This document shows, piece after piece, positions 1 to 64,000 of a DNA stretch of 64,000 nucleotides (position 1 is the stretch's first letter; each line of letters begins with the position of its first letter). A program made the position numbers and the translations under genes. Below the pieces are notes generated by a model. It was given only the letters and a program-made list of their open reading frames with translations, searched no databases and was not told the DNA's origin. This DNA is from Sulfolobales archaeon (lineage in GTDB: Archaea; Thermoproteota; Thermoprotei_A; Sulfolobales; NBVN01), in the NCBI GenBank assembly GCA_026419835.1, contig JAOAKQ010000002.1, positions 62,001 to 126,000 of the forward strand, written 5' to 3'.

Positions 1-656
1 GGGTCGAACGCTCCAGCTTCTCCGAGGAGGACTGAGAGTCTACCCAGACCAACGTAGCCTACTCCTATAGCAATAGCCGCTAGGATACCTGCGAATATCA
101 GTATCAGCTGAACGAAGTCCGTCAACGCCACCGCCCACAGACCGCCCATTACCGTGTAGGCTACTACAACACCACCGCTAACAATGGTCGAGGTGGCGTA
201 GTCCCACTCGAAGACCGTTGAGAGCAGTACGGCGCCGGCAACTACCTGAGCCGTAACCGCGAATACGTACGCGACGTACATTATTAACCCCGAGAGCCCC
301 CCTAGCCAAGGCCTTCCGAACCTCTCCGAGTAGTAGTCTGCTAGAGTGTGGAGCCTCAGCCTCCTAAGGGGACCGGCGTAGAAGAGCCCTAGGAGCACCA
401 GCGTCGACCCGAACCCTATGGTAGTGCCCCACGCACCGATCATCCTACCGGCGTACGCTCTAGCGGCAACACCTATCGTTATGCCGCCGCCGATCCAGGT
501 AGCGGCTACCGTGGAGAAGGCTAGCCAGAGCTTGAGTCTTCTACCAGCTACAGAGAAGTCCTCGAAGCCCCTAGCCATCTTCGTAGTGATGTAGCCTATT
601 GCTACGAGCGCGACCAGGTAGGCTACGAAAATAGCTGCGTCGACTGTGGCTGGCAT
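1..656 (-). CDS. Sodium:solute symporter (SSS) family transporter, N-terminal part, truncated by window edge
   Basis: Reverse-complement reading from ATG at 656: MPATVDAAIFVAYLVALVAIGYITTKMARGFEDFSVAGRRLKLWLAFSTVAATWIGGGITIG..., typical SSS N-terminus; open to the window edge. Confidence 0.85.
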   Translation of the reverse strand, partial: MPATVDAAIFVAYLVALVAIGYITTKMARGFEDFSVAGRRLKLWLAFSTVAATWIGGGITIGVAARAYAGRMIGAWGTTIGFGSTLVLLGLFYAGPLRRLRLHTLADYYSERFGRPWLGGLSGLIMYVAYVFAVTAQVVAGAVLLSTVFEWDYATSTIVSGGVVVAYTVMGGLWAVALTDFVQLILIFAGILAAIAIGVGYVGLGRLSVLLGEAGAFD

Positions 657-736
657 AACTAACGCCGACCCTAGTTGCAGAGAAAGGCTAATAAGCACTA
701 GAATTAGTAGAACTCCACCGCATGGCACTAGCCGGT

Positions 737-865
737 CCCTTAATTCCACCGCTCAGATTCCGCGCCCGGTCCCCCATTCCCTATTGCTCAGACCCTTCCG
801 TACCCCAATTGCTTGTGGGTCTACAGGTCTTGTTTCGAGAGTACGTAGGTTCTTAACCCCTACGC
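737..865 (-). repeat. Decayed CRISPR repeat plus leader-like sequence (unit D)
   Basis: 737..760 CCCTTAATTCCACCGCTCAGATTC matches the CRISPR repeat 18/24 with only transitions; downstream sequence aligns to units at 12479 and 25402 and is followed by dyad CGTAGG/CCTACG (844..864). Confidence 0.55.
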
Positions 866-942
866 CGCACACTCGAGGAGACCGTTGGGAATGGCATTTG
901 GCGCTGCCACAGTCCCCGCGGTGCTGCCGCCGAGGCTGGCAC

Positions 943-1929
943 TTATATCGGTAGAGGTGGGAAGCCCTCGCCTAGGGGATCGTCCGGCTCTAGTACTACC
1001 GTTGAGTAGCTAGTTAAGTAGCACCCCCTCGCGGCAGTGGATATCTCGGGGATTACGGCATCGCGCCCGCCCACGGTCACTGTACCCACGATTCTCCCCG
1101 TGAACACGGTGTTCACGGCGCTAACGAACTCCACAGACTCGCGGACTTTCACTGCGTTGATGTGGTGTAGGTAGGCTAGGTGCGCGGAGGAGCCCGTGCC
1201 GGAAGGCGATCTATCGAGTAGAGGCCTCTCGGGACTTCCGAAGATTAGTATTCCGTAGTACTTCGGGGGTCTGCGCGTAACTACCTTCGAGAACCTGAAT
1301 CCGTAGAGCTCGTGCGGGGAAGCGGACCTAGCCTTCTCGCCGACTTCTCTCCAGATCTCCTTCGATAGCTCGACTAGATCAAGTAGAGAGCTCGGGTTCC
1401 AATCGACCCCCAGCTCGTCGAGGTCTACGACTCCGTACAGGTTGCCGCCGTAGGCTAGGTGAACGGGGACTCTACCGAACCTAGGTGAAGAGACCTCGGT
1501 AGATCCCAGGACGTACGACGGTACGTTCACTAACCTAACACTACCGCCCCGGTCTACGAAGAGCCTTACGAGACCGGCAGCGGTATCTAGAGATACTTCG
1601 GCAACTCCGTCGGGGAAGTCTATTGCGCCACTCCTAGCTAGATAGCACACCAACCCCATGGATGCGTGACCGCACATATCGTGCCACCCGCTGGAATCGA
1701 AGAAGAGAGCCCCGTACTGTGCTTCACCGCTGGCGGGACTCGTTACGAGAACTCCGTAGGAGCTTCCAGAACCCCTGGGCTCGTAGGTCAGTAGCTTGCG
1801 GATCCAGTCCAGGTTTCTCTCGCAGAACTTCTTCTTATCCACCATGCCAGAGCCCGGGACGCTCGGGGCGAAGACGATCCTAACTGGCATCCCGGCATTG
1901 TGAACCTCGATGAAGCTGAGAACCCTCAT
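943..1929 (-). CDS. Proline racemase / hydroxyproline epimerase / trans-3-hydroxyproline dehydratase family protein
   Basis: MCGHASMG motif and DRSPSGTGSSAHLA motif of the proline racemase fold. Confidence 0.85.
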   Translation of the reverse strand: MRVLSFIEVHNAGMPVRIVFAPSVPGSGMVDKKKFCERNLDWIRKLLTYEPRGSGSSYGVLVTSPASGEAQYGALFFDSSGWHDMCGHASMGLVCYLARSGAIDFPDGVAEVSLDTAAGLVRLFVDRGGSVRLVNVPSYVLGSTEVSSPRFGRVPVHLAYGGNLYGVVDLDELGVDWNPSSLLDLVELSKEIWREVGEKARSASPHELYGFRFSKVVTRRPPKYYGILIFGSPERPLLDRSPSGTGSSAHLAYLHHINAVKVRESVEFVSAVNTVFTGRIVGTVTVGGRDAVIPEISTAARGCYLTSYSTVVLEPDDPLGEGFPPLPI

Positions 1930-2037
1930 ATCAGCTCCGAACGGGTAACCGCTTTCAAATATTAAATACCGAGCGGTTTTGAGTTAAATAAGAGTCGGGA
2001 GACCGCAGTAAAAAATTGGGTTAAACTCGTTTTCAGC

Positions 2038-2148
2038 TTAGGACTTCGCGCCTTTAGATGCCGCGTAGTAGACTGAGAGTAGCCAGAGTATTGTCGTTGC
2101 TAGAGCTATTCCGAGAACGAGCCACCAGTCCGTGGGGAACGACTGCAC
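2038..2148 (-). CDS. 36-aa single-TM micropeptide downstream of NSS transporter
   Basis: GTG start after purine-rich AAGGGGTGAGA: VQSFPTDWWLVLGIALATTILWLLSVYYAASKGAKS. Confidence 0.6.
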   Translation of the reverse strand: MQSFPTDWWLVLGIALATTILWLLSVYYAASKGAKS

Positions 2149-2152
2149 AGTC

Positions 2153-2266
2153 TCACCCCTTCTCGACCTTCCTGATAGTTTTCTCGCTTTCAACGGCTCG
2201 GTACCAGGTGTATAGTGAGGCTATGACGAATAGCCAGGCTATTATGAAGAAGAGTACCCACGCCAC
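2153..2266 (-). CDS. 37-aa single-TM micropeptide immediately downstream of NSS transporter
   Basis: VAWVLFFIIAWLFVIASLYTWYRAVESEKTIRKVEKG, starting within 5 nt of the NSS stop codon; resembles small subunits accompanying NSS amino acid importers. Confidence 0.65.
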   Translation of the reverse strand: MAWVLFFIIAWLFVIASLYTWYRAVESEKTIRKVEKG

Positions 2267-2270
2267 TCTC

Positions 2271-3764
2271 TCACCCAGACTTCTTAAGCTGCTTCTCGAT
2301 CGACTTACTGACGATGAAGTACATCACGATACCGCCCAGTACTAGGATCACCATGCCGGGGAAGGTGTAGTAGGTGTGTAGCCCGGCTCCCCAACCTCTA
2401 ATCCACTCTCCGTAGATTATCCACCAGGCGAAGAACAGTATCGGGATGACTATGTTTACTTTAACTAGGTACTCCCACCACTTCCCAAGCTTTACGAAGG
2501 GCCTTACGTCCATGTCCGTAGCTCTCTCCCCAACTTTGGATATGTCGGTGAAGTACGAAGTTATTAGAGCTATGAAAACCAGCCCTATAGATAGACCTAC
2601 AACACCCCACACAGTATCGTAGTAGTCTAGCCAGTAGCCGCTGAGAGCCGTTGGAAGACCGCAGATGAACGCCAGCACGCCGGTAATTAGAGCCGCTTGG
2701 GGGGTCTTAATTCCGAAGTCTTTGAGAGGTCTTAGAGCTACCTCGTGAATAGTTATTAAGCTAGTGAACGCAGCGAACCAAAACGCGATGAAGAACAGTG
2801 CTGCGTAGGCGTGTCCTACGGCACCCATCTTCCTGAAGAGCTGTGGTAGGACTATGAAGGCCAGGCCTTCGCCAGCGGCCTTAATGTCTTGGTACGGTGT
2901 AGCTGAGATTGCGAATATCAGGGGTATTATAGCCGTCCCAGCCATCCAAGCTACCGCCGTATCGTTGACTACGTTTCCGAAGCTAACGAAGGTCGGGTCG
3001 TCGTTTCTCCTCATCCAAGCCCCGGCGCATATGAAGAAGCCCCACGCAATCCCTATGCTCCATATCACCTGGGATAAGGACTGCATCCAGGTAGATGGGT
3101 CCGCCAGGGCTTCCGGTCTAGGTACCATGTAGAACTCCAGTCCCTTCTCGGCTCCGGGTAGTGTTACCGTGTAGATCGCTAGACCCACGGTGAATATGAA
3201 GAGTAGTGGGAACATAAACCTAGCTACCTGCCCAATACCTCTAATACCGAAAGCCGTCACCAAGATGCTGAGAAACACCATGAAGGCTCCGACACCTAGA
3301 GATGCCGGCGTGTAGCCGAAGCCCTTCCAGAACGCGGATGCGTCGAATCCGGGAGCGAAGAAGGTCCCGGCTATTGCGTGCAGCATGTAGTAGAATATCC
3401 ACCCGGTAACTACCCAGTAGTAGCACATTATCATGAAGTCAGCCCAAGCCATCCACATACCTCCGAAGGCGGCCAGCTTCTTGTGCCTCTCCACTAGATT
3501 GAACGGTCCGTGAATAGGCCCTCCGCGCCCGAGCTTACCTATAGCGTACTCAGCTACTGCTAGCGGAAACGCTACTACTACGAGCCATATTAAGTACGTC
3601 AGTAGGAAGCTACCGCCACCGTAATTAGCGGCTCTCCACGAAAACCTCCAGTAGTTACCAGCACCGACGGACCACCCCACCGCCGCCATGAGTAGAGCGA
3701 AGCTACTCCAGGCACGTTCGAAAGTTCTAGCTATTAATGACTGGGGAGATGCGGTTTTCGACAT
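2271..3764 (-). CDS. Neurotransmitter:sodium symporter (NSS/SNF) family transporter
   Basis: 497 aa, multi-TM, N-terminal ...GWSVGAGNYWRFSWRAANYGGGSFLLTYL typical of NSS. Confidence 0.9.
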   Translation of the reverse strand: MSKTASPQSLIARTFERAWSSFALLMAAVGWSVGAGNYWRFSWRAANYGGGSFLLTYLIWLVVVAFPLAVAEYAIGKLGRGGPIHGPFNLVERHKKLAAFGGMWMAWADFMIMCYYWVVTGWIFYYMLHAIAGTFFAPGFDASAFWKGFGYTPASLGVGAFMVFLSILVTAFGIRGIGQVARFMFPLLFIFTVGLAIYTVTLPGAEKGLEFYMVPRPEALADPSTWMQSLSQVIWSIGIAWGFFICAGAWMRRNDDPTFVSFGNVVNDTAVAWMAGTAIIPLIFAISATPYQDIKAAGEGLAFIVLPQLFRKMGAVGHAYAALFFIAFWFAAFTSLITIHEVALRPLKDFGIKTPQAALITGVLAFICGLPTALSGYWLDYYDTVWGVVGLSIGLVFIALITSYFTDISKVGERATDMDVRPFVKLGKWWEYLVKVNIVIPILFFAWWIIYGEWIRGWGAGLHTYYTFPGMVILVLGGIVMYFIVSKSIEKQLKKSG

Positions 3765-3906
3765 ATAGATGCCTCGTGTAGATATGTAAACCGAGGTATA
3801 AATACTTTATACGCGTACGGCGCAAGCTTAAAACTTATTAGCTGTTGGATGGAGTAGTTCTCGGTGGTCTATTTCGCCACGCGATAGGAGAATTTGGGAG
3901 CACCCC

Positions 3907-5367
3907 ATAGTATCGTTTAATCGCGGTCGCAAGCTAGCGATTCTCTTCGAGGGGCAGCCCGTCGATGCCTACGAGGGGGAGAGCGTTGCTATAGCTATCT
4001 ACGCTTCAGGTGTGGATACGCTATCGTGGAGTCCCAGCCTGGGTAGAGCTAGGGGGGCTTTCTGCATGATCGGTAAGTGCAGTAGCTGCTTTATGAAAGT
4101 AAACGGGGTTCCAAACGCCAAGACCTGTAGAGAACCCGTTAGAGAAGGACTGGTCGTTGAGAGGCAGAGAGGGTGGGTCCCACCGGCTGCCGGTGTTGAA
4201 GAACTCGGCTCAGTAGAGTTTCGCGAGGTCGAGACGGACCTGCTGGTTGTTGGTGGAGGACCGGCGGGGCTTTCAGCGGCTCTAAAAGCATCTGAGTGCG
4301 GACTCGACGTAGTTGTTGTGGATGAGCACTTTAAGATAGGTGGTCAGCTTCTAAAGCAGACACACAAGTTCTTCGGGAGTGTCGAGCTCTTCGGCGGAAT
4401 GAGGGGTTTCCAAATAGCTGAGGAGTACGCTAGGAGGATCGGGTCCAGTGAGAGGATAAGAGTTATACCTAGGTCCGCGGTTTACGGAGTCTTCAGGGGA
4501 GGTCTTGTAGGTGTCGTTGGAGAGAACTCTCATTACGTGATTAAGCCAAGGGCCGTTGTAGGCTCAACGGGTGCTTCGGAGAGGTACCTCGACTTCGTGA
4601 ACAACGACCTACCGGGTGTTATAGGTGCTGGAGGAGTTCAAACAATTATGAACGAGTACGGCGTTAAGCCGGGGGATAGCGCTCTCGTCGTAGGGTCCGG
4701 CAACGTGGGCTTGATAGTTGCGTACCAGCTACTCCAGGCTGGTGTAGCGGTTAGAGCTGTAGTGGAGATACTGCCCGAGATAGGTGGTTGGTTCGTTCAC
4801 GCAGCTAAGGTGAGGAGGTACGGAGTTCCAATACTTACCCAGCACACGATCAAAGCGGTGTACGGAAACGGTAAGGTTGAGGAAGCTGAGGTGGTAGCTG
4901 TAGATGAGAACTTCAACCCGATACCGGGCTCCGAGAAGAAGTTCAGAGTAGACCTAGTTCTCCTCGCCGTAGGTCTAGAACCCGATACCCGGCTCTTTTC
5001 TCAGTGTGGTGCCGTAATGAAGTGGTCTCCGGATCTCGGTGGTTTAGTACCTCTGAGAACCCCCGACCTAGAGACTTCCGTTAGGAACCTCTACGTAGCT
5101 GGCGATGCTTCCGGTATCGAGGAGGCTACCACGGCAATTATGGAGGGTTGGGTAGCGGCACTCTCCGCGGTCTCGAAGCTAGCCGATAAGTCGAGAGCTA
5201 GTAGAGCTGAGGAGGAGCTGGAGAAGATAAACAAGTTCCTGTGGGAGGAGTACAGAGCTTCACCAGTACTCGCTAGAGCTAGGCGTGGAAAGCAATCAGT
5301 TACCGTTAGTAGAGAGGAAATGGAGAAGATCAGAGCTGAGCACCCACCGCACGTTTCTTTTGGGTGA
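3907..5367 (+). CDS. [2Fe-2S] domain fused to FAD/NAD(P)-dependent oxidoreductase (proline dehydrogenase/sarcosine oxidase alpha-like)
   Basis: ORF-track start at 4012 (GTG) truncates a plant-type [2Fe-2S] fold; in-frame extension IVSFNRGRKLAILFEGQPVDAYEGESVAIAIYASGVDTL... plus C-x4-C-x2-C...C motif (FCMIGKCSSCF..TC); GGGPAGLSAAL FAD motif. Start codon uncertain (AUA at 3907 proposed). Confidence 0.8.
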   Translation: MVSFNRGRKLAILFEGQPVDAYEGESVAIAIYASGVDTLSWSPSLGRARGAFCMIGKCSSCFMKVNGVPNAKTCREPVREGLVVERQRGWVPPAAGVEELGSVEFREVETDLLVVGGGPAGLSAALKASECGLDVVVVDEHFKIGGQLLKQTHKFFGSVELFGGMRGFQIAEEYARRIGSSERIRVIPRSAVYGVFRGGLVGVVGENSHYVIKPRAVVGSTGASERYLDFVNNDLPGVIGAGGVQTIMNEYGVKPGDSALVVGSGNVGLIVAYQLLQAGVAVRAVVEILPEIGGWFVHAAKVRRYGVPILTQHTIKAVYGNGKVEEAEVVAVDENFNPIPGSEKKFRVDLVLLAVGLEPDTRLFSQCGAVMKWSPDLGGLVPLRTPDLETSVRNLYVAGDASGIEEATTAIMEGWVAALSAVSKLADKSRASRAEEELEKINKFLWEEYRASPVLARARRGKQSVTVSREEMEKIRAEHPPHVSFG

Positions 5368-5374
5368 TCGGTCC

Positions 5375-5866
5375 GTGCCCAACTCCTCCTTCAGGAAGAC
5401 GGGGGTCGTTAGTCCGGAGGAGCTGGCTGCGCTAAACCTACTGCCTCCGGAGGATAGGTTGAAGAAGGGCCCCGTAGTCGTATTAGAGTGCCCTGAGATG
5501 ATTCCGTGCAACATATGCGTTCCCTACTGCCCTACGAAAGCAATTAAGATGGAGAAACTGATAGACATACCAGCAGTAGAGTGGGATAAGTGCATCGGCT
5601 GCGGTATCTGCGTAGCTGTCTGCCCGGGTCTAGCGGCTTTCGTGGTGGATACTTCAAAAAGCGACTTCGACTACGTCACCGTCCCCCACGAATTCATCCC
5701 GATTCCTAGAGTTGGTGACGAGGTGGTGCTTCTCAATAAGCTGGGTGAGGGAGTTGGAAGGGGGGTCGTCGTAAGGGTCTGGGAGAGGAATAGAACCTAC
5801 GTAATCACGGTTAGAGTTCCCAAGGGGCTTGGAATGGAGGTGAGAGCTGTATGGGTGGAGAGGTGA
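5375..5866 (+). CDS. 4Fe-4S ferredoxin-type subunit
   Basis: CPEMIPCNICVPYCPTKAI ... CIGCGICVAVCPG; likely start GTG 5375 after alpha subunit. Confidence 0.8.
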   Translation: MPNSSFRKTGVVSPEELAALNLLPPEDRLKKGPVVVLECPEMIPCNICVPYCPTKAIKMEKLIDIPAVEWDKCIGCGICVAVCPGLAAFVVDTSKSDFDYVTVPHEFIPIPRVGDEVVLLNKLGEGVGRGVVVRVWERNRTYVITVRVPKGLGMEVRAVWVER

Positions 5867-6147
5867 GGAAGTCCGGTGGTGTAGTAGTTGTGTGTAGATG
5901 TGAGGACGTAACCGCAGACGATATTAGAGAAGCTATTGAGCTCGGCATAGACGACTTCGAGCTGCTGAGGAGGTACTTAAAGATCGGCTTCGGTCCGTGC
6001 CAGGGTAGGAGCTGCGTAGCGATCGCGGCCAGGATCTTCGCTAGAGCTACCGGCAGGAAGATCGACGAGGTCCTCTCGAACTACAGGGTAAGGCCTCCGA
6101 TAGTTCCGGTCTCCGCGAAGTACTTCACTAGGGGGGCTAGAACGTGA
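5851..6147 (+). CDS. BFD-like [2Fe-2S]-binding protein
   Basis: VVVCRCEDVTADDIREAI...GFGPCQGRSC motif. Confidence 0.85.
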   Translation: MGGEVRKSGGVVVVCRCEDVTADDIREAIELGIDDFELLRRYLKIGFGPCQGRSCVAIAARIFARATGRKIDEVLSNYRVRPPIVPVSAKYFTRGART

Positions 6148-7283
6148 AGACCCTAATTATTGGAGCCGGTATTAGCGGTCTATTCGTAGCTTACGAACTA
6201 GCTCAGAGAGGTTTGCGGGATATCGTAGTTGTTGACGCTAGCTACCCGGGGAGTGGTGCGACTCTGAGAAACCTAGGGTGCTTCAGGTCCTCGTTCACAT
6301 CACCAGAGCACGTAGTGTTGATGAAGGAAAGCATTCGGGAGTGGCTGCGACTCGGTGATAGACTGGACCTGGAGATAGAGCAGAAGGGCTACCTCTGGGT
6401 AGCCCGCAAGCCAGAGACTCTAGACAACTTTAGGAAGCTCGTCGAGTTCCACCACCAGTTCAACGTGCCGACCCGGATACTCGATGTAGATGAGGTGAAG
6501 GCTCTGGAGCCTAGGCTAAACACTAAGATAGTTGCCGGAGCTATGTTTGACCCAACGGCCGGTAAGATGTCGATAATTAAGAACTTCACCAAGTTCTACC
6601 TCGAAGTTAAGAAGCTCGGGGTTAGAATCGTTCCCTACACTAGAGTAACTAAGTTAGTGGCTAGAGGTAGTAGAGTTACTGCGGCTGAAACGAGTAGTGG
6701 TACCGTGGAGGCGGATGCGTTCGTAGTTGCGGCAGCCGGAGATAGTCGGGATATAATCGCTACAGTAGGGGTCGACGTACCGATCGTTGATGTACCTAGG
6801 CATCCCTACGTAACGGAGCCCTACGCTAAGGCTATAGAGCCAGCACTAATAATCGACTGGGACACCCCCGGCTCACCACACGTAACTCAAACTAAGCACG
6901 GAAGCCTCATACTAGCAAGAGACCTAGAGGACACACCGCGCGCTTCACTGTACTCTCAGAGAGTTGACGCAATACCCCACATACTGAAACCTCTAAGAGA
7001 GCTCCTGCCATTCCTCTCGGAGGTAAACATCTTGAGGTACTGGATGGGGTACTACGACATGACACCAGACCACCACCCAATCTACGGACCGGTACAGCCC
7101 TACGAAAACCTCTACATAGCGGCGGGATTCAGCGGGCACGGAATGATGATGGGGCCGGTAACCGGGAAGTTAGTGGCGAGCTGGATTCTAGATGGAAAAC
7201 CGTACATTCCAATAGCCGGCAACCTCACTCTAGAGAGATTCAAGACCGGTAGGTTGGTGAAGGAGCTGGCCGTTATCGGCTAG
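6144..7283 (+). CDS. FAD-dependent amino acid dehydrogenase (DAO family, proline dehydrogenase/sarcosine oxidase beta-like)
   Basis: MKTLIIGAGISGLFVAYELAQRG dinucleotide-binding motif; C-terminal ...GFSGHGMMMGPVTGKL. Confidence 0.9.
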   Translation: MKTLIIGAGISGLFVAYELAQRGLRDIVVVDASYPGSGATLRNLGCFRSSFTSPEHVVLMKESIREWLRLGDRLDLEIEQKGYLWVARKPETLDNFRKLVEFHHQFNVPTRILDVDEVKALEPRLNTKIVAGAMFDPTAGKMSIIKNFTKFYLEVKKLGVRIVPYTRVTKLVARGSRVTAAETSSGTVEADAFVVAAAGDSRDIIATVGVDVPIVDVPRHPYVTEPYAKAIEPALIIDWDTPGSPHVTQTKHGSLILARDLEDTPRASLYSQRVDAIPHILKPLRELLPFLSEVNILRYWMGYYDMTPDHHPIYGPVQPYENLYIAAGFSGHGMMMGPVTGKLVASWILDGKPYIPIAGNLTLERFKTGRLVKELAVIG

Positions 7284-7379
7284 CCGAAGCCTCTCCCCAA
7301 GCCATACCCCGGTGGTTACAGGATTTTTCAATGTAGTTAACTAGCGCTTCTACCGGTAAACACTGAAGGCTGCGAATAG

Positions 7380-8858
7380 TCATCGGGTAGTGGCCGTCGC
7401 TACTCGCTTGTACTGCTCGGAGAGAATCTCGAGGTAGCTCATAAACACCTTAAAGCACTTCTCGTACTCTAGGCAAGCTACTTCCTTAGGTTCCACGCGC
7501 TCCGCTCTCTCGGTACCAACTACTTCTCCTAGGTTTTTCGATAGGTCACTTACGTGACCTAGAGCTCTCATTGCTACCAGAACCGCACCTAAGGAGCTGG
7601 CTAGTCTCGCCAGCTTCTCGCTGTAAATGACTACCGGTCTGCCTAGCACTGAAGACACCACCTCAACGAATCCCTTCAGGGAGCAACCACTACCTCCGCA
7701 GTGAAGTTCACTAACCGGTACGCCGTTCTCACTCAGCGCATCCAGTATCGCCTTTAAAATGAATGAAACCCCTTCAAAAGAAGCTCTCGCAATACTGGAG
7801 CGGCTGTGCTGAATTCCGAGTCCGGCAATAGTCAACCTCAAGTAGGGGTCCCTAAAGGGAAATCTTTCTCCAGCTAGGAAGGGGAGTACGTAAACACCGC
7901 CCCCGCATGGACTTGCCTTCTCTACTTCACTCATCACCTCACTCCACGAAGCACCTCCGAGGAGGTTCTGCCTAATCCACTCGAGCGCAGTCATACCGTT
8001 GTTGGAGGCGGCACCCACGGCAGTATAGCCATCCGCTGCGTAGTAGCAGAAGAACCTCATTCTCGGGTCTCTATCTAGGACTACCTCACGCTTTAAAACT
8101 CTTACTACAGCCGTTGAACCCAGATTCAGGACCGCTCTACTTCCGTATACACCATAACCTATATTCTGAAGAGCTCCGTCGAAAGAACCCGGCACTATAG
8201 CTACTCTCCTCAGGCCGAGTTCCGGTATCGATACGTAGTCAATTACGCGAGCTCCTTCAGAAAGCTCCGGAAGCTTCTCCTCACTTAAACCCGCTAGCTC
8301 TAGAGATAGGTCGTCCCACCTTAGTCTACGTATATTGAGCATTCCGGTGCCTGACGCCGTTCCGAAGTCTATCACTCTAAGACCGGCTAGTCTGTAGATT
8401 ACGTAATCCTTTACAAAGCTAACTCCACGCGCTCTCCGCAGAAGTTCTCTAGACCTAAACCAGAGGAGCTTAGCTAGAGGGTACACGAATAGCGGTGGGC
8501 AGCCAGTTCTTTCGTACAGAACTCTACCGAGCTCATCTAAACTGGCTTGTACAGAACCAGCTCTAGTATCTAAGTGTGTTAGCACACCCGTAATGGCCCT
8601 ACAATCTTCTCCTAATAGAGAAACTCCGTGCAGGTAGTTGCTGAAGGATAGTGCCTCTACTCTATCTTCAAACCCGGAAACAATCCTTCTTATAGACTCT
8701 GCGACTAGTCTCGCGATCCGCTCTAGGTCGTGCTCAGCAGCCCCCGCCTCCGGTGTCGTTAGCTCTATCGGCGTAGCTATCTCTTTAACTACGTAACCAC
8801 GAGCATCAGCTAAAGCCGTTTTAATTGAAGATGTGCCGACATCGACCGCTACGTACAT
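7380..8858 (-). CDS. FGGY-family carbohydrate kinase
   Basis: MYVAVDVGTSSIKTALAD... N-terminus and C-terminal ELHCGGSGCSLKGFVEVVSSVLGRPV motif. Confidence 0.85.
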   Translation of the reverse strand: MYVAVDVGTSSIKTALADARGYVVKEIATPIELTTPEAGAAEHDLERIARLVAESIRRIVSGFEDRVEALSFSNYLHGVSLLGEDCRAITGVLTHLDTRAGSVQASLDELGRVLYERTGCPPLFVYPLAKLLWFRSRELLRRARGVSFVKDYVIYRLAGLRVIDFGTASGTGMLNIRRLRWDDLSLELAGLSEEKLPELSEGARVIDYVSIPELGLRRVAIVPGSFDGALQNIGYGVYGSRAVLNLGSTAVVRVLKREVVLDRDPRMRFFCYYAADGYTAVGAASNNGMTALEWIRQNLLGGASWSEVMSEVEKASPCGGGVYVLPFLAGERFPFRDPYLRLTIAGLGIQHSRSSIARASFEGVSFILKAILDALSENGVPVSELHCGGSGCSLKGFVEVVSSVLGRPVVIYSEKLARLASSLGAVLVAMRALGHVSDLSKNLGEVVGTERAERVEPKEVACLEYEKCFKVFMSYLEILSEQYKRVATATTR

Positions 8859-8960
8859 TCTCTCTCGCTACGGTAGCTTTATTTCAATTTATTTAACTAA
8901 TAAAACATGTTTTAAGTTAAGCATATAAACATTCAAGGTTTTGTATAACGCGGGTGTATT

Positions 8961-10433
8961 ATGCCGAACGATAGTGAAGCTAAGTCCTCCAGATCAGTAA
9001 TCCCACCAGCTCCTAGAAGCTGGCTAACGGCTCTAGCATTTGCTGGACCCGGCGTTGTGTGGGCTGCTGAAGCTATAGGTTCCGGCGAGCTAATACTTTC
9101 AACGAGGCTCGGTACGGCTTTCGGAATGATGCTTCTGTGGGTTCCTACTTGGGCTGTGATACTGAAGAATCTCGGACCCGGCTACCTACACGGTAGGTGG
9201 GCTTTAACGTTTGGCGAAGGAGCTATGGATATGTACGCTAAGATACCTCCCAGGAGGGCCTGGCCGATAATCTTCGGAATACTCCACATACTAGCTGGGG
9301 CTATGAGCATAGGTGCGCTGGCCGCTAGTGTTGGTGTAGTTGCGTACACGCTATCCGGGAAGGCCGGTCCACTAGAGGCTTTCACGGGTGGTATGTACAT
9401 TCTAACACTGATAATAGCTATCGTAGGTCTCTACGTACTGCTTGAAGTAATATTCATGGGTATGATGGCTTCGATGGTCATACTCACTGTCGTGCTCGCC
9501 GCACTGGCGGCTCCATCTATATCCGAGATACTGACAGGTACTTTCGCGATCGGTTTCATAACGAGACCAGCGGATTGGGCTACCGTTAGAGCGCCCGGAG
9601 TTGAACCAGTAGCGGTAGACCCTCTGGTTACTATACTACCGGTTCTTGCGTGGGCCGCCGGGGGTTCCGCTAGTCACATATGGTACAGCTACTGGGTTGT
9701 TGGTTCGAAGTACATGGGTCTCGCGAGGTATGGTGAGTGGGGTAAGCCTGGAGACATCAGTAAGTACAAGGAGTTCACCCCCGAAGACTGGGGCAACATG
9801 AGGTGGTGGATTAGGACTCAGATAATTGACGCTTTACTAGCCTGCGTTCTAACGGTCTTCATAATAGACGCGTTCTTCATAGCCGGCTACTCGATACTAG
9901 CTCCGAGACAGCTTCTACCGGGTGGTGTTAGGCTAGCTGAAGTAATTGGTGAGATGTACACTGCGTACCTAGGTCCTAGAGCGCTATTCTTCGTTCTCGT
10001 AGGCTCCCTATTCATACTGTGGTCTACTAACATAAGCCAAACCGTTGGCTGGCCTATCATAGTCATGGACGGTCTGAGGTACATATACCCGAAGATTACT
10101 GAGAAGATCTCCACTAGCGCTCTCAGAAGAATCATAACGGTACTAATGGGTGCCTGGGCTCTAGCGTGGGCTCTCGGATACGCTAGAGCCCCCGTTGAGT
10201 TAATTACTTGGGCAGCTATATTCGACGGAGCTCTACTAGTATCGCTACAGGGTATACTATCCATAGTTGCGTGGATCTACATCGCTCCGAGAGAACTAGT
10301 GAAGGTAGCGCCCAAGGAGAGAGTTAAGGAAATAATACCTAGAGCACCGATAATAATCAACCTGGTGTGCTCAATTCTATACATATACTTCACCGCTTGG
10401 TGGGCTGGTAGAACGCTAGGACTAATAAGGTAG
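8961..10433 (+). CDS. Nramp-superfamily-like membrane transporter
   Basis: 490 aa multi-TM; FAGPGVVWAAEAIGSGELILSTRLGTAFG resembles Nramp TM1. Confidence 0.65.
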   Translation: MPNDSEAKSSRSVIPPAPRSWLTALAFAGPGVVWAAEAIGSGELILSTRLGTAFGMMLLWVPTWAVILKNLGPGYLHGRWALTFGEGAMDMYAKIPPRRAWPIIFGILHILAGAMSIGALAASVGVVAYTLSGKAGPLEAFTGGMYILTLIIAIVGLYVLLEVIFMGMMASMVILTVVLAALAAPSISEILTGTFAIGFITRPADWATVRAPGVEPVAVDPLVTILPVLAWAAGGSASHIWYSYWVVGSKYMGLARYGEWGKPGDISKYKEFTPEDWGNMRWWIRTQIIDALLACVLTVFIIDAFFIAGYSILAPRQLLPGGVRLAEVIGEMYTAYLGPRALFFVLVGSLFILWSTNISQTVGWPIIVMDGLRYIYPKITEKISTSALRRIITVLMGAWALAWALGYARAPVELITWAAIFDGALLVSLQGILSIVAWIYIAPRELVKVAPKERVKEIIPRAPIIINLVCSILYIYFTAWWAGRTLGLIR

Positions 10434-10444
10434 GTGACGTAGAT

Positions 10445-10624
10445 ATGTCTCTAGCGGTACCTAAGAACTGGAGGAGGAATATAGCACTGGCGCTCGGAGC
10501 TATCGGCATCATAATGATAGTTGCTGGAGTAGCAACGGGGTACATAGACGTATCTCTATGGGGAGTATTCGCAGCGATGATGGGTCAGGCGATAATGCTG
10601 CAGGAAAGAAAGAGACCCGGCTAG
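10445..10624 (+). CDS. 59-aa small membrane protein downstream of Nramp-like transporter
   Basis: MSLAVPKNWRRNIALALGAIGIIMIVAGVATGYIDVSLWGVFAAMMGQAIMLQERKRPG; absent from ORF track because shorter than 60 aa. Confidence 0.6.
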   Translation: MSLAVPKNWRRNIALALGAIGIIMIVAGVATGYIDVSLWGVFAAMMGQAIMLQERKRPG

Positions 10625-10668
10625 CTACACGTTCTTAAGTATGTTTTTTACTTCAACCTAGTTTAGAT

Positions 10669-11877
10669 TTAGGACCTTGGAGCCGTACCACTGAGAGGCT
10701 CGGAATTCTTTATGTTACTCAGTACTTCCAGTAGTTCCGCAAAGCCTACTCGAAGTATCTCAGGCTTTAAGCCTACGCCAACTCTTACATACCCTCTCGC
10801 ACTGAAGCACTCACCAGGCGCTACTAGGATTCCGCTGGCTTCGTATACTCTGTAAGATAGCCGTAGAGTGTTATTAGTCCACGGTACTTCCGCCCACACG
10901 TAAGCTCCAGCTAAACTCGGATACGGTCTGATTAGTTCTTCGTTCGGTAGGAGTTTGTTTATTGTCTCCAGGTTTTCGCTAACCACTCTGCGAGCTCTAA
11001 TTCTAAGTTTTCTCACTACGTCAGGTTGTAGGATCTTCACCGCCACTCTATCGCTGAGAACCGGTGGAGCTATGCTTACGTAGTCCTTGATGCTCCACAC
11101 TCGGTTAGCTATAGACCTAGACCCCGACGAGATCCAGCCAAGTCTCAGACCGGGCAGACCGTAGGTCTTGGATAGGCTTGAAACGGAGACGAAGTTCTCC
11201 GAGGTGGAGACCTGAGCTACGCTCACTTTAGATTCACCTCTCTCAGTACCCCAGTAAACCTCGTCGAAAACCAGGACCGTGCCTCTTCTCTCAGCTTCTG
11301 AAGCTAGTTCTTTAAGTTCTCTTCTACTCATGTAGCTACCGGTAGGGTTGTTCGGGTCGGTTACGAAGATAGCTCTAGGTTTCAGTTCCTCCATTAGCCC
11401 GATAGCTCTCTGCGCTGGGAAGTCCCACTTCGGAGGCTTTCTACGCAGATACATAACTTTAGCCCCAACCCACCTAAGTAGTCCCGGTATCTGCATGTAG
11501 TTAGGGCTATCGACTAGAACCACGTCACCGCTGGAGATCAGTGCTAGAACCGCTAGTAGGTTAGCCTCCGCAGACCCCGCGGTTACGACGATGTTTTCCG
11601 GGTCGACGCTGCCTTCGTATAGTTCGGAAATAGCTTTGCGGAGTTCTGGGGACCCTCTGGTCCACCCGTAGCTCAGCTCCAGCTTCAGTAAGTCTCCGTA
11701 GTCCACTCCGTATTCCCCCAGCTCCTCTAGACTGAGTGGGTGGACCCCGCTCTCGCTTAGATTGATCCTAGCTGTCGTTTCGTGAAGGGACTGCCACCTC
11801 TCTAAGCAAAACACTGGAAGACCCTTAACAATCTCGCTCTCTAGAGAGGCTAGAAGCTCTAGAGACATCTTCAACAC
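10669..11877 (-). CDS. PLP-dependent aminotransferase class I/II
   Basis: DPNNPTGSYMSRREL, SSLSKTYGLPGLRLGW motifs. Confidence 0.9.
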   Translation of the reverse strand: MLKMSLELLASLESEIVKGLPVFCLERWQSLHETTARINLSESGVHPLSLEELGEYGVDYGDLLKLELSYGWTRGSPELRKAISELYEGSVDPENIVVTAGSAEANLLAVLALISSGDVVLVDSPNYMQIPGLLRWVGAKVMYLRRKPPKWDFPAQRAIGLMEELKPRAIFVTDPNNPTGSYMSRRELKELASEAERRGTVLVFDEVYWGTERGESKVSVAQVSTSENFVSVSSLSKTYGLPGLRLGWISSGSRSIANRVWSIKDYVSIAPPVLSDRVAVKILQPDVVRKLRIRARRVVSENLETINKLLPNEELIRPYPSLAGAYVWAEVPWTNNTLRLSYRVYEASGILVAPGECFSARGYVRVGVGLKPEILRVGFAELLEVLSNIKNSEPLSGTAPRS

Positions 11878-11911
11878 TACCCGGTACTGAAGTTCCGCTG
11901 TGAGTATATAG

Positions 11912-12445
11912 CTACACGTAGGTTAGTTCTCCACCGACGACTCTAGCGCACTTCGTGTACTTGTGCTCAAACTCCCCGGGTGGGACTATGTGGATCACTC
12001 TGTAGTCTTTGTGTAGAAGCCAGTCGGACAGAATCTTTCTGTGGCACCTGTACGGCACTCTCTCCCGGCACATGAGTGCGGCGGTTTTCTTACCGCATAT
12101 GCCGAGTAGTCTATCCAGAGCTTCCCTGGCTTCACTAGACGTGAGTATGTAGGTTGCGTAAGCTCTGAACCCCTCAGACTTGAAGCACCTCCCCAGACCC
12201 ACGTCCGCAAGTGAAGGACCGAACTTTCTGAATCCCCCCAGCTCCGGCATCCATAAGTATTCAACACCGGCGCGCTTAAACTCTCTAGATAGGTTCTCAG
12301 TTGAGTACTGGGGGAGCCTAGCGGACTTGCCCCACCTTCTCACATCTACAACTACTTCAATACCGTACCGAAGAACCAGTGCCAGTAGGTCCTCTACTCT
12401 CAGAGTGCTGTAGCCTAGAGTAAACACCTCTCTTCCACGCCGCAC
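11912..12445 (-). CDS. DUF488 family protein
   Basis: FTLGYSTLRVEDLLALV...VVDVRRWGKSARLPQYS; CRERVPYRCHRKILSDWL. Confidence 0.85.
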   Translation of the reverse strand: MRRGREVFTLGYSTLRVEDLLALVLRYGIEVVVDVRRWGKSARLPQYSTENLSREFKRAGVEYLWMPELGGFRKFGPSLADVGLGRCFKSEGFRAYATYILTSSEAREALDRLLGICGKKTAALMCRERVPYRCHRKILSDWLLHKDYRVIHIVPPGEFEHKYTKCARVVGGELTYV

Positions 12446-12478
12446 GAGAGTGTATCTTAAAGTGGATTATTAATTATG

Positions 12479-12600
12479 CTTTCAGTTTTATCGTTTAGAT
12501 TCCGCGCTCAACCTTTCGTTCTCCATCACCTAGATCCTTCTGCGCCTAAATCACCGTGGGTTCGTAGGCTTTATCTTGGAGTAGTCGAAGTCTACTTAGG
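12479..12600 (-). repeat. Decayed CRISPR repeat plus leader-like sequence (unit C)
   Basis: 12479..12502 CTTTCAGTTTTATCGTTTAGATTC matches the array repeat 21/24 (transitions only); flank aligns to CRISPR leader at 25426..25515. Confidence 0.75.
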
Positions 12601-12655
12601 CGAAGAGCGCGGTTCCCGGTAGTTAACGCCTATTAGCACCACACTCTAGATTGAA

Positions 12656-12949
12656 GTGGTGGTAGACCTGCAGGTCGTGCCGCTGATGTTGGTAGTGGTT
12701 TTCGCGGCATTTATCTTAATGCTAATTGGAGCGCTAATCATGGTCTTATCGGCGTTTAGGAGGGTAGCTGGAGGTGAAGAAGGAAGACAGGTTGAGGGTG
12801 GGGCCGTGGTCGTCGTAGGTCCTCTGCCGATCGTTATAGGAACCAGTCAAAGAGTGAGTAAGCTGCTTGTAGTCCTAGCCATAGCCTTACTACTGGTCTC
12901 ATTAGCTACCTACCTGATCTTCCTGCGGGGTGCCACGCTGTGGAGGTAG
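12656..12949 (+). CDS. Small membrane protein, DUF131/TIGR00304-like
   Basis: Two-TM 97-aa protein with ...VVVVGPLPIVIGTSQRVSK... between TMs. Confidence 0.6.
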   Translation: MVVDLQVVPLMLVVVFAAFILMLIGALIMVLSAFRRVAGGEEGRQVEGGAVVVVGPLPIVIGTSQRVSKLLVVLAIALLLVSLATYLIFLRGATLWR

Positions 12950-13236
12950 ACTTATTTAAAGTGGGTCTAGTGCTGTTCATCGCAGGCTTCGTGGCGGCTT
13001 TCGCAGCTATGCTACTGGCTATAGCACTACCCATGCTTGCGGCGGAAGGAGGGAGAACTACGGGAGTTTCCGGTGGTGGCTGCGTTCTAATAATGTTCGT
13101 ACCTATATGCTTTGGAGTAGGGGAGGGCGCTCTCCCACTAATGGCTTTAGCAGTAGCTCTAGCGGTAGTTCTCGTAGTAGTGAGCGTGCTCCTATACAGA
13201 GGATTCTACAGGGTATTGAAGGAGGTGAAGATCTAG
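12940..13236 (+). CDS. Small membrane protein, DUF131/TIGR00304-like paralog
   Basis: 98 aa, same two-TM architecture, overlapping start with previous ORF. Confidence 0.6.
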   Translation: MEVDLFKVGLVLFIAGFVAAFAAMLLAIALPMLAAEGGRTTGVSGGGCVLIMFVPICFGVGEGALPLMALAVALAVVLVVVSVLLYRGFYRVLKEVKI

Positions 13237-13237
13237 C

Positions 13238-13411
13238 GTGGAGGTAGTAGTAGACCCTGTATGCGGTATGAAGCTGGATCCGGCTAAAGCTAAGTACAAG
13301 AGTGTGTATAAGGGGAAGGTCTACTACTTCTGCTGCGCTCGCTGCCAGAAAGCTTTCGAAGAAAATCCTGAGTACTACCTAGAGCACGGTCCAACTGGCA
13401 TGCCTAAGTAG
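13238..13411 (+). CDS. YHS-domain protein
   Basis: 57 aa VEVVVDPVCGMKLDPAKAKYKSVYKGKVYYFCCARCQKAFEENPEYYLEH, classic YHS metal-binding domain; missed by ORF track. Confidence 0.85.
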   Translation: MEVVVDPVCGMKLDPAKAKYKSVYKGKVYYFCCARCQKAFEENPEYYLEHGPTGMPK

Positions 13412-13448
13412 CCTCTAAACCCCGACGCGCATCTTAAGAGCTCTCCAC

Positions 13449-15875
13449 CTACCTGGGATTCCATCTAAGTAGTGTTAGAGAGTTTAGAACTACTGAGATG
13501 TCGCTGAGTATCATCGCGGCAGCCGCCGCTTCAGGTCTTAAGAATATGCCGGTACTCTCGTAGAGCGCTCCCATAGCTACTGGAACTAGCAGTGCGTTGT
13601 ATATGAAAGCCCAGGCGAGGTTCTCTAGGGACTTCCTCCTAGATTTCCTCGCCAGCTTGATCAAGTTTACGATAGAGAGTAGGTTGCCACTTACAATAAC
13701 GACATCACCAGATTCCTTAGATATATCGGAACCCTGACCCATAGCTACACCTATGAAAGACCTGCTTATAGCTGCTGCGTCGTTAATTCCATCACCAACG
13801 AACATGACCCTGCTCCCACTGGACTGCAGAGATTCAACGAGCTCTGCCTTGTCTTCAGGTCTGAGCTCAGCGTAGAACTTCCTCAACCCAAGCTCGGAGG
13901 CTACTACTTCAGCAGCCCTAGCAGTATCTCCCGTTGCTAAGATAGCTTCTACACCGATGCTACGCAGGTACTCCACTAAACTCCTACTCTCAGCTCTCAA
14001 CCTATCGCCGATTCCGAGAACGGCTACGGGTTCTTTACCTACAACTACAACTACAGCCGTTCCACCTCTAGACGCTACTCTATCAACAACGGACCTAACC
14101 TCATCCAAGCTCCTTCCACAAACACTCTCAGCTAGTCTGAGGGACCCTACCGCAACTTCTACTCCATCTACTCTAGCGATCACTCCCATACCGGGTATCG
14201 TAACGTAGTCCGTGGATTCTCTACTGTCTGCACCTACTTTAGAGCAGTACTTAACGATTGCTTTAGCTATTGGGTGCTCACTCTTTCGCTCCACCGAGCA
14301 GGCGTACTCGAGAACTTCCCCGAGGTTCCCACCGCCTTTTAGTGGTACAACATCAACTACTTCAGGACTGCCTACGGTTAGAGTACCGGTCTTATCTAAA
14401 AACACCTTATCTACTTTAAGAACTCTCTCCAGCGCGTCACCACGCCTTAGTAGGATCCCCAGCTGCACTGCCTTTATAGATGCTAGGGAGACTACCATAG
14501 GTATAGCTATTCCGAGAGGGCAGGGGCAGGTAACGGCTAGAACTGAAACTGAGAACAGTAGAGCTCTATCAACACCAGCACCCCTAAAGAACCAGTAGGT
14601 GAATGTAGCGATGCTGAGAGCTATCACAACCCAGGTTAGGTAGCCCACAGATCTATCGGCAATCCTCTGAATTCTCGGTTTGTAGAACTGAGCTTCTCTA
14701 ACCGTCCTAACTATGTAGGCCAGGGCGGTGTCTTCACCAACTCTAGTAGCTCTCAGCACTACGTATCCACTAACGAGGAGACTTCCGGCGAGAACCGGGT
14801 CTCTCCTCTCTTCACTCTTCTCCCTAGGGATAGGCTCGCCGGTGAACGCAGACTCATCTACGTAGCCGAACCCCTTAACAACTACCCCATCTACCGGGAA
14901 TCTCTCACCGGCCTTAACTTCGACTAAGTCCCCAGGCTTAACCTGATCTACCGGAACCTCCCTGATCTCACCATCACTACCTACCACCCTAGCTATCCCC
15001 ACGGAGAGCTCGGCCAGCTTCTTCAAAGCTCTCGAAGACCTCCGCCTCAACCTCTCCTCGAGGTACCTACCTAGAGATACGAACCCTAGGAGACCGGCGG
15101 GCACTTCGAAGAAGGTCTCACCGCGGTCTGGAGATAGCAGCACCGCGACACTGTATACGTAGGTAGTTAGAGAAGAGAGAGATATTAGAGAATCCATTGT
15201 TGGAGCTCTGCGCACCAGCGACCTCAAACCCTTAGATAGAGTATCTGAGCTCAGCACCATGACTAAAGTAGCTACCGGGAGCAGAACGTGGGGAGCTGAA
15301 CTCCAGAGCGGGGGGTCAGCACCTAGCGCTCCCGCGGTGTAGTAGGTTACCGCTCCAAGTCCGAGTAGAAACGAAGCTATCTTAACGAGTAGTACGCTGC
15401 GCTCTTCTCTAGCTAGTAGCTCTACCTCACCAACCACTTCACCAGCTTCAGGGTACCTCCTCCTTACTTCGCTTAGTAGAGAGCTTCTAGATGTAGTTAG
15501 AGGATTGTAGAGCACGCTGGAGATTCTAGAGACTGGTGAGTAGCGGCACTCAAGTACTCCGGGCAGTTCAGATACGTACTTCTCAAAAGAGACTACCTCG
15601 CCTTCTTCAAGATCTGCGACAACGTAGAGCTTCTCCTTCTCGACGTCGTATCCTGCTTCACGAATAGCTCTAAAAACGTCTCTCATAGTTACCTTATCGG
15701 ATTCGTAGACAACAACAGCCTCCCCGGAGCCGAGGTCTACCTTAAGGTCTCTCACACCAGGTAGCTTCTCTAAGCTCTTCCGAATGGAGTAAACGCAGGT
15801 CGGGCAGTCTACTCCAAGTAGTTTAACTCTCTCACTACGCACCGAGGAGGACGCTGAGCCTCCCCTAGAGTTCAT
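13449..15875 (-). CDS. copA: Heavy-metal (copper-type) P1B ATPase
   Basis: N-terminal GVDCPTC metal-binding domain, TCPCPLG in TM, DKTGTLT phosphorylation motif, GDGINDAAA. Confidence 0.9.
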   Translation of the reverse strand: MNSRGGSASSSVRSERVKLLGVDCPTCVYSIRKSLEKLPGVRDLKVDLGSGEAVVVYESDKVTMRDVFRAIREAGYDVEKEKLYVVADLEEGEVVSFEKYVSELPGVLECRYSPVSRISSVLYNPLTTSRSSLLSEVRRRYPEAGEVVGEVELLAREERSVLLVKIASFLLGLGAVTYYTAGALGADPPLWSSAPHVLLPVATLVMVLSSDTLSKGLRSLVRRAPTMDSLISLSSLTTYVYSVAVLLSPDRGETFFEVPAGLLGFVSLGRYLEERLRRRSSRALKKLAELSVGIARVVGSDGEIREVPVDQVKPGDLVEVKAGERFPVDGVVVKGFGYVDESAFTGEPIPREKSEERRDPVLAGSLLVSGYVVLRATRVGEDTALAYIVRTVREAQFYKPRIQRIADRSVGYLTWVVIALSIATFTYWFFRGAGVDRALLFSVSVLAVTCPCPLGIAIPMVVSLASIKAVQLGILLRRGDALERVLKVDKVFLDKTGTLTVGSPEVVDVVPLKGGGNLGEVLEYACSVERKSEHPIAKAIVKYCSKVGADSRESTDYVTIPGMGVIARVDGVEVAVGSLRLAESVCGRSLDEVRSVVDRVASRGGTAVVVVVGKEPVAVLGIGDRLRAESRSLVEYLRSIGVEAILATGDTARAAEVVASELGLRKFYAELRPEDKAELVESLQSSGSRVMFVGDGINDAAAISRSFIGVAMGQGSDISKESGDVVIVSGNLLSIVNLIKLARKSRRKSLENLAWAFIYNALLVPVAMGALYESTGIFLRPEAAAAAMILSDISVVLNSLTLLRWNPR

Positions 15876-15881
15876 GTGCTT

Positions 15882-16112
15882 TCACTTCTTCCTTAGCGTA
15901 GCTTCGTAGTAGTTCTCCCTGCTTTCTACCCTAACTACCTCATACCCACTTTTCGAGGCTACGAGCTTCAGAATGTTTAAAGGTAGATCGCTTCCCGAAG
16001 CTACGATGTGGAGCTCCAGATCCGCACCTCTGTTTAGAACGTTTAGAAGCTTAACCATGGGGTTGTCGGTGCAGGACCTAGCTCCCCTAAGGTCCAGGAC
16101 TTTCACCACCAC
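15882..16112 (-). CDS. TusA/SirA-like sulfurtransferase
   Basis: 76 aa, VLDLRGARSCTDNPMVKLLNVLN...LKLVASKSGYEVV. Confidence 0.65.
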   Translation of the reverse strand: MVVKVLDLRGARSCTDNPMVKLLNVLNRGADLELHIVASGSDLPLNILKLVASKSGYEVVRVESRENYYEATLRKK

Positions 16113-16644
16113 TACCCCTAGGTATCGCTATTCTCAAGCTATAACCACTCGTATGCCCGGAGTATATTCTCTCAATCATCTGCTCTTCTTCTAGCGTCTG
16201 TCTTTCTTCGATTGTTAGGTCCTTGGGAAGCCACTCCGGGTGCTTACCTAGCTTACCGTAGTAGGCTCTGATAGCTCTCTTAAGCGCTCCGACAGCCAGT
16301 ATACTGCAGTGGTACTTAATCGGTGGGAGACCCCCGAGCTCGTCAGCAACGCTCTTCCATGAGATACCCCAGGCTTCCTTCACGGTCCTACCAGCTACTA
16401 GGTCGGTTAAAATACTGGCGGCTGCGATATTAGCTGCGCAGCCGTAGCTTTCGAAAGTAGCTTTCTCTATAACTTCATCCCCACCTCTTGTAGATATCTT
16501 GAGGTACAGCCTTATCATATCACCGCAGGCCGGACTTCCAGCGGATTCCACTACATCAGCATCCTCCATAGGACCCACGTTCCTAGGATTTCTAAATATC
16601 TCCAGTACCTTAGGCGTGTATGGTAGAGGTATTCGAGTACTCAC
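16087..16644 (-). CDS. iscU: IscU/NifU-N Fe-S cluster scaffold
   Basis: SPACGD, YGCAA, KYHCS conserved cysteines. Confidence 0.9.
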   Translation of the reverse strand: MSTRIPLPYTPKVLEIFRNPRNVGPMEDADVVESAGSPACGDMIRLYLKISTRGGDEVIEKATFESYGCAANIAAASILTDLVAGRTVKEAWGISWKSVADELGGLPPIKYHCSILAVGALKRAIRAYYGKLGKHPEWLPKDLTIEERQTLEEEQMIERIYSGHTSGYSLRIAIPRGSGGESPGP

Positions 16645-16714
16645 TCAAACCCCTCAACCAACTAGCTAGATTGTTAATAAATCTTTAACGCCGTTATAGT
16701 GTTATAGGCATTGC

Positions 16715-17938
16715 CTAGGTTCTTCTAGCGGCACTTATACTTCTCAACCTAGATACGGCTCTAGGAATCACTTCCAGGGTGTAGTCGATGTCTTCTTGCG
16801 TGTGGTATCGGGTGGTCTTGAAGAGTATACTACCGTGAGCTTCTTCGTGCTTTCTTCCAATAGCTAGCAGTACGTGGCTCGGCTCCAGTATTCTCGAGGT
16901 GCAGGCGCTACCACTAGATACATAAACACCGTTAATGCTTAGTTCGACGGTTAGAGCCTCCCCCTCAACGTACAGAAAGCTCAAGTTAGCGTTATCGGGG
17001 GCCCTCCTACTGAAGTCCGCCGGGCCGTTCAGCAAGACCTCGGGAACTCTATCTAGTATACCCCTAACGAGGACATCCCTCAGCATCCTCATTTTAGCTA
17101 CGTTGATGTCGAAATCTTGAAAAGCTAGTTCAACGGCTTTTCTAAACCCGGCTATGAGTGGAACGTTCTCGACGCCGGGCCACATCTTCTCGGAACTCAG
17201 CTGACCTCTTAGAATAGGCTCGAGTCTAACCCCTTCTCTAATGAAGAGCGCTCCAACACCCCTGGGGCCGTGTATCTTGTGGCTACTCAGAGTTACCATG
17301 TCGACGTACTCGAGCTTCTTGAGGTCCATCGGGAGCTTTCCGAACGCATCTGCGGCGTCTGTGTGGAAGACCGCCTTCGGGTTCACCTCCTTAGCTATCT
17401 TAGACAGCTCGTAGACGTTCTGCACCGTCCCTATTTCGTGGTTAACCATCTGAACACTAACTAGTGACGTATCTCTATCTACGACCTCCTTGAAGATCTC
17501 CGGGTCTACGAAGCCCTCGCTATCTACGGGTACTCTAACAACCTTAAACCCGAACAACCTACCAGCTTCTTCAGCTGGGTGAATAACGCTGAGGTGCTCT
17601 ATAGCCGATACGACGATCTTCCCTCCCCCCTCTCTGTTAGCTATTGCGTGCCCTAGAACGGCTAGGTTGTTGGCTTCAGTACCACTGTGAACTAAAGCGA
17701 ACTCGCCCACACCACCAGCGTTTAGAACTTCAGCGAGCAGCTCCTTGGTTCTGTGGATAACTTCGTAAGCTTCCCAACCGGGTCTGTGGGTGATCGATGG
17801 GTGCCCGTAGCCTACGGAGTTAAAGTACGGAATCATCTCTTCGACAACTTCTCTCGGAACGTGGCCCGAGTTCTCGTTATCGAAGTAGACCTCCCGAGGG
17901 GGTTTTCCGTGAACTTTGAGCAGCTCCTCTACAGACAT
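16715..17938 (-). CDS. iscS: Cysteine desulfurase
   Basis: YFDNENSG, HSGTEANNLA, SSHKIHGPRGVGALF, SSGSACTSRILEPSHVL. Confidence 0.9.
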   Translation of the reverse strand: MSVEELLKVHGKPPREVYFDNENSGHVPREVVEEMIPYFNSVGYGHPSITHRPGWEAYEVIHRTKELLAEVLNAGGVGEFALVHSGTEANNLAVLGHAIANREGGGKIVVSAIEHLSVIHPAEEAGRLFGFKVVRVPVDSEGFVDPEIFKEVVDRDTSLVSVQMVNHEIGTVQNVYELSKIAKEVNPKAVFHTDAADAFGKLPMDLKKLEYVDMVTLSSHKIHGPRGVGALFIREGVRLEPILRGQLSSEKMWPGVENVPLIAGFRKAVELAFQDFDINVAKMRMLRDVLVRGILDRVPEVLLNGPADFSRRAPDNANLSFLYVEGEALTVELSINGVYVSSGSACTSRILEPSHVLLAIGRKHEEAHGSILFKTTRYHTQEDIDYTLEVIPRAVSRLRSISAARRT

Positions 17939-17955
17939 CGGTTACCCATACTAAA

Positions 17956-18117
17956 GTGCGTCTATTGCTTATAAACGGCGTTAAAGTCTTCGCTAGAACT
18001 TCTGGGTTCACCGGCGTAGACTTGCTTAAGATAGCGATTTACACCATCAACAGCGTTAAAGGTGTTTGCGTAGCTGAATTGACTGAGTGTGAGGTCTTGG
18101 CAGCTCACCAACTCTAA
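17956..18117 (+). CDS. Possible 53-aa small protein
   Basis: VRLLLINGVKVFARTSGFTGVDLLKIAIYTINSVKGVCVAELTECEVLAAHQL in an otherwise empty gap; overlaps the likely iscS promoter. Confidence 0.25.
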   Translation: MRLLLINGVKVFARTSGFTGVDLLKIAIYTINSVKGVCVAELTECEVLAAHQL

Positions 18118-18136
18118 GGAAGAGCGTTAACGGTGT

Positions 18137-19279
18137 TTAAGTGGTGATAGCTACGTAGATCCCGATAGCTACGAGAGCTAGGCCCCCGGCTAGCTCAACT
18201 ACGGTGACCTTACTTAAGAATCTCTCAACTAGCTTAAGCAACCTGCTCGAGAGTAGCGAGAAGAGTAGGTACGGTGCTGTGAAGCTAGCTACGTAGATCA
18301 GTGTGAGGAAGCTGAGAAGTGGTTCCGAGCCTTCGGTAGCTACTTGAAGTACGATGAAGTATCCGGCACCGCAGGGAACGGCGCTGAAAGAAGCTGCGAA
18401 CCCCATTAGGAGTGGGAAGAACTTTCCGAGAACTGCGGTTAGAGCTGCGCTACGTGAGGGAGCGTAGTTGAAGTCCCGGCAGGACCTCCCACCGATTAAG
18501 CACCCCAGCGCTCCTCTAGAGTGTAGAATCATGTAGAGTCCGAAAGCTATGAATAGAACCCAACTGAACGGCTTAAGAAACCACAGGACTCCACGCAGTC
18601 CTGCGAGTATCAGTGAGTACCCCAGTCCTAGACCGAGAACAAATGAGAGGAGCTTAGGTACTGGATTTCCCACGGAGGAGGTAGAGTACGATAGTAGGAG
18701 AGCTGTGTAGAGGTAGAGAATGCAGGGACTTAGAGCTGACGCTATTCCGAGTACCGCCGCTCCAGCTACTAGCCCGATGGCACCGTAGCTTCCGGGTTCG
18801 ATCGTTCTCACGTAGCATAGCTCCACGTAGTTCTCGAGAAGAACTCTCTTCCAGTAGGTGTCGTTGCGGTACGCGCCTATGGAAACAACCACCACCTGGG
18901 AATTCCTAGTAACGATAACTACCGGAACTTCCGCTAGGTACCTATCCTCAACGTACCTACCGAGAAAGCCTACCAGCTTCTTAAAGAATTCTCCGTGCTG
19001 AACCACATCTACGTAGATGAGCTCACCACCGGGTAGAAAACTCCTTAGGTAGCGCTCCATCTCAGCGCACTCAGGGCAGTCGCGAATACCCAGGAAGTAC
19101 ACAGCGCCCTTACCGAAGACTAGGGCGGCTTCCGCTAGGTCTCCGAACCGTTCAGCACATCCAACTACGGACCCCCTGTACAGTACCGGAACTCCGAGAG
19201 TTTGGGATTCGAGTGTCGGAGCTAGTAGTACCGCTACTAGCAGTAGCTGCGCGAGTGGTGCGGCTATTCGAAAGCTCAT
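18137..19279 (-). CDS. Thioredoxin-like domain fused to CcdA/DsbD-type membrane domain
   Basis: Signal peptide, RDCPECAEMERYL, SPC and VPCGAG cysteine motifs in TM segments. Confidence 0.75.
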   Translation of the reverse strand: MSFRIAAPLAQLLLVAVLLAPTLESQTLGVPVLYRGSVVGCAERFGDLAEAALVFGKGAVYFLGIRDCPECAEMERYLRSFLPGGELIYVDVVQHGEFFKKLVGFLGRYVEDRYLAEVPVVIVTRNSQVVVVSIGAYRNDTYWKRVLLENYVELCYVRTIEPGSYGAIGLVAGAAVLGIASALSPCILYLYTALLLSYSTSSVGNPVPKLLSFVLGLGLGYSLILAGLRGVLWFLKPFSWVLFIAFGLYMILHSRGALGCLIGGRSCRDFNYAPSRSAALTAVLGKFFPLLMGFAASFSAVPCGAGYFIVLQVATEGSEPLLSFLTLIYVASFTAPYLLFSLLSSRLLKLVERFLSKVTVVELAGGLALVAIGIYVAITT

Positions 19280-19824
19280 TACCTCCTCCTCACGACGAAA
19301 GCATACACCACTACCGCAGCACCGGCCGCGACCAACACCGCGGGGACTACGACTTGCGGACTGAAGGCATCTACCGGCGCTGCCGTATCTCTAGGTGCGG
19401 TCAGCAGGTACCTACTCAACAGCTCGTACTGCTCACTGAAGGACATTGGTACTTCGTAGGTATTCGGTGGAATGACTAGTAGCACGCTCTCTCGGGGAGT
19501 TCTCGAAGTTAAGTTCTTCCAGAATTGGGAGTCCGTGACTGCCCCTACCACGATTGCTAGCAAGTACTTCCCATCTCTAACTACGTAGGTTTGAGGTATA
19601 CTCGCTAGGTGCTCTCGCAAAATACCCTTACCTACTAGAAGAGTTCTTATGGAGTCGAAGTTAGTTCTACATACATCCAGCACGTCTATCTTGCAGAAGT
19701 AGTAAATGCCCGCGTAGCTCTGGCTGAGGAACCTATCTAGAGTTCGGCACGCCGGGCACCAGGTAGCTCCGTAGAGATACAGATAGATGCCGCTACTTGA
19801 GACTACCGCCGGTAGCACTACCAC
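19279..19824 (-). CDS. Membrane-anchored thioredoxin-like protein
   Basis: LYLYGATWCPACRTLDRFL; C-terminal TM; reading frame with signal-peptide-like sequence extends upstream of 19824. Confidence 0.75.
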   Translation of the reverse strand: MVVLPAVVSSSGIYLYLYGATWCPACRTLDRFLSQSYAGIYYFCKIDVLDVCRTNFDSIRTLLVGKGILREHLASIPQTYVVRDGKYLLAIVVGAVTDSQFWKNLTSRTPRESVLLVIPPNTYEVPMSFSEQYELLSRYLLTAPRDTAAPVDAFSPQVVVPAVLVAAGAAVVVYAFVVRRR

Positions 19825-19949
19825 AACTACTACCGCGGTAAGTAGTGCGTAGGCTAGCGCTGAGATTCGGTTAATCGCAGACCACCGACATCTCTGTAGC
19901 GTAGACTCTAAAAAACACTGAAATCTAGCTACCCGCAGTAGCTACTTCA

Positions 19950-20480
19950 CTACCTCGCTAGGAAGTACCTGAATGCCTTGATGTTCAGGTCGACCCACTC
20001 CTTCGGCACTGTTTCAGCTATGGCCTTCTCAACGGCTTCAGGACTAACTATCGATGTTGTTTTAACTAGGTGTCCTAGAGCTACTACGTTCGCTACTCTA
20101 CCGCTACCCACCTCCTTCTCCGCTATGTCTGTGTAGGGCTCTATATAGACCCTCCAGTTTCTTCGAGGTACGCTAGTTACGTTAGACCTATCTATAAACA
20201 CTAGAGCGCCGTCTTTCACCAGGCTCTCGTACGCGTCTAGCTGTAGTTGGTGCATGAATAGAGCTATGTCTGCCCTCACGACTTTAATGAAGTCGGCTTC
20301 CTCCTCTCTATCAGCTACAACAAGGTCTACCCTGGAGTCTCCACCCCTGGTTTCAGCTGCGTATATCTCACTACCTAGTACGTGTAGATTGGTGTACTTA
20401 GCTATTGCCGCACCCAGTATGTGCCCTAGGAGTAATATTCCCTGACCACCCCTCCCAGCAATCAGGATCTCAATTCTCAC
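19950..20480 (-). CDS. korC: 2-oxoacid:ferredoxin oxidoreductase gamma subunit
   Basis: IAGRGGQGILLLGHILGAAIAKYTNLHVLGSEIYAAETRGGDSRVDLVVAD. Confidence 0.88.
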   Translation of the reverse strand: MRIEILIAGRGGQGILLLGHILGAAIAKYTNLHVLGSEIYAAETRGGDSRVDLVVADREEEADFIKVVRADIALFMHQLQLDAYESLVKDGALVFIDRSNVTSVPRRNWRVYIEPYTDIAEKEVGSGRVANVVALGHLVKTTSIVSPEAVEKAIAETVPKEWVDLNIKAFRYFLAR

Positions 20481-21322
20481 CGCTCGGCACCTCCAACCGC
20501 TTTAAGCACGTACTCGCGGTATGTATCGAGAAAACCCGGCTCGTCCTTATCCACGAACTCGCCTATAACGAACCCCCTACTCCAGTCGTAGTCACTTTCT
20601 TCAATTGACGGATTCGTCTTCACGACGATCCTCTTCCTAAGCTCCATGTAGAGGTCCACCGGGTTCCTAAACCCTATGTGCCTTCCGAATATCTCCGGGC
20701 ACGTTGAGAGGACCTCTACGAAGGCTAGCCCGCGCTTAGCGAGTGCTTTGTATATAGTTCTCTCAAGTAGCTGCGGGTGGGTAATAGAGCTCCTGGCAAC
20801 GTAGTTAGCTCCCAGAGCGGCCGCGAGTTTAATTACGTTAAGCTCCTTCTCGGGGTTTCCGTACGGTGTAGTAGTCGTGTAGAGACCTCTGGGTGTCGTA
20901 GGCGCTAGCTGCCCACCGGTCATGCCGTAGATCATGTTGTTGACCATTATGACGAGGAGGTCGGCGTTCCGCTTTAGAGCGTGTAGTAGGTGGTTTCCAC
21001 CTATAGCCGCAATATCTCCGTCCCCACCGACAACGATCATCTTCATCTCCGGCTTAACTATCTTGACCGCTAGTGCGAACGGTATGGCTCTTCCGTGAAT
21101 TACGTGAGCGGAGTCGAATTGCGGGTACAGAGTCATTCTAGCGGTACACCCAATACCGCCAACGAAACCTACGTTCTCTCTCTTAAGCACTCCTTCCTCT
21201 ATTCTCCTGTCTATAGCTCTCAGCATAGCACCTAGAGCTATCCCCAAACCGCAGCCAGGGCACCACATAGTTGGTATTCTATCTACTCTCAGATAGCGGT
21301 CTAGTGGGTGTGTCACAGCCAC
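20477..21322 (-). CDS. korB: 2-oxoacid:ferredoxin oxidoreductase beta subunit
   Basis: MWCPGCGLGIALGAM; GGDGDIAAIGGNHLLHALKRN TPP motif. Confidence 0.9.
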   Translation of the reverse strand: MAVTHPLDRYLRVDRIPTMWCPGCGLGIALGAMLRAIDRRIEEGVLKRENVGFVGGIGCTARMTLYPQFDSAHVIHGRAIPFALAVKIVKPEMKMIVVGGDGDIAAIGGNHLLHALKRNADLLVIMVNNMIYGMTGGQLAPTTPRGLYTTTTPYGNPEKELNVIKLAAALGANYVARSSITHPQLLERTIYKALAKRGLAFVEVLSTCPEIFGRHIGFRNPVDLYMELRKRIVVKTNPSIEESDYDWSRGFVIGEFVDKDEPGFLDTYREYVLKAVGGAER

Positions 21323-22437
21323 TTACTAACCACCTCAACTACTTCCTGAGGTGGGGGTACGTCTAGGTCTATAAGCGGAACGCTCACGACCTCCCTATCC
21401 TTTAGAACCCCCCTCAGCTCCCTGTAGTAGAGTCCGGTGTTGTTCTCCACTACAAAAACCTTCTCAACGCCTTCCAGTAGCTTAGCTAAGCCTTCTTCGT
21501 ATACCGGGAACAATGTTTTAAACTTTACTGAGCAGGCTCTAACACCTCTTTCTCTAAGTACCTTAGTAGCTACTTGAGCTGAGAGTGCCGTAGACCCGTA
21601 GGAAACTAGAGCTACGTCGCAGCTATCTAGGTATAGAGATGAGTACTCAAAAATCTGGCCGGCACTTTCAGCAATCTTTCTATACAGTCTCCACATGAGC
21701 TTTCTCTGAGAGTCCGTTCTGGGGGAGTAGTACCCCCTCTCATCGTGGGTTAGCGACTCCACTAGAACACCGTACCCATCGCCAAAGCAAGCCATTGGAG
21801 GTACTAACCCATCTACCGGGTCGTACGGTCTGTACTCACTCGGCGGTACCGAGGGCTTACTGCGCTCAACTACTTCCACCTCACCTTTCTCCCTCATAGC
21901 TACCTTCCCGTACGTGTGGGCTATTACAGCATCCGAGAGGAGAACCACCGGCGTTCTCAGTTTCTCAGATACGTTGAAAGCCTTAATCGTTAGGTCGTAG
22001 GCTTCCTGGGGCGTTGATGGTGCTAGCACCGGTATCACCAGACCTCCGTGGAATCCGTAGGTACTCTGCAGTACGTCGTACTGCCCGGACCTGGTTGGAA
22101 CGCCCGTTGATGGTCCGGTCCTCATAACGTAGGCAACTACGAGGGGTGTCTCGGTTATTACGGCTAGGCTGAGGGCTTCCAGCATTAGCGAGAATCCCGG
22201 ACCGCTCGTTGCCGTCATAGCCTTGGAGCAGGCCCACGAAGCACCGATGACAGCGTTTATGGAGGCTATCTCGTCTTCGAACTGTATTACGTGTCCCCCG
22301 TACTTCGGTAGTTCTCTAGCTAGGTACTCGAATATATCTGATGTGGGTGTTATAGGGTAGCCCGCGTAGAACCTCAGTCCGGAGGTTATGGAGGCTTCAG
22401 CAATAGCTATATTACCGGTTAGGTACTCGTATCTCAA
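21313..22437 (-). CDS. korA: 2-oxoacid:ferredoxin oxidoreductase alpha subunit
   Basis: GNIAIAEASITSGLRFYAGYPITPTSDIFEYLA; ATSGPGFSLM. Confidence 0.9.
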   Translation of the reverse strand: MRYEYLTGNIAIAEASITSGLRFYAGYPITPTSDIFEYLARELPKYGGHVIQFEDEIASINAVIGASWACSKAMTATSGPGFSLMLEALSLAVITETPLVVAYVMRTGPSTGVPTRSGQYDVLQSTYGFHGGLVIPVLAPSTPQEAYDLTIKAFNVSEKLRTPVVLLSDAVIAHTYGKVAMREKGEVEVVERSKPSVPPSEYRPYDPVDGLVPPMACFGDGYGVLVESLTHDERGYYSPRTDSQRKLMWRLYRKIAESAGQIFEYSSLYLDSCDVALVSYGSTALSAQVATKVLRERGVRACSVKFKTLFPVYEEGLAKLLEGVEKVFVVENNTGLYYRELRGVLKDREVVSVPLIDLDVPPPQEVVEVVSKWL

Positions 22438-22685
22438 TGCCGACCAGCCTCTACGAAGATCGCGAAGTCCGGGCAGCTGTACTCACACATCCTACACCCA
22501 ATGCACTTCTCCGGGTATGCTGGTACTACGTATCTATAGCCTCTTCTATTCCTGGCATCACCTCTCGCTAAGACCTTGGTTGGACAGATAGCTACGCATA
22601 TACCGCACTCCTTGCATCTCTCAGCAATAACGTTGATTGCGTACCTACCACCCGTTCTTACAAGTGAGCTCGCCGGCGCGCTCAG
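22434..22685 (-). CDS. korD: 2-oxoacid:ferredoxin oxidoreductase delta (2x[4Fe-4S]) subunit
   Basis: GRYAINVIAERCKECGICVAICPTKVLARG...EKCIGCRMCEYSCPDFAI; no in-frame ATG/GTG/TTG start, CTG at 22685 assumed. Confidence 0.8.
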   Translation of the reverse strand: MSAPASSLVRTGGRYAINVIAERCKECGICVAICPTKVLARGDARNRRGYRYVVPAYPEKCIGCRMCEYSCPDFAIFVEAGRH

Positions 22686-22791
22686 CCCTATTCCCTACTT
22701 TCTAATACCTCAATAGCTTTAAAGTGTAGTTTATAGCTATGCTAAAAATATAAAAGGTTTAACTACGGACTTGCCCTACTCTCAGGGGTAC

Positions 22792-23100
22792 CTAACCACC
22801 CTCCATACTCACTACGCTTATCTTCAAGACGTCCCTATCTACGTAGATAGCTACGTTAGCCGTTGTGTAGTCCACCTCTATCTTCAGTAGTCTAGCCCCT
22901 AGTTCCGGTTCTAGAGATGAGAGAACGGCTGCGGCAATAGCTACGGCTCTAGCTATTACTTCACTACTCCTAGCTAAGTCACCTACCGCGTCCACCACCT
23001 CACCCGTAGACCTAACGGCTACTACCGCCGATTCGAAGATTTTGGGTAGTGCTTTGAGCTGGGGTGTTGATTCAGCTACTGAAACATCCACAGAGGTCAC
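22792..23100 (-). CDS. Hypothetical protein (102 aa)
   Basis: Open reading frame in otherwise empty region. Confidence 0.45.
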   Translation of the reverse strand: MTSVDVSVAESTPQLKALPKIFESAVVAVRSTGEVVDAVGDLARSSEVIARAVAIAAAVLSSLEPELGARLLKIEVDYTTANVAIYVDRDVLKISVVSMEGG

Positions 23101-23194
23101 CGAGCTACTTCCTCGCTACTTCCTTTCTTTTAAAAACGCTCCTACCTCGACTAGCGCGTTATTAGTTCAGTGCTCGTAGATCTACGTGAAGACT

Positions 23195-24013
23195 ATGTGC
23201 TGGGGTGTCTTGGGGAAGCTGGTGTCTGTGGAGGGTGTTGAGGGCGACGTCGAGGTCGGCGGCGTCCTCGTCAGAGCCCTCGTAGCTGTCGAGGGCGCTA
23301 GGCCGGGCGACGTCGTCCTAGTTCACGCCGGTGTCGTTATCGAGAAGTTAGATAGAGAGGGCGTTCTAGCTAACCTAGCCGTGTACTACGACCTAGTGAA
23401 GTACCACTACGTATTCAACGGCGCCAGCGAGGAGGAGGCGTCTAGGAGGGCTAGAGAAGACCTAGCCTCCCTAGCTAGAAGCCTCGGAATTCCGGAGGGG
23501 GAGGTCCTGAGAGCTCTTTCAGAGGAACCCGGGGGAGCGGCCGGCGGAGGTCCCGCAGAGGTCGAGGTCCCGGAGAAAGCCTTCTACATAGACTACAGCG
23601 TCCAGCTAGCCGAGACCGACTACCTCCAGGTAGTTCACTACACGAACTACTTGAGGATCTGCGAGAGAGCCTTCATGTCGGCCCTATCCAGCGCCGGGAT
23701 GAGCTACGGCAAGCTAATCCACGAGTACGGGATCTTCATACCCACGGTGGAGGTCAGCGCTAGGATAAGGTCGCCCTCGAGACTGGACAACTCGCTGAGG
23801 GTCTACGTCTGGGTGGAGGAAATCGGGAGAAAGCACCTAAAGTACAGGTGCGTAGTGCACAACAAAACTACCGGAAGGGTGGTGGCCGACGTAACCCACG
23901 TAGCCGTGTGCACGGACACGGCCATAACAGCAAGCCACGAAATACCGAAGGAGGTAAGGCAAGCACTCGAGAAACTGACCTCCAGCTACCGCTCCCCCAA
24001 CTCCACAGCCTGA
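23195..24013 (+). CDS. HypC/HupF-like domain fused to 4HBT/YbgC-type hot-dog thioesterase
   Basis: N-terminal MCWGVLGKLVSVEGVEGDVEVGGVLVRALVAVEGARPGDVVLVHAGVVIEKLD (HypC pattern) then YIDYSVQLAETDYLQVVHYTNYLRICERAF...(4HBT). ORF track start at 23186; ATG at 23195 places Cys at residue 2. Confidence 0.75.
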   Translation: MCWGVLGKLVSVEGVEGDVEVGGVLVRALVAVEGARPGDVVLVHAGVVIEKLDREGVLANLAVYYDLVKYHYVFNGASEEEASRRAREDLASLARSLGIPEGEVLRALSEEPGGAAGGGPAEVEVPEKAFYIDYSVQLAETDYLQVVHYTNYLRICERAFMSALSSAGMSYGKLIHEYGIFIPTVEVSARIRSPSRLDNSLRVYVWVEEIGRKHLKYRCVVHNKTTGRVVADVTHVAVCTDTAITASHEIPKEVRQALEKLTSSYRSPNSTA

Positions 24014-24025
24014 ACCCCGCAGCTG

Positions 24026-24043
24026 CCTTCGACTCTACCGTCT
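24026..24043 (-). repeat. Decayed, truncated CRISPR repeat abutting leader-distal end of array
   Basis: CCTTCGACTCTACCGTCT aligns to the first 18 nt of the + strand repeat with 12/18 identity, mismatches all transitions, no spacer before the intact repeat at 24044. Confidence 0.35.
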
Positions 24044-25425
24044 CTTTCAATTCTATCGTTCAGATTCACAACTCTACTGTGCTGTATTCTAGTGCAGAAC
24101 TCTCTGTCTCTGAACTTTCAATTCTATCGTTCAGATTCTTGAGAGTAAGGCCAATCCGCGGGCTTGGAAACAGCATCTATACTTTCAATTCTATCGTTCA
24201 GATTCGCAAGAACTTGAAGCTATTATCACTGAAACGTGCAAAAACAATCCTTTCAATTCTATCGTTCAGATTCCGAAACACACGGTAAGCCATCATTTAG
24301 ACTATGGTTGTCGTCTCTTTCAATTCTATCGTTCAGATTCAAAGACGAAGAAGATATTAAAAGATTCGTGAAGAGTTGCATTGAACTTTCAATTCTATCG
24401 TTCAGATTCATACATAAGTAATACACAACAGGTCCACCATAAAAACGAACTCTCTACTTTCAATTCTATCGTTCAGATTCTTGAGAGAACTAAAAAGAAT
24501 CGTAAAAAAGTGCATTGAAGACCTTTCAATTCTATCGTTCAGATTCAAAGAAAAGTGAGGTGAAACAGAAACGATAGAAAAAGAGGAGACGACTTTCAAT
24601 TCTATCGTTCAGATTCAGGGTCAAAAACAATAGAGCATGGTGCTATCGAGCTGTCAGAAATCTTTCAATTCTATCGTTCAGATTCCTGAAGAAGAGTTCA
24701 AAAAAATATACGAGAAAATTATGAAAATTACTTTCAATTCTATCGTTCAGATTCATGAACTTCTTCTCGCTCATAACATAGCCATCAAGCCAGCTTCTTT
24801 CAATTCTATCGTTCAGATTCTTTATGCTAGCCACTTCTCGATGCAATTCCTTACTATTTTTTTCTTTCAATTCTATCGTTCAGATTCACAGAAAAAATAA
24901 CAGAGGAAGAACGAGAAGAAAGGGAAGAACTTTCAATTCTATCGTTCAGATTCAAAGACAAAAGAAATGATAATTATTCTCAACGAAACGCATATAATTA
25001 CTTTCAATTCTATCGTTCAGATTCACTATAACGTTCCAGCTGATAGTGGAGATAATCTACTAGCGACTTTCAATTCTATCGTTCAGATTCACGTACACAC
25101 AGGAAAAAAGTGCTGAGAAGATACTTCACGAGGCTTTCAATTCTATCGTTCAGATTCATATCTCCCACCTCGATGGTTCCGCGGCGGCGTTACATATAAA
25201 CTTTCAATTCTATCGTTCAGATTCATAAACTTCTTCTCGCTCATGACGTAGCCGTCTAATAAGCTTCTTTCAATTCTATCGTTCAGATTCAAGTGTTCTG
25301 CTTCAGTGAGTTTGAGAGCCCGCAGGGATCTCTCTTTCAATTCTATCGTTCAGATTCTGAAAAGATAATCGATGAGACGTGCAGAAATAACCGAGAAATG
25401 ACTTTCAATTCTATCGTTCAGATTC
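24044..25425 (-). CRISPR. CRISPR array: 21 identical 24-nt repeats, 20 spacers of 42-47 nt
   Basis: + strand repeat CTTTCAATTCTATCGTTCAGATTC at 24044, 24115, 24182, 24250, 24317, 24386, 24457, 24523, 24593, 24662, 24731, 24797, 24864, 24930, 25001, 25067, 25134, 25201, 25267, 25334, 25402. Inferred transcript strand is minus because GAATCTGAACGATAGAATTGAAAG ends in the ATTGAAAG 5'-handle motif. Confidence 0.98.
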
Positions 25426-25515
25426 CGTGTTCCGCTTTTCCATCTCTATCGTTCAGATTCTTCTATATCGTTATTGTCTGAGGGTTTTTAAGCTTTACCT
25501 TGGGAGCGCTTCCCG
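25426..25515 (-). promoter_or_regulatory. CRISPR leader with partial repeat (25445..25460) and TATA-like element
   Basis: Adjacent to array on the handle-inferred upstream side; TCTATCGTTCAGATTC partial repeat; minus-strand GCTTAAAAAC TATA-like box; GGGA/TCCC dyad. Confidence 0.7.
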
Positions 25516-25578
25516 GTATTTAAGTCCTGCTTTTAAATGGGTTCAGCTAGCCCGCCCCGGTAGCTCTCTGCGTAGAAA

Positions 25579-25811
25579 TCCCATGGTGATCATGGGAATC
25601 GCTCCCGGGGGGCCGCAACCGCCATCGGGTAGCCGGCCGGGGTCCAAGTCAGCAAAGCTTATTAGCCGGGAACCCTCATCCCACGAACACCATGGGAATC
25701 AGTAGGGAGGTTTCCGATGGGTAAGTGGTTGGGGTTTATATGCTTTTCGGTCGCGCGCTCCCACGCGTGCTCCCACGGTGCGCTTGGGGTATTCCCATTT
25801 TATACTTGGGA
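25579..25811. promoter_or_regulatory. Multi-dyad regulatory region upstream of csa1: TCCCA-N9-TGGGA sites
   Basis: Sites at 25579..25597, 25679..25697, 25793..25811, and TCCCA-N9-TGGGG at 25771..25789. Confidence 0.6.
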
Positions 25812-25918
25812 TTTTTCCCTGAGTTCCCCGCTCCGTGCTTCCCCGCTCTTCCCTCCGCCCGCCTGGGAGTTCTCAGCACTCCAATTTCTGAATAGTTATC
25901 TAATTACTTGCTCCCGGT

Positions 25919-26809
25919 GTGCCGGGGCGCCACGTGGTCGTGAGGACTGAAGCGCTACTCAGGTGGCTGAGGATTCTGAGGTCTCTCGCTGAGGGGTACC
26001 CAGTCGAGTCCGAGCTGAGGGGGTGGTCCTGGCAGTTCCCGCCGGTTAGACCCAGGTCCTACCTGGGGCTATCGGTTCAGGACGCTGTATCCTACTGCCC
26101 GACGAAGCGCGACGTCTGGCTGAGGAGGGTTGCCGGTGTTAGGGTCCAGCCGACTCAGTACATGAGGACCGGCTCGGCGGTCCACGACGTGGTGTTCTCC
26201 GTAGCCTCCCTAGTTAGGAGGCACTTCAACGCCAACCAGGACTTCGAGAGGCTCTCGAGAGCTGTGGGTAGGGTCGTGGAGTTGAAGAGCCGCGAGTGCC
26301 CCTCGGAGGAGTGCGTTAAGATCGTCAGGAGCGTTGGGTGGTTGACGTACCACACTGCCGCCTCCGAGTGGCTGTGGTCTGGCGCCGGGTCCCTGCCGAT
26401 ACCGGCTACGGCGAGCCTCTGCGAGGTGAGGGTCGATGGGTCCCCGGTGGGGCTGAGCGGTAGCTTGAGGGTGGACTCATTGCCGGTTCCGAACGTAGTC
26501 GTCGACATCAAGACTGGGAGGAAGGTCGAGGCACACGAAGTATCGCTAACGGCGTACGCACTGGCGCTGGAGTCGGCACTTGAAACGCCCGTGGACTTCG
26601 GGCTGCTGGTGTACGTGTGGTGGAGCGGGGGACTTCAGGTAGACCTAAGGGGGGTCTACATAGGCCCGGACCTGAGGAGAATGTTTCTGGATTCGAGAGA
26701 TGAAGCTATAGACATAATACTCTCGAGAAGGGAACCCCCGAATGCCGTTGAGTGCCCGCAGGCGTGTCCCTACGTGGAGGTGTGCGGGCGTGAGAACGCT
26801 CGTAGTTAG
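25919..26809 (+). CDS. csa1: Csa1 (Cas4-family, type I-A acquisition)
   Basis: YCPTKRDVWLRR...; C-terminal CPQACPYVEVCG cysteine cluster; VVDIKTGRKVEAHEVSLTAYALALE nuclease motif. Confidence 0.85.
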   Translation: MPGRHVVVRTEALLRWLRILRSLAEGYPVESELRGWSWQFPPVRPRSYLGLSVQDAVSYCPTKRDVWLRRVAGVRVQPTQYMRTGSAVHDVVFSVASLVRRHFNANQDFERLSRAVGRVVELKSRECPSEECVKIVRSVGWLTYHTAASEWLWSGAGSLPIPATASLCEVRVDGSPVGLSGSLRVDSLPVPNVVVDIKTGRKVEAHEVSLTAYALALESALETPVDFGLLVYVWWSGGLQVDLRGVYIGPDLRRMFLDSRDEAIDIILSRREPPNAVECPQACPYVEVCGRENARS

Positions 26810-27776
26810 CGGCTATGGGGTGAAGATGTCCGTCGAGAAGGGCTCCGTGGTGCTCAAGACTAGGGAGGGGGCGAGCTGCGTACCTCTGAGTGAGGTGGAC
26901 TGCGTTCTAGTGACCACCTCGGGGGTATCGGTAACGTCTAAGGCAATAAGATACTTCACCAAGCTCGGGGTGATGCTGGTGTTCCTCGACTCGAGGGGGA
27001 TGCCTGCGGCAGTGCTCCACCACCCGTTCACGACTAGAACTGTGAGCACTAGGAGAGCGCAGTACGAAGCTCTCTACAACGGTAAAGCCGAGGAGGTCGT
27101 GAAGATCGTCGCCGCCTCTAAGCTGGGGAACCAGGCGGGGTTCGTGAGGAGGATCAGGAGGGAGCTGGGGATCGGCGAGCTAGCCGAGGTGGAGCGCAAA
27201 ATACTTGAGCTAGCCGACAGCATATCTAAGGTCAAGGGCAAGACCTTGAGCGAGCTGAGGTCTGAGGTTGTAAGTGTAGAAGCCACATCAGCAAGGCACT
27301 ACTGGTCGGCGATAGCCTCAATACTGCCGAGAGACCTAGGGTTCGAGGGCAGAGACCAGGACGGCTGCGACGCAGTTAACTGCGCTCTGAACTACGGCTA
27401 CGGAATGCTGTACTCGGTCGTCTGGAAGTACTTGTCGATACACGGTCTAGACCCCTACGCGGGGTTCCTCCACGTGGATAGGTCCGGGAAACCCGTCCTC
27501 ACGTTCGACGTCGTGGAGGTGTTTAGAGTGCCGGCGGTGGACCTTCCGGTTGTTAGAGCGCTAAGGCAGGGTGTGAAGCTCGAGGTAAGAAACTGCCTTC
27601 TGGGTCGCGAGTCTAGAGCTAAGGTATCGTCGGTAGTGCTTAGAGCTATGAGGGAGAAGTACTCCGCGTACGGGGAGGTAAAGGATCTGGAGGAGTGGGT
27701 GAGCAGCTTCTCGTCGGCGTTGGCCTCCTACCTGAGGGGCGAGTCCCAGGTGAGGCCCCTGGTCTTCAGGTGGTAA
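26790..27776 (+). CDS. cas1: CRISPR-associated endonuclease Cas1
   Basis: VRTLVVSGYGVKMSVEKGSVVLKTREGASCVPLSEVDCVLV...; likely start GTG 26790 (ORF track start 26742). Confidence 0.93.
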   Translation: MRTLVVSGYGVKMSVEKGSVVLKTREGASCVPLSEVDCVLVTTSGVSVTSKAIRYFTKLGVMLVFLDSRGMPAAVLHHPFTTRTVSTRRAQYEALYNGKAEEVVKIVAASKLGNQAGFVRRIRRELGIGELAEVERKILELADSISKVKGKTLSELRSEVVSVEATSARHYWSAIASILPRDLGFEGRDQDGCDAVNCALNYGYGMLYSVVWKYLSIHGLDPYAGFLHVDRSGKPVLTFDVVEVFRVPAVDLPVVRALRQGVKLEVRNCLLGRESRAKVSSVVLRAMREKYSAYGEVKDLEEWVSSFSSALASYLRGESQVRPLVFRW

Positions 27777-27778
27777 CC

Positions 27779-28075
27779 GTGAGGACTCTAGTAGTGTACG
27801 ATATAGGAGACAACCTCACTAGGGAGGAGTTCGCCAGGAAGCTGAAGCAGCTTGGGTTGGAGAGGATACAGAGGTCGTGTTTTCTAGGCAGGGGCGGCAT
27901 CGAGCTGGCTAAGACCGTGGTTAGGATTGCCGAGAGGACCGTGAATGCGAGGAGAGACGTGGTTCACGTGTTTCTTCTCGACGAGTACAGCTTTAGGAGC
28001 ATGAGGTGCGTAGGCAGGCCCCTTAATTGGGGGAGGACCGAGGGGGTCGAATTTGTTGGTGGCTACGGTACGTAA
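27779..28075 (+). CDS. cas2: CRISPR-associated endoribonuclease Cas2
   Basis: VRTLVVYDIGDNLTREEFARKLKQLGLERIQRSCFLGRGG; start GTG 27779 (ORF track start 27695). Confidence 0.93.
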   Translation: MRTLVVYDIGDNLTREEFARKLKQLGLERIQRSCFLGRGGIELAKTVVRIAERTVNARRDVVHVFLLDEYSFRSMRCVGRPLNWGRTEGVEFVGGYGT

Positions 28076-28607
28076 CTACGTAACCTCCGCGGACGTGAAG
28101 GAGTACGTGTACTGCCCGGCGATAGTCTGGATCAGGCACGTACTGAACGTAGAAGAACCGCAGGACTTCAACATGGCTTTCGGAAGGTCTAAGTCGTACC
28201 GCCTAGACGTTCTAGAGAGAGTGGGCGTTCGAAAGCCCTGGTCGTTCGAGGTCTTCCTCAGGAATCCGTCTAAAGGTATTGCCGGAGTAGTGGATGTCGT
28301 CGGGGGTAGCGGGAGGTTCGAGGTGGTGGAGCTCAAGGCCTTCCGGAGGCGGAGCTTTAGTCACTTCAAGTCTCAGCTGATGTTCCACGCGTACCTAGTG
28401 TCTACTACTATGGGACCGGTTACGAGGGCCTACCTAGTCCTAGATGATAGAGTAAGGGCCTACGTAGTTAACGAGACCGCCACGAGGGATGTCGAGCGGA
28501 TTATCGAGGGGGTCAGGAGGGTTAGGGAATCCGAGAGACCCCCGCGGGCATCTAGAAGTTGGAAGTGTCGTCTGTGCTGGTACAGGAGGTACTGCCCTAG
28601 CGCCTAG
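28053..28607 (+). CDS. cas4: CRISPR-associated exonuclease Cas4
   Basis: VTSADVKEYVYCPAIVWIRHVL; VVELKAFRRRSFSHFKSQLMFHAYLV; WKCRLCWYRRYCPSA. Confidence 0.9.
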   Translation: MLVATVRNYVTSADVKEYVYCPAIVWIRHVLNVEEPQDFNMAFGRSKSYRLDVLERVGVRKPWSFEVFLRNPSKGIAGVVDVVGGSGRFEVVELKAFRRRSFSHFKSQLMFHAYLVSTTMGPVTRAYLVLDDRVRAYVVNETATRDVERIIEGVRRVRESERPPRASRSWKCRLCWYRRYCPSA

Positions 28608-28649
28608 AGCGTGTTTATATGTATCGCCTAAGAAGTATTACGGAGAATC

Positions 28650-29285
28650 ATGGGGAGGGTCTTCATAGTATCGCTCGGTTTTCACGAGGATGTGGTTATG
28701 AGGATGTTCGTAAGTAGGTCCATCACCGAGAAAGATAGGGTCTACTTGATAACCGGTAGCAAAGCTCAGCAGGTTGCTTCCGCGTACGATTCGCTAGTAG
28801 CTCTCTGTAGAAAAATGAAGCTCCCAGACCCGGAGCTAGTGGAAATACCCATGGACTTGTTCGGCGGCGTTAGTAGAATCGTAGAGATCCTGAAGAGAGC
28901 CGACGAAGAGATAGTGGTAGACCTGTCGGGCGGCATGAGGTACCTCCTCGTGTTCGCTCTGGTGGCGCTATTCCTATCGGGTCGATCGGCGACGATATAC
29001 GTACGGCCGGAAAGTGGTGAGGACATTGAGATAAAGGTTCCCAGGCAGGTTCTGGAGATAGCTAGAAACCCCCCGAGGGGTATTCACGTTGAAATCCTGA
29101 GAGCGGTTCGCGATAGCGAAGGCATCTCCGCGAAGGACTTGTCTAGAGTTTTAGGCAAGTCCGCTAAGACTATTGCTAACTGCCTCACGGAACTCGGTAG
29201 ACTCGGGCTAATCTCTAGAAGAGGGAGAGGGGGAGGCGTGTACTTAACCGAACTCGGTAGGCTAGTACTAGCACTTGCTGGGTAG
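28650..29285 (+). CDS. csa3: Csa3-like CARF-wHTH CRISPR regulator
   Basis: VDLSGGMRYLLVFALVAL CARF-type motif, C-terminal winged HTH (EGISAKDLSRVLGKSAKTIANCLTELGRLGLISRRG). Confidence 0.85.
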   Translation: MGRVFIVSLGFHEDVVMRMFVSRSITEKDRVYLITGSKAQQVASAYDSLVALCRKMKLPDPELVEIPMDLFGGVSRIVEILKRADEEIVVDLSGGMRYLLVFALVALFLSGRSATIYVRPESGEDIEIKVPRQVLEIARNPPRGIHVEILRAVRDSEGISAKDLSRVLGKSAKTIANCLTELGRLGLISRRGRGGGVYLTELGRLVLALAG

Positions 29286-29290
29286 TTGGC

Positions 29291-30196
29291 GTGCTGGTTC
29301 AGGTCGCTAGACTGGCGGTCGTCCCCCTAGCGGACTGCGTGGCGCCACCTGTCACCTCCAAGATACTCAAGTACTGCTACGGAGGGAACATACCCAGGAG
29401 AATTGTTGGCAGTCTCATCAACGTATCTATCTCAATGCTCTTCAGGAGCGGTAGGGCTCTGTACTCTATCGATGGAGCTCCGGAGCCTCTAGTACTGAAA
29501 GCCGGTGAGAGGTACTCGGCCAGGCTTTCCATCGTAGACAGCACGGCGGACTTCGTGGATAGGGTCAACAAGCTCGGCCTCGACTCCTTCAACTGCGAGT
29601 CGCCGTACGGGAGCTACCACATCTCGATATCCGAGATCGAGGTCGTACCGCTGGAGAAGCTGGGCATGGACCTCCCCAGGGTGTTTAAGGTAGTGTTCCA
29701 CACACCAACCATCCTGAACTCCAAGCTGATGTCGCCACCCCCACTAGCTAGTAAGGTCGCAGCGGCTCACAAGCTCATGCCCCAGCCATCCTTCATCTTC
29801 TCCCACCTCCTCAGGTTCTGGAATGCCTACGCACCGCCGGAGCGCAAGCTGGGGAAGCCCAGCGAGTGGGCACCGTACTTGCTCGGAAGAATGGCCGACG
29901 TATCCCTGGTGGAACTGGACTACAGAGTTAGAGCTGTGACCGCGGTGGTGGGTAAGGACGATAGGGGGAGGCTCAGGAAGTCTCGGGGGTTCGTAGGCTG
30001 GGTAGTGTACGAATCGAAAGCCAATAGAAAGCTCCACGACATAGTATCGAAACTACTAGCACTAGCATCACTCGTAGGTGTAGGAAGGTCTAGAGGACTA
30101 GGATTTGGGCACGTATCCGTAGAAGTTCCGGCTACTCCCGAGATAGAGCCTAAAGAAACCCCAAATAGTAGGAACGCAGAAGGTTGGCGTACGTAG
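29291..30196 (+). CDS. cas6: CRISPR-associated endoribonuclease Cas6
   Basis: Two ferredoxin-like halves; glycine-rich loop GVGRSRGLGFGHV near C-terminus. Confidence 0.88.
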   Translation: MLVQVARLAVVPLADCVAPPVTSKILKYCYGGNIPRRIVGSLINVSISMLFRSGRALYSIDGAPEPLVLKAGERYSARLSIVDSTADFVDRVNKLGLDSFNCESPYGSYHISISEIEVVPLEKLGMDLPRVFKVVFHTPTILNSKLMSPPPLASKVAAAHKLMPQPSFIFSHLLRFWNAYAPPERKLGKPSEWAPYLLGRMADVSLVELDYRVRAVTAVVGKDDRGRLRKSRGFVGWVVYESKANRKLHDIVSKLLALASLVGVGRSRGLGFGHVSVEVPATPEIEPKETPNSRNAEGWRT

Positions 30197-30207
30197 CGAA
30201 AGCTTAG

Positions 30208-30292
30208 CGCCGGGGGCGGGATTCGAACCCGCGTGGGCCGCTAGCCCACCGGCTCTCCAGGCCGGCCCCTTAGACCGCTCGGGCACCCCGGC
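30208..30292 (-). tRNA. tRNA-Ser(GGA)
   Basis: RC GCCGGGGTGCCCGAGCGGTCTAAGGGGCCGGCCTGGAGAGCCGG...GCGGGTTCGAATCCCGCCCCCGGCG; 7-bp acceptor, long variable arm, loop CTGGAGA. Confidence 0.95.
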
Positions 30293-30340
30293 TCCAAGCT
30301 TTCGCTGTTTTGAAGTATATAAAAACTTGTGGCACTCCGC

Positions 30341-30649
30341 CTACTTCAGGACCTCTATCTCTATGTACACGTCGTCCGGTACTCTTATCCTCATTATCTG
30401 CCTCATGAACTTCTCGTCGGCCTCTACGTCTATGAGTCTCTTGTGGATCCTCATTTCCCACTTCTCGTAAACCTTAGTTCCCTCTCCGTGCGGTGGTACC
30501 AGGACCGGTACGACCATTCTCTTCGTGGGTAGTGGTATGGGGCCGGATATCCTGATTCCGAGCTTTCTAGCGTGGTCGACTATCTGCTCAGCTACTTGGT
30601 TTAGGTGTAGCACGTTCACACTCCACAGCCTGATCCTGACCTTGGCCAT
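30341..30649 (-). CDS. rps10: 30S ribosomal protein uS10
   Basis: [44 protein letters not shown]. Confidence 0.95.
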
Positions 30650-30676
30650 CAGGGGCTACCCGGACGGTGGAGATTG

Positions 30677-31999
30677 CTAGGTCTTCAGCTCTACCTTAGC
30701 CGCCACCACGTCGATGATAGTACCTATACCGACAGTCTTACCCATATCCCTCATAGCGAATCTTCCGAGCTGCGGGAACTCGCTGTACTTCTCAACTACC
30801 ATGGGCTTGATGGGCTTGAACTTAACTAGAGCCGACTCACCGGCCTTAATGAACTGCGGGTTCTTCTCAACTATCTGACCAGTCTTCGGGTCCAGCCTAC
30901 CGATTATCTCGACTATCCTAGCGGCGATGGAGGCTGTATGCGCGTGGATAACTGGTGTGTAGCCTACGTGAATAGCCGATGGGTGCCACATAACGAATAT
31001 TCTAGCGGTGAACTCCTCAACAACCGTCGGCGGTCTATCTGGGTGGCCGACTACGTCGCCCCTCTTGATCTGCTCCTTAGCTACACCCCTAACGTTGAAC
31101 CCTACGTTATCTCCCGGCAGCGCCTCGTCGAGCCTCTCGTGGTGCATTTCAATAGACCTCACATCCCCCACGATGCCCGGGGGCATGAAGACAACCTTAT
31201 CGCCGACCTTTAGCTTACCGGTCTCTACCCTACCGACAGGTACCGTACCGACACCCGAGATGCTGTAGACTTCCTGTATTGGGAGCCTCAGGGGCTTGTC
31301 AACGGGCTTCGGCGGTTCTTTAGATACGTCCAGTGCTTGAACTAGTGTCAGACCCTTGTACCAGGGCATTCGGGTCGACGGACTCAGTATGTTATCTCCG
31401 AGCCAGCCGGACACCGGTACGAAGGGTATCTCATCGACTCTATAGCCGAGGGTCCTCAGGAACTTCTTCATGACGTCGACGATCTGCCTGTACCTAGCTT
31501 CACTCCACGCCGGGTCAGTTATATCCATCTTAGTAATAGCAACAACTAAGTTCTCGATACCCATGGTCCTAGCTAGAATAGCGTGCTCGCGCGTCTGACC
31601 CTCGGGACTCATACCGGCCTCGAACTCACCGGTCTTAGCTGAAACTACTAGTAGAGCTGCGTCGGCCTGGCTAGTCCCCGTGATCATGTTCTTAACGAAG
31701 TCTCTGTGCCCTGGGGCGTCTATGATTGTCCAGTAGTACTTCGGTGTCTCGAACTTCATGAACGAAAGAGCTATGGTTAGACCTCTCTCCCTCTCCTCCT
31801 TCAGCCTATCCAGGAACCAGGCGAACTTCTCTGACTCCTTACCGGCCTTCTTAGCGGCCTCCTCAACCTCCTTAGCTGTCTTCGGGTCTATAGCTCCCAG
31901 TAGTAGGAGCATGTGGCCTACTAGAGTGCTCTTACCGTGGTCTACGTGCCCGATTACCACTAGGTTCATGTGCGGCTTAGCCGGTCTTCTACTCACCAT
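30677..31999 (-). CDS. tuf: Translation elongation factor EF-1 alpha
   Basis: NLVVIGHVDHGKSTLVGHML, DAPGHRDFVKNMITG. Confidence 0.97.
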   Translation of the reverse strand: MVSRRPAKPHMNLVVIGHVDHGKSTLVGHMLLLLGAIDPKTAKEVEEAAKKAGKESEKFAWFLDRLKEERERGLTIALSFMKFETPKYYWTIIDAPGHRDFVKNMITGTSQADAALLVVSAKTGEFEAGMSPEGQTREHAILARTMGIENLVVAITKMDITDPAWSEARYRQIVDVMKKFLRTLGYRVDEIPFVPVSGWLGDNILSPSTRMPWYKGLTLVQALDVSKEPPKPVDKPLRLPIQEVYSISGVGTVPVGRVETGKLKVGDKVVFMPPGIVGDVRSIEMHHERLDEALPGDNVGFNVRGVAKEQIKRGDVVGHPDRPPTVVEEFTARIFVMWHPSAIHVGYTPVIHAHTASIAARIVEIIGRLDPKTGQIVEKNPQFIKAGESALVKFKPIKPMVVEKYSEFPQLGRFAMRDMGKTVGIGTIIDVVAAKVELKT

Positions 32000-32121
32000 C
32001 GCTCACCCCACATCTTAGTCCTCAATCTAATCTCCACAAAGTATATAAAGCTTACTCCGAGCCATTGGGTAGTGTTAGAATTCATTGAGTAAAGCATAGA
32101 GCGGCGTAGGTACGAAAAGGA

Positions 32122-33153
32122 CTAGTCTTTCAATCTCCAGAGACTTGATTCAAGCGGTTTTTCGGCAATACCCTTCTCAGTGATTATAGCGGTTACGAGT
32201 TCCGGTGGGGTTATATCGAAAGCTGGGTTGAGCACTTCTACTGTAGGAACCGTTATGTATAGCTTTGAGAGAACGGTCCTCACTTCGTCAGGATTTCTCT
32301 CCTCTATTACAACCCTCTCAATGCTGCCACCGAACTCTATAGTCGACGTCGGGGCCGCTACGTAGAAGGGTACTCTATGCCTATCGGCTAGAACGGCTAT
32401 CGTGTAAGTACCGATCTTATTTATAACGTAACCCGGCGGAACTATCCTATCGGCACCCACGATAACCTTCGAAACCATTCCCTTACTCATAACGTAGCCG
32501 ACCATGCTGTCGGTAATTAGCTTAACCGGTATTCCCTCCTTCATTAGCTCCCACACGTTCAGTCTAGCACCCTGGAGCATGGGTCTGGTTTCCGTGGTTA
32601 TAACCTCGATCTTCCTACCGGCTTGCCAGGCAGCTCTAATAACTCCGAGAGCCGTTCCGTAGGCTACGGTCGCTAGAGTACCTGCGTTGCAGTGAGTTAG
32701 AACCCTGTCGCCGTCCTCTATGAGCTTAGCTCCCACCTCCCCTATTCTTCTGTTGACCTCTACGTCTTCTTCGTGCATTCTGAGAGCTTCCCTTATGACA
32801 GCTTCTCTAAGTTCACTAGCGCTCGAGTGATCGGCCTTAACTACGGACTCAACCCTCTTTAAGGCCCAGAAGATGTTCACCGCCGTCGGTCTAGTTCTCC
32901 TCATTCTCTCAACTACCTTCAGAAGGTCGAGCCTCAGCTTCTCGACATCCTCACTTCTGGACTTCACGGCCGCTAGCGCGACTCCTAGCGCCGCAGCTAC
33001 TCCTATAGCTGGAGCCCCCCTGATCTCCATTCTCTCTATAGCTACGGCGACGCGCTCCGGGTCCTCCGTTTCTACGTACTCCTCCTCCCACGGGATCTTG
33101 AGAGTGTTGATCCACCTAACCCTACCCCCGACCCACTCAACGGACTTCAGCAT
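32122..33153 (-). CDS. mtnA: S-methyl-5-thioribose-1-phosphate isomerase / eIF2B alpha-like
   Basis: MEIRGAPAIGVAAALG, TRPTAVNIFWALKRV, THCNAGTLATVAYGTALGVIR. Confidence 0.9.
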   Translation of the reverse strand: MLKSVEWVGGRVRWINTLKIPWEEEYVETEDPERVAVAIERMEIRGAPAIGVAAALGVALAAVKSRSEDVEKLRLDLLKVVERMRRTRPTAVNIFWALKRVESVVKADHSSASELREAVIREALRMHEEDVEVNRRIGEVGAKLIEDGDRVLTHCNAGTLATVAYGTALGVIRAAWQAGRKIEVITTETRPMLQGARLNVWELMKEGIPVKLITDSMVGYVMSKGMVSKVIVGADRIVPPGYVINKIGTYTIAVLADRHRVPFYVAAPTSTIEFGGSIERVVIEERNPDEVRTVLSKLYITVPTVEVLNPAFDITPPELVTAIITEKGIAEKPLESSLWRLKD

Positions 33154-33290
33154 ACAGACACTCTAAGTAAGCCAGCTGCGTATACGCTAATAAGTGTAGA
33201 CTCTACGAACGTTCTCCGCGCGCGGATAGCGCTCACACTAGTAATCTCTTAGCTATTTTACCGCGCAGTAGCTAGATCTCAGGGAGGGAG

Positions 33291-33638
33291 ATGGAGGTTA
33301 AGAAGGCTGGTGGTGTGTTCTACGTAAGGCTAGACGACGGAAGTAAGGCGTACGTAGCTACTGAAATCGAGAGCGGTGTTATAAAGATCCTGGAAACCTA
33401 CGTCCCGGAGCAGCACCGCGGCAGAGGCTACGCCAAGGCGCTCGTAGAGAAGGTAGTGGAGTACGCTAGAAGCGGTAATCTGAAGATACTTCCGGTATGC
33501 AGCTACGCCATAAGCTACTTTATGAAGAATAGGGAGCTGAGAGAGCTGCTAGCGGATAGTGTGAGGAACCTCTCGGACGAGGAGTGGAGGAGGCTCTACG
33601 AGGAAAGAATCCGGGAGGAAGCTAGAAAGAGGAGCTAG
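33291..33638 (+). CDS. GNAT-family N-acetyltransferase-like protein
   Basis: ESGVIKILETYVPEQHRGRGYAKALVEKVVEYAR...VCSYAISYFMK. Confidence 0.8.
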   Translation: MEVKKAGGVFYVRLDDGSKAYVATEIESGVIKILETYVPEQHRGRGYAKALVEKVVEYARSGNLKILPVCSYAISYFMKNRELRELLADSVRNLSDEEWRRLYEERIREEARKRS

Positions 33639-33640
33639 TC

Positions 33641-33726
33641 CTTTCAATTCTATCGTTCAGATTCCTCTGCGCTCCTATTGTCTGAGGGCCTATGAACTTC
33701 ATCTTGGGAGTAGACCGGGGTCTACA
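33641..33726 (-). repeat. Solitary intact CRISPR repeat plus leader-like sequence (unit A)
   Basis: 33641..33664 identical 24/24 to array repeat; adjoining ATTGTCTGAGGG and CTTGGGAG blocks shared with array leader; GTAGACC-GG-GGTCTAC dyad. Confidence 0.8.
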
Positions 33727-33943
33727 TACCTAACTTAATTGCGTACCTACCGGGCTTGCTAATACCCATCAGCTTAGCTAGCCTGGACCTCTCCGGGTCT
33801 ATAACGATTACCACACCAGACCAGGTATCTGTGAACGTGGTTGATCCGCAGGATGGACATGTCTCTACTTCGTGGGGTACCAGTAGGCGGCATCTAGAGC
33901 ACGCTTTAAACGCTTTCCCGGGTCCTCTACTCACCGCTACCAC
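33722..33943 (-). CDS. spt4: Transcription elongation factor Spt4 / RpoE2
   Basis: KACSRCRLLVPHEVETCPSCGSTTFTDTWSGVVIVIDPERSRLAKLMGI. Confidence 0.93.
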   Translation of the reverse strand: MVAVSRGPGKAFKACSRCRLLVPHEVETCPSCGSTTFTDTWSGVVIVIDPERSRLAKLMGISKPGRYAIKLGM

Positions 33944-34469
33944 CTGAGGCTATCTTACCCAGCCCTGGCTGCCTCATAGTGAGAGCGATCCTAATCATAG
34001 AAGGTCGAGCTATGGATACCGCAGTTATTCTTCCGCGCACTACATCACCTTTAGATATCCTCAGCTTGGTCTCCTCACCCTCTAGAACGCCGGTTTCTTC
34101 GTGGTAAACCATCCTATCGTCCGCTATTTGAGATATGTGAACTAGAGCGTCCATAGGGCCTATGTTTACGAATACTCCAATTCTCTTTACATCAACAACA
34201 ACTCCATCCACTACTTCGTTAACTACTGGGTAGAAAGTCAGTAACTCGAGAACCGCTCTATGGTAGGTAGCTCCATCACCCGGTACTATAGTTCCCTCAG
34301 GCTCTACATCGATGTCGGTTATTGCTAGAATAAGCCCTAGGTCTGGGTGTAGGCTACCGACGTACTTCTCGCTAAGCACCTCGCTAGCCGTTTTAACTAG
34401 GTCCTCACCGAACTTGCTGGGAGGTATTCTCACTACGTCCTCGACTTTCACGAGTCTGTACATCTTCAA
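33927..34469 (-). CDS. rpo7: DNA-directed RNA polymerase subunit Rpo7 (E')
   Basis: MYRLVKVEDVVRIPPSKFGEDL...S1 domain. Confidence 0.93.
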   Translation of the reverse strand: MKMYRLVKVEDVVRIPPSKFGEDLVKTASEVLSEKYVGSLHPDLGLILAITDIDVEPEGTIVPGDGATYHRAVLELLTFYPVVNEVVDGVVVDVKRIGVFVNIGPMDALVHISQIADDRMVYHEETGVLEGEETKLRISKGDVVRGRITAVSIARPSMIRIALTMRQPGLGKIASGGSGE

Positions 34470-34605
34470 TCACTCAGCTCTCCGTAGGTAGGTCTCGGAA
34501 CGCGTATAAAAGCAAGTGCTCCCAACCTGAGGTTCGCAGTTCGAGAGTGGGTTGCTAAGTGAGTTCTTTTTAGATCGGGTGCGGTGACTCTACTGGTGGT
34601 GTTAA

Positions 34606-35100
34606 TTGGGTGAGGTCAGGAAGATCGAGGTAGTGGATATTCCGCGCGCTGAGGGAGTAAACGTAATTCTAGGTCAGTCCCACTTTATAAAGACGGTTGA
34701 GGACCTGTACGAAGCTCTAGTAACCTCCGTTCCAAACGTTAGGTTCGGTGTGGCGTTCTGCGAATCGAGCGGTAAGAGACTGATTAGGTACGATGGAAAC
34801 GACGAGGAGCTGGTGTCGCTAGCTATTGAAGCGGCTAGAAGAGTCGGTGCCGGGCACTTCTTCGCCATCTACCTAAGAAATGCTTGGCCTATTAACGTAG
34901 TGGACTCTATCAGAAAGGTTAGCGAGGTAGTGGCGCTGTACGCAGCTTCAGCTAATCCTATGCAGGTAATCGTAGCGGAAACGGACCTGGGGAGAAGCGT
35001 TCTCGGAGTAGTAGACGGTGGAGCGCCCCTAGGTGTTGAAGGAGATTATGATAAGAAGGAGAGACACGCACTACTAAGAAAGATCGGCTACAAGAAGTAG
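34606..35100 (+). CDS. Adenosine-specific kinase family protein (PF04008-like)
   Basis: [48 protein letters not shown]. Confidence 0.85.
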
Positions 35101-35297
35101 AACCCGGTTCACGTATTAGCTCCACACCGGTGGAGTCTAGAGCTGGGTGGTGAGCCGAGAGAGTTTCGGAGCTAAGTCTTTGAAGTACGGAAGTGCTAGC
35201 GGAGCTTCCGCGGTTCAGTGAATCAGCATGCTAAAGCGCTAAGCTGCGTGAGTATCTTATTTTCTACACTGTAGTGCAATAGCTGCTGTGGAAACTG

Positions 35298-35918
35298 ATG
35301 AACGCAAGCGAGGTTACTGCGAAAATTCAGTGCTTCGGCGGTATTTGGGTGGGCGCTGAAGGTGTTAGACTACTTCTATACAGGCTGGAGCGTAGTTACG
35401 AAGTACCGCTAGCTCTTCCGCGGGCGGTGAACCGCTGTTCTAGAGTACCGAGGAGTGCTGAAGAACTGGTGGAGACCTACGAGTACGTAAGAAAGGCTCT
35501 AGATATCGGTAGGCTGAAGTCTATCTGCGATCTGGTCTACGTTGAAGTGCCTTGCGAATTACTTGAGCTATCGTACTTAGCTAGTAGTAGGAGAGTTAGG
35601 TGCCTTCCACTATCTCCGAAACCAGACGTAGTTAGATCTGTGGAGGTACTGCTGAAAGGTAGTGAAACTTCCCCGGTTGAGGTAGACGTTCTTCAGCACA
35701 GCATTCTCGCGAAGAGATCTAGGCAAATCGAGGTAGAGCTGTACACCGCGTGTCTCGTGGGTGAAGTACTGAGCCCAGATATAGTGGCAGTCGGTCTAGA
35801 CCTACGGAACTACGGTACCAGAGTGGTTACAGTTAGCGAGCTTAAGCAGACTTCAATGGCTGAAAAACCCAGGAGAAGGAAGTCGAGGAGGAAAAAGAAG
35901 AGGAAGTTAAAGAAGTAG
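35298..35918 (+). CDS. Hypothetical protein with highly basic C-terminal tail
   Basis: 206 aa; ends [18 protein letters not shown]. Confidence 0.5.
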
Positions 35919-36842
35919 AGCTAGTAGAGCTTTCTGCGTGTGCAGCCGGTTCTCGGCCTGGTCCCAGACTACGGAGGCCTGTCCGTCGATTACTTCGTTA
36001 ATCACCTCGTAACCGCGCTTAGCCGGGAGGCAGTGCATGAATATAGCGTCGGGCTTCGCCATGGACATCACCTCCCTAGTTACTCTGTAGGGAGATAGAT
36101 CTCTGATCCTCTTCTCAGCCTCGGCTTCCTGACCCATGCTCACCCAGACATCGGTGTAGACTACGTCAGCACCTCGAACAGCTTCCTCCACACTCCTCAC
36201 GACCTCTACCGCAGCACCGGTAGACCTAGCCCTCTCCTCAGCTATTCCCATAATTTTCGGCGAGGGGTCGTAGCCACTGGGCGTGGCTACGCTAATTCTA
36301 GCCCCCAGGGAAGCTGCCATTAGTATTAGTGAGTGCGCTACGTTATCAGCACCGTCCCCGAGGAAAGCTACCTTAACTCCAGCTACCCTCCCCTTCTTCT
36401 CCCATATCGTGAAGAAGTCCGCTAGCGCTTGAACCGGGTGCTCTAGGTCGCTCAGCGCGTTTATTACCGGTACCGAGGCGTGCTCCGCTAGCTCCACCAG
36501 GTCTCTGTGGCTGTACACTCTAGCTGCGATCCCGTCTACGTACCTACTCAGAGTTCTAGCTGTATCGGCGATCGTCTCACCCCTCCCGAGCTGCAGCTCG
36601 GTCCAGTTAGCGGTCACCGTGAAACCACCTAACTGCTTCATAGCTACTTCGAAGCTAACTCTAGTTCTAGTACTGGGTTTCTGGAAGATCAGCATCAGGG
36701 TCCTACCCCGCAGTACCGGAATGACTCTTTCACCACCGTAGGCTCTCAGCTTGAAGTCTCTAGATAGCTCTAAGACTCTCCACAGCTCACTAGGACTGAG
36801 GTCAGATACAGAGACGTAGTCCTTACCTCTAAGACCGAGCAT
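35907..36842 (-). CDS. argF: Ornithine carbamoyltransferase
   Basis: [34 protein letters not shown]. Confidence 0.95.
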
Positions 36843-37036
36843 CTAGCCCCCCAGTACCGAGTTCGCACTCATTATTAAGCTCTTAGCTAGGGACCGCTAT
36901 CAGCGAATACGTTCCTTAAATATCCTTATTACAAAAACTACATTCAGCCAACGTTCGGGGTAGCTACTCGTACGCATTTATTAGCATAGCCCCATCGCTA
37001 TACAGCTACCGGTAATTTTCGTGGGCAGTCCCAAGC

Positions 37037-37453
37037 GTGTATTTATACATTGAAACGTTAGTATGTCGAGGCACATCTATGGATAAGAAACTCTGGAACG
37101 AAATTCAAAATTATGAGAATGTCCGTGCGTGCGTAAAATCAACTCTTCTACAGGGTATAGAAAGCATGTTTCCCGGACTTTACGGTTTTCTTAAAGTTAG
37201 ATCCCTAGTTACCTACGGTTCACCGCCTGAGGCAGTCAACGATCTTAGAGCGCTCGTTAAACTACTTAGTGAGACATTTAACAATAGGGAGCTTCTGGAA
37301 AGCACTGTAAGATACGTGCTATCGGGACTAACCAAGAGTCCGGGAGATGTAGCTAAGGCACTTCTAAGTGGAGACGAGGATAGGTTCTACATGACGCTAT
37401 CCGAACTAAACGATCCCGCGCTTTGGAAAAACTGCAGGAAACTTCTTAAGTAA
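37037..37453 (+). CDS. Hypothetical protein
   Basis: 138-aa ORF; conserved start unclear. Confidence 0.45.
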   Translation: MYLYIETLVCRGTSMDKKLWNEIQNYENVRACVKSTLLQGIESMFPGLYGFLKVRSLVTYGSPPEAVNDLRALVKLLSETFNNRELLESTVRYVLSGLTKSPGDVAKALLSGDEDRFYMTLSELNDPALWKNCRKLLK

Positions 37454-37635
37454 GCACCATTCATATCGTATCCTACACCGGGTTCTTCGCATACGCTAAA
37501 CTATGGGATGGGTAAGAGTAGGAGTTCGCACCGTGCCAACTTGCGCAAACACTCTAGGTATGTGCGCGAAGACCGCCTCCACAGCCGCGGGGTAGTAGCA
37601 AAACTTATTTACTTCGGAAACCCTGCTCTATCGGT

Positions 37636-37673
37636 AGCCGGGTCGTCTAGCGGCCAAGGATGCGGGGCTTTGG
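37636..37673 (+). tRNA. 5' half of tRNA-Gln(TTG), no 3' half nearby; candidate split tRNA
   Basis: AGCCGGGTCGTCTAGCGGCCAAGGATGCGGGGCTTTGG: acceptor 5' strand, D-arm pairs (GTCT/GGAT), anticodon 5' stem and loop CTTTGGA; no T-arm or CCCGGCT follows before the next gene. Confidence 0.6.
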
Positions 37674-37755
37674 ACCTCGGCCGCTGCCCCACTACCTACC
37701 TTTACAAACTTTCTCGGAGAGCTCCTTTAGTTAGCTGTGCATTGTTGGTGAGTAC

Positions 37756-37920
37756 CTAAGGGGCTATTCTCTCTACGATTTCGTGGTACGTATTTTTTCT
37801 ACAGAAAGGACACCAGTAGTATAGGTGCTTGAAGTCGCTTAAATGGTAGCTTATCTTAACTACCCTCTCTCTTCTACAAGACCCGCATCGAACCACCCAG
37901 CCACCCATACCTTCAGTCAC
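37756..37920 (-). CDS. Small zinc-ribbon protein (54 aa)
   Basis: VTEGMGGWVVRCGSCRRERVVKISYHLSDFKHLYYWCPFCRKNTYHEIVERIAP; two CxxC motifs; missed by ORF track. Confidence 0.6.
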   Translation of the reverse strand: MTEGMGGWVVRCGSCRRERVVKISYHLSDFKHLYYWCPFCRKNTYHEIVERIAP

Positions 37921-38007
37921 TCCAAGTTAGTAGCTAGGAATTAAATCAGTTAGCGCCTTCCGACCTATTTAAAATCTCGGTAATACCTGCAGTCTTGATG
38001 ATGCTGG

Positions 38008-39063
38008 ATGGGTGTAAACCTACGTGATATTATTCCCGATGGATGTATTCACGTAGTTAGCGATCTTAGAGAACTCGAGAGCAGGGTAGTAGCTATCGAT
38101 GCCTACAACGCGCTGTACCAGTTTCTAACCGCTATTAGGCAGCCCGATGGAACTCCGCTAATGGATAGCAGGGGGCGGGTCACCAGCCACCTCAGCGGGC
38201 TCTTCTACAGAACTATAAACCTGCTAGAATCAGGCATTAAACCCGTCTACGTCTTCGACGGAAAGCCTCCGGAGCTTAAAGCTCGGGAGATCTCCGAGAG
38301 AATGAGTACCAGGGAGGAGGCTAGAAGAAGGTACGAAGAAGCCATCGCTCAGGGAGATATAGAGGCGGCGAGAAAGTACGCGCAGATAGCTTCACATCTC
38401 ACCAGCGACATGGTGAAAGCATCTAAAGACCTACTGACAGCTATGGGCATACCGTGGGTTCAAGCACCGTCCGAAGGAGAAGCTCAGGCAGCCTACATGG
38501 CTATCTGGGGGGATGTTTGGGCGGTAGCTTCTCAAGACTACGACTCACTACTCTTCGGTTCTCCGAGACTCATTAGAAACCTGACTATAAGCGGTAGAAG
38601 GAAGCTACCGAGGAGAGAGGTTTACGTCGAGGTGAAGCCCGAGCTAATTGAGTTAGGCAGTCTCTTGAGGAGCTTGGGAATAAGTGGAGAGCAGCTAGTA
38701 GACATAGCTATACTGATAGGCACAGACTACAACCCAGAAGGTGTGAGGGGTGTTGGACCTAAGACAGCCTACCAGCTAGTTAAAACTCACGGTAGCTTAG
38801 AGAGAGTTCTAAAGCTCCTACCGGGAGCTAAGCTTCCGGTGCCACTGGACGAAATTAGAGCTGCTTTCAAGAACCCGCAGGTTACTCGAGAGTACGCTCT
38901 GGAGTGGAGGAACCCGGACTTTAGTAAAGTTAGAGAGATCCTAGTGGAAGAGTACGAGTTTTCGGAAGATAGAGTAAGAAACGCTCTCGATAGACTAAGT
39001 AAGGCCTCTAGAGAAGTCAAGCAGCCGGGGGTGGGTCTAGGTAAGTGGCTTAAGAAGCTGTAG
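38008..39063 (+). CDS. fen: Flap endonuclease FEN1/XPG
   Basis: VVAIDAYNALYQFL, YVFDGKPPELK, APSEGEAQAAYMA, IGTDYNPEGVRGVGPKTA. Confidence 0.95.
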   Translation: MGVNLRDIIPDGCIHVVSDLRELESRVVAIDAYNALYQFLTAIRQPDGTPLMDSRGRVTSHLSGLFYRTINLLESGIKPVYVFDGKPPELKAREISERMSTREEARRRYEEAIAQGDIEAARKYAQIASHLTSDMVKASKDLLTAMGIPWVQAPSEGEAQAAYMAIWGDVWAVASQDYDSLLFGSPRLIRNLTISGRRKLPRREVYVEVKPELIELGSLLRSLGISGEQLVDIAILIGTDYNPEGVRGVGPKTAYQLVKTHGSLERVLKLLPGAKLPVPLDEIRAAFKNPQVTREYALEWRNPDFSKVREILVEEYEFSEDRVRNALDRLSKASREVKQPGVGLGKWLKKL

Positions 39064-39208
39064 CACCGCGTGTAAGACCGCTGAATTCTCCTCGAGTACT
39101 CACCTAGCTACCTAACCCGGAAGCTAGTACTCAAGAGCTGAGCCGGTCTGCTAGGAGTAGAGCTTATGTAGAAGTGCTACGTATACACTGCAGGTGCCGT
39201 GGTGAACT

Positions 39209-39844
39209 ATGAAGATAGTGGTAGTTGGTGCAACGGACCTCACAGCTAGCTTAATTAGAGAAATAGTTGAGAGAGGTCACCAAGTAGCGGTATTTGATGA
39301 CGTTAAGGAAGGCGTAGAGAAACTTAAAGCTGAGCTAGATGTTACCGGAGCGGCTGTCGACCTTCTTAATTTCGATGAACTTGAGGAGTACGGCTTCTCA
39401 AGGGCTGACGTAGTAGTGCTAGCGCATCGAAACGACACAGTGAACGCCGTGCTCAGTATATACGCTAGGATCGTGAATATTCCGAGAGTTCTAGTTGTCT
39501 CTAGGAGTAAGAAAGTTGCTGAAGCCGTGCGAAAGCTCGGTCTAGCATCGACAGTTCTAGCTATTGAGAGCCTCGTGGAGAAGGCCATGGCATCAGCTTT
39601 CGCGGGCGTGGAAACTATTGAACTCCCGGGGGGTTACGTGGTAGCCGCTCTCGATAGTAAAACCATGAATCGGCTCGTAGGTATGTCGATAGCCGACTTC
39701 AGAGATAGGTGGAGGTTCACAGTTCTTAAAGTAGTAGATAGAGAGGGTGCTGTAAGAGAACCTACAGACGAATACGTAATTAAGGAAGGAGATATTGTGC
39801 TAGTACTAGCTGAAAAGTCTGGGATTAGAGAACTGCTGCTATAG
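39209..39844 (+). CDS. TrkA-type potassium channel NAD-binding/RCK protein
   Basis: MKIVVVGATDLTASLIREIVERGHQVAVFD; C-terminal TrkA-C-like DEYVIKEGDIVLVLAEKSGI. Confidence 0.85.
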   Translation: MKIVVVGATDLTASLIREIVERGHQVAVFDDVKEGVEKLKAELDVTGAAVDLLNFDELEEYGFSRADVVVLAHRNDTVNAVLSIYARIVNIPRVLVVSRSKKVAEAVRKLGLASTVLAIESLVEKAMASAFAGVETIELPGGYVVAALDSKTMNRLVGMSIADFRDRWRFTVLKVVDREGAVREPTDEYVIKEGDIVLVLAEKSGIRELLL

Positions 39845-39885
39845 TTTTTTACCGTGCTAAGCTCATAACGTATGGATGGTGGGAA

Positions 39886-40674
39886 TTGTCCGGTGAGCTA
39901 GCGGCTATGCTCAGTAGTTGGCTGCCAGTTCTATACTTAGTCATCTCTATAGCACTGGTCTACGCTGCTTACTACTTCGCTAGGGTTTCGCTGAGGAAGC
40001 TGAGATTGAGAGGTATTGTAAGTAGGAAGTTTGAAGAAACGGCTAAACTCGTAGTGCTGGCAGTCGCAGCTGCGATAGTAGTTCCAGCGGCTATCTCAGC
40101 TCTATTCCCCCACCCACTGGTTCCCGTTGTTTCTCTATCCGTCCTAGTTATTATTGCAGCACTAACACTCTTTTCAGTAATTGGATACGTATCTAACTCG
40201 CTATCTTACCTCATAGTCGCTCTAACGTCTACTATTAGAGATGGCGAGTACGTAAGGATCGTAGTCAATGGAAGAGAGTACGAGGGGAGAGCCATGCTGA
40301 TTGAGGGAAACTACCTAGTCCTTAGAACGGAGCCCGGGGTTTCAGTACTAGTACCGTACAGCCAGCTACTCAAGTCGGTTATAGTCAAGCTATCCCAGCT
40401 ACCGCTAACGCTGAGAATCAGAGTTGTGAAACCCGGAGGCAGCTTAGAAGAGATCGTGAAGAGAGTTTCCGATGCTATTAGAAAGTCTAAGCTAATCAAT
40501 AAGACCGAGATATCTGTGAAACCCGTTGAAGTTAGTGAGGACGAAGTAGTTCTGATGGTGGAAACAGAGGCCGTGAACCCGAAGAGTGCTAATAATTGTT
40601 TTGAGGACATAGCTAAGATTCTACTCAAGGAAATACCCTACAAGATCACTATCGAAGTCGTTAGTAGTCGGTGA
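39886..40674 (+). CDS. MscS-like mechanosensitive channel family protein
   Basis: N-terminal TM helices then beta-domain RDGEYVRIVVNGREYEGRAMLIEGNYLVLRTEPGVSVLVPYSQLL. Confidence 0.65.
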   Translation: MSGELAAMLSSWLPVLYLVISIALVYAAYYFARVSLRKLRLRGIVSRKFEETAKLVVLAVAAAIVVPAAISALFPHPLVPVVSLSVLVIIAALTLFSVIGYVSNSLSYLIVALTSTIRDGEYVRIVVNGREYEGRAMLIEGNYLVLRTEPGVSVLVPYSQLLKSVIVKLSQLPLTLRIRVVKPGGSLEEIVKRVSDAIRKSKLINKTEISVKPVEVSEDEVVLMVETEAVNPKSANNCFEDIAKILLKEIPYKITIEVVSSR

Positions 40675-40748
40675 GTGAGCTGGTGAGGTGAATGAGGTCC
40701 CGGCGCCAGTTCTGGAAGTCCATGGGCGTTTCGTGAGGATTCGTTTAG

Positions 40749-42686
40749 CTATATTCTCTCCACTATATCTAGCCCTAGGAGTTTGAAGGAGTTTTCTATA
40801 ACTACCTTAGCTCCGTAGACTAGTGCGAGTTTTAGATTTCTCAACTCTTCTCTGGGTTCAGCTAGAATTGGGTCGGCATCGTACCAGGAGTTGAATACTT
40901 CCGCCAGTCTATTCAAGTACGATATCAAGTCCTCCGGTGCTAGCTCCGCCACTACTTTTCTAAATACCTCGGGGAACCTAGCTATGAGTAGAGCGAGTTC
41001 TCTTCTCTTTCCTACGAGACCTTCACTATCTAGCTCCGAGAATTCCACCTCCCTACCATACCTACTCATAATACCGTTGGCTCTAGCTAGTGTGTACTGG
41101 AGGTATGTTGATGTGCCGGACTTAACCTCCACCGCCTGCTCTGGGTCGAAAACCAGCGTCTTTCTTGGGGAAACCGAGAGCATAGCGTACTTAAAAGCTG
41201 ACCTAGCTATCTTGAGAACTACGTCCTCAGCTAGGTTCACACCCCTTTTCACAGCTAGCTCGCGCACTCTAGCGGCCAGCTCGTCCAGTACTTCATCGAC
41301 CGTTACGTACCTAGCTCTCCTACCACTCATAGAGAGCCCCTTCACATTAACCATCTCGTAGGCGTAGTGTACTAGAGACGTAGCTTCCCTGACGTAGCCG
41401 AGAGCGTGGAGAGCTAGTCTTAGCTGAGCTTGCGGCAGCGTCTGTTCTATGGCTACCACGTTGTACACTCTATCGGCGGAGAACTCGGAGAACTTCTTTA
41501 TGGTGTAAGCTATGTCTCTAGTAGTGTAGAGAGTGGTTCCATCAGACCTAGCGAGTATTAGCGGGGGTATTTCGAGGTGTTCGGGAACTCCCAGGAGTTC
41601 CCTGAGCTCCGGACTCTCCGCTAGTTTCGCTAGGTCCAGTGCGGGTGCGTTCTTGTGTAGCATGTAGTACTCAGAACTCCTGGCCTTACTTAGTACCTCA
41701 CCTACTAGCCCGCTGCGCACTAGGTCGCTCTCGTAATCCCACTTATCGAAGAATACCCCCAGTTTTTCGAGTGTTTCCCGGATACCAGCTAGGACCCTGT
41801 TGACGACTTCCCTATGCGCATCGACCACCGACTTGTCTCCTAGTTCCAGTAGCTGCGTTAGGTTCCTCACCTCCCGCTCAGCATCTCTCGAAGGATCCAC
41901 GGACTTAAGCAGGGAGTCGACTAGGTCGGGCAGCTTAGATCTGATTCTGAAGAGCTCTCCTAGTAGAGCATCTATCTCTCTTCTAATCTCTCCGCTCTCA
42001 GCTTCGGAGGCCGTCTCGAGCTTCTTCTTAAGCTTAGCGATATCTACTATCGTAGATGTAGCTGCGTAGAGTAAGCCTAGGAAGTGGTCGTCTTTTAGAA
42101 ACTCCGGTCTTCTAGGTCTTCCGAGCTTTATGTATCCGTAGACTAGGTTAGCTACCTGAAGTCCTAGGTCGTTTACGTAGTACCTTCTCTCAACTAGGTC
42201 TCCCGAGAGTTCGTGGACTCTAGCAATGAAGTCCCCGAGCACAGCGTTCCTCCCGGAGCCTATGTGTAGTGGGTGAACGGGGTTGGCGGATACGAACTCT
42301 ACGACTACTCTAGCCGGTTTCTCCTTCTTAGTGATGCCGTACTCTCTGCCTAGCTTAGATAGAGCTGTAGCTAGTTTCTCCACTATGTAGCTGCTCCTAG
42401 CCCATACGTTTAGGTAGCTACTAACGCACTGAACTTTCTCAACGCACTCGCTCCCAGCTTCACCTACGAGTGAAGCTATATCACCGCAGTTCTCTACTAG
42501 CTCCTTCGATACTCTAGGAAGAGGCAGGGCGAGATCGCCAAACTCAGGTTTTGGAGGTTCTTGAAGCATGCCAGCAACTACTTCAGGGTCGATACTTACT
42601 TTCAGAGATGCCACAGCTCTAGCTATGGCTCTCCCAACGCACTTCTTAAGCTCAGCGTACGGTTCGCACACACTTAAATACCTCAA
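40749..42686 (-). CDS. argS: Arginyl-tRNA synthetase
   Basis: EFVSANPVHPLHIGSGRNAVLGD; VNVKGLSMSGRRARYVTVDEVLDE. Confidence 0.95.
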   Translation of the reverse strand: MRYLSVCEPYAELKKCVGRAIARAVASLKVSIDPEVVAGMLQEPPKPEFGDLALPLPRVSKELVENCGDIASLVGEAGSECVEKVQCVSSYLNVWARSSYIVEKLATALSKLGREYGITKKEKPARVVVEFVSANPVHPLHIGSGRNAVLGDFIARVHELSGDLVERRYYVNDLGLQVANLVYGYIKLGRPRRPEFLKDDHFLGLLYAATSTIVDIAKLKKKLETASEAESGEIRREIDALLGELFRIRSKLPDLVDSLLKSVDPSRDAEREVRNLTQLLELGDKSVVDAHREVVNRVLAGIRETLEKLGVFFDKWDYESDLVRSGLVGEVLSKARSSEYYMLHKNAPALDLAKLAESPELRELLGVPEHLEIPPLILARSDGTTLYTTRDIAYTIKKFSEFSADRVYNVVAIEQTLPQAQLRLALHALGYVREATSLVHYAYEMVNVKGLSMSGRRARYVTVDEVLDELAARVRELAVKRGVNLAEDVVLKIARSAFKYAMLSVSPRKTLVFDPEQAVEVKSGTSTYLQYTLARANGIMSRYGREVEFSELDSEGLVGKRRELALLIARFPEVFRKVVAELAPEDLISYLNRLAEVFNSWYDADPILAEPREELRNLKLALVYGAKVVIENSFKLLGLDIVERI

Positions 42687-42851
42687 AATCTACGGTGCTT
42701 TGAAACATAAAACTATCGGTGGAGAGCTGAGCCTACAGTACTCCACGCGCAGTACCACTAGAATGTGGACTCACGACTTCCGTAGTATCGCACGCCGCGG
42801 GCGCTCGCGCGTTCGAGAGAACTTATATCTCCAGCTCTTCGTATAGTACTG

Positions 42852-43466
42852 GTGGTATCTACGGCTACGCAGCAAGCGGCTGGAGCTATCGCGGCTTTCA
42901 GTAGGATGAGGGAAGGTATCTTACTGATACTAGCTGCCTGGGTTCTTCTAGGTGTGGGTTCTCTATCTCTAGTCGCAACAGTGCTGCTCTCCGTTTTCGG
43001 ACTTGAAAACGTGGGCTTCACTAGTGCCGCACCTGGAATAATCCTCCTAACTCTGGTCCTACTGGTAGTTGGTGCCATAGTAGGTATTGTAGGTTTCTAC
43101 TTTAAGTTCATTCCGGGAGTTAGCGAACTGGCCCGCACGGACCCTAGATTCAGTACTGCGCGTACTTTAATTAAAGTAGGGTACGTGTGGGGACTTATAC
43201 TAGTGATAGTGGGAACGCCTCTCCTCCTAGTTCTAGTAGGGTTATTCGTTCTAGCTATTGGATTCGTTCTCCTGCTGCTTGGCTATATAGGTATTATAGT
43301 ACTTAGCTTTAAGCTGAACGAAGCCTACCCAAACACTCTCTACATAGTAGCGGCCGTGCTGTTCATCGTGTCTATAGTCTTTCCACTCGCTGGGGTTGTA
43401 TCCTGGGTACTACTGTACGTAGCACTCGGCGATACCATCGGTAAGTTGAGAGCGCAAGTAACATAG
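42852..43466 (+). CDS. DUF996-like membrane protein
   Basis: Multi-TM hydrophobic protein with DUF996-like pattern. Confidence 0.55.
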   Translation: MVSTATQQAAGAIAAFSRMREGILLILAAWVLLGVGSLSLVATVLLSVFGLENVGFTSAAPGIILLTLVLLVVGAIVGIVGFYFKFIPGVSELARTDPRFSTARTLIKVGYVWGLILVIVGTPLLLVLVGLFVLAIGFVLLLLGYIGIIVLSFKLNEAYPNTLYIVAAVLFIVSIVFPLAGVVSWVLLYVALGDTIGKLRAQVT

Positions 43467-43624
43467 CTGAGGTTTTCGGTAGAGTAGTGGAACTCCCTGT
43501 CTCTAGCGCGTTTTGATGTTTGTCTCAGTAAACACTCTTCACTCTGCCTACATAGCACGAAAGCTGGGGAAAGTAAGCTAAAGGTACCTCTAGGAGAATC
43601 TGGTTGGTGAGGTAAGTAGGATAG

Positions 43625-45058
43625 TTAAACTATAGGTCTGCACCATTTCCCAGCACCGATCCACAGAGCGGATACTAAACCTCCGATTACGTTACCGAGA
43701 GATATTGAAAGCCAGAGCCCGCCGGTTCCCATACCTAGAACTAGGGATGTTAAGTAAGCGCAGAGTATTCTAAATCCCCACATTCGCAGCAGTGTTATTG
43801 CGGTAGGTACTAGAGTGTGTCCAGAACCTCTACCAATGGACAGACCTATAAAGAATATCGTTAAGAACGGAAGTGTTGGAAGAAAAATTCTGAGGAACTC
43901 CATAGACTCAGATAGAATGCTCGGGTCTGATGTAAATACTCTGGCCAAGTTTTCTCCCAGTAGAAGGAGAAGTGCTGATGTTGCGGCCGTCACTCCACTT
44001 AGTAGAGCCGAGATCTTCATAGCTGCGGACTTAGCCCTGGAGAAGTTTCCGGCACCGATATTTTGACCCACAATTACAGCGATAGGTGTAGTAGAACCTC
44101 TCACGAAAGCTTCAACGACATCCATAAAGAGGAACCCTATCGTGTACGAGGCTGTAGCAACAACTCCAAACGAATTCACAATTGAGTACTGAATCATTAT
44201 TCCGAAGCTATTTAGTGAGTGCCTGATAAACATAGGGCCCCCAGTCTTCACCGCTACATCAATCCACCTCCTCTCTATCTTCTTAGCGAATCTCAGCTCT
44301 ACACTAGAAAACCTCTTAGTGAATAAAGTAGCGAGTACCGCTAGCTTTACAGCTCTCGATACTACTGTAGCTAGAGCAGCTCCTACAGAACCTAGAGCTG
44401 GAACGACCCAGAAACCGACTATGAGTGCGGGGTCTAGGAGGAAGTTTAAGATAGCTGAAGCAATACCGGCGGCCGCCGGTATTCTCGTCTCGCCGATAGC
44501 ATTAAAAGCCGTTGAAAACGAAGTAGTGACACCATTTAGAAGTATGTCGAAAGCTATTACACTAGAGTAACCTACAGCTTCTTCTAGTAGCTCTAGAGGA
44601 GCTCTAACAACGTACTTAAGCATGTATTCATTCACTACCAAGTACACGAAGGTAAGAGCTGAACCCAGTAGAATGGAAATCGTTAGAAACTGGTTGAATG
44701 TTTTAGAAGCTTCTTCAAACCTCCCGCTCCCAATGTACTGAGACATCATAGCCAAGTTCGCGGCTCCTAGAGCTATAAAGATAGCTTCAAATAGCATGTA
44801 GGTAGGTCTAATAAGCCGTGGAACGGTGAATGAAGTCCCTCCCCAAATACTTAGCCAGTAGGCATCAACTAAGCCGTATGAGACGTTCACGAGTTCGAGA
44901 AGAATTAGAGGAGCTGCTAAGCGAAAAAGAACGGAGTAGAGAGACCCGTAGACTATGGACGAGCGGTACTTCTCAATACCTACATCCTCACTAGGCAATA
45001 CACCGCTCCCTAAGAAAACATAAACTCGTTCTAGGCAAAAAGCTCTCAGTATTCGCAC
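43625..45058 (-). CDS. MATE-family efflux transporter
   Basis: 12-TM, GLVDAYWLSIWGGTS..., VIVGQNIGAGNFSRAKSAAMK. Confidence 0.85.
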   Translation of the reverse strand: MRILRAFCLERVYVFLGSGVLPSEDVGIEKYRSSIVYGSLYSVLFRLAAPLILLELVNVSYGLVDAYWLSIWGGTSFTVPRLIRPTYMLFEAIFIALGAANLAMMSQYIGSGRFEEASKTFNQFLTISILLGSALTFVYLVVNEYMLKYVVRAPLELLEEAVGYSSVIAFDILLNGVTTSFSTAFNAIGETRIPAAAGIASAILNFLLDPALIVGFWVVPALGSVGAALATVVSRAVKLAVLATLFTKRFSSVELRFAKKIERRWIDVAVKTGGPMFIRHSLNSFGIMIQYSIVNSFGVVATASYTIGFLFMDVVEAFVRGSTTPIAVIVGQNIGAGNFSRAKSAAMKISALLSGVTAATSALLLLLGENLARVFTSDPSILSESMEFLRIFLPTLPFLTIFFIGLSIGRGSGHTLVPTAITLLRMWGFRILCAYLTSLVLGMGTGGLWLSISLGNVIGGLVSALWIGAGKWCRPIV

Positions 45059-45129
45059 TTGGAATATGCTTCACGCAATCTCATAGCTAGTTCTCCAGGA
45101 AGAGTGAGCCGTTGTTATCAAAAATTGAG

Positions 45130-45645
45130 TTATCCGAAGACTACACCAGCTACTAGCAAGAAACCCGGTATAAGTAAAGTCGCAAATGAGCAGATAAGAC
45201 ACCAGTACCTAGCTCCAACAGCATATACTGGTTTTCCCGTTAGAAGAGCTAGAACGAATAGTAGGTACACTAGAAACCACGCCCAGCAGAACGCTGAGAA
45301 TATAAAGAGACGGGCTATAGCAAAGTATATAGCGTATATTGCGTCAGCTATTCCGAGATAGAGAAGGAAGTATGCTAAAGTTTTAGAGTCTAGTCCTCTA
45401 ATATTCCACAATCCTGCCATGATGAATGTGATAGCGAAGATTATCACTAGCGTACCCGGAAGAGCGAGACCTAGAGCTACGTACGCGAATAGACCCATGA
45501 TGAACCCTACTACACCGGACCCTAGGATTACATAACCAGCGGCCTTGGCGTCAGCTTTTCCAAACAGAATCCAAGTGAACATGAAGAGCACTAGACCGTA
45601 GAAGATCATTGCTGTACCAACTGGTTCTAAAACTAGAGACGTCAT
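45130..45645 (-). CDS. AmiS/UreI-type transporter-like membrane protein
   Basis: 171 aa, six TM segments, resembles AmiS/UreI. Confidence 0.6.
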   Translation of the reverse strand: MTSLVLEPVGTAMIFYGLVLFMFTWILFGKADAKAAGYVILGSGVVGFIMGLFAYVALGLALPGTLVIIFAITFIMAGLWNIRGLDSKTLAYFLLYLGIADAIYAIYFAIARLFIFSAFCWAWFLVYLLFVLALLTGKPVYAVGARYWCLICSFATLLIPGFLLVAGVVFG

Positions 45646-45783
45646 ATCCTATCACGTACTATCTACTTATAAAGCTTATAAATTTACTACAGCTCTGCGC
45701 AAAGGCTGATCTCAACCGCAGCTAGAACTTACACGTGAAACATGTATTCAAGTGAAGTGTGAGTTAATCGTGAAACCGTAGAG

Positions 45784-47100
45784 TTAGATGTCTTGATATA
45801 CGAGGACTTCCGTTGGCGATGGAGCTGCGGCTACTTCTAGCGCTTCTCTAGTTTTCGCGTTGATGTATCTTTCTAGGAGTTCTTCTGAGAATACCGGCTT
45901 CAGAAATTCTCCATCTGAGTAAAGTTCGTCGATAGCTTCTAGTAGTGATGAAGGTAGTCTTCTATCTCTAAGTTCCGCTCTCATTTCGTAAGCACTTCTA
46001 TCCACGGGATCCCCCGGGTCTATGGATTTTCTAATGCCGTCTAGTCCGGCCATGACTATAGCTGCTAGAGCTAGGTACGGATTTGCTGAAGGATCGGGGG
46101 GCCTGAACTCTACTCTCGTGTCGAACTCTCCTCTAGCTACCGGAACTCTAATAGCGGCACTCCTGTTTCTATACCCCCAGACGGCGTAGACCGGTGCTTC
46201 GAAACCTGGGATAAATCTTCTGTAGCTGTTGATGGTTGGAGCGACTAGAGCTGCGAGTGCTTTAGCGTGGTAGATTAAGCCCCCCACGAAGTACCTAGCA
46301 AGCTGGCTCAAGCCGTAGACGTCGTCCGGGTCGTGGAAGAGGTTCTTCGAGCCGCTCCAGAGGCTCGCGTGTACGTGCATTCCAGAGCCGTTCTCTCCGT
46401 GGAGAGGTTTCGGCATGAAGACCGCTTTAAGTCCTTTGGATTTAGCTACGGCCTTCGCTACGTACTTAACCGTCTGAACGCTATCTCCGGTAGCTGTAGG
46501 TCTTCCAGCACTTACACTAAGCTCGAGCTGGCTTGAAGCTACTTCGTGATGGTGTCCGCTGATTACTGTATTGAAGTACTTCGTTAGAGTGTTCACTAGC
46601 TCTACGCGGTACTCGAGCAGTTTATCACTTGACGAGTGGTAGTTACTTAGAGAACCCCTCCCACCTCTATCAACTAGCTTGAATCTATAGCCGGCTAGTG
46701 TCGGCGGCGAGAATAGCACGTCGAGCTTCTCGAAGACGAAGAACTCTACCTCAACACCGAGTAGAACCTCCATACCTAGCTCGCTGGCATATGCTTCAAG
46801 TCTCTGAGCGGTGAATCTCGGATCTGCGGAGTGCCTGGTGCTGTTACTCCTAAAGATATCACATATAGCTCTACTCCAACCGTTGAGCCAGGGAATGTAA
46901 GCAAGAGTAGATCTATCAGCTACTAAAATAGCGTCACTACTACTCACATCATCTATTCCAACACTACTACCGTCTATCTTAGCTTGAAGTAGCTTCGAAT
47001 CGTAGGGTATTGAGATAGACCTCAGTCTTCCAACTATGTCTGTGTACTGCATCTCAACCCAGCTTACATGCTGAACGTCTTCACTGCCAGTCGTCGTCAC
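45784..47100 (-). CDS. glnA: Glutamine synthetase family protein
   Basis: EVEFFVFEKL, GHHHEVASSQLELS, GSGMHVHASL, ESP-like RVPVARGEFDTRVEFRPPDPSANPYLALAA. Confidence 0.9.
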   Translation of the reverse strand: MTTTGSEDVQHVSWVEMQYTDIVGRLRSISIPYDSKLLQAKIDGSSVGIDDVSSSDAILVADRSTLAYIPWLNGWSRAICDIFRSNSTRHSADPRFTAQRLEAYASELGMEVLLGVEVEFFVFEKLDVLFSPPTLAGYRFKLVDRGGRGSLSNYHSSSDKLLEYRVELVNTLTKYFNTVISGHHHEVASSQLELSVSAGRPTATGDSVQTVKYVAKAVAKSKGLKAVFMPKPLHGENGSGMHVHASLWSGSKNLFHDPDDVYGLSQLARYFVGGLIYHAKALAALVAPTINSYRRFIPGFEAPVYAVWGYRNRSAAIRVPVARGEFDTRVEFRPPDPSANPYLALAAIVMAGLDGIRKSIDPGDPVDRSAYEMRAELRDRRLPSSLLEAIDELYSDGEFLKPVFSEELLERYINAKTREALEVAAAPSPTEVLVYQDI

Positions 47101-47215
47101 CGACCTAACACCTTCCTAGTGAGTTCTTAGATAGCGGAACGGAAAATAAAAGCAGCACATAATAGACCTGAACGATTATATTAGCGGAGGCTAGCTCCTA
47201 ATGTGGGTTTAAGAA

Positions 47216-47692
47216 ATGCGTCCTAGATCTGTAAGAGAGCTCTTAGACGATGTCGATGTGAAGCTACTCGAGTATTTAAAGATTAATGCTCGAACGAGTG
47301 TTCGAGAACTATCCAGAGCTGTAGGTAGGTCCCCATCCGTAGTACACGGTAGGTTGAAGCGCTTAGAGAGAATTGGAGTTGTCAGAGGCTATACGGCACT
47401 GCTAGACTACCGGATGCTGGGTTACGAAGTCTACGCACTGACACTACTTCAGGTGGACGGTGAGCACATAACTGAAGTAGAGAAGCTGCTGGCTCGAGAA
47501 CCTAACGTGAGAGCTGTTTTCGATATAACTGGAGAATACGATGTAGCTATTCTCACAGTGTTTAGCTCCGTGTCGGAGCTGGATGCGTTCATTAAGAGGA
47601 TGCTTAAAGTTCCCTACATTAAGAGGTCCGTCACCAACTTAGTTCTAAGAGTAGTAAAGGATGAACCACACATAGGTAGGAGCATAGCTTAG
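47216..47692 (+). CDS. Lrp/AsnC family transcriptional regulator
   Basis: N-terminal HTH RTSVRELSRAVGRSPSVVHGRLKRLERIGVVRGYTALLDYRMLGY. Confidence 0.93.
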   Translation: MRPRSVRELLDDVDVKLLEYLKINARTSVRELSRAVGRSPSVVHGRLKRLERIGVVRGYTALLDYRMLGYEVYALTLLQVDGEHITEVEKLLAREPNVRAVFDITGEYDVAILTVFSSVSELDAFIKRMLKVPYIKRSVTNLVLRVVKDEPHIGRSIA

Positions 47693-47713
47693 TGGTACCA
47701 AGCTAAGGCTAGA

Positions 47714-49339
47714 CTATATGACCTCCGGCATGTACTTCCTGATCAGGAGGTCGGGCTTTTCTCTAAGTACTCTAACGGCTTCCGGAAGCTTGTTTAGGAT
47801 ATCGTCCGGAGTAATCCCATCTTCTCCGAGTTCTTCCGCAGCTAGGTCTCCCGCTAGTCCGTGAACTAGGACCCCCATTCTCGTAGCTACACCCAGATCT
47901 CTGAATCCTATGCCGTACATAGCTGCGATCGTTCCAGTTAGAACGTCTCCGCTACCGGCCTTAGCCATGCCGGGGTTTCCGGTCATGTTTACGTATACGT
48001 AGCCGTCAGGATACCCTATGAGGCTGTGAGCTCCCTTGAGAACTATGTACGAATTCAACTCCATCGATACTCTTCTGAGCGCTCCGACGGGGTCCTCAAC
48101 TACCTCGGACATCCCTATGCCGGATAGGCGGGAGAATTCAGCTAGGTGTGGAGTAACTACTGTAGGCGCGCTTCTCGATTTCAACACCTCTAGAGCGCTG
48201 GAGATAGCCGTGATTCCGTCTCCGTCGACTATGACAGGCTTCCTAACGCTTCTCACGATCTCTCTCGCAAACTCCTGCGTCTCCGGGTTTAGAGACATCC
48301 CGGAGCCTACGGCAACTATATCTATATCGAACTTCTCCACTAAGTCGAGAACTCTATCGAGGTTCCTCATCGATATGCTCCCCTCCTCGGTTTCCTCCAG
48401 CGGTATGTAGACTACCTCACTACAGCGAGCGGCTACGTACGGCACTACGGACTTGGGTGCGGCGAGTCTTGAGTAGCCCCCACCAGCCTTAAGAAACGAG
48501 TAGGAAGCGTAGTACGGAGCTCCGTAGTAGTACCTAGCACCGCCCACTGTCAGCAACTTACCGAAGGTCCCCTTATGCCCCCACCTAACCCTCTCGGGAA
48601 CGGGCTCCGGGACGTTCAGCTCGACCTTGATGTCGTTAGAGAATAGGAGCTCCGGCGGGTAGGAGAGTGTTGAGACATAGAGCTTTCCGCAGTAGTAGTA
48701 GCCCGGGTAGAGTATGTTCCCCAGCTTAGGTAGCCCGAAGGTAACGGTATAGCTAGACTTGACGGCCACACCGCAGACTCTTCCACTATCCCCGCTAATA
48801 CCGGACGGTATATCTACACTCACAACCTTCCTACCGCTCCTGTTGACAGCATCTATAACGTCTTTGTAGATGCCTCTGACCTCACCCTTCAGACCTATCC
48901 CAATGAGACCTACGACAACGACATCGGCTTGCTTCAACATATCTTCGAGGTAGTTAAGGTCTTCGGGGGAGTTCACGTGCTTAGTCGGTATCTTCAAGTT
49001 GAGGACCAGCTCGTAGTTTCGCCTAGCCGGCTCCGGGTACTTCTCCGGGTCCCCGACTACGAATACCTCTACTTCAGCTCCGCAGGAGTGGAGTCTTCTA
49101 GCTACTACTAGGGCGTCACCGCCGTTGTTGCCCGTACCGGCAACGACCGCAGCCTTTATTCCAGAACAGCCGAACTCTCTGCTGATTAGGTGGTACACAG
49201 CTGAGCCGGCGTTCTCCATCAGAATGAGTTCGCTTATACCGTACTCGCGCACCGCTCTTGAATCTATCTCCTTCATCTCCCTACCGTAGCAGACTTTCAT
49301 TCTGTAGCGGGGCACGTTCGAATTCAATTTGAGCTCCAC
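47714..49339 (-). CDS. nnr: Bifunctional NAD(P)H-hydrate epimerase/dehydratase
   Basis: VVAGTGNNGGDALVVARRL; NMTGNPGMAKAGSGDVLTGTIAAM. Confidence 0.93.
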   Translation of the reverse strand: MELKLNSNVPRYRMKVCYGREMKEIDSRAVREYGISELILMENAGSAVYHLISREFGCSGIKAAVVAGTGNNGGDALVVARRLHSCGAEVEVFVVGDPEKYPEPARRNYELVLNLKIPTKHVNSPEDLNYLEDMLKQADVVVVGLIGIGLKGEVRGIYKDVIDAVNRSGRKVVSVDIPSGISGDSGRVCGVAVKSSYTVTFGLPKLGNILYPGYYYCGKLYVSTLSYPPELLFSNDIKVELNVPEPVPERVRWGHKGTFGKLLTVGGARYYYGAPYYASYSFLKAGGGYSRLAAPKSVVPYVAARCSEVVYIPLEETEEGSISMRNLDRVLDLVEKFDIDIVAVGSGMSLNPETQEFAREIVRSVRKPVIVDGDGITAISSALEVLKSRSAPTVVTPHLAEFSRLSGIGMSEVVEDPVGALRRVSMELNSYIVLKGAHSLIGYPDGYVYVNMTGNPGMAKAGSGDVLTGTIAAMYGIGFRDLGVATRMGVLVHGLAGDLAAEELGEDGITPDDILNKLPEAVRVLREKPDLLIRKYMPEVI

Positions 49340-49428
49340 GAAGTACTGTACACGAAGTTATATAGAGCGAAGAGAGTCTGTTCGCCGACTAGCTTAACTC
49401 TAGGGTATGTGATGGTTGGTATGTGGAG

Positions 49429-50067
49429 CTATATTAGCTTCAGACCCCTAAAACCACTTAAAATTAGTTCAACGGCTATCGAAGCTACGATTATAGCCAT
49501 GAACTTTCCTAAGCCCTGCAGTACCGACTTACCTAGGTACTTAAACGCTTTGTAGGAGAATCTCAGCATTACGTATGTCGCAGTGAAAGCTATGAGCGCT
49601 CCTACCAGAGTTGTGAGCGGACCGTAGATTCTGGAGTACACTATCAGCGTGCTCATAGTTCCCGGACCTACTATTAGCGGCGTAGCTATTGGTACTACAG
49701 CGAAATCCCCACTCCTAACTTCCTCAATTTTTTCCTTAGACAGCAGCATGTCGACGGCTAGGATAATTAGAAGTAGTCCCCCGGCAATTCTCAGAGACTC
49801 TAAGCTTATGTTGAATACTTTCAGAACGTACTCTCCGACGAGTGAGAATAGAGCTAGGAGGAGGAGTATTGAAGTAGCCGCCTTATTCACGATTCTCACC
49901 ACGACCTTCTCTATATCAGCACTTTCGGAAGAAGCTAGGGAGCTGATGTAGGATATTAGAGTAGGTATAGCTGCTGGAGGGTCCATAATAGCGAAGACCG
50001 AGACGGCTATAGCAAGTAGCTCCGATAGTTTTTGAGATATCTCTAGAATGAATTCAACCAAGACCAA
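49429..50067 (-). CDS. MarC-family membrane protein
   Basis: FAIMDPPAAIPTLISYI; VVPIATPLIVGPGTMSTLIV. Confidence 0.88.
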   Translation of the reverse strand: MVLVEFILEISQKLSELLAIAVSVFAIMDPPAAIPTLISYISSLASSESADIEKVVVRIVNKAATSILLLLALFSLVGEYVLKVFNISLESLRIAGGLLLIILAVDMLLSKEKIEEVRSGDFAVVPIATPLIVGPGTMSTLIVYSRIYGPLTTLVGALIAFTATYVMLRFSYKAFKYLGKSVLQGLGKFMAIIVASIAVELILSGFRGLKLI

Positions 50068-50070
50068 ACC

Positions 50071-51573
50071 CTAGCTAATTTCAGACTCCGATGGAATGTA
50101 CGTAATTACTATTCCCTGAATCTTTGTTGACCACCACCTTAGGTAGTCTTGAATACTTCTTCTCTCAGATGGGGAGATGAGTATTCTCTTCTTAGCCCAC
50201 TCAACCTCCTCTATCCCAATAGTTCCAAAACCCTTACTCGCAGCTAGTCTTATGAGTGCGTCTAGTTCTGCTAGGGAGCACCACTGAGTGTTGCTTACTA
50301 TGTAGTCTAGCACGCTACCGCTAACGACTCTAATACCGTACTTACTGATGTTTCTTAGAGCGGCCTTCCTCCTCATATCTCTATCCGGGTAGCCAACGAC
50401 TACCGTTACATCTACCCTGCCCGGTCTTAGCAGTGCTGGGTCCAGTAGGTCGGGGTTGTTACCGGTTAGTATCGTGAAGGGTCTGTCGGTTCTCTGTAGA
50501 TGGTACAGTATTGTTGAGAGCTCACTTAAGTGTGCTTCGTGCACTGTGTACTTCCGAGAAGATAGGAACTCCGCGTCGTCAATTACTAGAGCTACTTCCT
50601 TTCTCTTCCTATAAACCTGGTTCAGTATAGCGTTGAGCATTTTCTCAGTAGCGCCGTACCACATAGACCTGTAGGTAAAAGGCTTGAGCTCAACAACCCT
50701 CAGACCCAGTGCGTTGGCTATTGCTTCAGCCATAACTGACTTCCCAACTCCTGGAGGACCTGTTATGAAGGTTCCTCTAGTTGCGAAAGGTAGGCCATTC
50801 TTAAACGGGTTAATGACTACCAGCTTAAGTTCTTCAACAATCTTTGGCGGCAGGTCTTCCAGAGACCACGCGGGACTTCTAACCGGTATCTTGACTTCGC
50901 GGTACTCGTTACCATCGCTAACTACAGCTCTTATCTCTTCAACACTAACCGCCTTGTTTTGAACTACCACTAGAGCTATGGGCTTGTAGCCTACTAGACC
51001 TATGCTTTTAACTAGGTCTAGGTGGTCTCTTCTATACATACCCACAGACTCTTCTAGGGTCCTCTGAGCCTCCCTAATGAAGGCCCCCAGAGACTTGATC
51101 GCTCTCCTAGAATCGTGTACGTAGCCACCGGAAACTACTATTGCTAAGGGCTTGATGTTGGCGCCTACCGAAGCACTCCTGCTGAAGGTGAGTGAGCACG
51201 AAACTACGCTCTTCGGGTCGAAAGTCTTGAACGTAGCCAGCAGAACTGCGGAGAAAACTCCCGCCTGACTGACACTATCCACCAGCTCGGACACTACGTT
51301 CATAGATGCGAGGAGGTTTGTATGTGATAAAGCTCCCGGGCTCAGCTTCTTATTGTAGTCGATCTTCAGAATTAAGCCCGAGTTCCTCTCTCGAGGATCC
51401 AGCATTAGTTCGTATAGGTCTGAAGCGTATCTAGCTAGTATGGAGAGAAGTCTGTACGACTTATGGTTCTCGACTACGTCGTAGCGAGAAGTAAATATCG
51501 TTCTCACCTTGTAGAGATTGCTCCACAGCAGCCGCACGTCAGTAACTTCCTTCAACCCCTTCCCACACTCCAA
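50071..51573 (-). CDS. AAA-family ATPase
   Basis: TGPPGVGKSVMAEAIANALG Walker A; LVIDDAEFL Walker B; LLRPGRVDVTVVVGYPD. Confidence 0.85.
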   Translation of the reverse strand: MECGKGLKEVTDVRLLWSNLYKVRTIFTSRYDVVENHKSYRLLSILARYASDLYELMLDPRERNSGLILKIDYNKKLSPGALSHTNLLASMNVVSELVDSVSQAGVFSAVLLATFKTFDPKSVVSCSLTFSRSASVGANIKPLAIVVSGGYVHDSRRAIKSLGAFIREAQRTLEESVGMYRRDHLDLVKSIGLVGYKPIALVVVQNKAVSVEEIRAVVSDGNEYREVKIPVRSPAWSLEDLPPKIVEELKLVVINPFKNGLPFATRGTFITGPPGVGKSVMAEAIANALGLRVVELKPFTYRSMWYGATEKMLNAILNQVYRKRKEVALVIDDAEFLSSRKYTVHEAHLSELSTILYHLQRTDRPFTILTGNNPDLLDPALLRPGRVDVTVVVGYPDRDMRRKAALRNISKYGIRVVSGSVLDYIVSNTQWCSLAELDALIRLAASKGFGTIGIEEVEWAKKRILISPSERRSIQDYLRWWSTKIQGIVITYIPSESEIS

Positions 51574-51690
51574 CTACTGGCATGCTGTAGCACTAATAAG
51601 CTCGTAATTAATTAGCTCTAGTGAAACCTGAGTGGTGAATTTTCACGTCTTCGAAAAGTACTAGTTTAAATATGCTTCTCCAAGATACAC

Positions 51691-52020
51691 ATGGGGAGAG
51701 TTGTGGAGGTGCCTATAGTCGAGATTCTGTCTGACGTAAAGGTCGCAGCTACATTCCTAATACAGTTTCTACTCGGCTTCGGGCTCGGCTACTTCTCCGT
51801 CAGAGCTCTGAAGTACATACTAGCATTCATAGCTATTCTGCTACTCGGCTCGTTTCTATCGGTGTGGTCTCTCGGAGGTACTCTAGAGAACACTTTGAGT
51901 CAGCTGAAAGAGCTGGGCGAAGCCGCTAGGAACCTTCTAGTTATTCTAGGAGTGCTGACCGTGGGGCCAGTATCGGTAGGTTTTATTATTGGTGCCGTAG
52001 TAGCTCTACTTAGAAAATAG
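51691..52020 (+). CDS. Hypothetical membrane protein
   Basis: 109 aa, three hydrophobic segments. Confidence 0.55.
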   Translation: MGRVVEVPIVEILSDVKVAATFLIQFLLGFGLGYFSVRALKYILAFIAILLLGSFLSVWSLGGTLENTLSQLKELGEAARNLLVILGVLTVGPVSVGFIIGAVVALLRK

Positions 52021-52134
52021 CGAAACCCTATTTCTCCAATACTTTTCGTGCTTCTACTAGACTTTTCGAGGACCTGTAGTTACTGCCGGATTCTCCGGGT
52101 ACGTCTTAATATATCTAGAAGAAATTAGCTGGGG

Positions 52135-52515
52135 GTGGTTACGAAGAGAGATGAGGTGGTAATTAAGAAGATGTCCGAGCTCTTGAGGTCTGGGGCCGTA
52201 ATGCTGGACTTAGCATGCCCTCTCTGCAGCGCCCCACTCTTTAAACTAAAGTCCGGGGAGGTCGTTTGCCCTACGCACGGCGTTGTTAGAGTTGTTAAGA
52301 CGGATGCGGAGGCTGTTGAAATACAGTCCCAGGCTGTGCTAGATAGAGTGCAGGCTCTCGCAGCAGACAGGATTAGTGCCATAGCTAATTCTTTAGGCTT
52401 GGAAAGCTCCGAGGACGCTGAGCGGGAACTCCTGGACCAGCTCGAAAGATGGTTAGATATACTCGAGAGGGTTAGAAGACTGAAGCTCATGGCCGTGAAG
52501 GAAGAAAAGAAGTAG
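52135..52515 (+). CDS. UPF0148/Sjogren autoantigen-1-like zinc-ribbon protein
   Basis: MSELLRSGAVMLDLACPLCSAPLFKLKSGEVVCPTHG. Confidence 0.8.
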   Translation: MVTKRDEVVIKKMSELLRSGAVMLDLACPLCSAPLFKLKSGEVVCPTHGVVRVVKTDAEAVEIQSQAVLDRVQALAADRISAIANSLGLESSEDAERELLDQLERWLDILERVRRLKLMAVKEEKK

Positions 52516-52625
52516 TGCGGGGGGTGGGATTCGAACCCACGCAGGCCTACGCCAGCGGGTCTCCTACTCTAGAGTGCTGGAAGGTCTTGAGCCCGCCCCC
52601 TTTGACCTGGCTCGGGCACCCCCGC
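52516..52625 (-). tRNA. tRNA-Leu(CAA) with 25-nt intron at 37/38 (52561..52585)
   Basis: RC GCGGGGGTGCCCGAGCCAGGTCAAAGGGGGCGGGCTCAAG-[ACCTTCCAGCACTCTAGAGTAGGAG]-ACCCGCTGGCGTAGGCCTGCGTGGGTTCGAATCCCACCCCCCGCA. Confidence 0.93.
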
Positions 52626-52745
52626 CACTGCATACCTGGGATCTGAAGGTATTAAGCACTGGTTATGTGCGGAGGCTCCCTACTTATTGGTTATCACCGC
52701 GAATAAGACTTATATTTAGATAAATCGAGTATATCGGGGGTTTGG

Positions 52746-52991
52746 TTGCCCATCGCAATAGTTCTCGTTAATACTGAAATCGGGAGCGAAACCGAGGTTT
52801 TCAACGCCCTCAAATCTATCGAGGGAATTAAGGAGGTTTACGAGACCTACGGTATGTACGATATAGTAGCTATAGTTGAGGCTCAGAGTCACGATATGAT
52901 CAGGGATATAATAATCAATAAAATCAGAAAGATACCTCGCGTAAAGTCCACTACTACTATGATAGTAGTTGAGCACTCTAAAGTAGGCTAG
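52746..52991 (+). CDS. Stand-alone AsnC/Lrp ligand-binding (RAM) domain
   Basis: 81 aa, IAIVLVNTEIGSETEVFNALKSIEGIKEVYETYGMYDIVAIVEA, no HTH. Confidence 0.85.
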   Translation: MPIAIVLVNTEIGSETEVFNALKSIEGIKEVYETYGMYDIVAIVEAQSHDMIRDIIINKIRKIPRVKSTTTMIVVEHSKVG

Positions 52992-53644
52992 TAGTTCTTC
53001 GCGAAGAACTTTTTAATTTCTTCAGCTCTCGCTTTGTTCAACTCCTTCTCCACGTCTTCCTTACCTAGCTTGTAGAGTAGCAAGTTCTTGTCTAGGAGCC
53101 TCCTCGGTAGGATATCCTTAACTACTTCATCTACACCCGAACCCAGTATTTCCACAGATTCGAGAAGCCCTATGAATGCTCCGAACATGTGGACGTTTGC
53201 CGATAGAGGAGCTCCGAGACTTACAGCACGCTGAGATGATTTAATGGTCAGCAGCTCAACTGGTTTTTCTTTAAGATACGCTAGTAGGTCGGTATCCCTC
53301 AACTTCACGTTCTGCCCGGGTGGGACGATCACTTTCTCGTTCACTATAGCTACTCCTCTATCTCGAAGGTAGTCTACGTACCTAGCTGCCTCTATGAGCT
53401 CCATACCTATCATCACGTCCGCCAGCTTCTGGGGTATGGTTGGCGCTCTAACTTCATTACCAATTCTTACGTGAACTACTACGCTACCACCCCTCTGACT
53501 CATACCGTGAGTTTCAGCTACGAGAGACGGTACTCCTAATCTTAGAAACGTCTCAGTAATTATTCTCGAAAGGAACAGCTGCCCCTGACCCCCGACGCCA
53601 GCTATGATTACGTTGAGTTCTCTTACTTGCCTCACCAACACCAC
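52988..53644 (-). CDS. iorB: Indolepyruvate:ferredoxin oxidoreductase beta subunit
   Basis: IIAGVGGQGQLFLSRIITETFLRLG...ETHGMSQRGGSVVVHVRIG. Confidence 0.92.
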   Translation of the reverse strand: MVLVRQVRELNVIIAGVGGQGQLFLSRIITETFLRLGVPSLVAETHGMSQRGGSVVVHVRIGNEVRAPTIPQKLADVMIGMELIEAARYVDYLRDRGVAIVNEKVIVPPGQNVKLRDTDLLAYLKEKPVELLTIKSSQRAVSLGAPLSANVHMFGAFIGLLESVEILGSGVDEVVKDILPRRLLDKNLLLYKLGKEDVEKELNKARAEEIKKFFAKNY

Positions 53645-55543
53645 CTAGAACCAGTACTTCAAGGTCTTAGAGAGGTCCATGGGTTTCGACGGCTGAATCG
53701 CTCTAACCGGGCAGACAGGTACGCACGCGCCGCAGCCAACGCACAGCTCAGGGTCTACCGAGGCTCTCCTATCTTCTCTACTAGTAATTGCTGGGCAGGC
53801 GAAGAAGTTGTAGCATATTCCACACCCAACGCACTTAGCTAAGTCTACTATGTAGGGAACTATCTCCTCCTCAGCTTCCCTCATTTCATCTAGTGCTACG
53901 AGAGCGCACTTTCTTCTAAATACCAGAACCGCCGTCTTCTTCTCACTTCTAACGTACTCAACCGCTCTTAGAAACTCTCTTCGAACACTAGCTAGGTCGT
54001 AAGGGTCTACCACGGACACGAAATCTACTCCGATCCCCCTAATTACGTTCTCGATCGGTACGTACCTACCGTCTACTCTAGTAGCTGGACTCGGCTGGTG
54101 ACCGGTCATAGCCGTAACCATGTTGTCCAGTACTATCACTACCTGCGGGTGCTGGTTGTAGACTGAGTTTACGAGAGCCGGTATACCTGCGTGATAGAAC
54201 GTCGAGTCACCTATAACTGAAATAACAACTACGTCTCTGAGAACTACGGAGAAGCCGTTCGCCAAGCCAATACTACCACCCATCTCGACGCAGGTATCCT
54301 GGAGTTTGTAGGGTGGGTAGTACGCTAGAGTATAGCAGCCTATGTCGCCGGAGAACACGGCCTTGATCTTCTGCTGGTTAATGGTTCTCCTCAACTCGAA
54401 GAATAGAGGTCTGTAGGGGCATCCGGAGCAGAAGACCGGGGGTCTCGGAGGTATGCTGATTGAGGGTTTTTCAGTGGCTACACTCCTAGATATAGCGGTT
54501 GATATGTTGAGCGCTCTTCTCAGTATCGCCTCAGCTCTATCTAGAGACATCTCGTAGGCTCTCTCACTTAACTCTCGACCGACCACTTCAACTCCCACAC
54601 CTTTCTTATGGAGTACTGCGCGGACCTGGGTCTCCACTAGAGGTTCTAGCTCTTCGATAACTACTACCCTATCTACACCGTCAACGGCCTTAACCAGAAT
54701 TTCTTCTGGTACTGGGTATACTGAAACGAGCTTCAGCACTCTAACTCTATCTTCAAGTCCTAGCTTAGATATAGCTTCAGAGACGTAAGCATGTGAGAGC
54801 CCCGCCGCTACTACGAGCGCCCTACCGTCTCCGTAGATCTTGTTGAAGGAGAGGGAGCTTAGCTCTCTATGAATAAGCTCGAACTTCTTCAGTAGCTCGA
54901 GTCTGCGAACTCTAGCGTTACTTGGTGCTAGTACGTGCGCTGGCGACGGATTGAAGAAGCCCGAGGTCTTCGGCTTAGGTATCGGTCCGAGCTCTACGGG
55001 ACCTCTAGTGTGGCTCAGTCTAGTCGTAGTTCTGAGAATAACTGGGTGCTTCACTCTAGCACTGAAGTCGAACAGTGCCTTAGTTAACTCCTTAGCTTCA
55101 CCGGGGTTATCTGGCTCGAATACCGGTATGTAGGATATGAGTCCGTAGAGTCTGTTGTCCTGCTCGTTCTGGCTACTCCACATCGAAGGGTCGTCAGCGC
55201 TGACAATAACGAACCCCTCCTCGACACCCGTGTACGCACTGCTCATTAGGGCGTCCGCCGCTACGTTAAGGCCTACGTGCTTCATAGCCGTTATAGCTCT
55301 AACACCGGAGAGAGCTGCGGCCCAGCTGAGTTCGAAAGCTACTTTCTCGTTAGTAGACCACTCTACGTACACACCTACGTCACTAGCAACTTCAGATAGA
55401 GAACCTATTATCTCAGAAGAAGGAGTTCCGGGGTACGCAGCCGCAACACCAACTCCAGCCTCCAGAGCTCCTCTAGCAATTGCTTCATTACCTAGTAGAA
55501 GAGCTTTACCACTGAAGATACCTAGAGTCCTTCTCAAAGACAC
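53645..55543 (-). CDS. iorA: Indolepyruvate:ferredoxin oxidoreductase alpha subunit
   Basis: LLGNEAIARGALEAGVGVAAAYPGTPSSEI; CSGCPYR; two C-terminal [4Fe-4S] motifs. Confidence 0.95.
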   Translation of the reverse strand: MSLRRTLGIFSGKALLLGNEAIARGALEAGVGVAAAYPGTPSSEIIGSLSEVASDVGVYVEWSTNEKVAFELSWAAALSGVRAITAMKHVGLNVAADALMSSAYTGVEEGFVIVSADDPSMWSSQNEQDNRLYGLISYIPVFEPDNPGEAKELTKALFDFSARVKHPVILRTTTRLSHTRGPVELGPIPKPKTSGFFNPSPAHVLAPSNARVRRLELLKKFELIHRELSSLSFNKIYGDGRALVVAAGLSHAYVSEAISKLGLEDRVRVLKLVSVYPVPEEILVKAVDGVDRVVVIEELEPLVETQVRAVLHKKGVGVEVVGRELSERAYEMSLDRAEAILRRALNISTAISRSVATEKPSISIPPRPPVFCSGCPYRPLFFELRRTINQQKIKAVFSGDIGCYTLAYYPPYKLQDTCVEMGGSIGLANGFSVVLRDVVVISVIGDSTFYHAGIPALVNSVYNQHPQVVIVLDNMVTAMTGHQPSPATRVDGRYVPIENVIRGIGVDFVSVVDPYDLASVRREFLRAVEYVRSEKKTAVLVFRRKCALVALDEMREAEEEIVPYIVDLAKCVGCGICYNFFACPAITSREDRRASVDPELCVGCGACVPVCPVRAIQPSKPMDLSKTLKYWF

Positions 55544-55628
55544 GGACTACCCTAGAGGCTGCCACTACAAACATTTTATAGTGCCAATACGGGCGTTTAA
55601 AGAGTTTAATTCGGTTTAAGTAGCGGAG

Positions 55629-56606
55629 TTAAGCATAGAACTTGAGGTATGACTGCACGAACTGCTTGTAGTATTCGATGGACTTAGTGGACTCCGGGTC
55701 CACGGACCTGAGGCCGGCTAGAAGTACTGAAGCTAGACCAATAACCCAAGAACCGTAGAGTATCGTTTCAAAGTAGCTACCTCTACCTACATCCAGAACT
55801 TTAAGACTGTAGTCGAGCTTTCTCAAGTACTCAGCGGCGAAATCCGCTAGCCCTCCAGCCCCGTTTCTCAGAACCACAATCTTCACTAGGTCTTTCGGAG
55901 TGCTCTCCCAGCCAACTACGTCGTTGTGGCCCCACTCTGGGAGCACCTCAACCTTGCAGGTAAGCTTAGCGTTTTCGTTGACTTCGTTCTTAGCTCTAAC
56001 ACCCAGCGGGTAGATGTCCTCGGTAACTACGAACACCGGGAGACCTCCTACTAGGAAGCTGGCTAGGTCTTCAGCTACCTCGAGTGCCTCAGGGTCCTTC
56101 AGAACCTCTACCCAACGTTCAGTACTAACCTTTAGTTCTATAAGTTTGTTGAGTAGCAGTACCGCTGCGGCGAGCATTGATGGTAGTGCCGCTCTCGGTA
56201 GATGCCCTCTCTCTACGTAGACGCGTGGAACACCAAGTTTCTCGGAGAGCTCCATTAAGCGGCCGCCCGAGGATATAGTGCAGAGCTTAGCTCTTCTTCT
56301 AACCGCTTCAGTAACAGCAGCGAGTGTCTCCAGAGTGTTCCCGGAGTAGCTTATAGCTACTACGAGCCACCCGCTATCTACGTACTTGGGTAGGGTGAAG
56401 CTCTTGACTGTAGCTACTGGAAGAGCTACTTCCCGCTCTAAGTACTTAGCTACTACATCACCAACTACTCCAGAACCACCCATTCCTACGAAAGCTATAC
56501 CACCAATAGAACCTACGTCGAGGTGGACTGGGTCTAGGACATCTGCGGCTAGAGCTTTCCTCAGCTGAGAGCTCCAGTTGAGGTAGTCGTCCAGAAGCTC
56601 CCGCAT
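55629..56606 (-). CDS. Bifunctional phosphoglucose/phosphomannose isomerase
   Basis: IAFVGMGGSGVVGDVVAKYL; VAISYSGNTLETLAAV; PEWGHNDVVGWE. Confidence 0.92.
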   Translation of the reverse strand: MRELLDDYLNWSSQLRKALAADVLDPVHLDVGSIGGIAFVGMGGSGVVGDVVAKYLEREVALPVATVKSFTLPKYVDSGWLVVAISYSGNTLETLAAVTEAVRRRAKLCTISSGGRLMELSEKLGVPRVYVERGHLPRAALPSMLAAAVLLLNKLIELKVSTERWVEVLKDPEALEVAEDLASFLVGGLPVFVVTEDIYPLGVRAKNEVNENAKLTCKVEVLPEWGHNDVVGWESTPKDLVKIVVLRNGAGGLADFAAEYLRKLDYSLKVLDVGRGSYFETILYGSWVIGLASVLLAGLRSVDPESTKSIEYYKQFVQSYLKFYA

Positions 56607-56610
56607 GGCA

Positions 56611-56862
56611 CTACCTCTTCGGTATGAAGTCTCTTATGTAGACTCCGAGAAACTTCGTGAGCGGGTTGCTCATGACCGTTGAGTAGAGCTCTGAGATGAA
56701 GCTGAGGTACTCCTCGCTTTCGTGGCGAGACATCAGGAAGTCCTCTATTTTCTTAAGCACTATGTCTAGAGCTTCGAATAGCTCCTCATCCTCAGTGTTT
56801 TCTCTGAAAAAAAGAACTATGCTGTAGATATCTTCAAGTGCCGCTACGAGGTCCGAACTCAT
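56611..56862 (-). CDS. Hypothetical protein
   Basis: 83 aa, start overlaps nothing, same operon orientation as downstream isomerase. Confidence 0.5.
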   Translation of the reverse strand: MSSDLVAALEDIYSIVLFFRENTEDEELFEALDIVLKKIEDFLMSRHESEEYLSFISELYSTVMSNPLTKFLGVYIRDFIPKR

Positions 56863-57020
56863 ACTCTAGCCTAGGAATTTCTTGTCTACATCTTTATATT
56901 CCTTTTCCAACTTCACTAGGTTGAGCTCCGCGAGGAGGTAAGCCTACGCGCGTGGCGCTATTTCGACAATTCCTATAAAGCCTTTTAAACTAGCTGACGT
57001 AGTAGGTGGGGGTGTGAGTA

Positions 57021-58295
57021 CTGAATAGTAAGACGTCTAGAGTACCTGGATTCTACAAGCTACCTATTGAAGAGAGGTTGAGGATAGTTAAGGAATTCGC
57101 TGGGCTTGTGGACGATGAGGTTGAGCTACTTAAGAAAACGGGTAGGCTCGGTCTGGAGGTAGCGGATAAGATGATCGAGAACGTCATCGGGACCTTCGAG
57201 CTACCCTACGGCGTGGCGGTTAACTTCCTAGTAAACAACCGAGACTACCTAGTGCCCATGGTTATCGAAGAACCCTCGGTAGTTGCTGGAGCGTCTAACG
57301 CAGCTAGGTGGTGCCGTGAGGGAGGGGGTGTGGTGTCTACAGCTACGGAGCAGATAATGATTTCTCAAATACAGGTAGTTAAAGTTCCCTCACCTCACAC
57401 CGCAGTTATCAGAATACTGGAGAGGAAAAAGGAGATCCTGGACTTAGCTAACTCAACTAACGACGTACTGGTAAAGCTGGGTGGAGGCGCTAGGGACCTA
57501 GAGGTCAGGGTGCTGGATAGCCCGGTAGGGAAGATGCTCGTCGTTCACCTCCTAGTAGACGTTAGAGATGCTATGGGAGCTAACATAGTCAACACGATGG
57601 CCGAAGCCGTAGCACCTATAATAGAGGACGCCAGTGGGGGAAGGGTTCTATTGAGGATCGTATCGAACCTAGCCGATAGAAGGCTCGTCAAGTCTTGGAC
57701 TAGGGTTCCTAAAGACGTGATCGGTGGCGAGGAAGTCGTTGAGGGGGTGGTCTACGCGTGGGCCTTAGCTGCGGCAGATCCGTATCGAGCCGCTACGCAC
57801 AATAAAGGCATAATGAATGGTATCATAGCCGTAGCTCTAGCCACAGGACAAGACACTAGAGCTCTTGAAGCCGGAGCTCACGCTTACGCTGCTAGAAGAG
57901 GGAGGTACGAACCTCTGAGCACGTGGGAAATTGATGAGCGCGGCGACCTCGTAGGCTACCTAGAGGTGCCTATTGCTGTGGGTGTTGTCGGGGGCTCTAT
58001 AAAGTCGAATCCTCTAGCTAAGCTCTCGCTAAAGATCCTCGGGGTTAGAACGGCTAGGGAACTCGCTGAAGTTATGGGTGCTGTCGGCCTCGTTCAGAAT
58101 CTCGCAGCTCTCAGAGCTCTAGCCACTGAAGGTATTCAGAGAGGGCATATGAAGCTACACGCCCGCCAGCTAGCTCTGGCCGCCGGTGCTAGACCTGAAG
58201 AAGTTGACGCGGTCGTCGAGGAGGTAGTGAAGTCCGGTAGGATAACGCTGGAGAAGGCCCAGGAGGTCTTGGACAAGATTAGGTCTAGGAGGTAG
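57021..58295 (+). CDS. hmgA: Hydroxymethylglutaryl-CoA reductase (class I-like)
   Basis: EEPSVVAGASNAARWC; RDAMGANIVNTMAEAV; VGVVGGSIKSNPLAKLSLKIL. In-frame N-terminal extension LNSKTSRVPGFYKLPIEER before TTG 57078 lacks ATG/GTG/TTG; CTG 57021 proposed. Confidence 0.93.
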   Translation: MNSKTSRVPGFYKLPIEERLRIVKEFAGLVDDEVELLKKTGRLGLEVADKMIENVIGTFELPYGVAVNFLVNNRDYLVPMVIEEPSVVAGASNAARWCREGGGVVSTATEQIMISQIQVVKVPSPHTAVIRILERKKEILDLANSTNDVLVKLGGGARDLEVRVLDSPVGKMLVVHLLVDVRDAMGANIVNTMAEAVAPIIEDASGGRVLLRIVSNLADRRLVKSWTRVPKDVIGGEEVVEGVVYAWALAAADPYRAATHNKGIMNGIIAVALATGQDTRALEAGAHAYAARRGRYEPLSTWEIDERGDLVGYLEVPIAVGVVGGSIKSNPLAKLSLKILGVRTARELAEVMGAVGLVQNLAALRALATEGIQRGHMKLHARQLALAAGARPEEVDAVVEEVVKSGRITLEKAQEVLDKIRSRR

Positions 58296-58310
58296 CGGCG
58301 GTAGCGTAGC

Positions 58311-59084
58311 CTAGGTAGTTAGAATTCTTTCAACTTCTTCTATAGATAGCCTGCCTGCGTTTAAGTCTATTGTGAGAGGAGTTACCGATATGCAGCCCTC
58401 TACTTCAACTGCGTGCACGTCGGTACCGACCTCCGACTCCAGCTTCTTCATGTAGAGCCAGTAGTAAGGTCTTCCGGCCGGGTCCCTCCTGCCGTCGTAG
58501 CTTGAGTGCCACCTTACTCGAGAAGCTCTAACAACTCTAACACAGCCTCTGAAGTTCTCGGGGTTCGGAATGTTTACACTGAGGAGGTCAACGCCCGGCG
58601 GGAGACCGCGGACTGCGACTTTCTCCACTATAGTTCTTAGGTACTTCATAGCTATGTTCTCCATTTTCGGTGCGGAGATCTCGTCGAAGCTCTCCACATC
58701 AGCTGAGAAAGCTATGGCCGGTATGCCGGCAACGGCTGACTCTATGGCTGCCGCTACCGTACCGCTGTAGAATATGTGCTGTAGTGTGAGGTTCTCCCCC
58801 ACGTTTATACCGGATAGCACTAGGTCCGGTCTGTACTTTAAGACGTCTAGCGCTAGGTGAATTACGTCCACAGGCGTCCCGTCCGTGAGGTACACGTCTA
58901 CGTTGCCGATCTTCATCGAGTACACTCTCAGCGGTCTTGAGAAGGTTATCGTGTGGCCTATTACCGACCTGGGACTCTCAGTCGAGAACACGACCGCTTC
59001 ACCAATAGCGGAAGCTACCCTGTACAGCAGGTACAGACCCGGACTAGCGTAGCTATCGTCATTCGTAACCAGGAACCTAACCAC
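58311..59084 (-). CDS. surE: 5'-nucleotidase SurE
   Basis: FLVTNDDSYASPGLYLL; LVLSGINVGENL; YSGTVAAAIE. Confidence 0.95.
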   Translation of the reverse strand: MVRFLVTNDDSYASPGLYLLYRVASAIGEAVVFSTESPRSVIGHTITFSRPLRVYSMKIGNVDVYLTDGTPVDVIHLALDVLKYRPDLVLSGINVGENLTLQHIFYSGTVAAAIESAVAGIPAIAFSADVESFDEISAPKMENIAMKYLRTIVEKVAVRGLPPGVDLLSVNIPNPENFRGCVRVVRASRVRWHSSYDGRRDPAGRPYYWLYMKKLESEVGTDVHAVEVEGCISVTPLTIDLNAGRLSIEEVERILTT

Positions 59085-59113
59085 GCGCTCCCCTGCAGAT
59101 ATCTCCCTGAGCT

Positions 59114-60268
59114 TTAACTCCTAACTTTTAGTAACCTGCGTAGTGCGGCTAGAGAGACGAACTCCACAGTCACTACGTAGGATAGTAGTAGGAGCTTGTT
59201 ACCCGCTATAGAGGAGATTGCGAATCCTCCGAGAGACCACGAGAGACCAGTTAGAAGACCGAACGTTCCGTACGCAAGAGACCTCTTCCCAGGTTCTACT
59301 AGGTCGGCTACGGCGGCCCTCATATTGGTTTCGTAGAGTCCCATAACAACACCCCATAGAGCACCCACGGCGTACGGTGCTAGAGGGCCTTCTGAAAGAA
59401 CCAGTACCGCGAGCGCCAAAGCTGCCGCTGGGGGAGCTATAGCTAAGCTCTTCAAACCGTATCTATCGTACGCTATACCGGCTGGTAGAGCTGTGAGTGC
59501 GTCAACAGCCATAGCTACGGAGTAGGCTAGGGCTACTTCAGACGCCGGTATCCGTCTTTCCGAGGCCATGTACATAGATGCGATAGCCCAGTGAACGTAG
59601 CCAGCTAGTAGCGTGGATGCTGACACGGTGTATATCCAGAACTGCCTAGGTAGACCTCTAAACCCGGGAGTTTCCGCGGAGCCGTAGTCGACGGACTCCA
59701 CTCTAGGGTATAGAAGTGCCGCTGAAACTACGAGTGCTACGGATAGAGCTGCTGGTATAGCTAGAGATAGGAAAGCCAGTCTATACCCACCGGTGCTGAC
59801 AGCTAGAGAAACCGATAGAGGTCCTACGAAAGCCCCCACCTGGTCCATGACTTCGTGGATCCCGAAGCCCTTACCGCGCCCCATGCTGGAGGTAATTTCC
59901 GCTAGTACCGTATCCCTCGACGGAGCTCTCAGTCCCTTACCCACTCTCTCAACTATGTAGAGAGCTACGGCAACATCCCACCTCCCCGTGAAAGCTAGGA
60001 GAGGTACGACCACTAGGTTGACCAGGTACCCGAGCACCACGGTTGCCCAGAGCACCGCCGATGACTTGAAGACGGCGCACGCGTAGCCTCCGAAGAACCT
60101 CGCTACGTAGTTCACGAACTCACCACTACCAACTACGGCCGCCGCTGCGGGTACCGCCTTCAAGCTCTCTAGGAGCGGGCCACTTATAGATCTAGCTCCT
60201 TCGTAAGCTACATCAGCTGTGAGCGAGACTAGCCCCAGGATCGTGAAAACCAGCAGCTCCTTCTTCAA
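59114..60268 (-). CDS. Major facilitator superfamily transporter
   Basis: 384 aa, 12 TM, RVGKGLRAPSRDTVLAE. Confidence 0.85.
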   Translation of the reverse strand: MKKELLVFTILGLVSLTADVAYEGARSISGPLLESLKAVPAAAAVVGSGEFVNYVARFFGGYACAVFKSSAVLWATVVLGYLVNLVVVPLLAFTGRWDVAVALYIVERVGKGLRAPSRDTVLAEITSSMGRGKGFGIHEVMDQVGAFVGPLSVSLAVSTGGYRLAFLSLAIPAALSVALVVSAALLYPRVESVDYGSAETPGFRGLPRQFWIYTVSASTLLAGYVHWAIASMYMASERRIPASEVALAYSVAMAVDALTALPAGIAYDRYGLKSLAIAPPAAALALAVLVLSEGPLAPYAVGALWGVVMGLYETNMRAAVADLVEPGKRSLAYGTFGLLTGLSWSLGGFAISSIAGNKLLLLSYVVTVEFVSLAALRRLLKVRS

Positions 60269-60349
60269 CTCGACCAGCCAATCTCATCGAGTAGTGGTTG
60301 GCTAAAAGCTTATTAATCACCTCTCCCCATCCTTCATAGGTGACGGCAG

Positions 60350-60868
60350 TTGCCTCTTAGACCGGCGAGGTGCTATAAGGGTATCAATAAGCCGGCGTAC
60401 ACTAGGTCTGAGTACATCGACGGTATTCCGCAGTCTAAGATCGTGAAGTACGTTATGGGGAACCTAAGGGAGAAATACGAACTCAGGCTCGAGCTGAAGG
60501 CTCTCGAAGCGGCTCAGATAAGGCATAACGCACTTGAAGCTGGGAGAATTGCTGCGCACAAGTACCTTAGTAAGGCTGTAGGTGAAGATAAGTTCGCTCT
60601 AATCGTGAGAGTGTACCCCCACCAAGTACTCAGAGAGAATAAGATGATGGCCTTCGCCGGTGCCGATAGACTGCAGGAAGGTATGAGGAGGGCTTTCGGC
60701 AAGCCCATAGGGCTGGCGGCTAGAGTCTTCCCTAACTCGACCGTAGTCGAGGTAAGAGTTAATAGAGCATACCTAGAGCAAGCTAAGGAAGCTCTGAGAA
60801 GATTTAGCGATAAAATCGGGGTACCCTCGGCAATCGAAATAACGGATTTAAGTAAGGTTTCTTCTTGA
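60350..60868 (+). CDS. rpl10e: 50S ribosomal protein L10e/uL16
   Basis: PLRPARCYKGINKPAYTRSEYIDGIPQSKI. Confidence 0.95.
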   Translation: MPLRPARCYKGINKPAYTRSEYIDGIPQSKIVKYVMGNLREKYELRLELKALEAAQIRHNALEAGRIAAHKYLSKAVGEDKFALIVRVYPHQVLRENKMMAFAGADRLQEGMRRAFGKPIGLAARVFPNSTVVEVRVNRAYLEQAKEALRRFSDKIGVPSAIEITDLSKVSS

Positions 60869-61887
60869 CCGAGGAGTTGGTTAGGCTCGGAGACTACGAG
60901 CTAGATATGGGGAGAGTCGTCAGAGCTGTACTCGAGAGTAGAGCTAGGAGGATCCTAGTTCAGCTACCCGAAGGTCTTAAGAGACACTACCCAGCGCTAT
61001 TAAAATGCATCAAGGAGAGGGTCGGCCTAGATGTGGAGGTCTACCTAGATGCCTCACCAGCCTACGGTTCGTGCTTAATCGACTTAGAATCGACTGGGAG
61101 CTACGACCTGGTGCTTCACGTAGGGCACGACCCCTACCCATACGCTACCTACTCCAGTTCGAAGATCGTCTTCCTAGACCTCGAGTATGTAGGTAGTGAG
61201 CCGGAGTCCACCATCAGTAAATTGAAGAGATTTCTGAGGAGTGCCAGCGCTGTGAGAGTGGCTATTGTAACAACAAATCAGCACAAGAAGCTCTCCAAGA
61301 TGATTAGGAGTGAGCTCGAGTCAGATGGTTTTAGCGTAGTTGCCGGTCCGGCGGTAGTTCTCGGATGCTACGTACCGCTGGATATGGGAATAGCCGCTGA
61401 TGCCATCGTTGTTGTTGCTGGAGGATTCTTTCACGCTATTGGTGTAGGTATGGTCGCTAGGAACTCCCTCGTTGTTAGGGTCGACCCGTACACGAGGGAT
61501 GTTTCTGATGTATCGAGAGAGGTCTACAGGTTCACATCTAGGAGGTTGAAGAAGATGGCGGAAGCGCTTGAAGCAAGAAGCTGGGGAATACTGGTCGGTA
61601 CCGCCGGTCAGTACAGACCCTGGCTAGTCGGTAGGCTAGTTAGGCTACTGAGTGAGAGAGACCTTAACTACTACCTCTACGTAGCTCCGGTACTCACAGC
61701 TGAAGTACTTAGAAATCTGGATAGTCCTGAAGTAGGTGCGTATGTGGTTACCTCGTGCCCTAGGGTAGCCGTAGACGACCTCTCCGACTTCGAAAAACCG
61801 GTACTAACCCCATCGGAAGCGCTGAGAGTTATAGAGAGGCTGGATGTCGGTGAGTACCCAGACAGTTTTCTAGAGAAGCCCTACTAG
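60865..61887 (+). CDS. dph2: Diphthamide biosynthesis protein Dph2
   Basis: VQLPEGLKRHYPALLKCI; DASPAYGSCLID; VVTSCPRVAVDD. Confidence 0.92.
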   Translation: MTEELVRLGDYELDMGRVVRAVLESRARRILVQLPEGLKRHYPALLKCIKERVGLDVEVYLDASPAYGSCLIDLESTGSYDLVLHVGHDPYPYATYSSSKIVFLDLEYVGSEPESTISKLKRFLRSASAVRVAIVTTNQHKKLSKMIRSELESDGFSVVAGPAVVLGCYVPLDMGIAADAIVVVAGGFFHAIGVGMVARNSLVVRVDPYTRDVSDVSREVYRFTSRRLKKMAEALEARSWGILVGTAGQYRPWLVGRLVRLLSERDLNYYLYVAPVLTAEVLRNLDSPEVGAYVVTSCPRVAVDDLSDFEKPVLTPSEALRVIERLDVGEYPDSFLEKPY

Positions 61888-61889
61888 AA

Positions 61890-61909
61890 AAAACGTGAGG
61901 TCACGTTTT
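61890..61909. terminator. Perfect palindrome between convergent genes
   Basis: AAAACGTGAGGTCACGTTTT. Confidence 0.4.
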
Positions 61910-61917
61910 AGAGAAAA

Positions 61918-63132
61918 CTAGGTACCTACAGCTACCTGCACTAGCCTAAGTACGTCTAGAAAACCGTAGCCGTATAAAGGATCGTATCCGTGGCTCCCTA
62001 AGTCTATAACAGTTCCTACCAGAATATTCCTTACTTCATTCGGTGTGAGTTTGTTCATGCCTCTTGCCAATCTCATTGCCTGCACTGTAGCTATTGCCGC
62101 TGATACATGCGGACATGCCATCGACGTACCGCTCGAGTATCCGTACCTATTTTTAGGTAGTGTTGAGAGTATGCTAACTCCCGGTGCTACTACATCCGGA
62201 TACCTATTACTCCAACTGGGGACTCTGTACCTGGAGTCTACAGCACCTACGGCTATAACCTCGAGGTAGCATGCTGGGCAGGCTAGTGATGAGGCCCCCT
62301 CGTTGCCCGCGGCAGCTACTAGTACCGCTCCGTAGCTATAAGCGTATAGCACGGCATCGCGTAGTACTTGCGAATCCGAACCTCCTAGAGACATCGATAA
62401 TATGTCGGAATCATCCTCAGTTCCAGGAACTCCGTCTGGACCTTTAACGGCCTCCACTATGCCCTTAGCTATATCGCTTATGTACCCGCTGCCTGAAGGA
62501 TCTAGAACTCTAACTGCGTATAGAGTAACTCTTGGTGCTACACCAGCTACACCGAAGCTATTTAGTCTAGCGGCAACTATTCCAGCTACGTGCGTTCCAT
62601 GACCATTGGGGTCAGCGCAGTTCGCTAGGTTCATACCTCTATAGAAGGTCTTACCATTTCGGAGAGATACAATGCAGAACGTTGCAGCACCTCTAAGGTC
62701 TTCGTGCGCGTAGTCCACTCCCGTATCTAGAATAGCTACGGAGACCGTTGGGTGGTAGCCGTAAGCAGCACTTCCATACCTACTACTCGTAGCCCAGACA
62801 TCAGTTGCGTTTACTAACTCAATATTCCACGCAACTTCACTAAACGTCCTCACAGATCTGTCTTCTTCAACATACCTAACGAATGAGAGACTAGCTACGT
62901 AAGATACGAGATTCGACGGAATCTCCAAAACAACTGCGCGGATCTCTGGAATTAGGATGTCTACTCTACCTAGAGTAGACAGAGTCTCGAGAACTCTTTC
63001 GCACGGAACGGATAGGCCTACAATAACGCGGACAACTCTAGAAGACCGGGAACTCGCCGATACCGGGATTGTATGTGCAGAGATGATTAAGATAGCTAGA
63101 ACCGCGTATATGAGGTGCTTTCTAGGTATCAA
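61918..63132 (-). CDS. Secreted subtilisin-like (S8) serine protease
   Basis: Signal peptide; VAILDTGVDYAHEDL, NGHGTHVAGIV, SSGTSMACPHVSAAIA catalytic triad. Confidence 0.95.
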   Translation of the reverse strand: MIPRKHLIYAVLAILIISAHTIPVSASSRSSRVVRVIVGLSVPCERVLETLSTLGRVDILIPEIRAVVLEIPSNLVSYVASLSFVRYVEEDRSVRTFSEVAWNIELVNATDVWATSSRYGSAAYGYHPTVSVAILDTGVDYAHEDLRGAATFCIVSLRNGKTFYRGMNLANCADPNGHGTHVAGIVAARLNSFGVAGVAPRVTLYAVRVLDPSGSGYISDIAKGIVEAVKGPDGVPGTEDDSDILSMSLGGSDSQVLRDAVLYAYSYGAVLVAAAGNEGASSLACPACYLEVIAVGAVDSRYRVPSWSNRYPDVVAPGVSILSTLPKNRYGYSSGTSMACPHVSAAIATVQAMRLARGMNKLTPNEVRNILVGTVIDLGSHGYDPLYGYGFLDVLRLVQVAVGT

Positions 63133-63430
63133 ACCATTTCACCCCCATCCAGCAACATTAAGCTCAACGTCCAAGTTGATATGCTTGACGCTCCACTGCG
63201 ATCGATGGAGTACCGTGCGATAATTAAGTCTACAGTTGTAATACGGAAGATATCTAAGGACCTGCGTACGCGTAGAGTTTGTTTACCGACTACGTCAGCA
63301 GTTGCGCTACTAGTTCCTAGTAAGTTTGTGAGCGTAAGTTTCCACTACCTACCGACTACCTCCAGGTTTGTAGCTAGTGAAGTCTTCTTAATTTAGTCTG
63401 GAACCAGTAGTTGAGTAGAGAGGACTGGAA

Positions 63431-63997
63431 GTGGAGAAAAGCGGGGAGTTAAAGAATGTTGTAGTACCGGGGGACCTTATAGGAGTTGCAGAAGAATTCA
63501 TCCCGGGTCCCGGTACCTACGAAATGAACTACCAGATAAGGTCCGCTATTGTAGGTAGAGTTGTTAAAGACTTGCGTAGTAAGGTTGTACATATTGAGCC
63601 ACTTAAAGCGCTCAAGATACCGCAACCCGGAGCTATCGTACTAGCTGTGGTCACGGAAATTAGGGAAGACTTCGCTCGAGTCAAGATAATGGCAGTAAAT
63701 AACGTGTTTACACACTACCACTTTACCGGGATGCTTCACGTAACTCAAGTAGTTGAGAAGGTGGGTGAGGTAAAGCACATGTTCAACTACGTGAGACTGG
63801 GGGACCTAGTGAGAGCTAGGGTACTGAACCACGCACCACCTTACCTCCTCTCTATTAGAGACCCTAAGCTCGGGGTAGTACTAGCTAGCTGCAGTAAGTG
63901 TGGTACCGCGCTCAGACTCCACGGGGAGAGACTGAAGTGTCCTCAGTGCGGTAACGTAGAGACTAGGAAGATAGGTCACGGATACGGAGAGAGGTAG
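63431..63997 (+). CDS. csl4: Exosome complex RNA-binding protein Csl4
   Basis: VPGDLIGVAEEFIPGPGTYE; S1 domain; C-terminal zinc ribbon CSKCGTALRLHGERLKCPQCG. Confidence 0.95.
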   Translation: MEKSGELKNVVVPGDLIGVAEEFIPGPGTYEMNYQIRSAIVGRVVKDLRSKVVHIEPLKALKIPQPGAIVLAVVTEIREDFARVKIMAVNNVFTHYHFTGMLHVTQVVEKVGEVKHMFNYVRLGDLVRARVLNHAPPYLLSIRDPKLGVVLASCSKCGTALRLHGERLKCPQCGNVETRKIGHGYGER

Positions 63998-64000
63998 AGG

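What the first reader, a model, noticed from the sequence alone, without database searches (positions are those of the whole stretch)
37620..37720. Orphan tRNA-Gln(TTG) 5' half: candidate trans-spliced split tRNA
AGCCGGG TC GTCT-AGCGGCCAA-GGAT G CGGGG CTTTGG is a well-formed tRNA-Gln 5' half (D-stem G10-T25, T11-A24, C12-G23, T13-G22; anticodon TTG). What follows position 37, ACCTCGGCCGCTGCCCCACTACCTACCTTTA, is GC-rich and contains no T-arm or CCCGGCT acceptor strand before the next gene, and no 3' half lies just upstream (not a permuted gene). Split tRNA 5' halves in Nanoarchaeum and some Crenarchaeota end at 37 followed by a GC-rich sequence that pairs with the leader of a remote 3' half. 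An AT-rich promoter-like tract (AAAACTTATTTAC) sits upstream. Alternatively, the trailing CCTCGGCCGCT pairs in cis with AGCGGCCAAGG of the D-loop, which could indicate a decayed or rearranged gene.
Basis: partly seen in the sequence, partly recalled or inferred. Interest (0 to 1): 0.74.

Follow-up and report, generated by a model that had tools for sequence, protein, structure and literature searches.

The report
Split tRNA-Gln genes sharing one half
In a heat-loving archaeon and all six of its sampled congeners, both glutamine tRNAs appear to be assembled from separate gene pieces, two different front halves stitched to one common back half, which shows how a tRNA gene can break apart and still work.

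Summary
Window 37636-37673 is an orphan 5' half of tRNA-Gln(UUG). A genome search found the missing 3' half on another contig (G000:C19:304147-304207). Its leader GGGGCAGCGGCCGAG is the exact 15-nt reverse complement of the 5' half's tail. Acceptor and anticodon stems match, and the halves join at 37/38 into the same sequence as intronless tRNA-Gln genes of relatives. The genome also holds a 5' half for tRNA-Gln(CUG), and both 5' halves pair with the single 3' half. No intact tRNA-Gln was found. All 7 sampled species of the genus keep this three-gene arrangement, with compensatory changes in the pairing stem; 207 of 210 predicted pairs form. Relatives show introns at the same site, and two show adjacent-half or long-intron states, so splitting followed intron gain. 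Other families of the order carry split tRNA-Gln with unrelated tails. The intron base facing wobble position 34 is A in 18/18 UUG introns and G in 20/20 CUG introns; it is G in every shared 3' half found. Split tRNAs and shared 3' halves are known, but I found no report of this one. No RNA was seen, so trans-splicing itself remains inferred.

The parts
37604..37611 (+). TATA-like promoter element (CTTATTTA) of the 5' half, 32 nt upstream of tRNA position 1
   Evidence: TATA-like boxes lie at about -32 of most 5' halves and at -29 to -32 of the 3'-half leaders in the genus. Inferred to be a promoter.
37636..37673 (+). 5' exon of tRNA-Gln(UUG), positions 1-37; anticodon TTG at 37670-37672
   Evidence: The same sequence is the 5' part of intact tRNA-Gln(TTG) genes in relatives.
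37674..37690 (+). Pairing tail. 37676-37690 (CTCGGCCGCTGCCCC) is the exact reverse complement of the leader GGGGCAGCGGCCGAG of the 3' half at G000:C19:304147. The partner outside the window is G000:C19:304147-304207 (+): leader 304147-304169, exon C38-A73 plus CCA at 304170-304207. The second 5' half, tRNA-Gln(CUG), is at G000:C30:160763-160817 (+).
   Evidence: Bulge-helix-bulge in the cofold; covariation.

Best explanation
This is the 5' half of a split, trans-spliced tRNA-Gln(UUG). Two RNAs are made from separate promoters. The 5' half (exon 1-37 plus a 17-nt tail) and the 3' half (23-nt leader plus exon 38-73 and CCA, on another contig) anneal through 15 GC-rich base pairs. Next to that stem they form a bulge-helix-bulge: helix C32-G, U33-A, U34-G, U35-G; bulges GGA and AUC. 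The (alpha beta)2-type tRNA splicing endonuclease would cut after the second bulge base, G37|A and U|C38, and the tRNA ligase would join G37 to C38. That gives a mature tRNA identical in sequence to the intronless tRNA-Gln genes of relatives. A second 5' half with anticodon CUG uses the same 3' half, so three genes make both Gln isoacceptors. Shown by sequence: the halves, the complementarity, its conservation with compensatory change in 7 species, the lack of a detectable intact gene, and two endonuclease genes. Inferred: transcription, annealing, cleavage and ligation.
For: (1) Exact 15-nt tail-leader complement with correctly placed exons. (2) 43 tRNAs pass the Rfam cut-off and no Gln is among those whose anticodon was read. 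DNA searches with both halves find no intact gene in any of the 7 species, one of them 97% complete. (3) All 7 species carry TTG and CTG 5' halves and one 3' half. 207 of 210 stem pairs are standard; only 8 of 5040 reassignments of leaders to species do as well, and three pairs of species have identical, hence interchangeable, leaders. Double changes occur at pairs 8, 10 and 11. (4) The stem-junction cofold gives the 4-bp helix and 3' bulge in 10 of 14 combinations. (5) Joining 37 to 38 reproduces the sequence of intronless genes in relatives...CTTTGGCCCCCGTGACC. (6) TATA-like boxes stand at about -30 of most halves. (7) Two tRNA_int_endo genes of 199 and 213 aa. (8) Synteny at the TTG half is kept: the FEN1 gene is downstream in all 7 species.
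Against: No transcript or mature tRNA was observed. Four of 14 stem-only cofolds prefer a variant without the canonical bulges. Full-length minimum-energy cofolds form the acceptor and trans stem but not the cloverleaf arms; however, the same program also fails to fold the mature tRNA as a cloverleaf, so this says little. The assembly is 84% complete.
Confidence: 0.95

Rival explanations
1. A decayed tRNA-Gln gene or attachment-site remnant; the tail resembles the D-loop complement only by accident.
For: The tail can pair in cis with AGCGGCCAAGG of the D-arm (duplex -18.7 kcal/mol). tRNA 3' ends are common integration sites.
Against: The half is conserved in 7 species whose flanking FEN1 proteins are only 75-85% identical. 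Two 5' halves and one 3' half persist together, without an intact gene. Cis pairing weakens in G005 and G006 while trans pairing is restored by a compensatory change.
Confidence: 0.02
2. One gene with a very long intron, or an assembly artefact that separates the halves of a normal intron-bearing gene.
For: Relatives carry introns at 37/38, and two have long ones of 155 and 175 nt.
Against: The halves lie on different contigs in 7 assemblies, with genes such as FEN1 close by the 5' half. The halves have their own TATA-like boxes. Two 5' halves cannot both be contiguous with one 3' half.
Confidence: 0.02
3. A permuted (circular) tRNA gene.
For: Permuted tRNAs occur in Thermofilum (PMC3218864).
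Against: No 3' half lies near the 5' half in any of the 7 species. The junction sequence is a 37/38 BHB between separate loci.
Confidence: 0.01

Closest known systems
Split tRNA-Glu(CUC)/(UUC) of Nanoarchaeum equitans
   Same: Two 5' halves of synonymous isoacceptors share one 3' half, joined at 37/38 (PMC3218864 Table 1, PMC4390854).
   Different: Another tRNA and another phylum; known from one reduced parasite genome. Here it is genus-wide in seven Thermoproteota species.
Split tRNA-Gln(UUG) of Nanoarchaeum equitans
   Same: Same isotype and anticodon, encoded as two halves.
   Different: Joined at 32/33 there, at 37/38 here; here the CUG isoacceptor is split as well and shares the 3' half.
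[quoted passage not shown] tRNA-Lys(CUU) of Staphylothermus
   Same: Same wider archaeal group; 13-14 bp trans stem; canonical BHB; recent origin from an intact gene (PMC3218864).
   Different: One split tRNA per genome there, with halves adjacent or a few kb apart; here halves are remote and two isoacceptors are involved.
Split and tri-split tRNAs of Caldivirga maquilingensis
   Same: Alternative combination of a constant half with swapped anticodon pieces (PMC4390854).
   Different: Gly, Glu and Ala tRNAs; some in three pieces; no Gln.

Membership tests
Archaeal split (trans-spliced) tRNA | 5' and 3' exons encoded at separate loci, together a complete tRNA | tested here: met
   G000:C30:99636 and C19:304147; acceptor AGCCGGG/CCCGGCT, anticodon stem CGGGG/CCCCG.
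Archaeal split (trans-spliced) tRNA | GC-rich complementary tail and leader of about 12-16 bp next to the exons | tested here: met
   15 exact pairs; 207 of 210 pairs across 14 combinations, with compensatory changes.
Archaeal split (trans-spliced) tRNA | BHB motif at the junction, canonical or relaxed | tested here: met
   Cofold in 10 of 14 combinations; bulges GGA and AWC around a 4-bp helix. Position-34 covariation in intact introns supports the helix.
Archaeal split (trans-spliced) tRNA | No intact gene for the same tRNA | tested here: met
   None found in 7 species; genomes 79-97% complete.
Archaeal split (trans-spliced) tRNA | Heteromeric (alpha beta)2 splicing endonuclease | tested here: met
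   Two PF01974 genes, 26% identical to each other. Assembly of the complex not tested.
Archaeal split (trans-spliced) tRNA | Own promoter for each half | tested here: inconclusive
   TATA-like boxes at about -30 of most halves; transcription not observed.
Archaeal split (trans-spliced) tRNA | Halves transcribed and joined in vivo | not testable with these tools
   No RNA data.

The most novel reading that the evidence does not exclude
tRNA-Gln is a repeated target of gene splitting across this archaeal order. Sharing of one 3' half by two isoacceptors would depend on the base facing wobble position 34 in the splicing helix being G, the only base able to pair with both U34 and C34. In intact introns this base is A for UUG and G for CUG without exception. 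In the window's genus, the 3' half sits where relatives keep the UUG gene, yet carries the G; so an A-to-G change or conversion by the CUG gene may have made the CUG gene's own 3' half dispensable.
Probability: 0.6. Interest if true: 0.7.

Novelty: new member of a known kind. Interest (0 to 1): 0.62.

Why it matters
Whether split tRNAs are relics of an ancient assembly or recent breakages of intron-bearing genes has long been debated. Here a whole series survives within one order for one tRNA: intronless, short intron, long self-pairing intron with an inner TATA-like box, one isoacceptor split, both split with own 3' halves, both split with a shared 3' half. That favours late origin in these lineages and suggests a simple, testable base-pairing rule for when two tRNAs can share a half. 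It also means that gene finders which look for whole tRNAs, as ARAGORN and the Rfam model did here, report these genomes as lacking tRNA-Gln.

Tried and rejected
Cis pairing of the tail with the D-arm: real in this species but not conserved. Permuted gene: no nearby 3' half. Pseudogene: conserved in 7 species. First idea that the shared 3' half derives simply from the CUG gene (its helix base is CUG-type): weakened, because its upstream three-gene block is the one upstream of the intact UUG gene in four relatives, while the gene downstream of it and the endonuclease gene lie near the CUG gene in other relatives. Ancestry of the 3' half is therefore left open. Orphan T-arms searched genome-wide for further split tRNAs: besides the Gln 3' half, only two at contig ends looked like tRNA pieces. 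The C. maquilingensis paper (PMC2650326) was not held.

Full report
OBSERVATION. Window 37636-37673 reads AGCCGGGTCGTCTAGCGGCCAAGGATGCGGGGCTTTGG, a complete 5' half of tRNA-Gln(TTG) up to position 37, followed by ACCTCGGCCGCTGCCCC. ARAGORN and Rfam find no tRNA there. The window is part of contig C30 of a 1.42-Mb, 107-contig archaeal assembly, 84% complete.

THE MISSING HALF. A pattern for a T-arm followed by the matching acceptor strand gave one exact hit, G000:C19:304183-304203. The sequence around it is GGGGCAGCGGCCGAGCGGGAGAT-CCCCCGTGACCGGGGTTCGAATCCCCGCCCGGCTA-CCA. The leader GGGGCAGCGGCCGAG is the exact reverse complement of window 37676-37690. Acceptor (AGCCGGG/CCCGGCT) and anticodon (CGGGG/CCCCG) stems complete each other.

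SHARED 3' HALF. The same genome carries a second 5' half, anticodon CTG, at C30:160763-160817. No intact tRNA-Gln was found. All seven species of the genus (G000-G006) show the same set: TTG 5' half, CTG 5' half, one 3' half. The FEN1 gene lies downstream of the TTG half in all seven, although FEN1 itself is only 75-85% identical (one species covered only in part), so the split predates the genus's radiation.

PAIRING. Over 7 species and both isoacceptors, 207 of 210 stem positions are standard pairs (one extra base in the G002 leader was left out for the count). Compensatory double changes occur at pair 8 (G-C to A-U), pair 10 (U-A to C-G) and pair 11 (G-C to A-U). Of 5040 reassignments of leaders to species, 8 do as well, and three pairs of species have identical leaders, which alone gives 8 equivalent assignments. 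Cofolding of the junction gives the bulge-helix-bulge in 10 of 14 combinations: helix C32-G, U33-A, N34-G, U35-G; bulges GGA and AWC. In the ARMAN-2 endonuclease-RNA structure the 2'-OH of the central bulge nucleotide attacks the adjacent phosphate (PMC12397907), so cuts are expected at G37|A and W|C38. This yields the loop CUUUGGC, the one found in intronless tRNA-Gln genes of relatives.

MACHINERY AND PROMOTERS. Two tRNA_int_endo genes (199 and 213 aa, 26% identical to each other) fit the (alpha beta)2 type linked to split tRNAs. TATA-like boxes stand about 30 nt before the start of most 5' halves and before the leader of the 3' half. Gln codons are in use: 31 CAA and 130 CAG in 30 ORFs of 250 aa or more in the window, an uncurated ORF set.

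ORIGIN. The other sampled genera of the same family carry intact tRNA-Gln genes, most with introns at the same site. In intact introns the helix base facing position 34 is A in 18 of 18 TTG genes and G in 20 of 20 CTG genes. This supports the helix and is expected if it pairs with the wobble base. Every shared 3' half found carries G there: the window's genus, G043/G053, G037, G047, G061. Where isoacceptors have separate 3' halves (G056), the TTG one has A and the CTG one G. G pairs with both U34 and C34. These counts are not corrected for shared ancestry. Splits in other families have unrelated tails, each matching its own leader by 11-16 exact bases; the wrong leader of G056 matches by only 4-5. 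Two relatives show apparent intermediates. MAG Ignisphaera sp. SKYB63 has TTG halves separated by 175 nt with a CGGTCGCCGTTGCCC/GGGCAACGGCGACCG stem, a T-run after the tail, and an AT-rich element before the leader. G041 has a 155-nt intron with a similar stem. Both resemble A. pernix tRNA-Asp, shown experimentally to be two transcripts.

ANCESTRY OF THE 3' LOCUS. The three genes upstream of the 3' half are those upstream of the intact TTG gene in G007, G008, G022 and G030 at nearly the same distances (the last matched for two of the three). The gene downstream of the 3' half, and the endonuclease gene upstream, lie near the CTG gene in G008, G020, G021 and G030. A rearrangement involving both tRNA-Gln regions is likely, but its order cannot be resolved here.

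COMPARISON. Split tRNAs are known in N. equitans, C. maquilingensis and four Desulfurococcales. The shared 3' half has a precedent in N. equitans tRNA-Glu, and tRNA-Gln(UUG) is split there at 32/33. In the open-access library I found no report of split tRNA-Gln in this order. Subscription papers and tRNA databases were not searched. The finding is a new member of a known kind with an unusually complete evolutionary series.

LIMITS. No RNA evidence. The number of independent splits was not tested on a tree; the unrelated tails and the intact genes in the rest of the window's own family argue for several.

Noticed in passing
L125 375-881 (G000:C30, minus strand): The C-terminal codons of a MoaC-like gene run antisense into the CTG 5' half: the stop codon lies in the D-loop region in at least three species, so the pairing tail is also coding sequence on the other strand. 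MoaC is named from sequence memory, not from a family search.
   Followed up: partly
L149/L194 (Ignisphaera sp. SKYB63), L078 (G041): tRNA-Gln(TTG) halves separated by 175 and 155 nt with long self-pairing stems and AT-rich inner promoter-like elements: apparent intermediates between intron and split gene.
   Followed up: partly
L231, L232 (G012); L115 (G011); L117 (G014): Intact tRNA-Gln genes in the same family carry a second intron near 32/33 besides the one at 37/38; 32/33 is where N. equitans tRNA-Gln is split.
   Followed up: no
L096 (G019:C23:409-469): A 3' half identical to that of G001, with identical flanks, sits on a contig of another genus that has two intact tRNA-Gln genes: probably contamination of that assembly.
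   Followed up: no
G000:C19:301289-301537; L212-L218: One of the two tRNA splicing endonuclease genes lies about 3 kb from the tRNA-Gln 3' half in 5 of 7 species.
   Followed up: partly
L067 and L129 (G004:C2): The TTG and CTG 5' halves of KUA_Bin18 share a nearly identical upstream promoter region and lie 24 kb apart on opposite strands of one contig, suggesting recent duplication or gene conversion.
   Followed up: no
   Followed up: no
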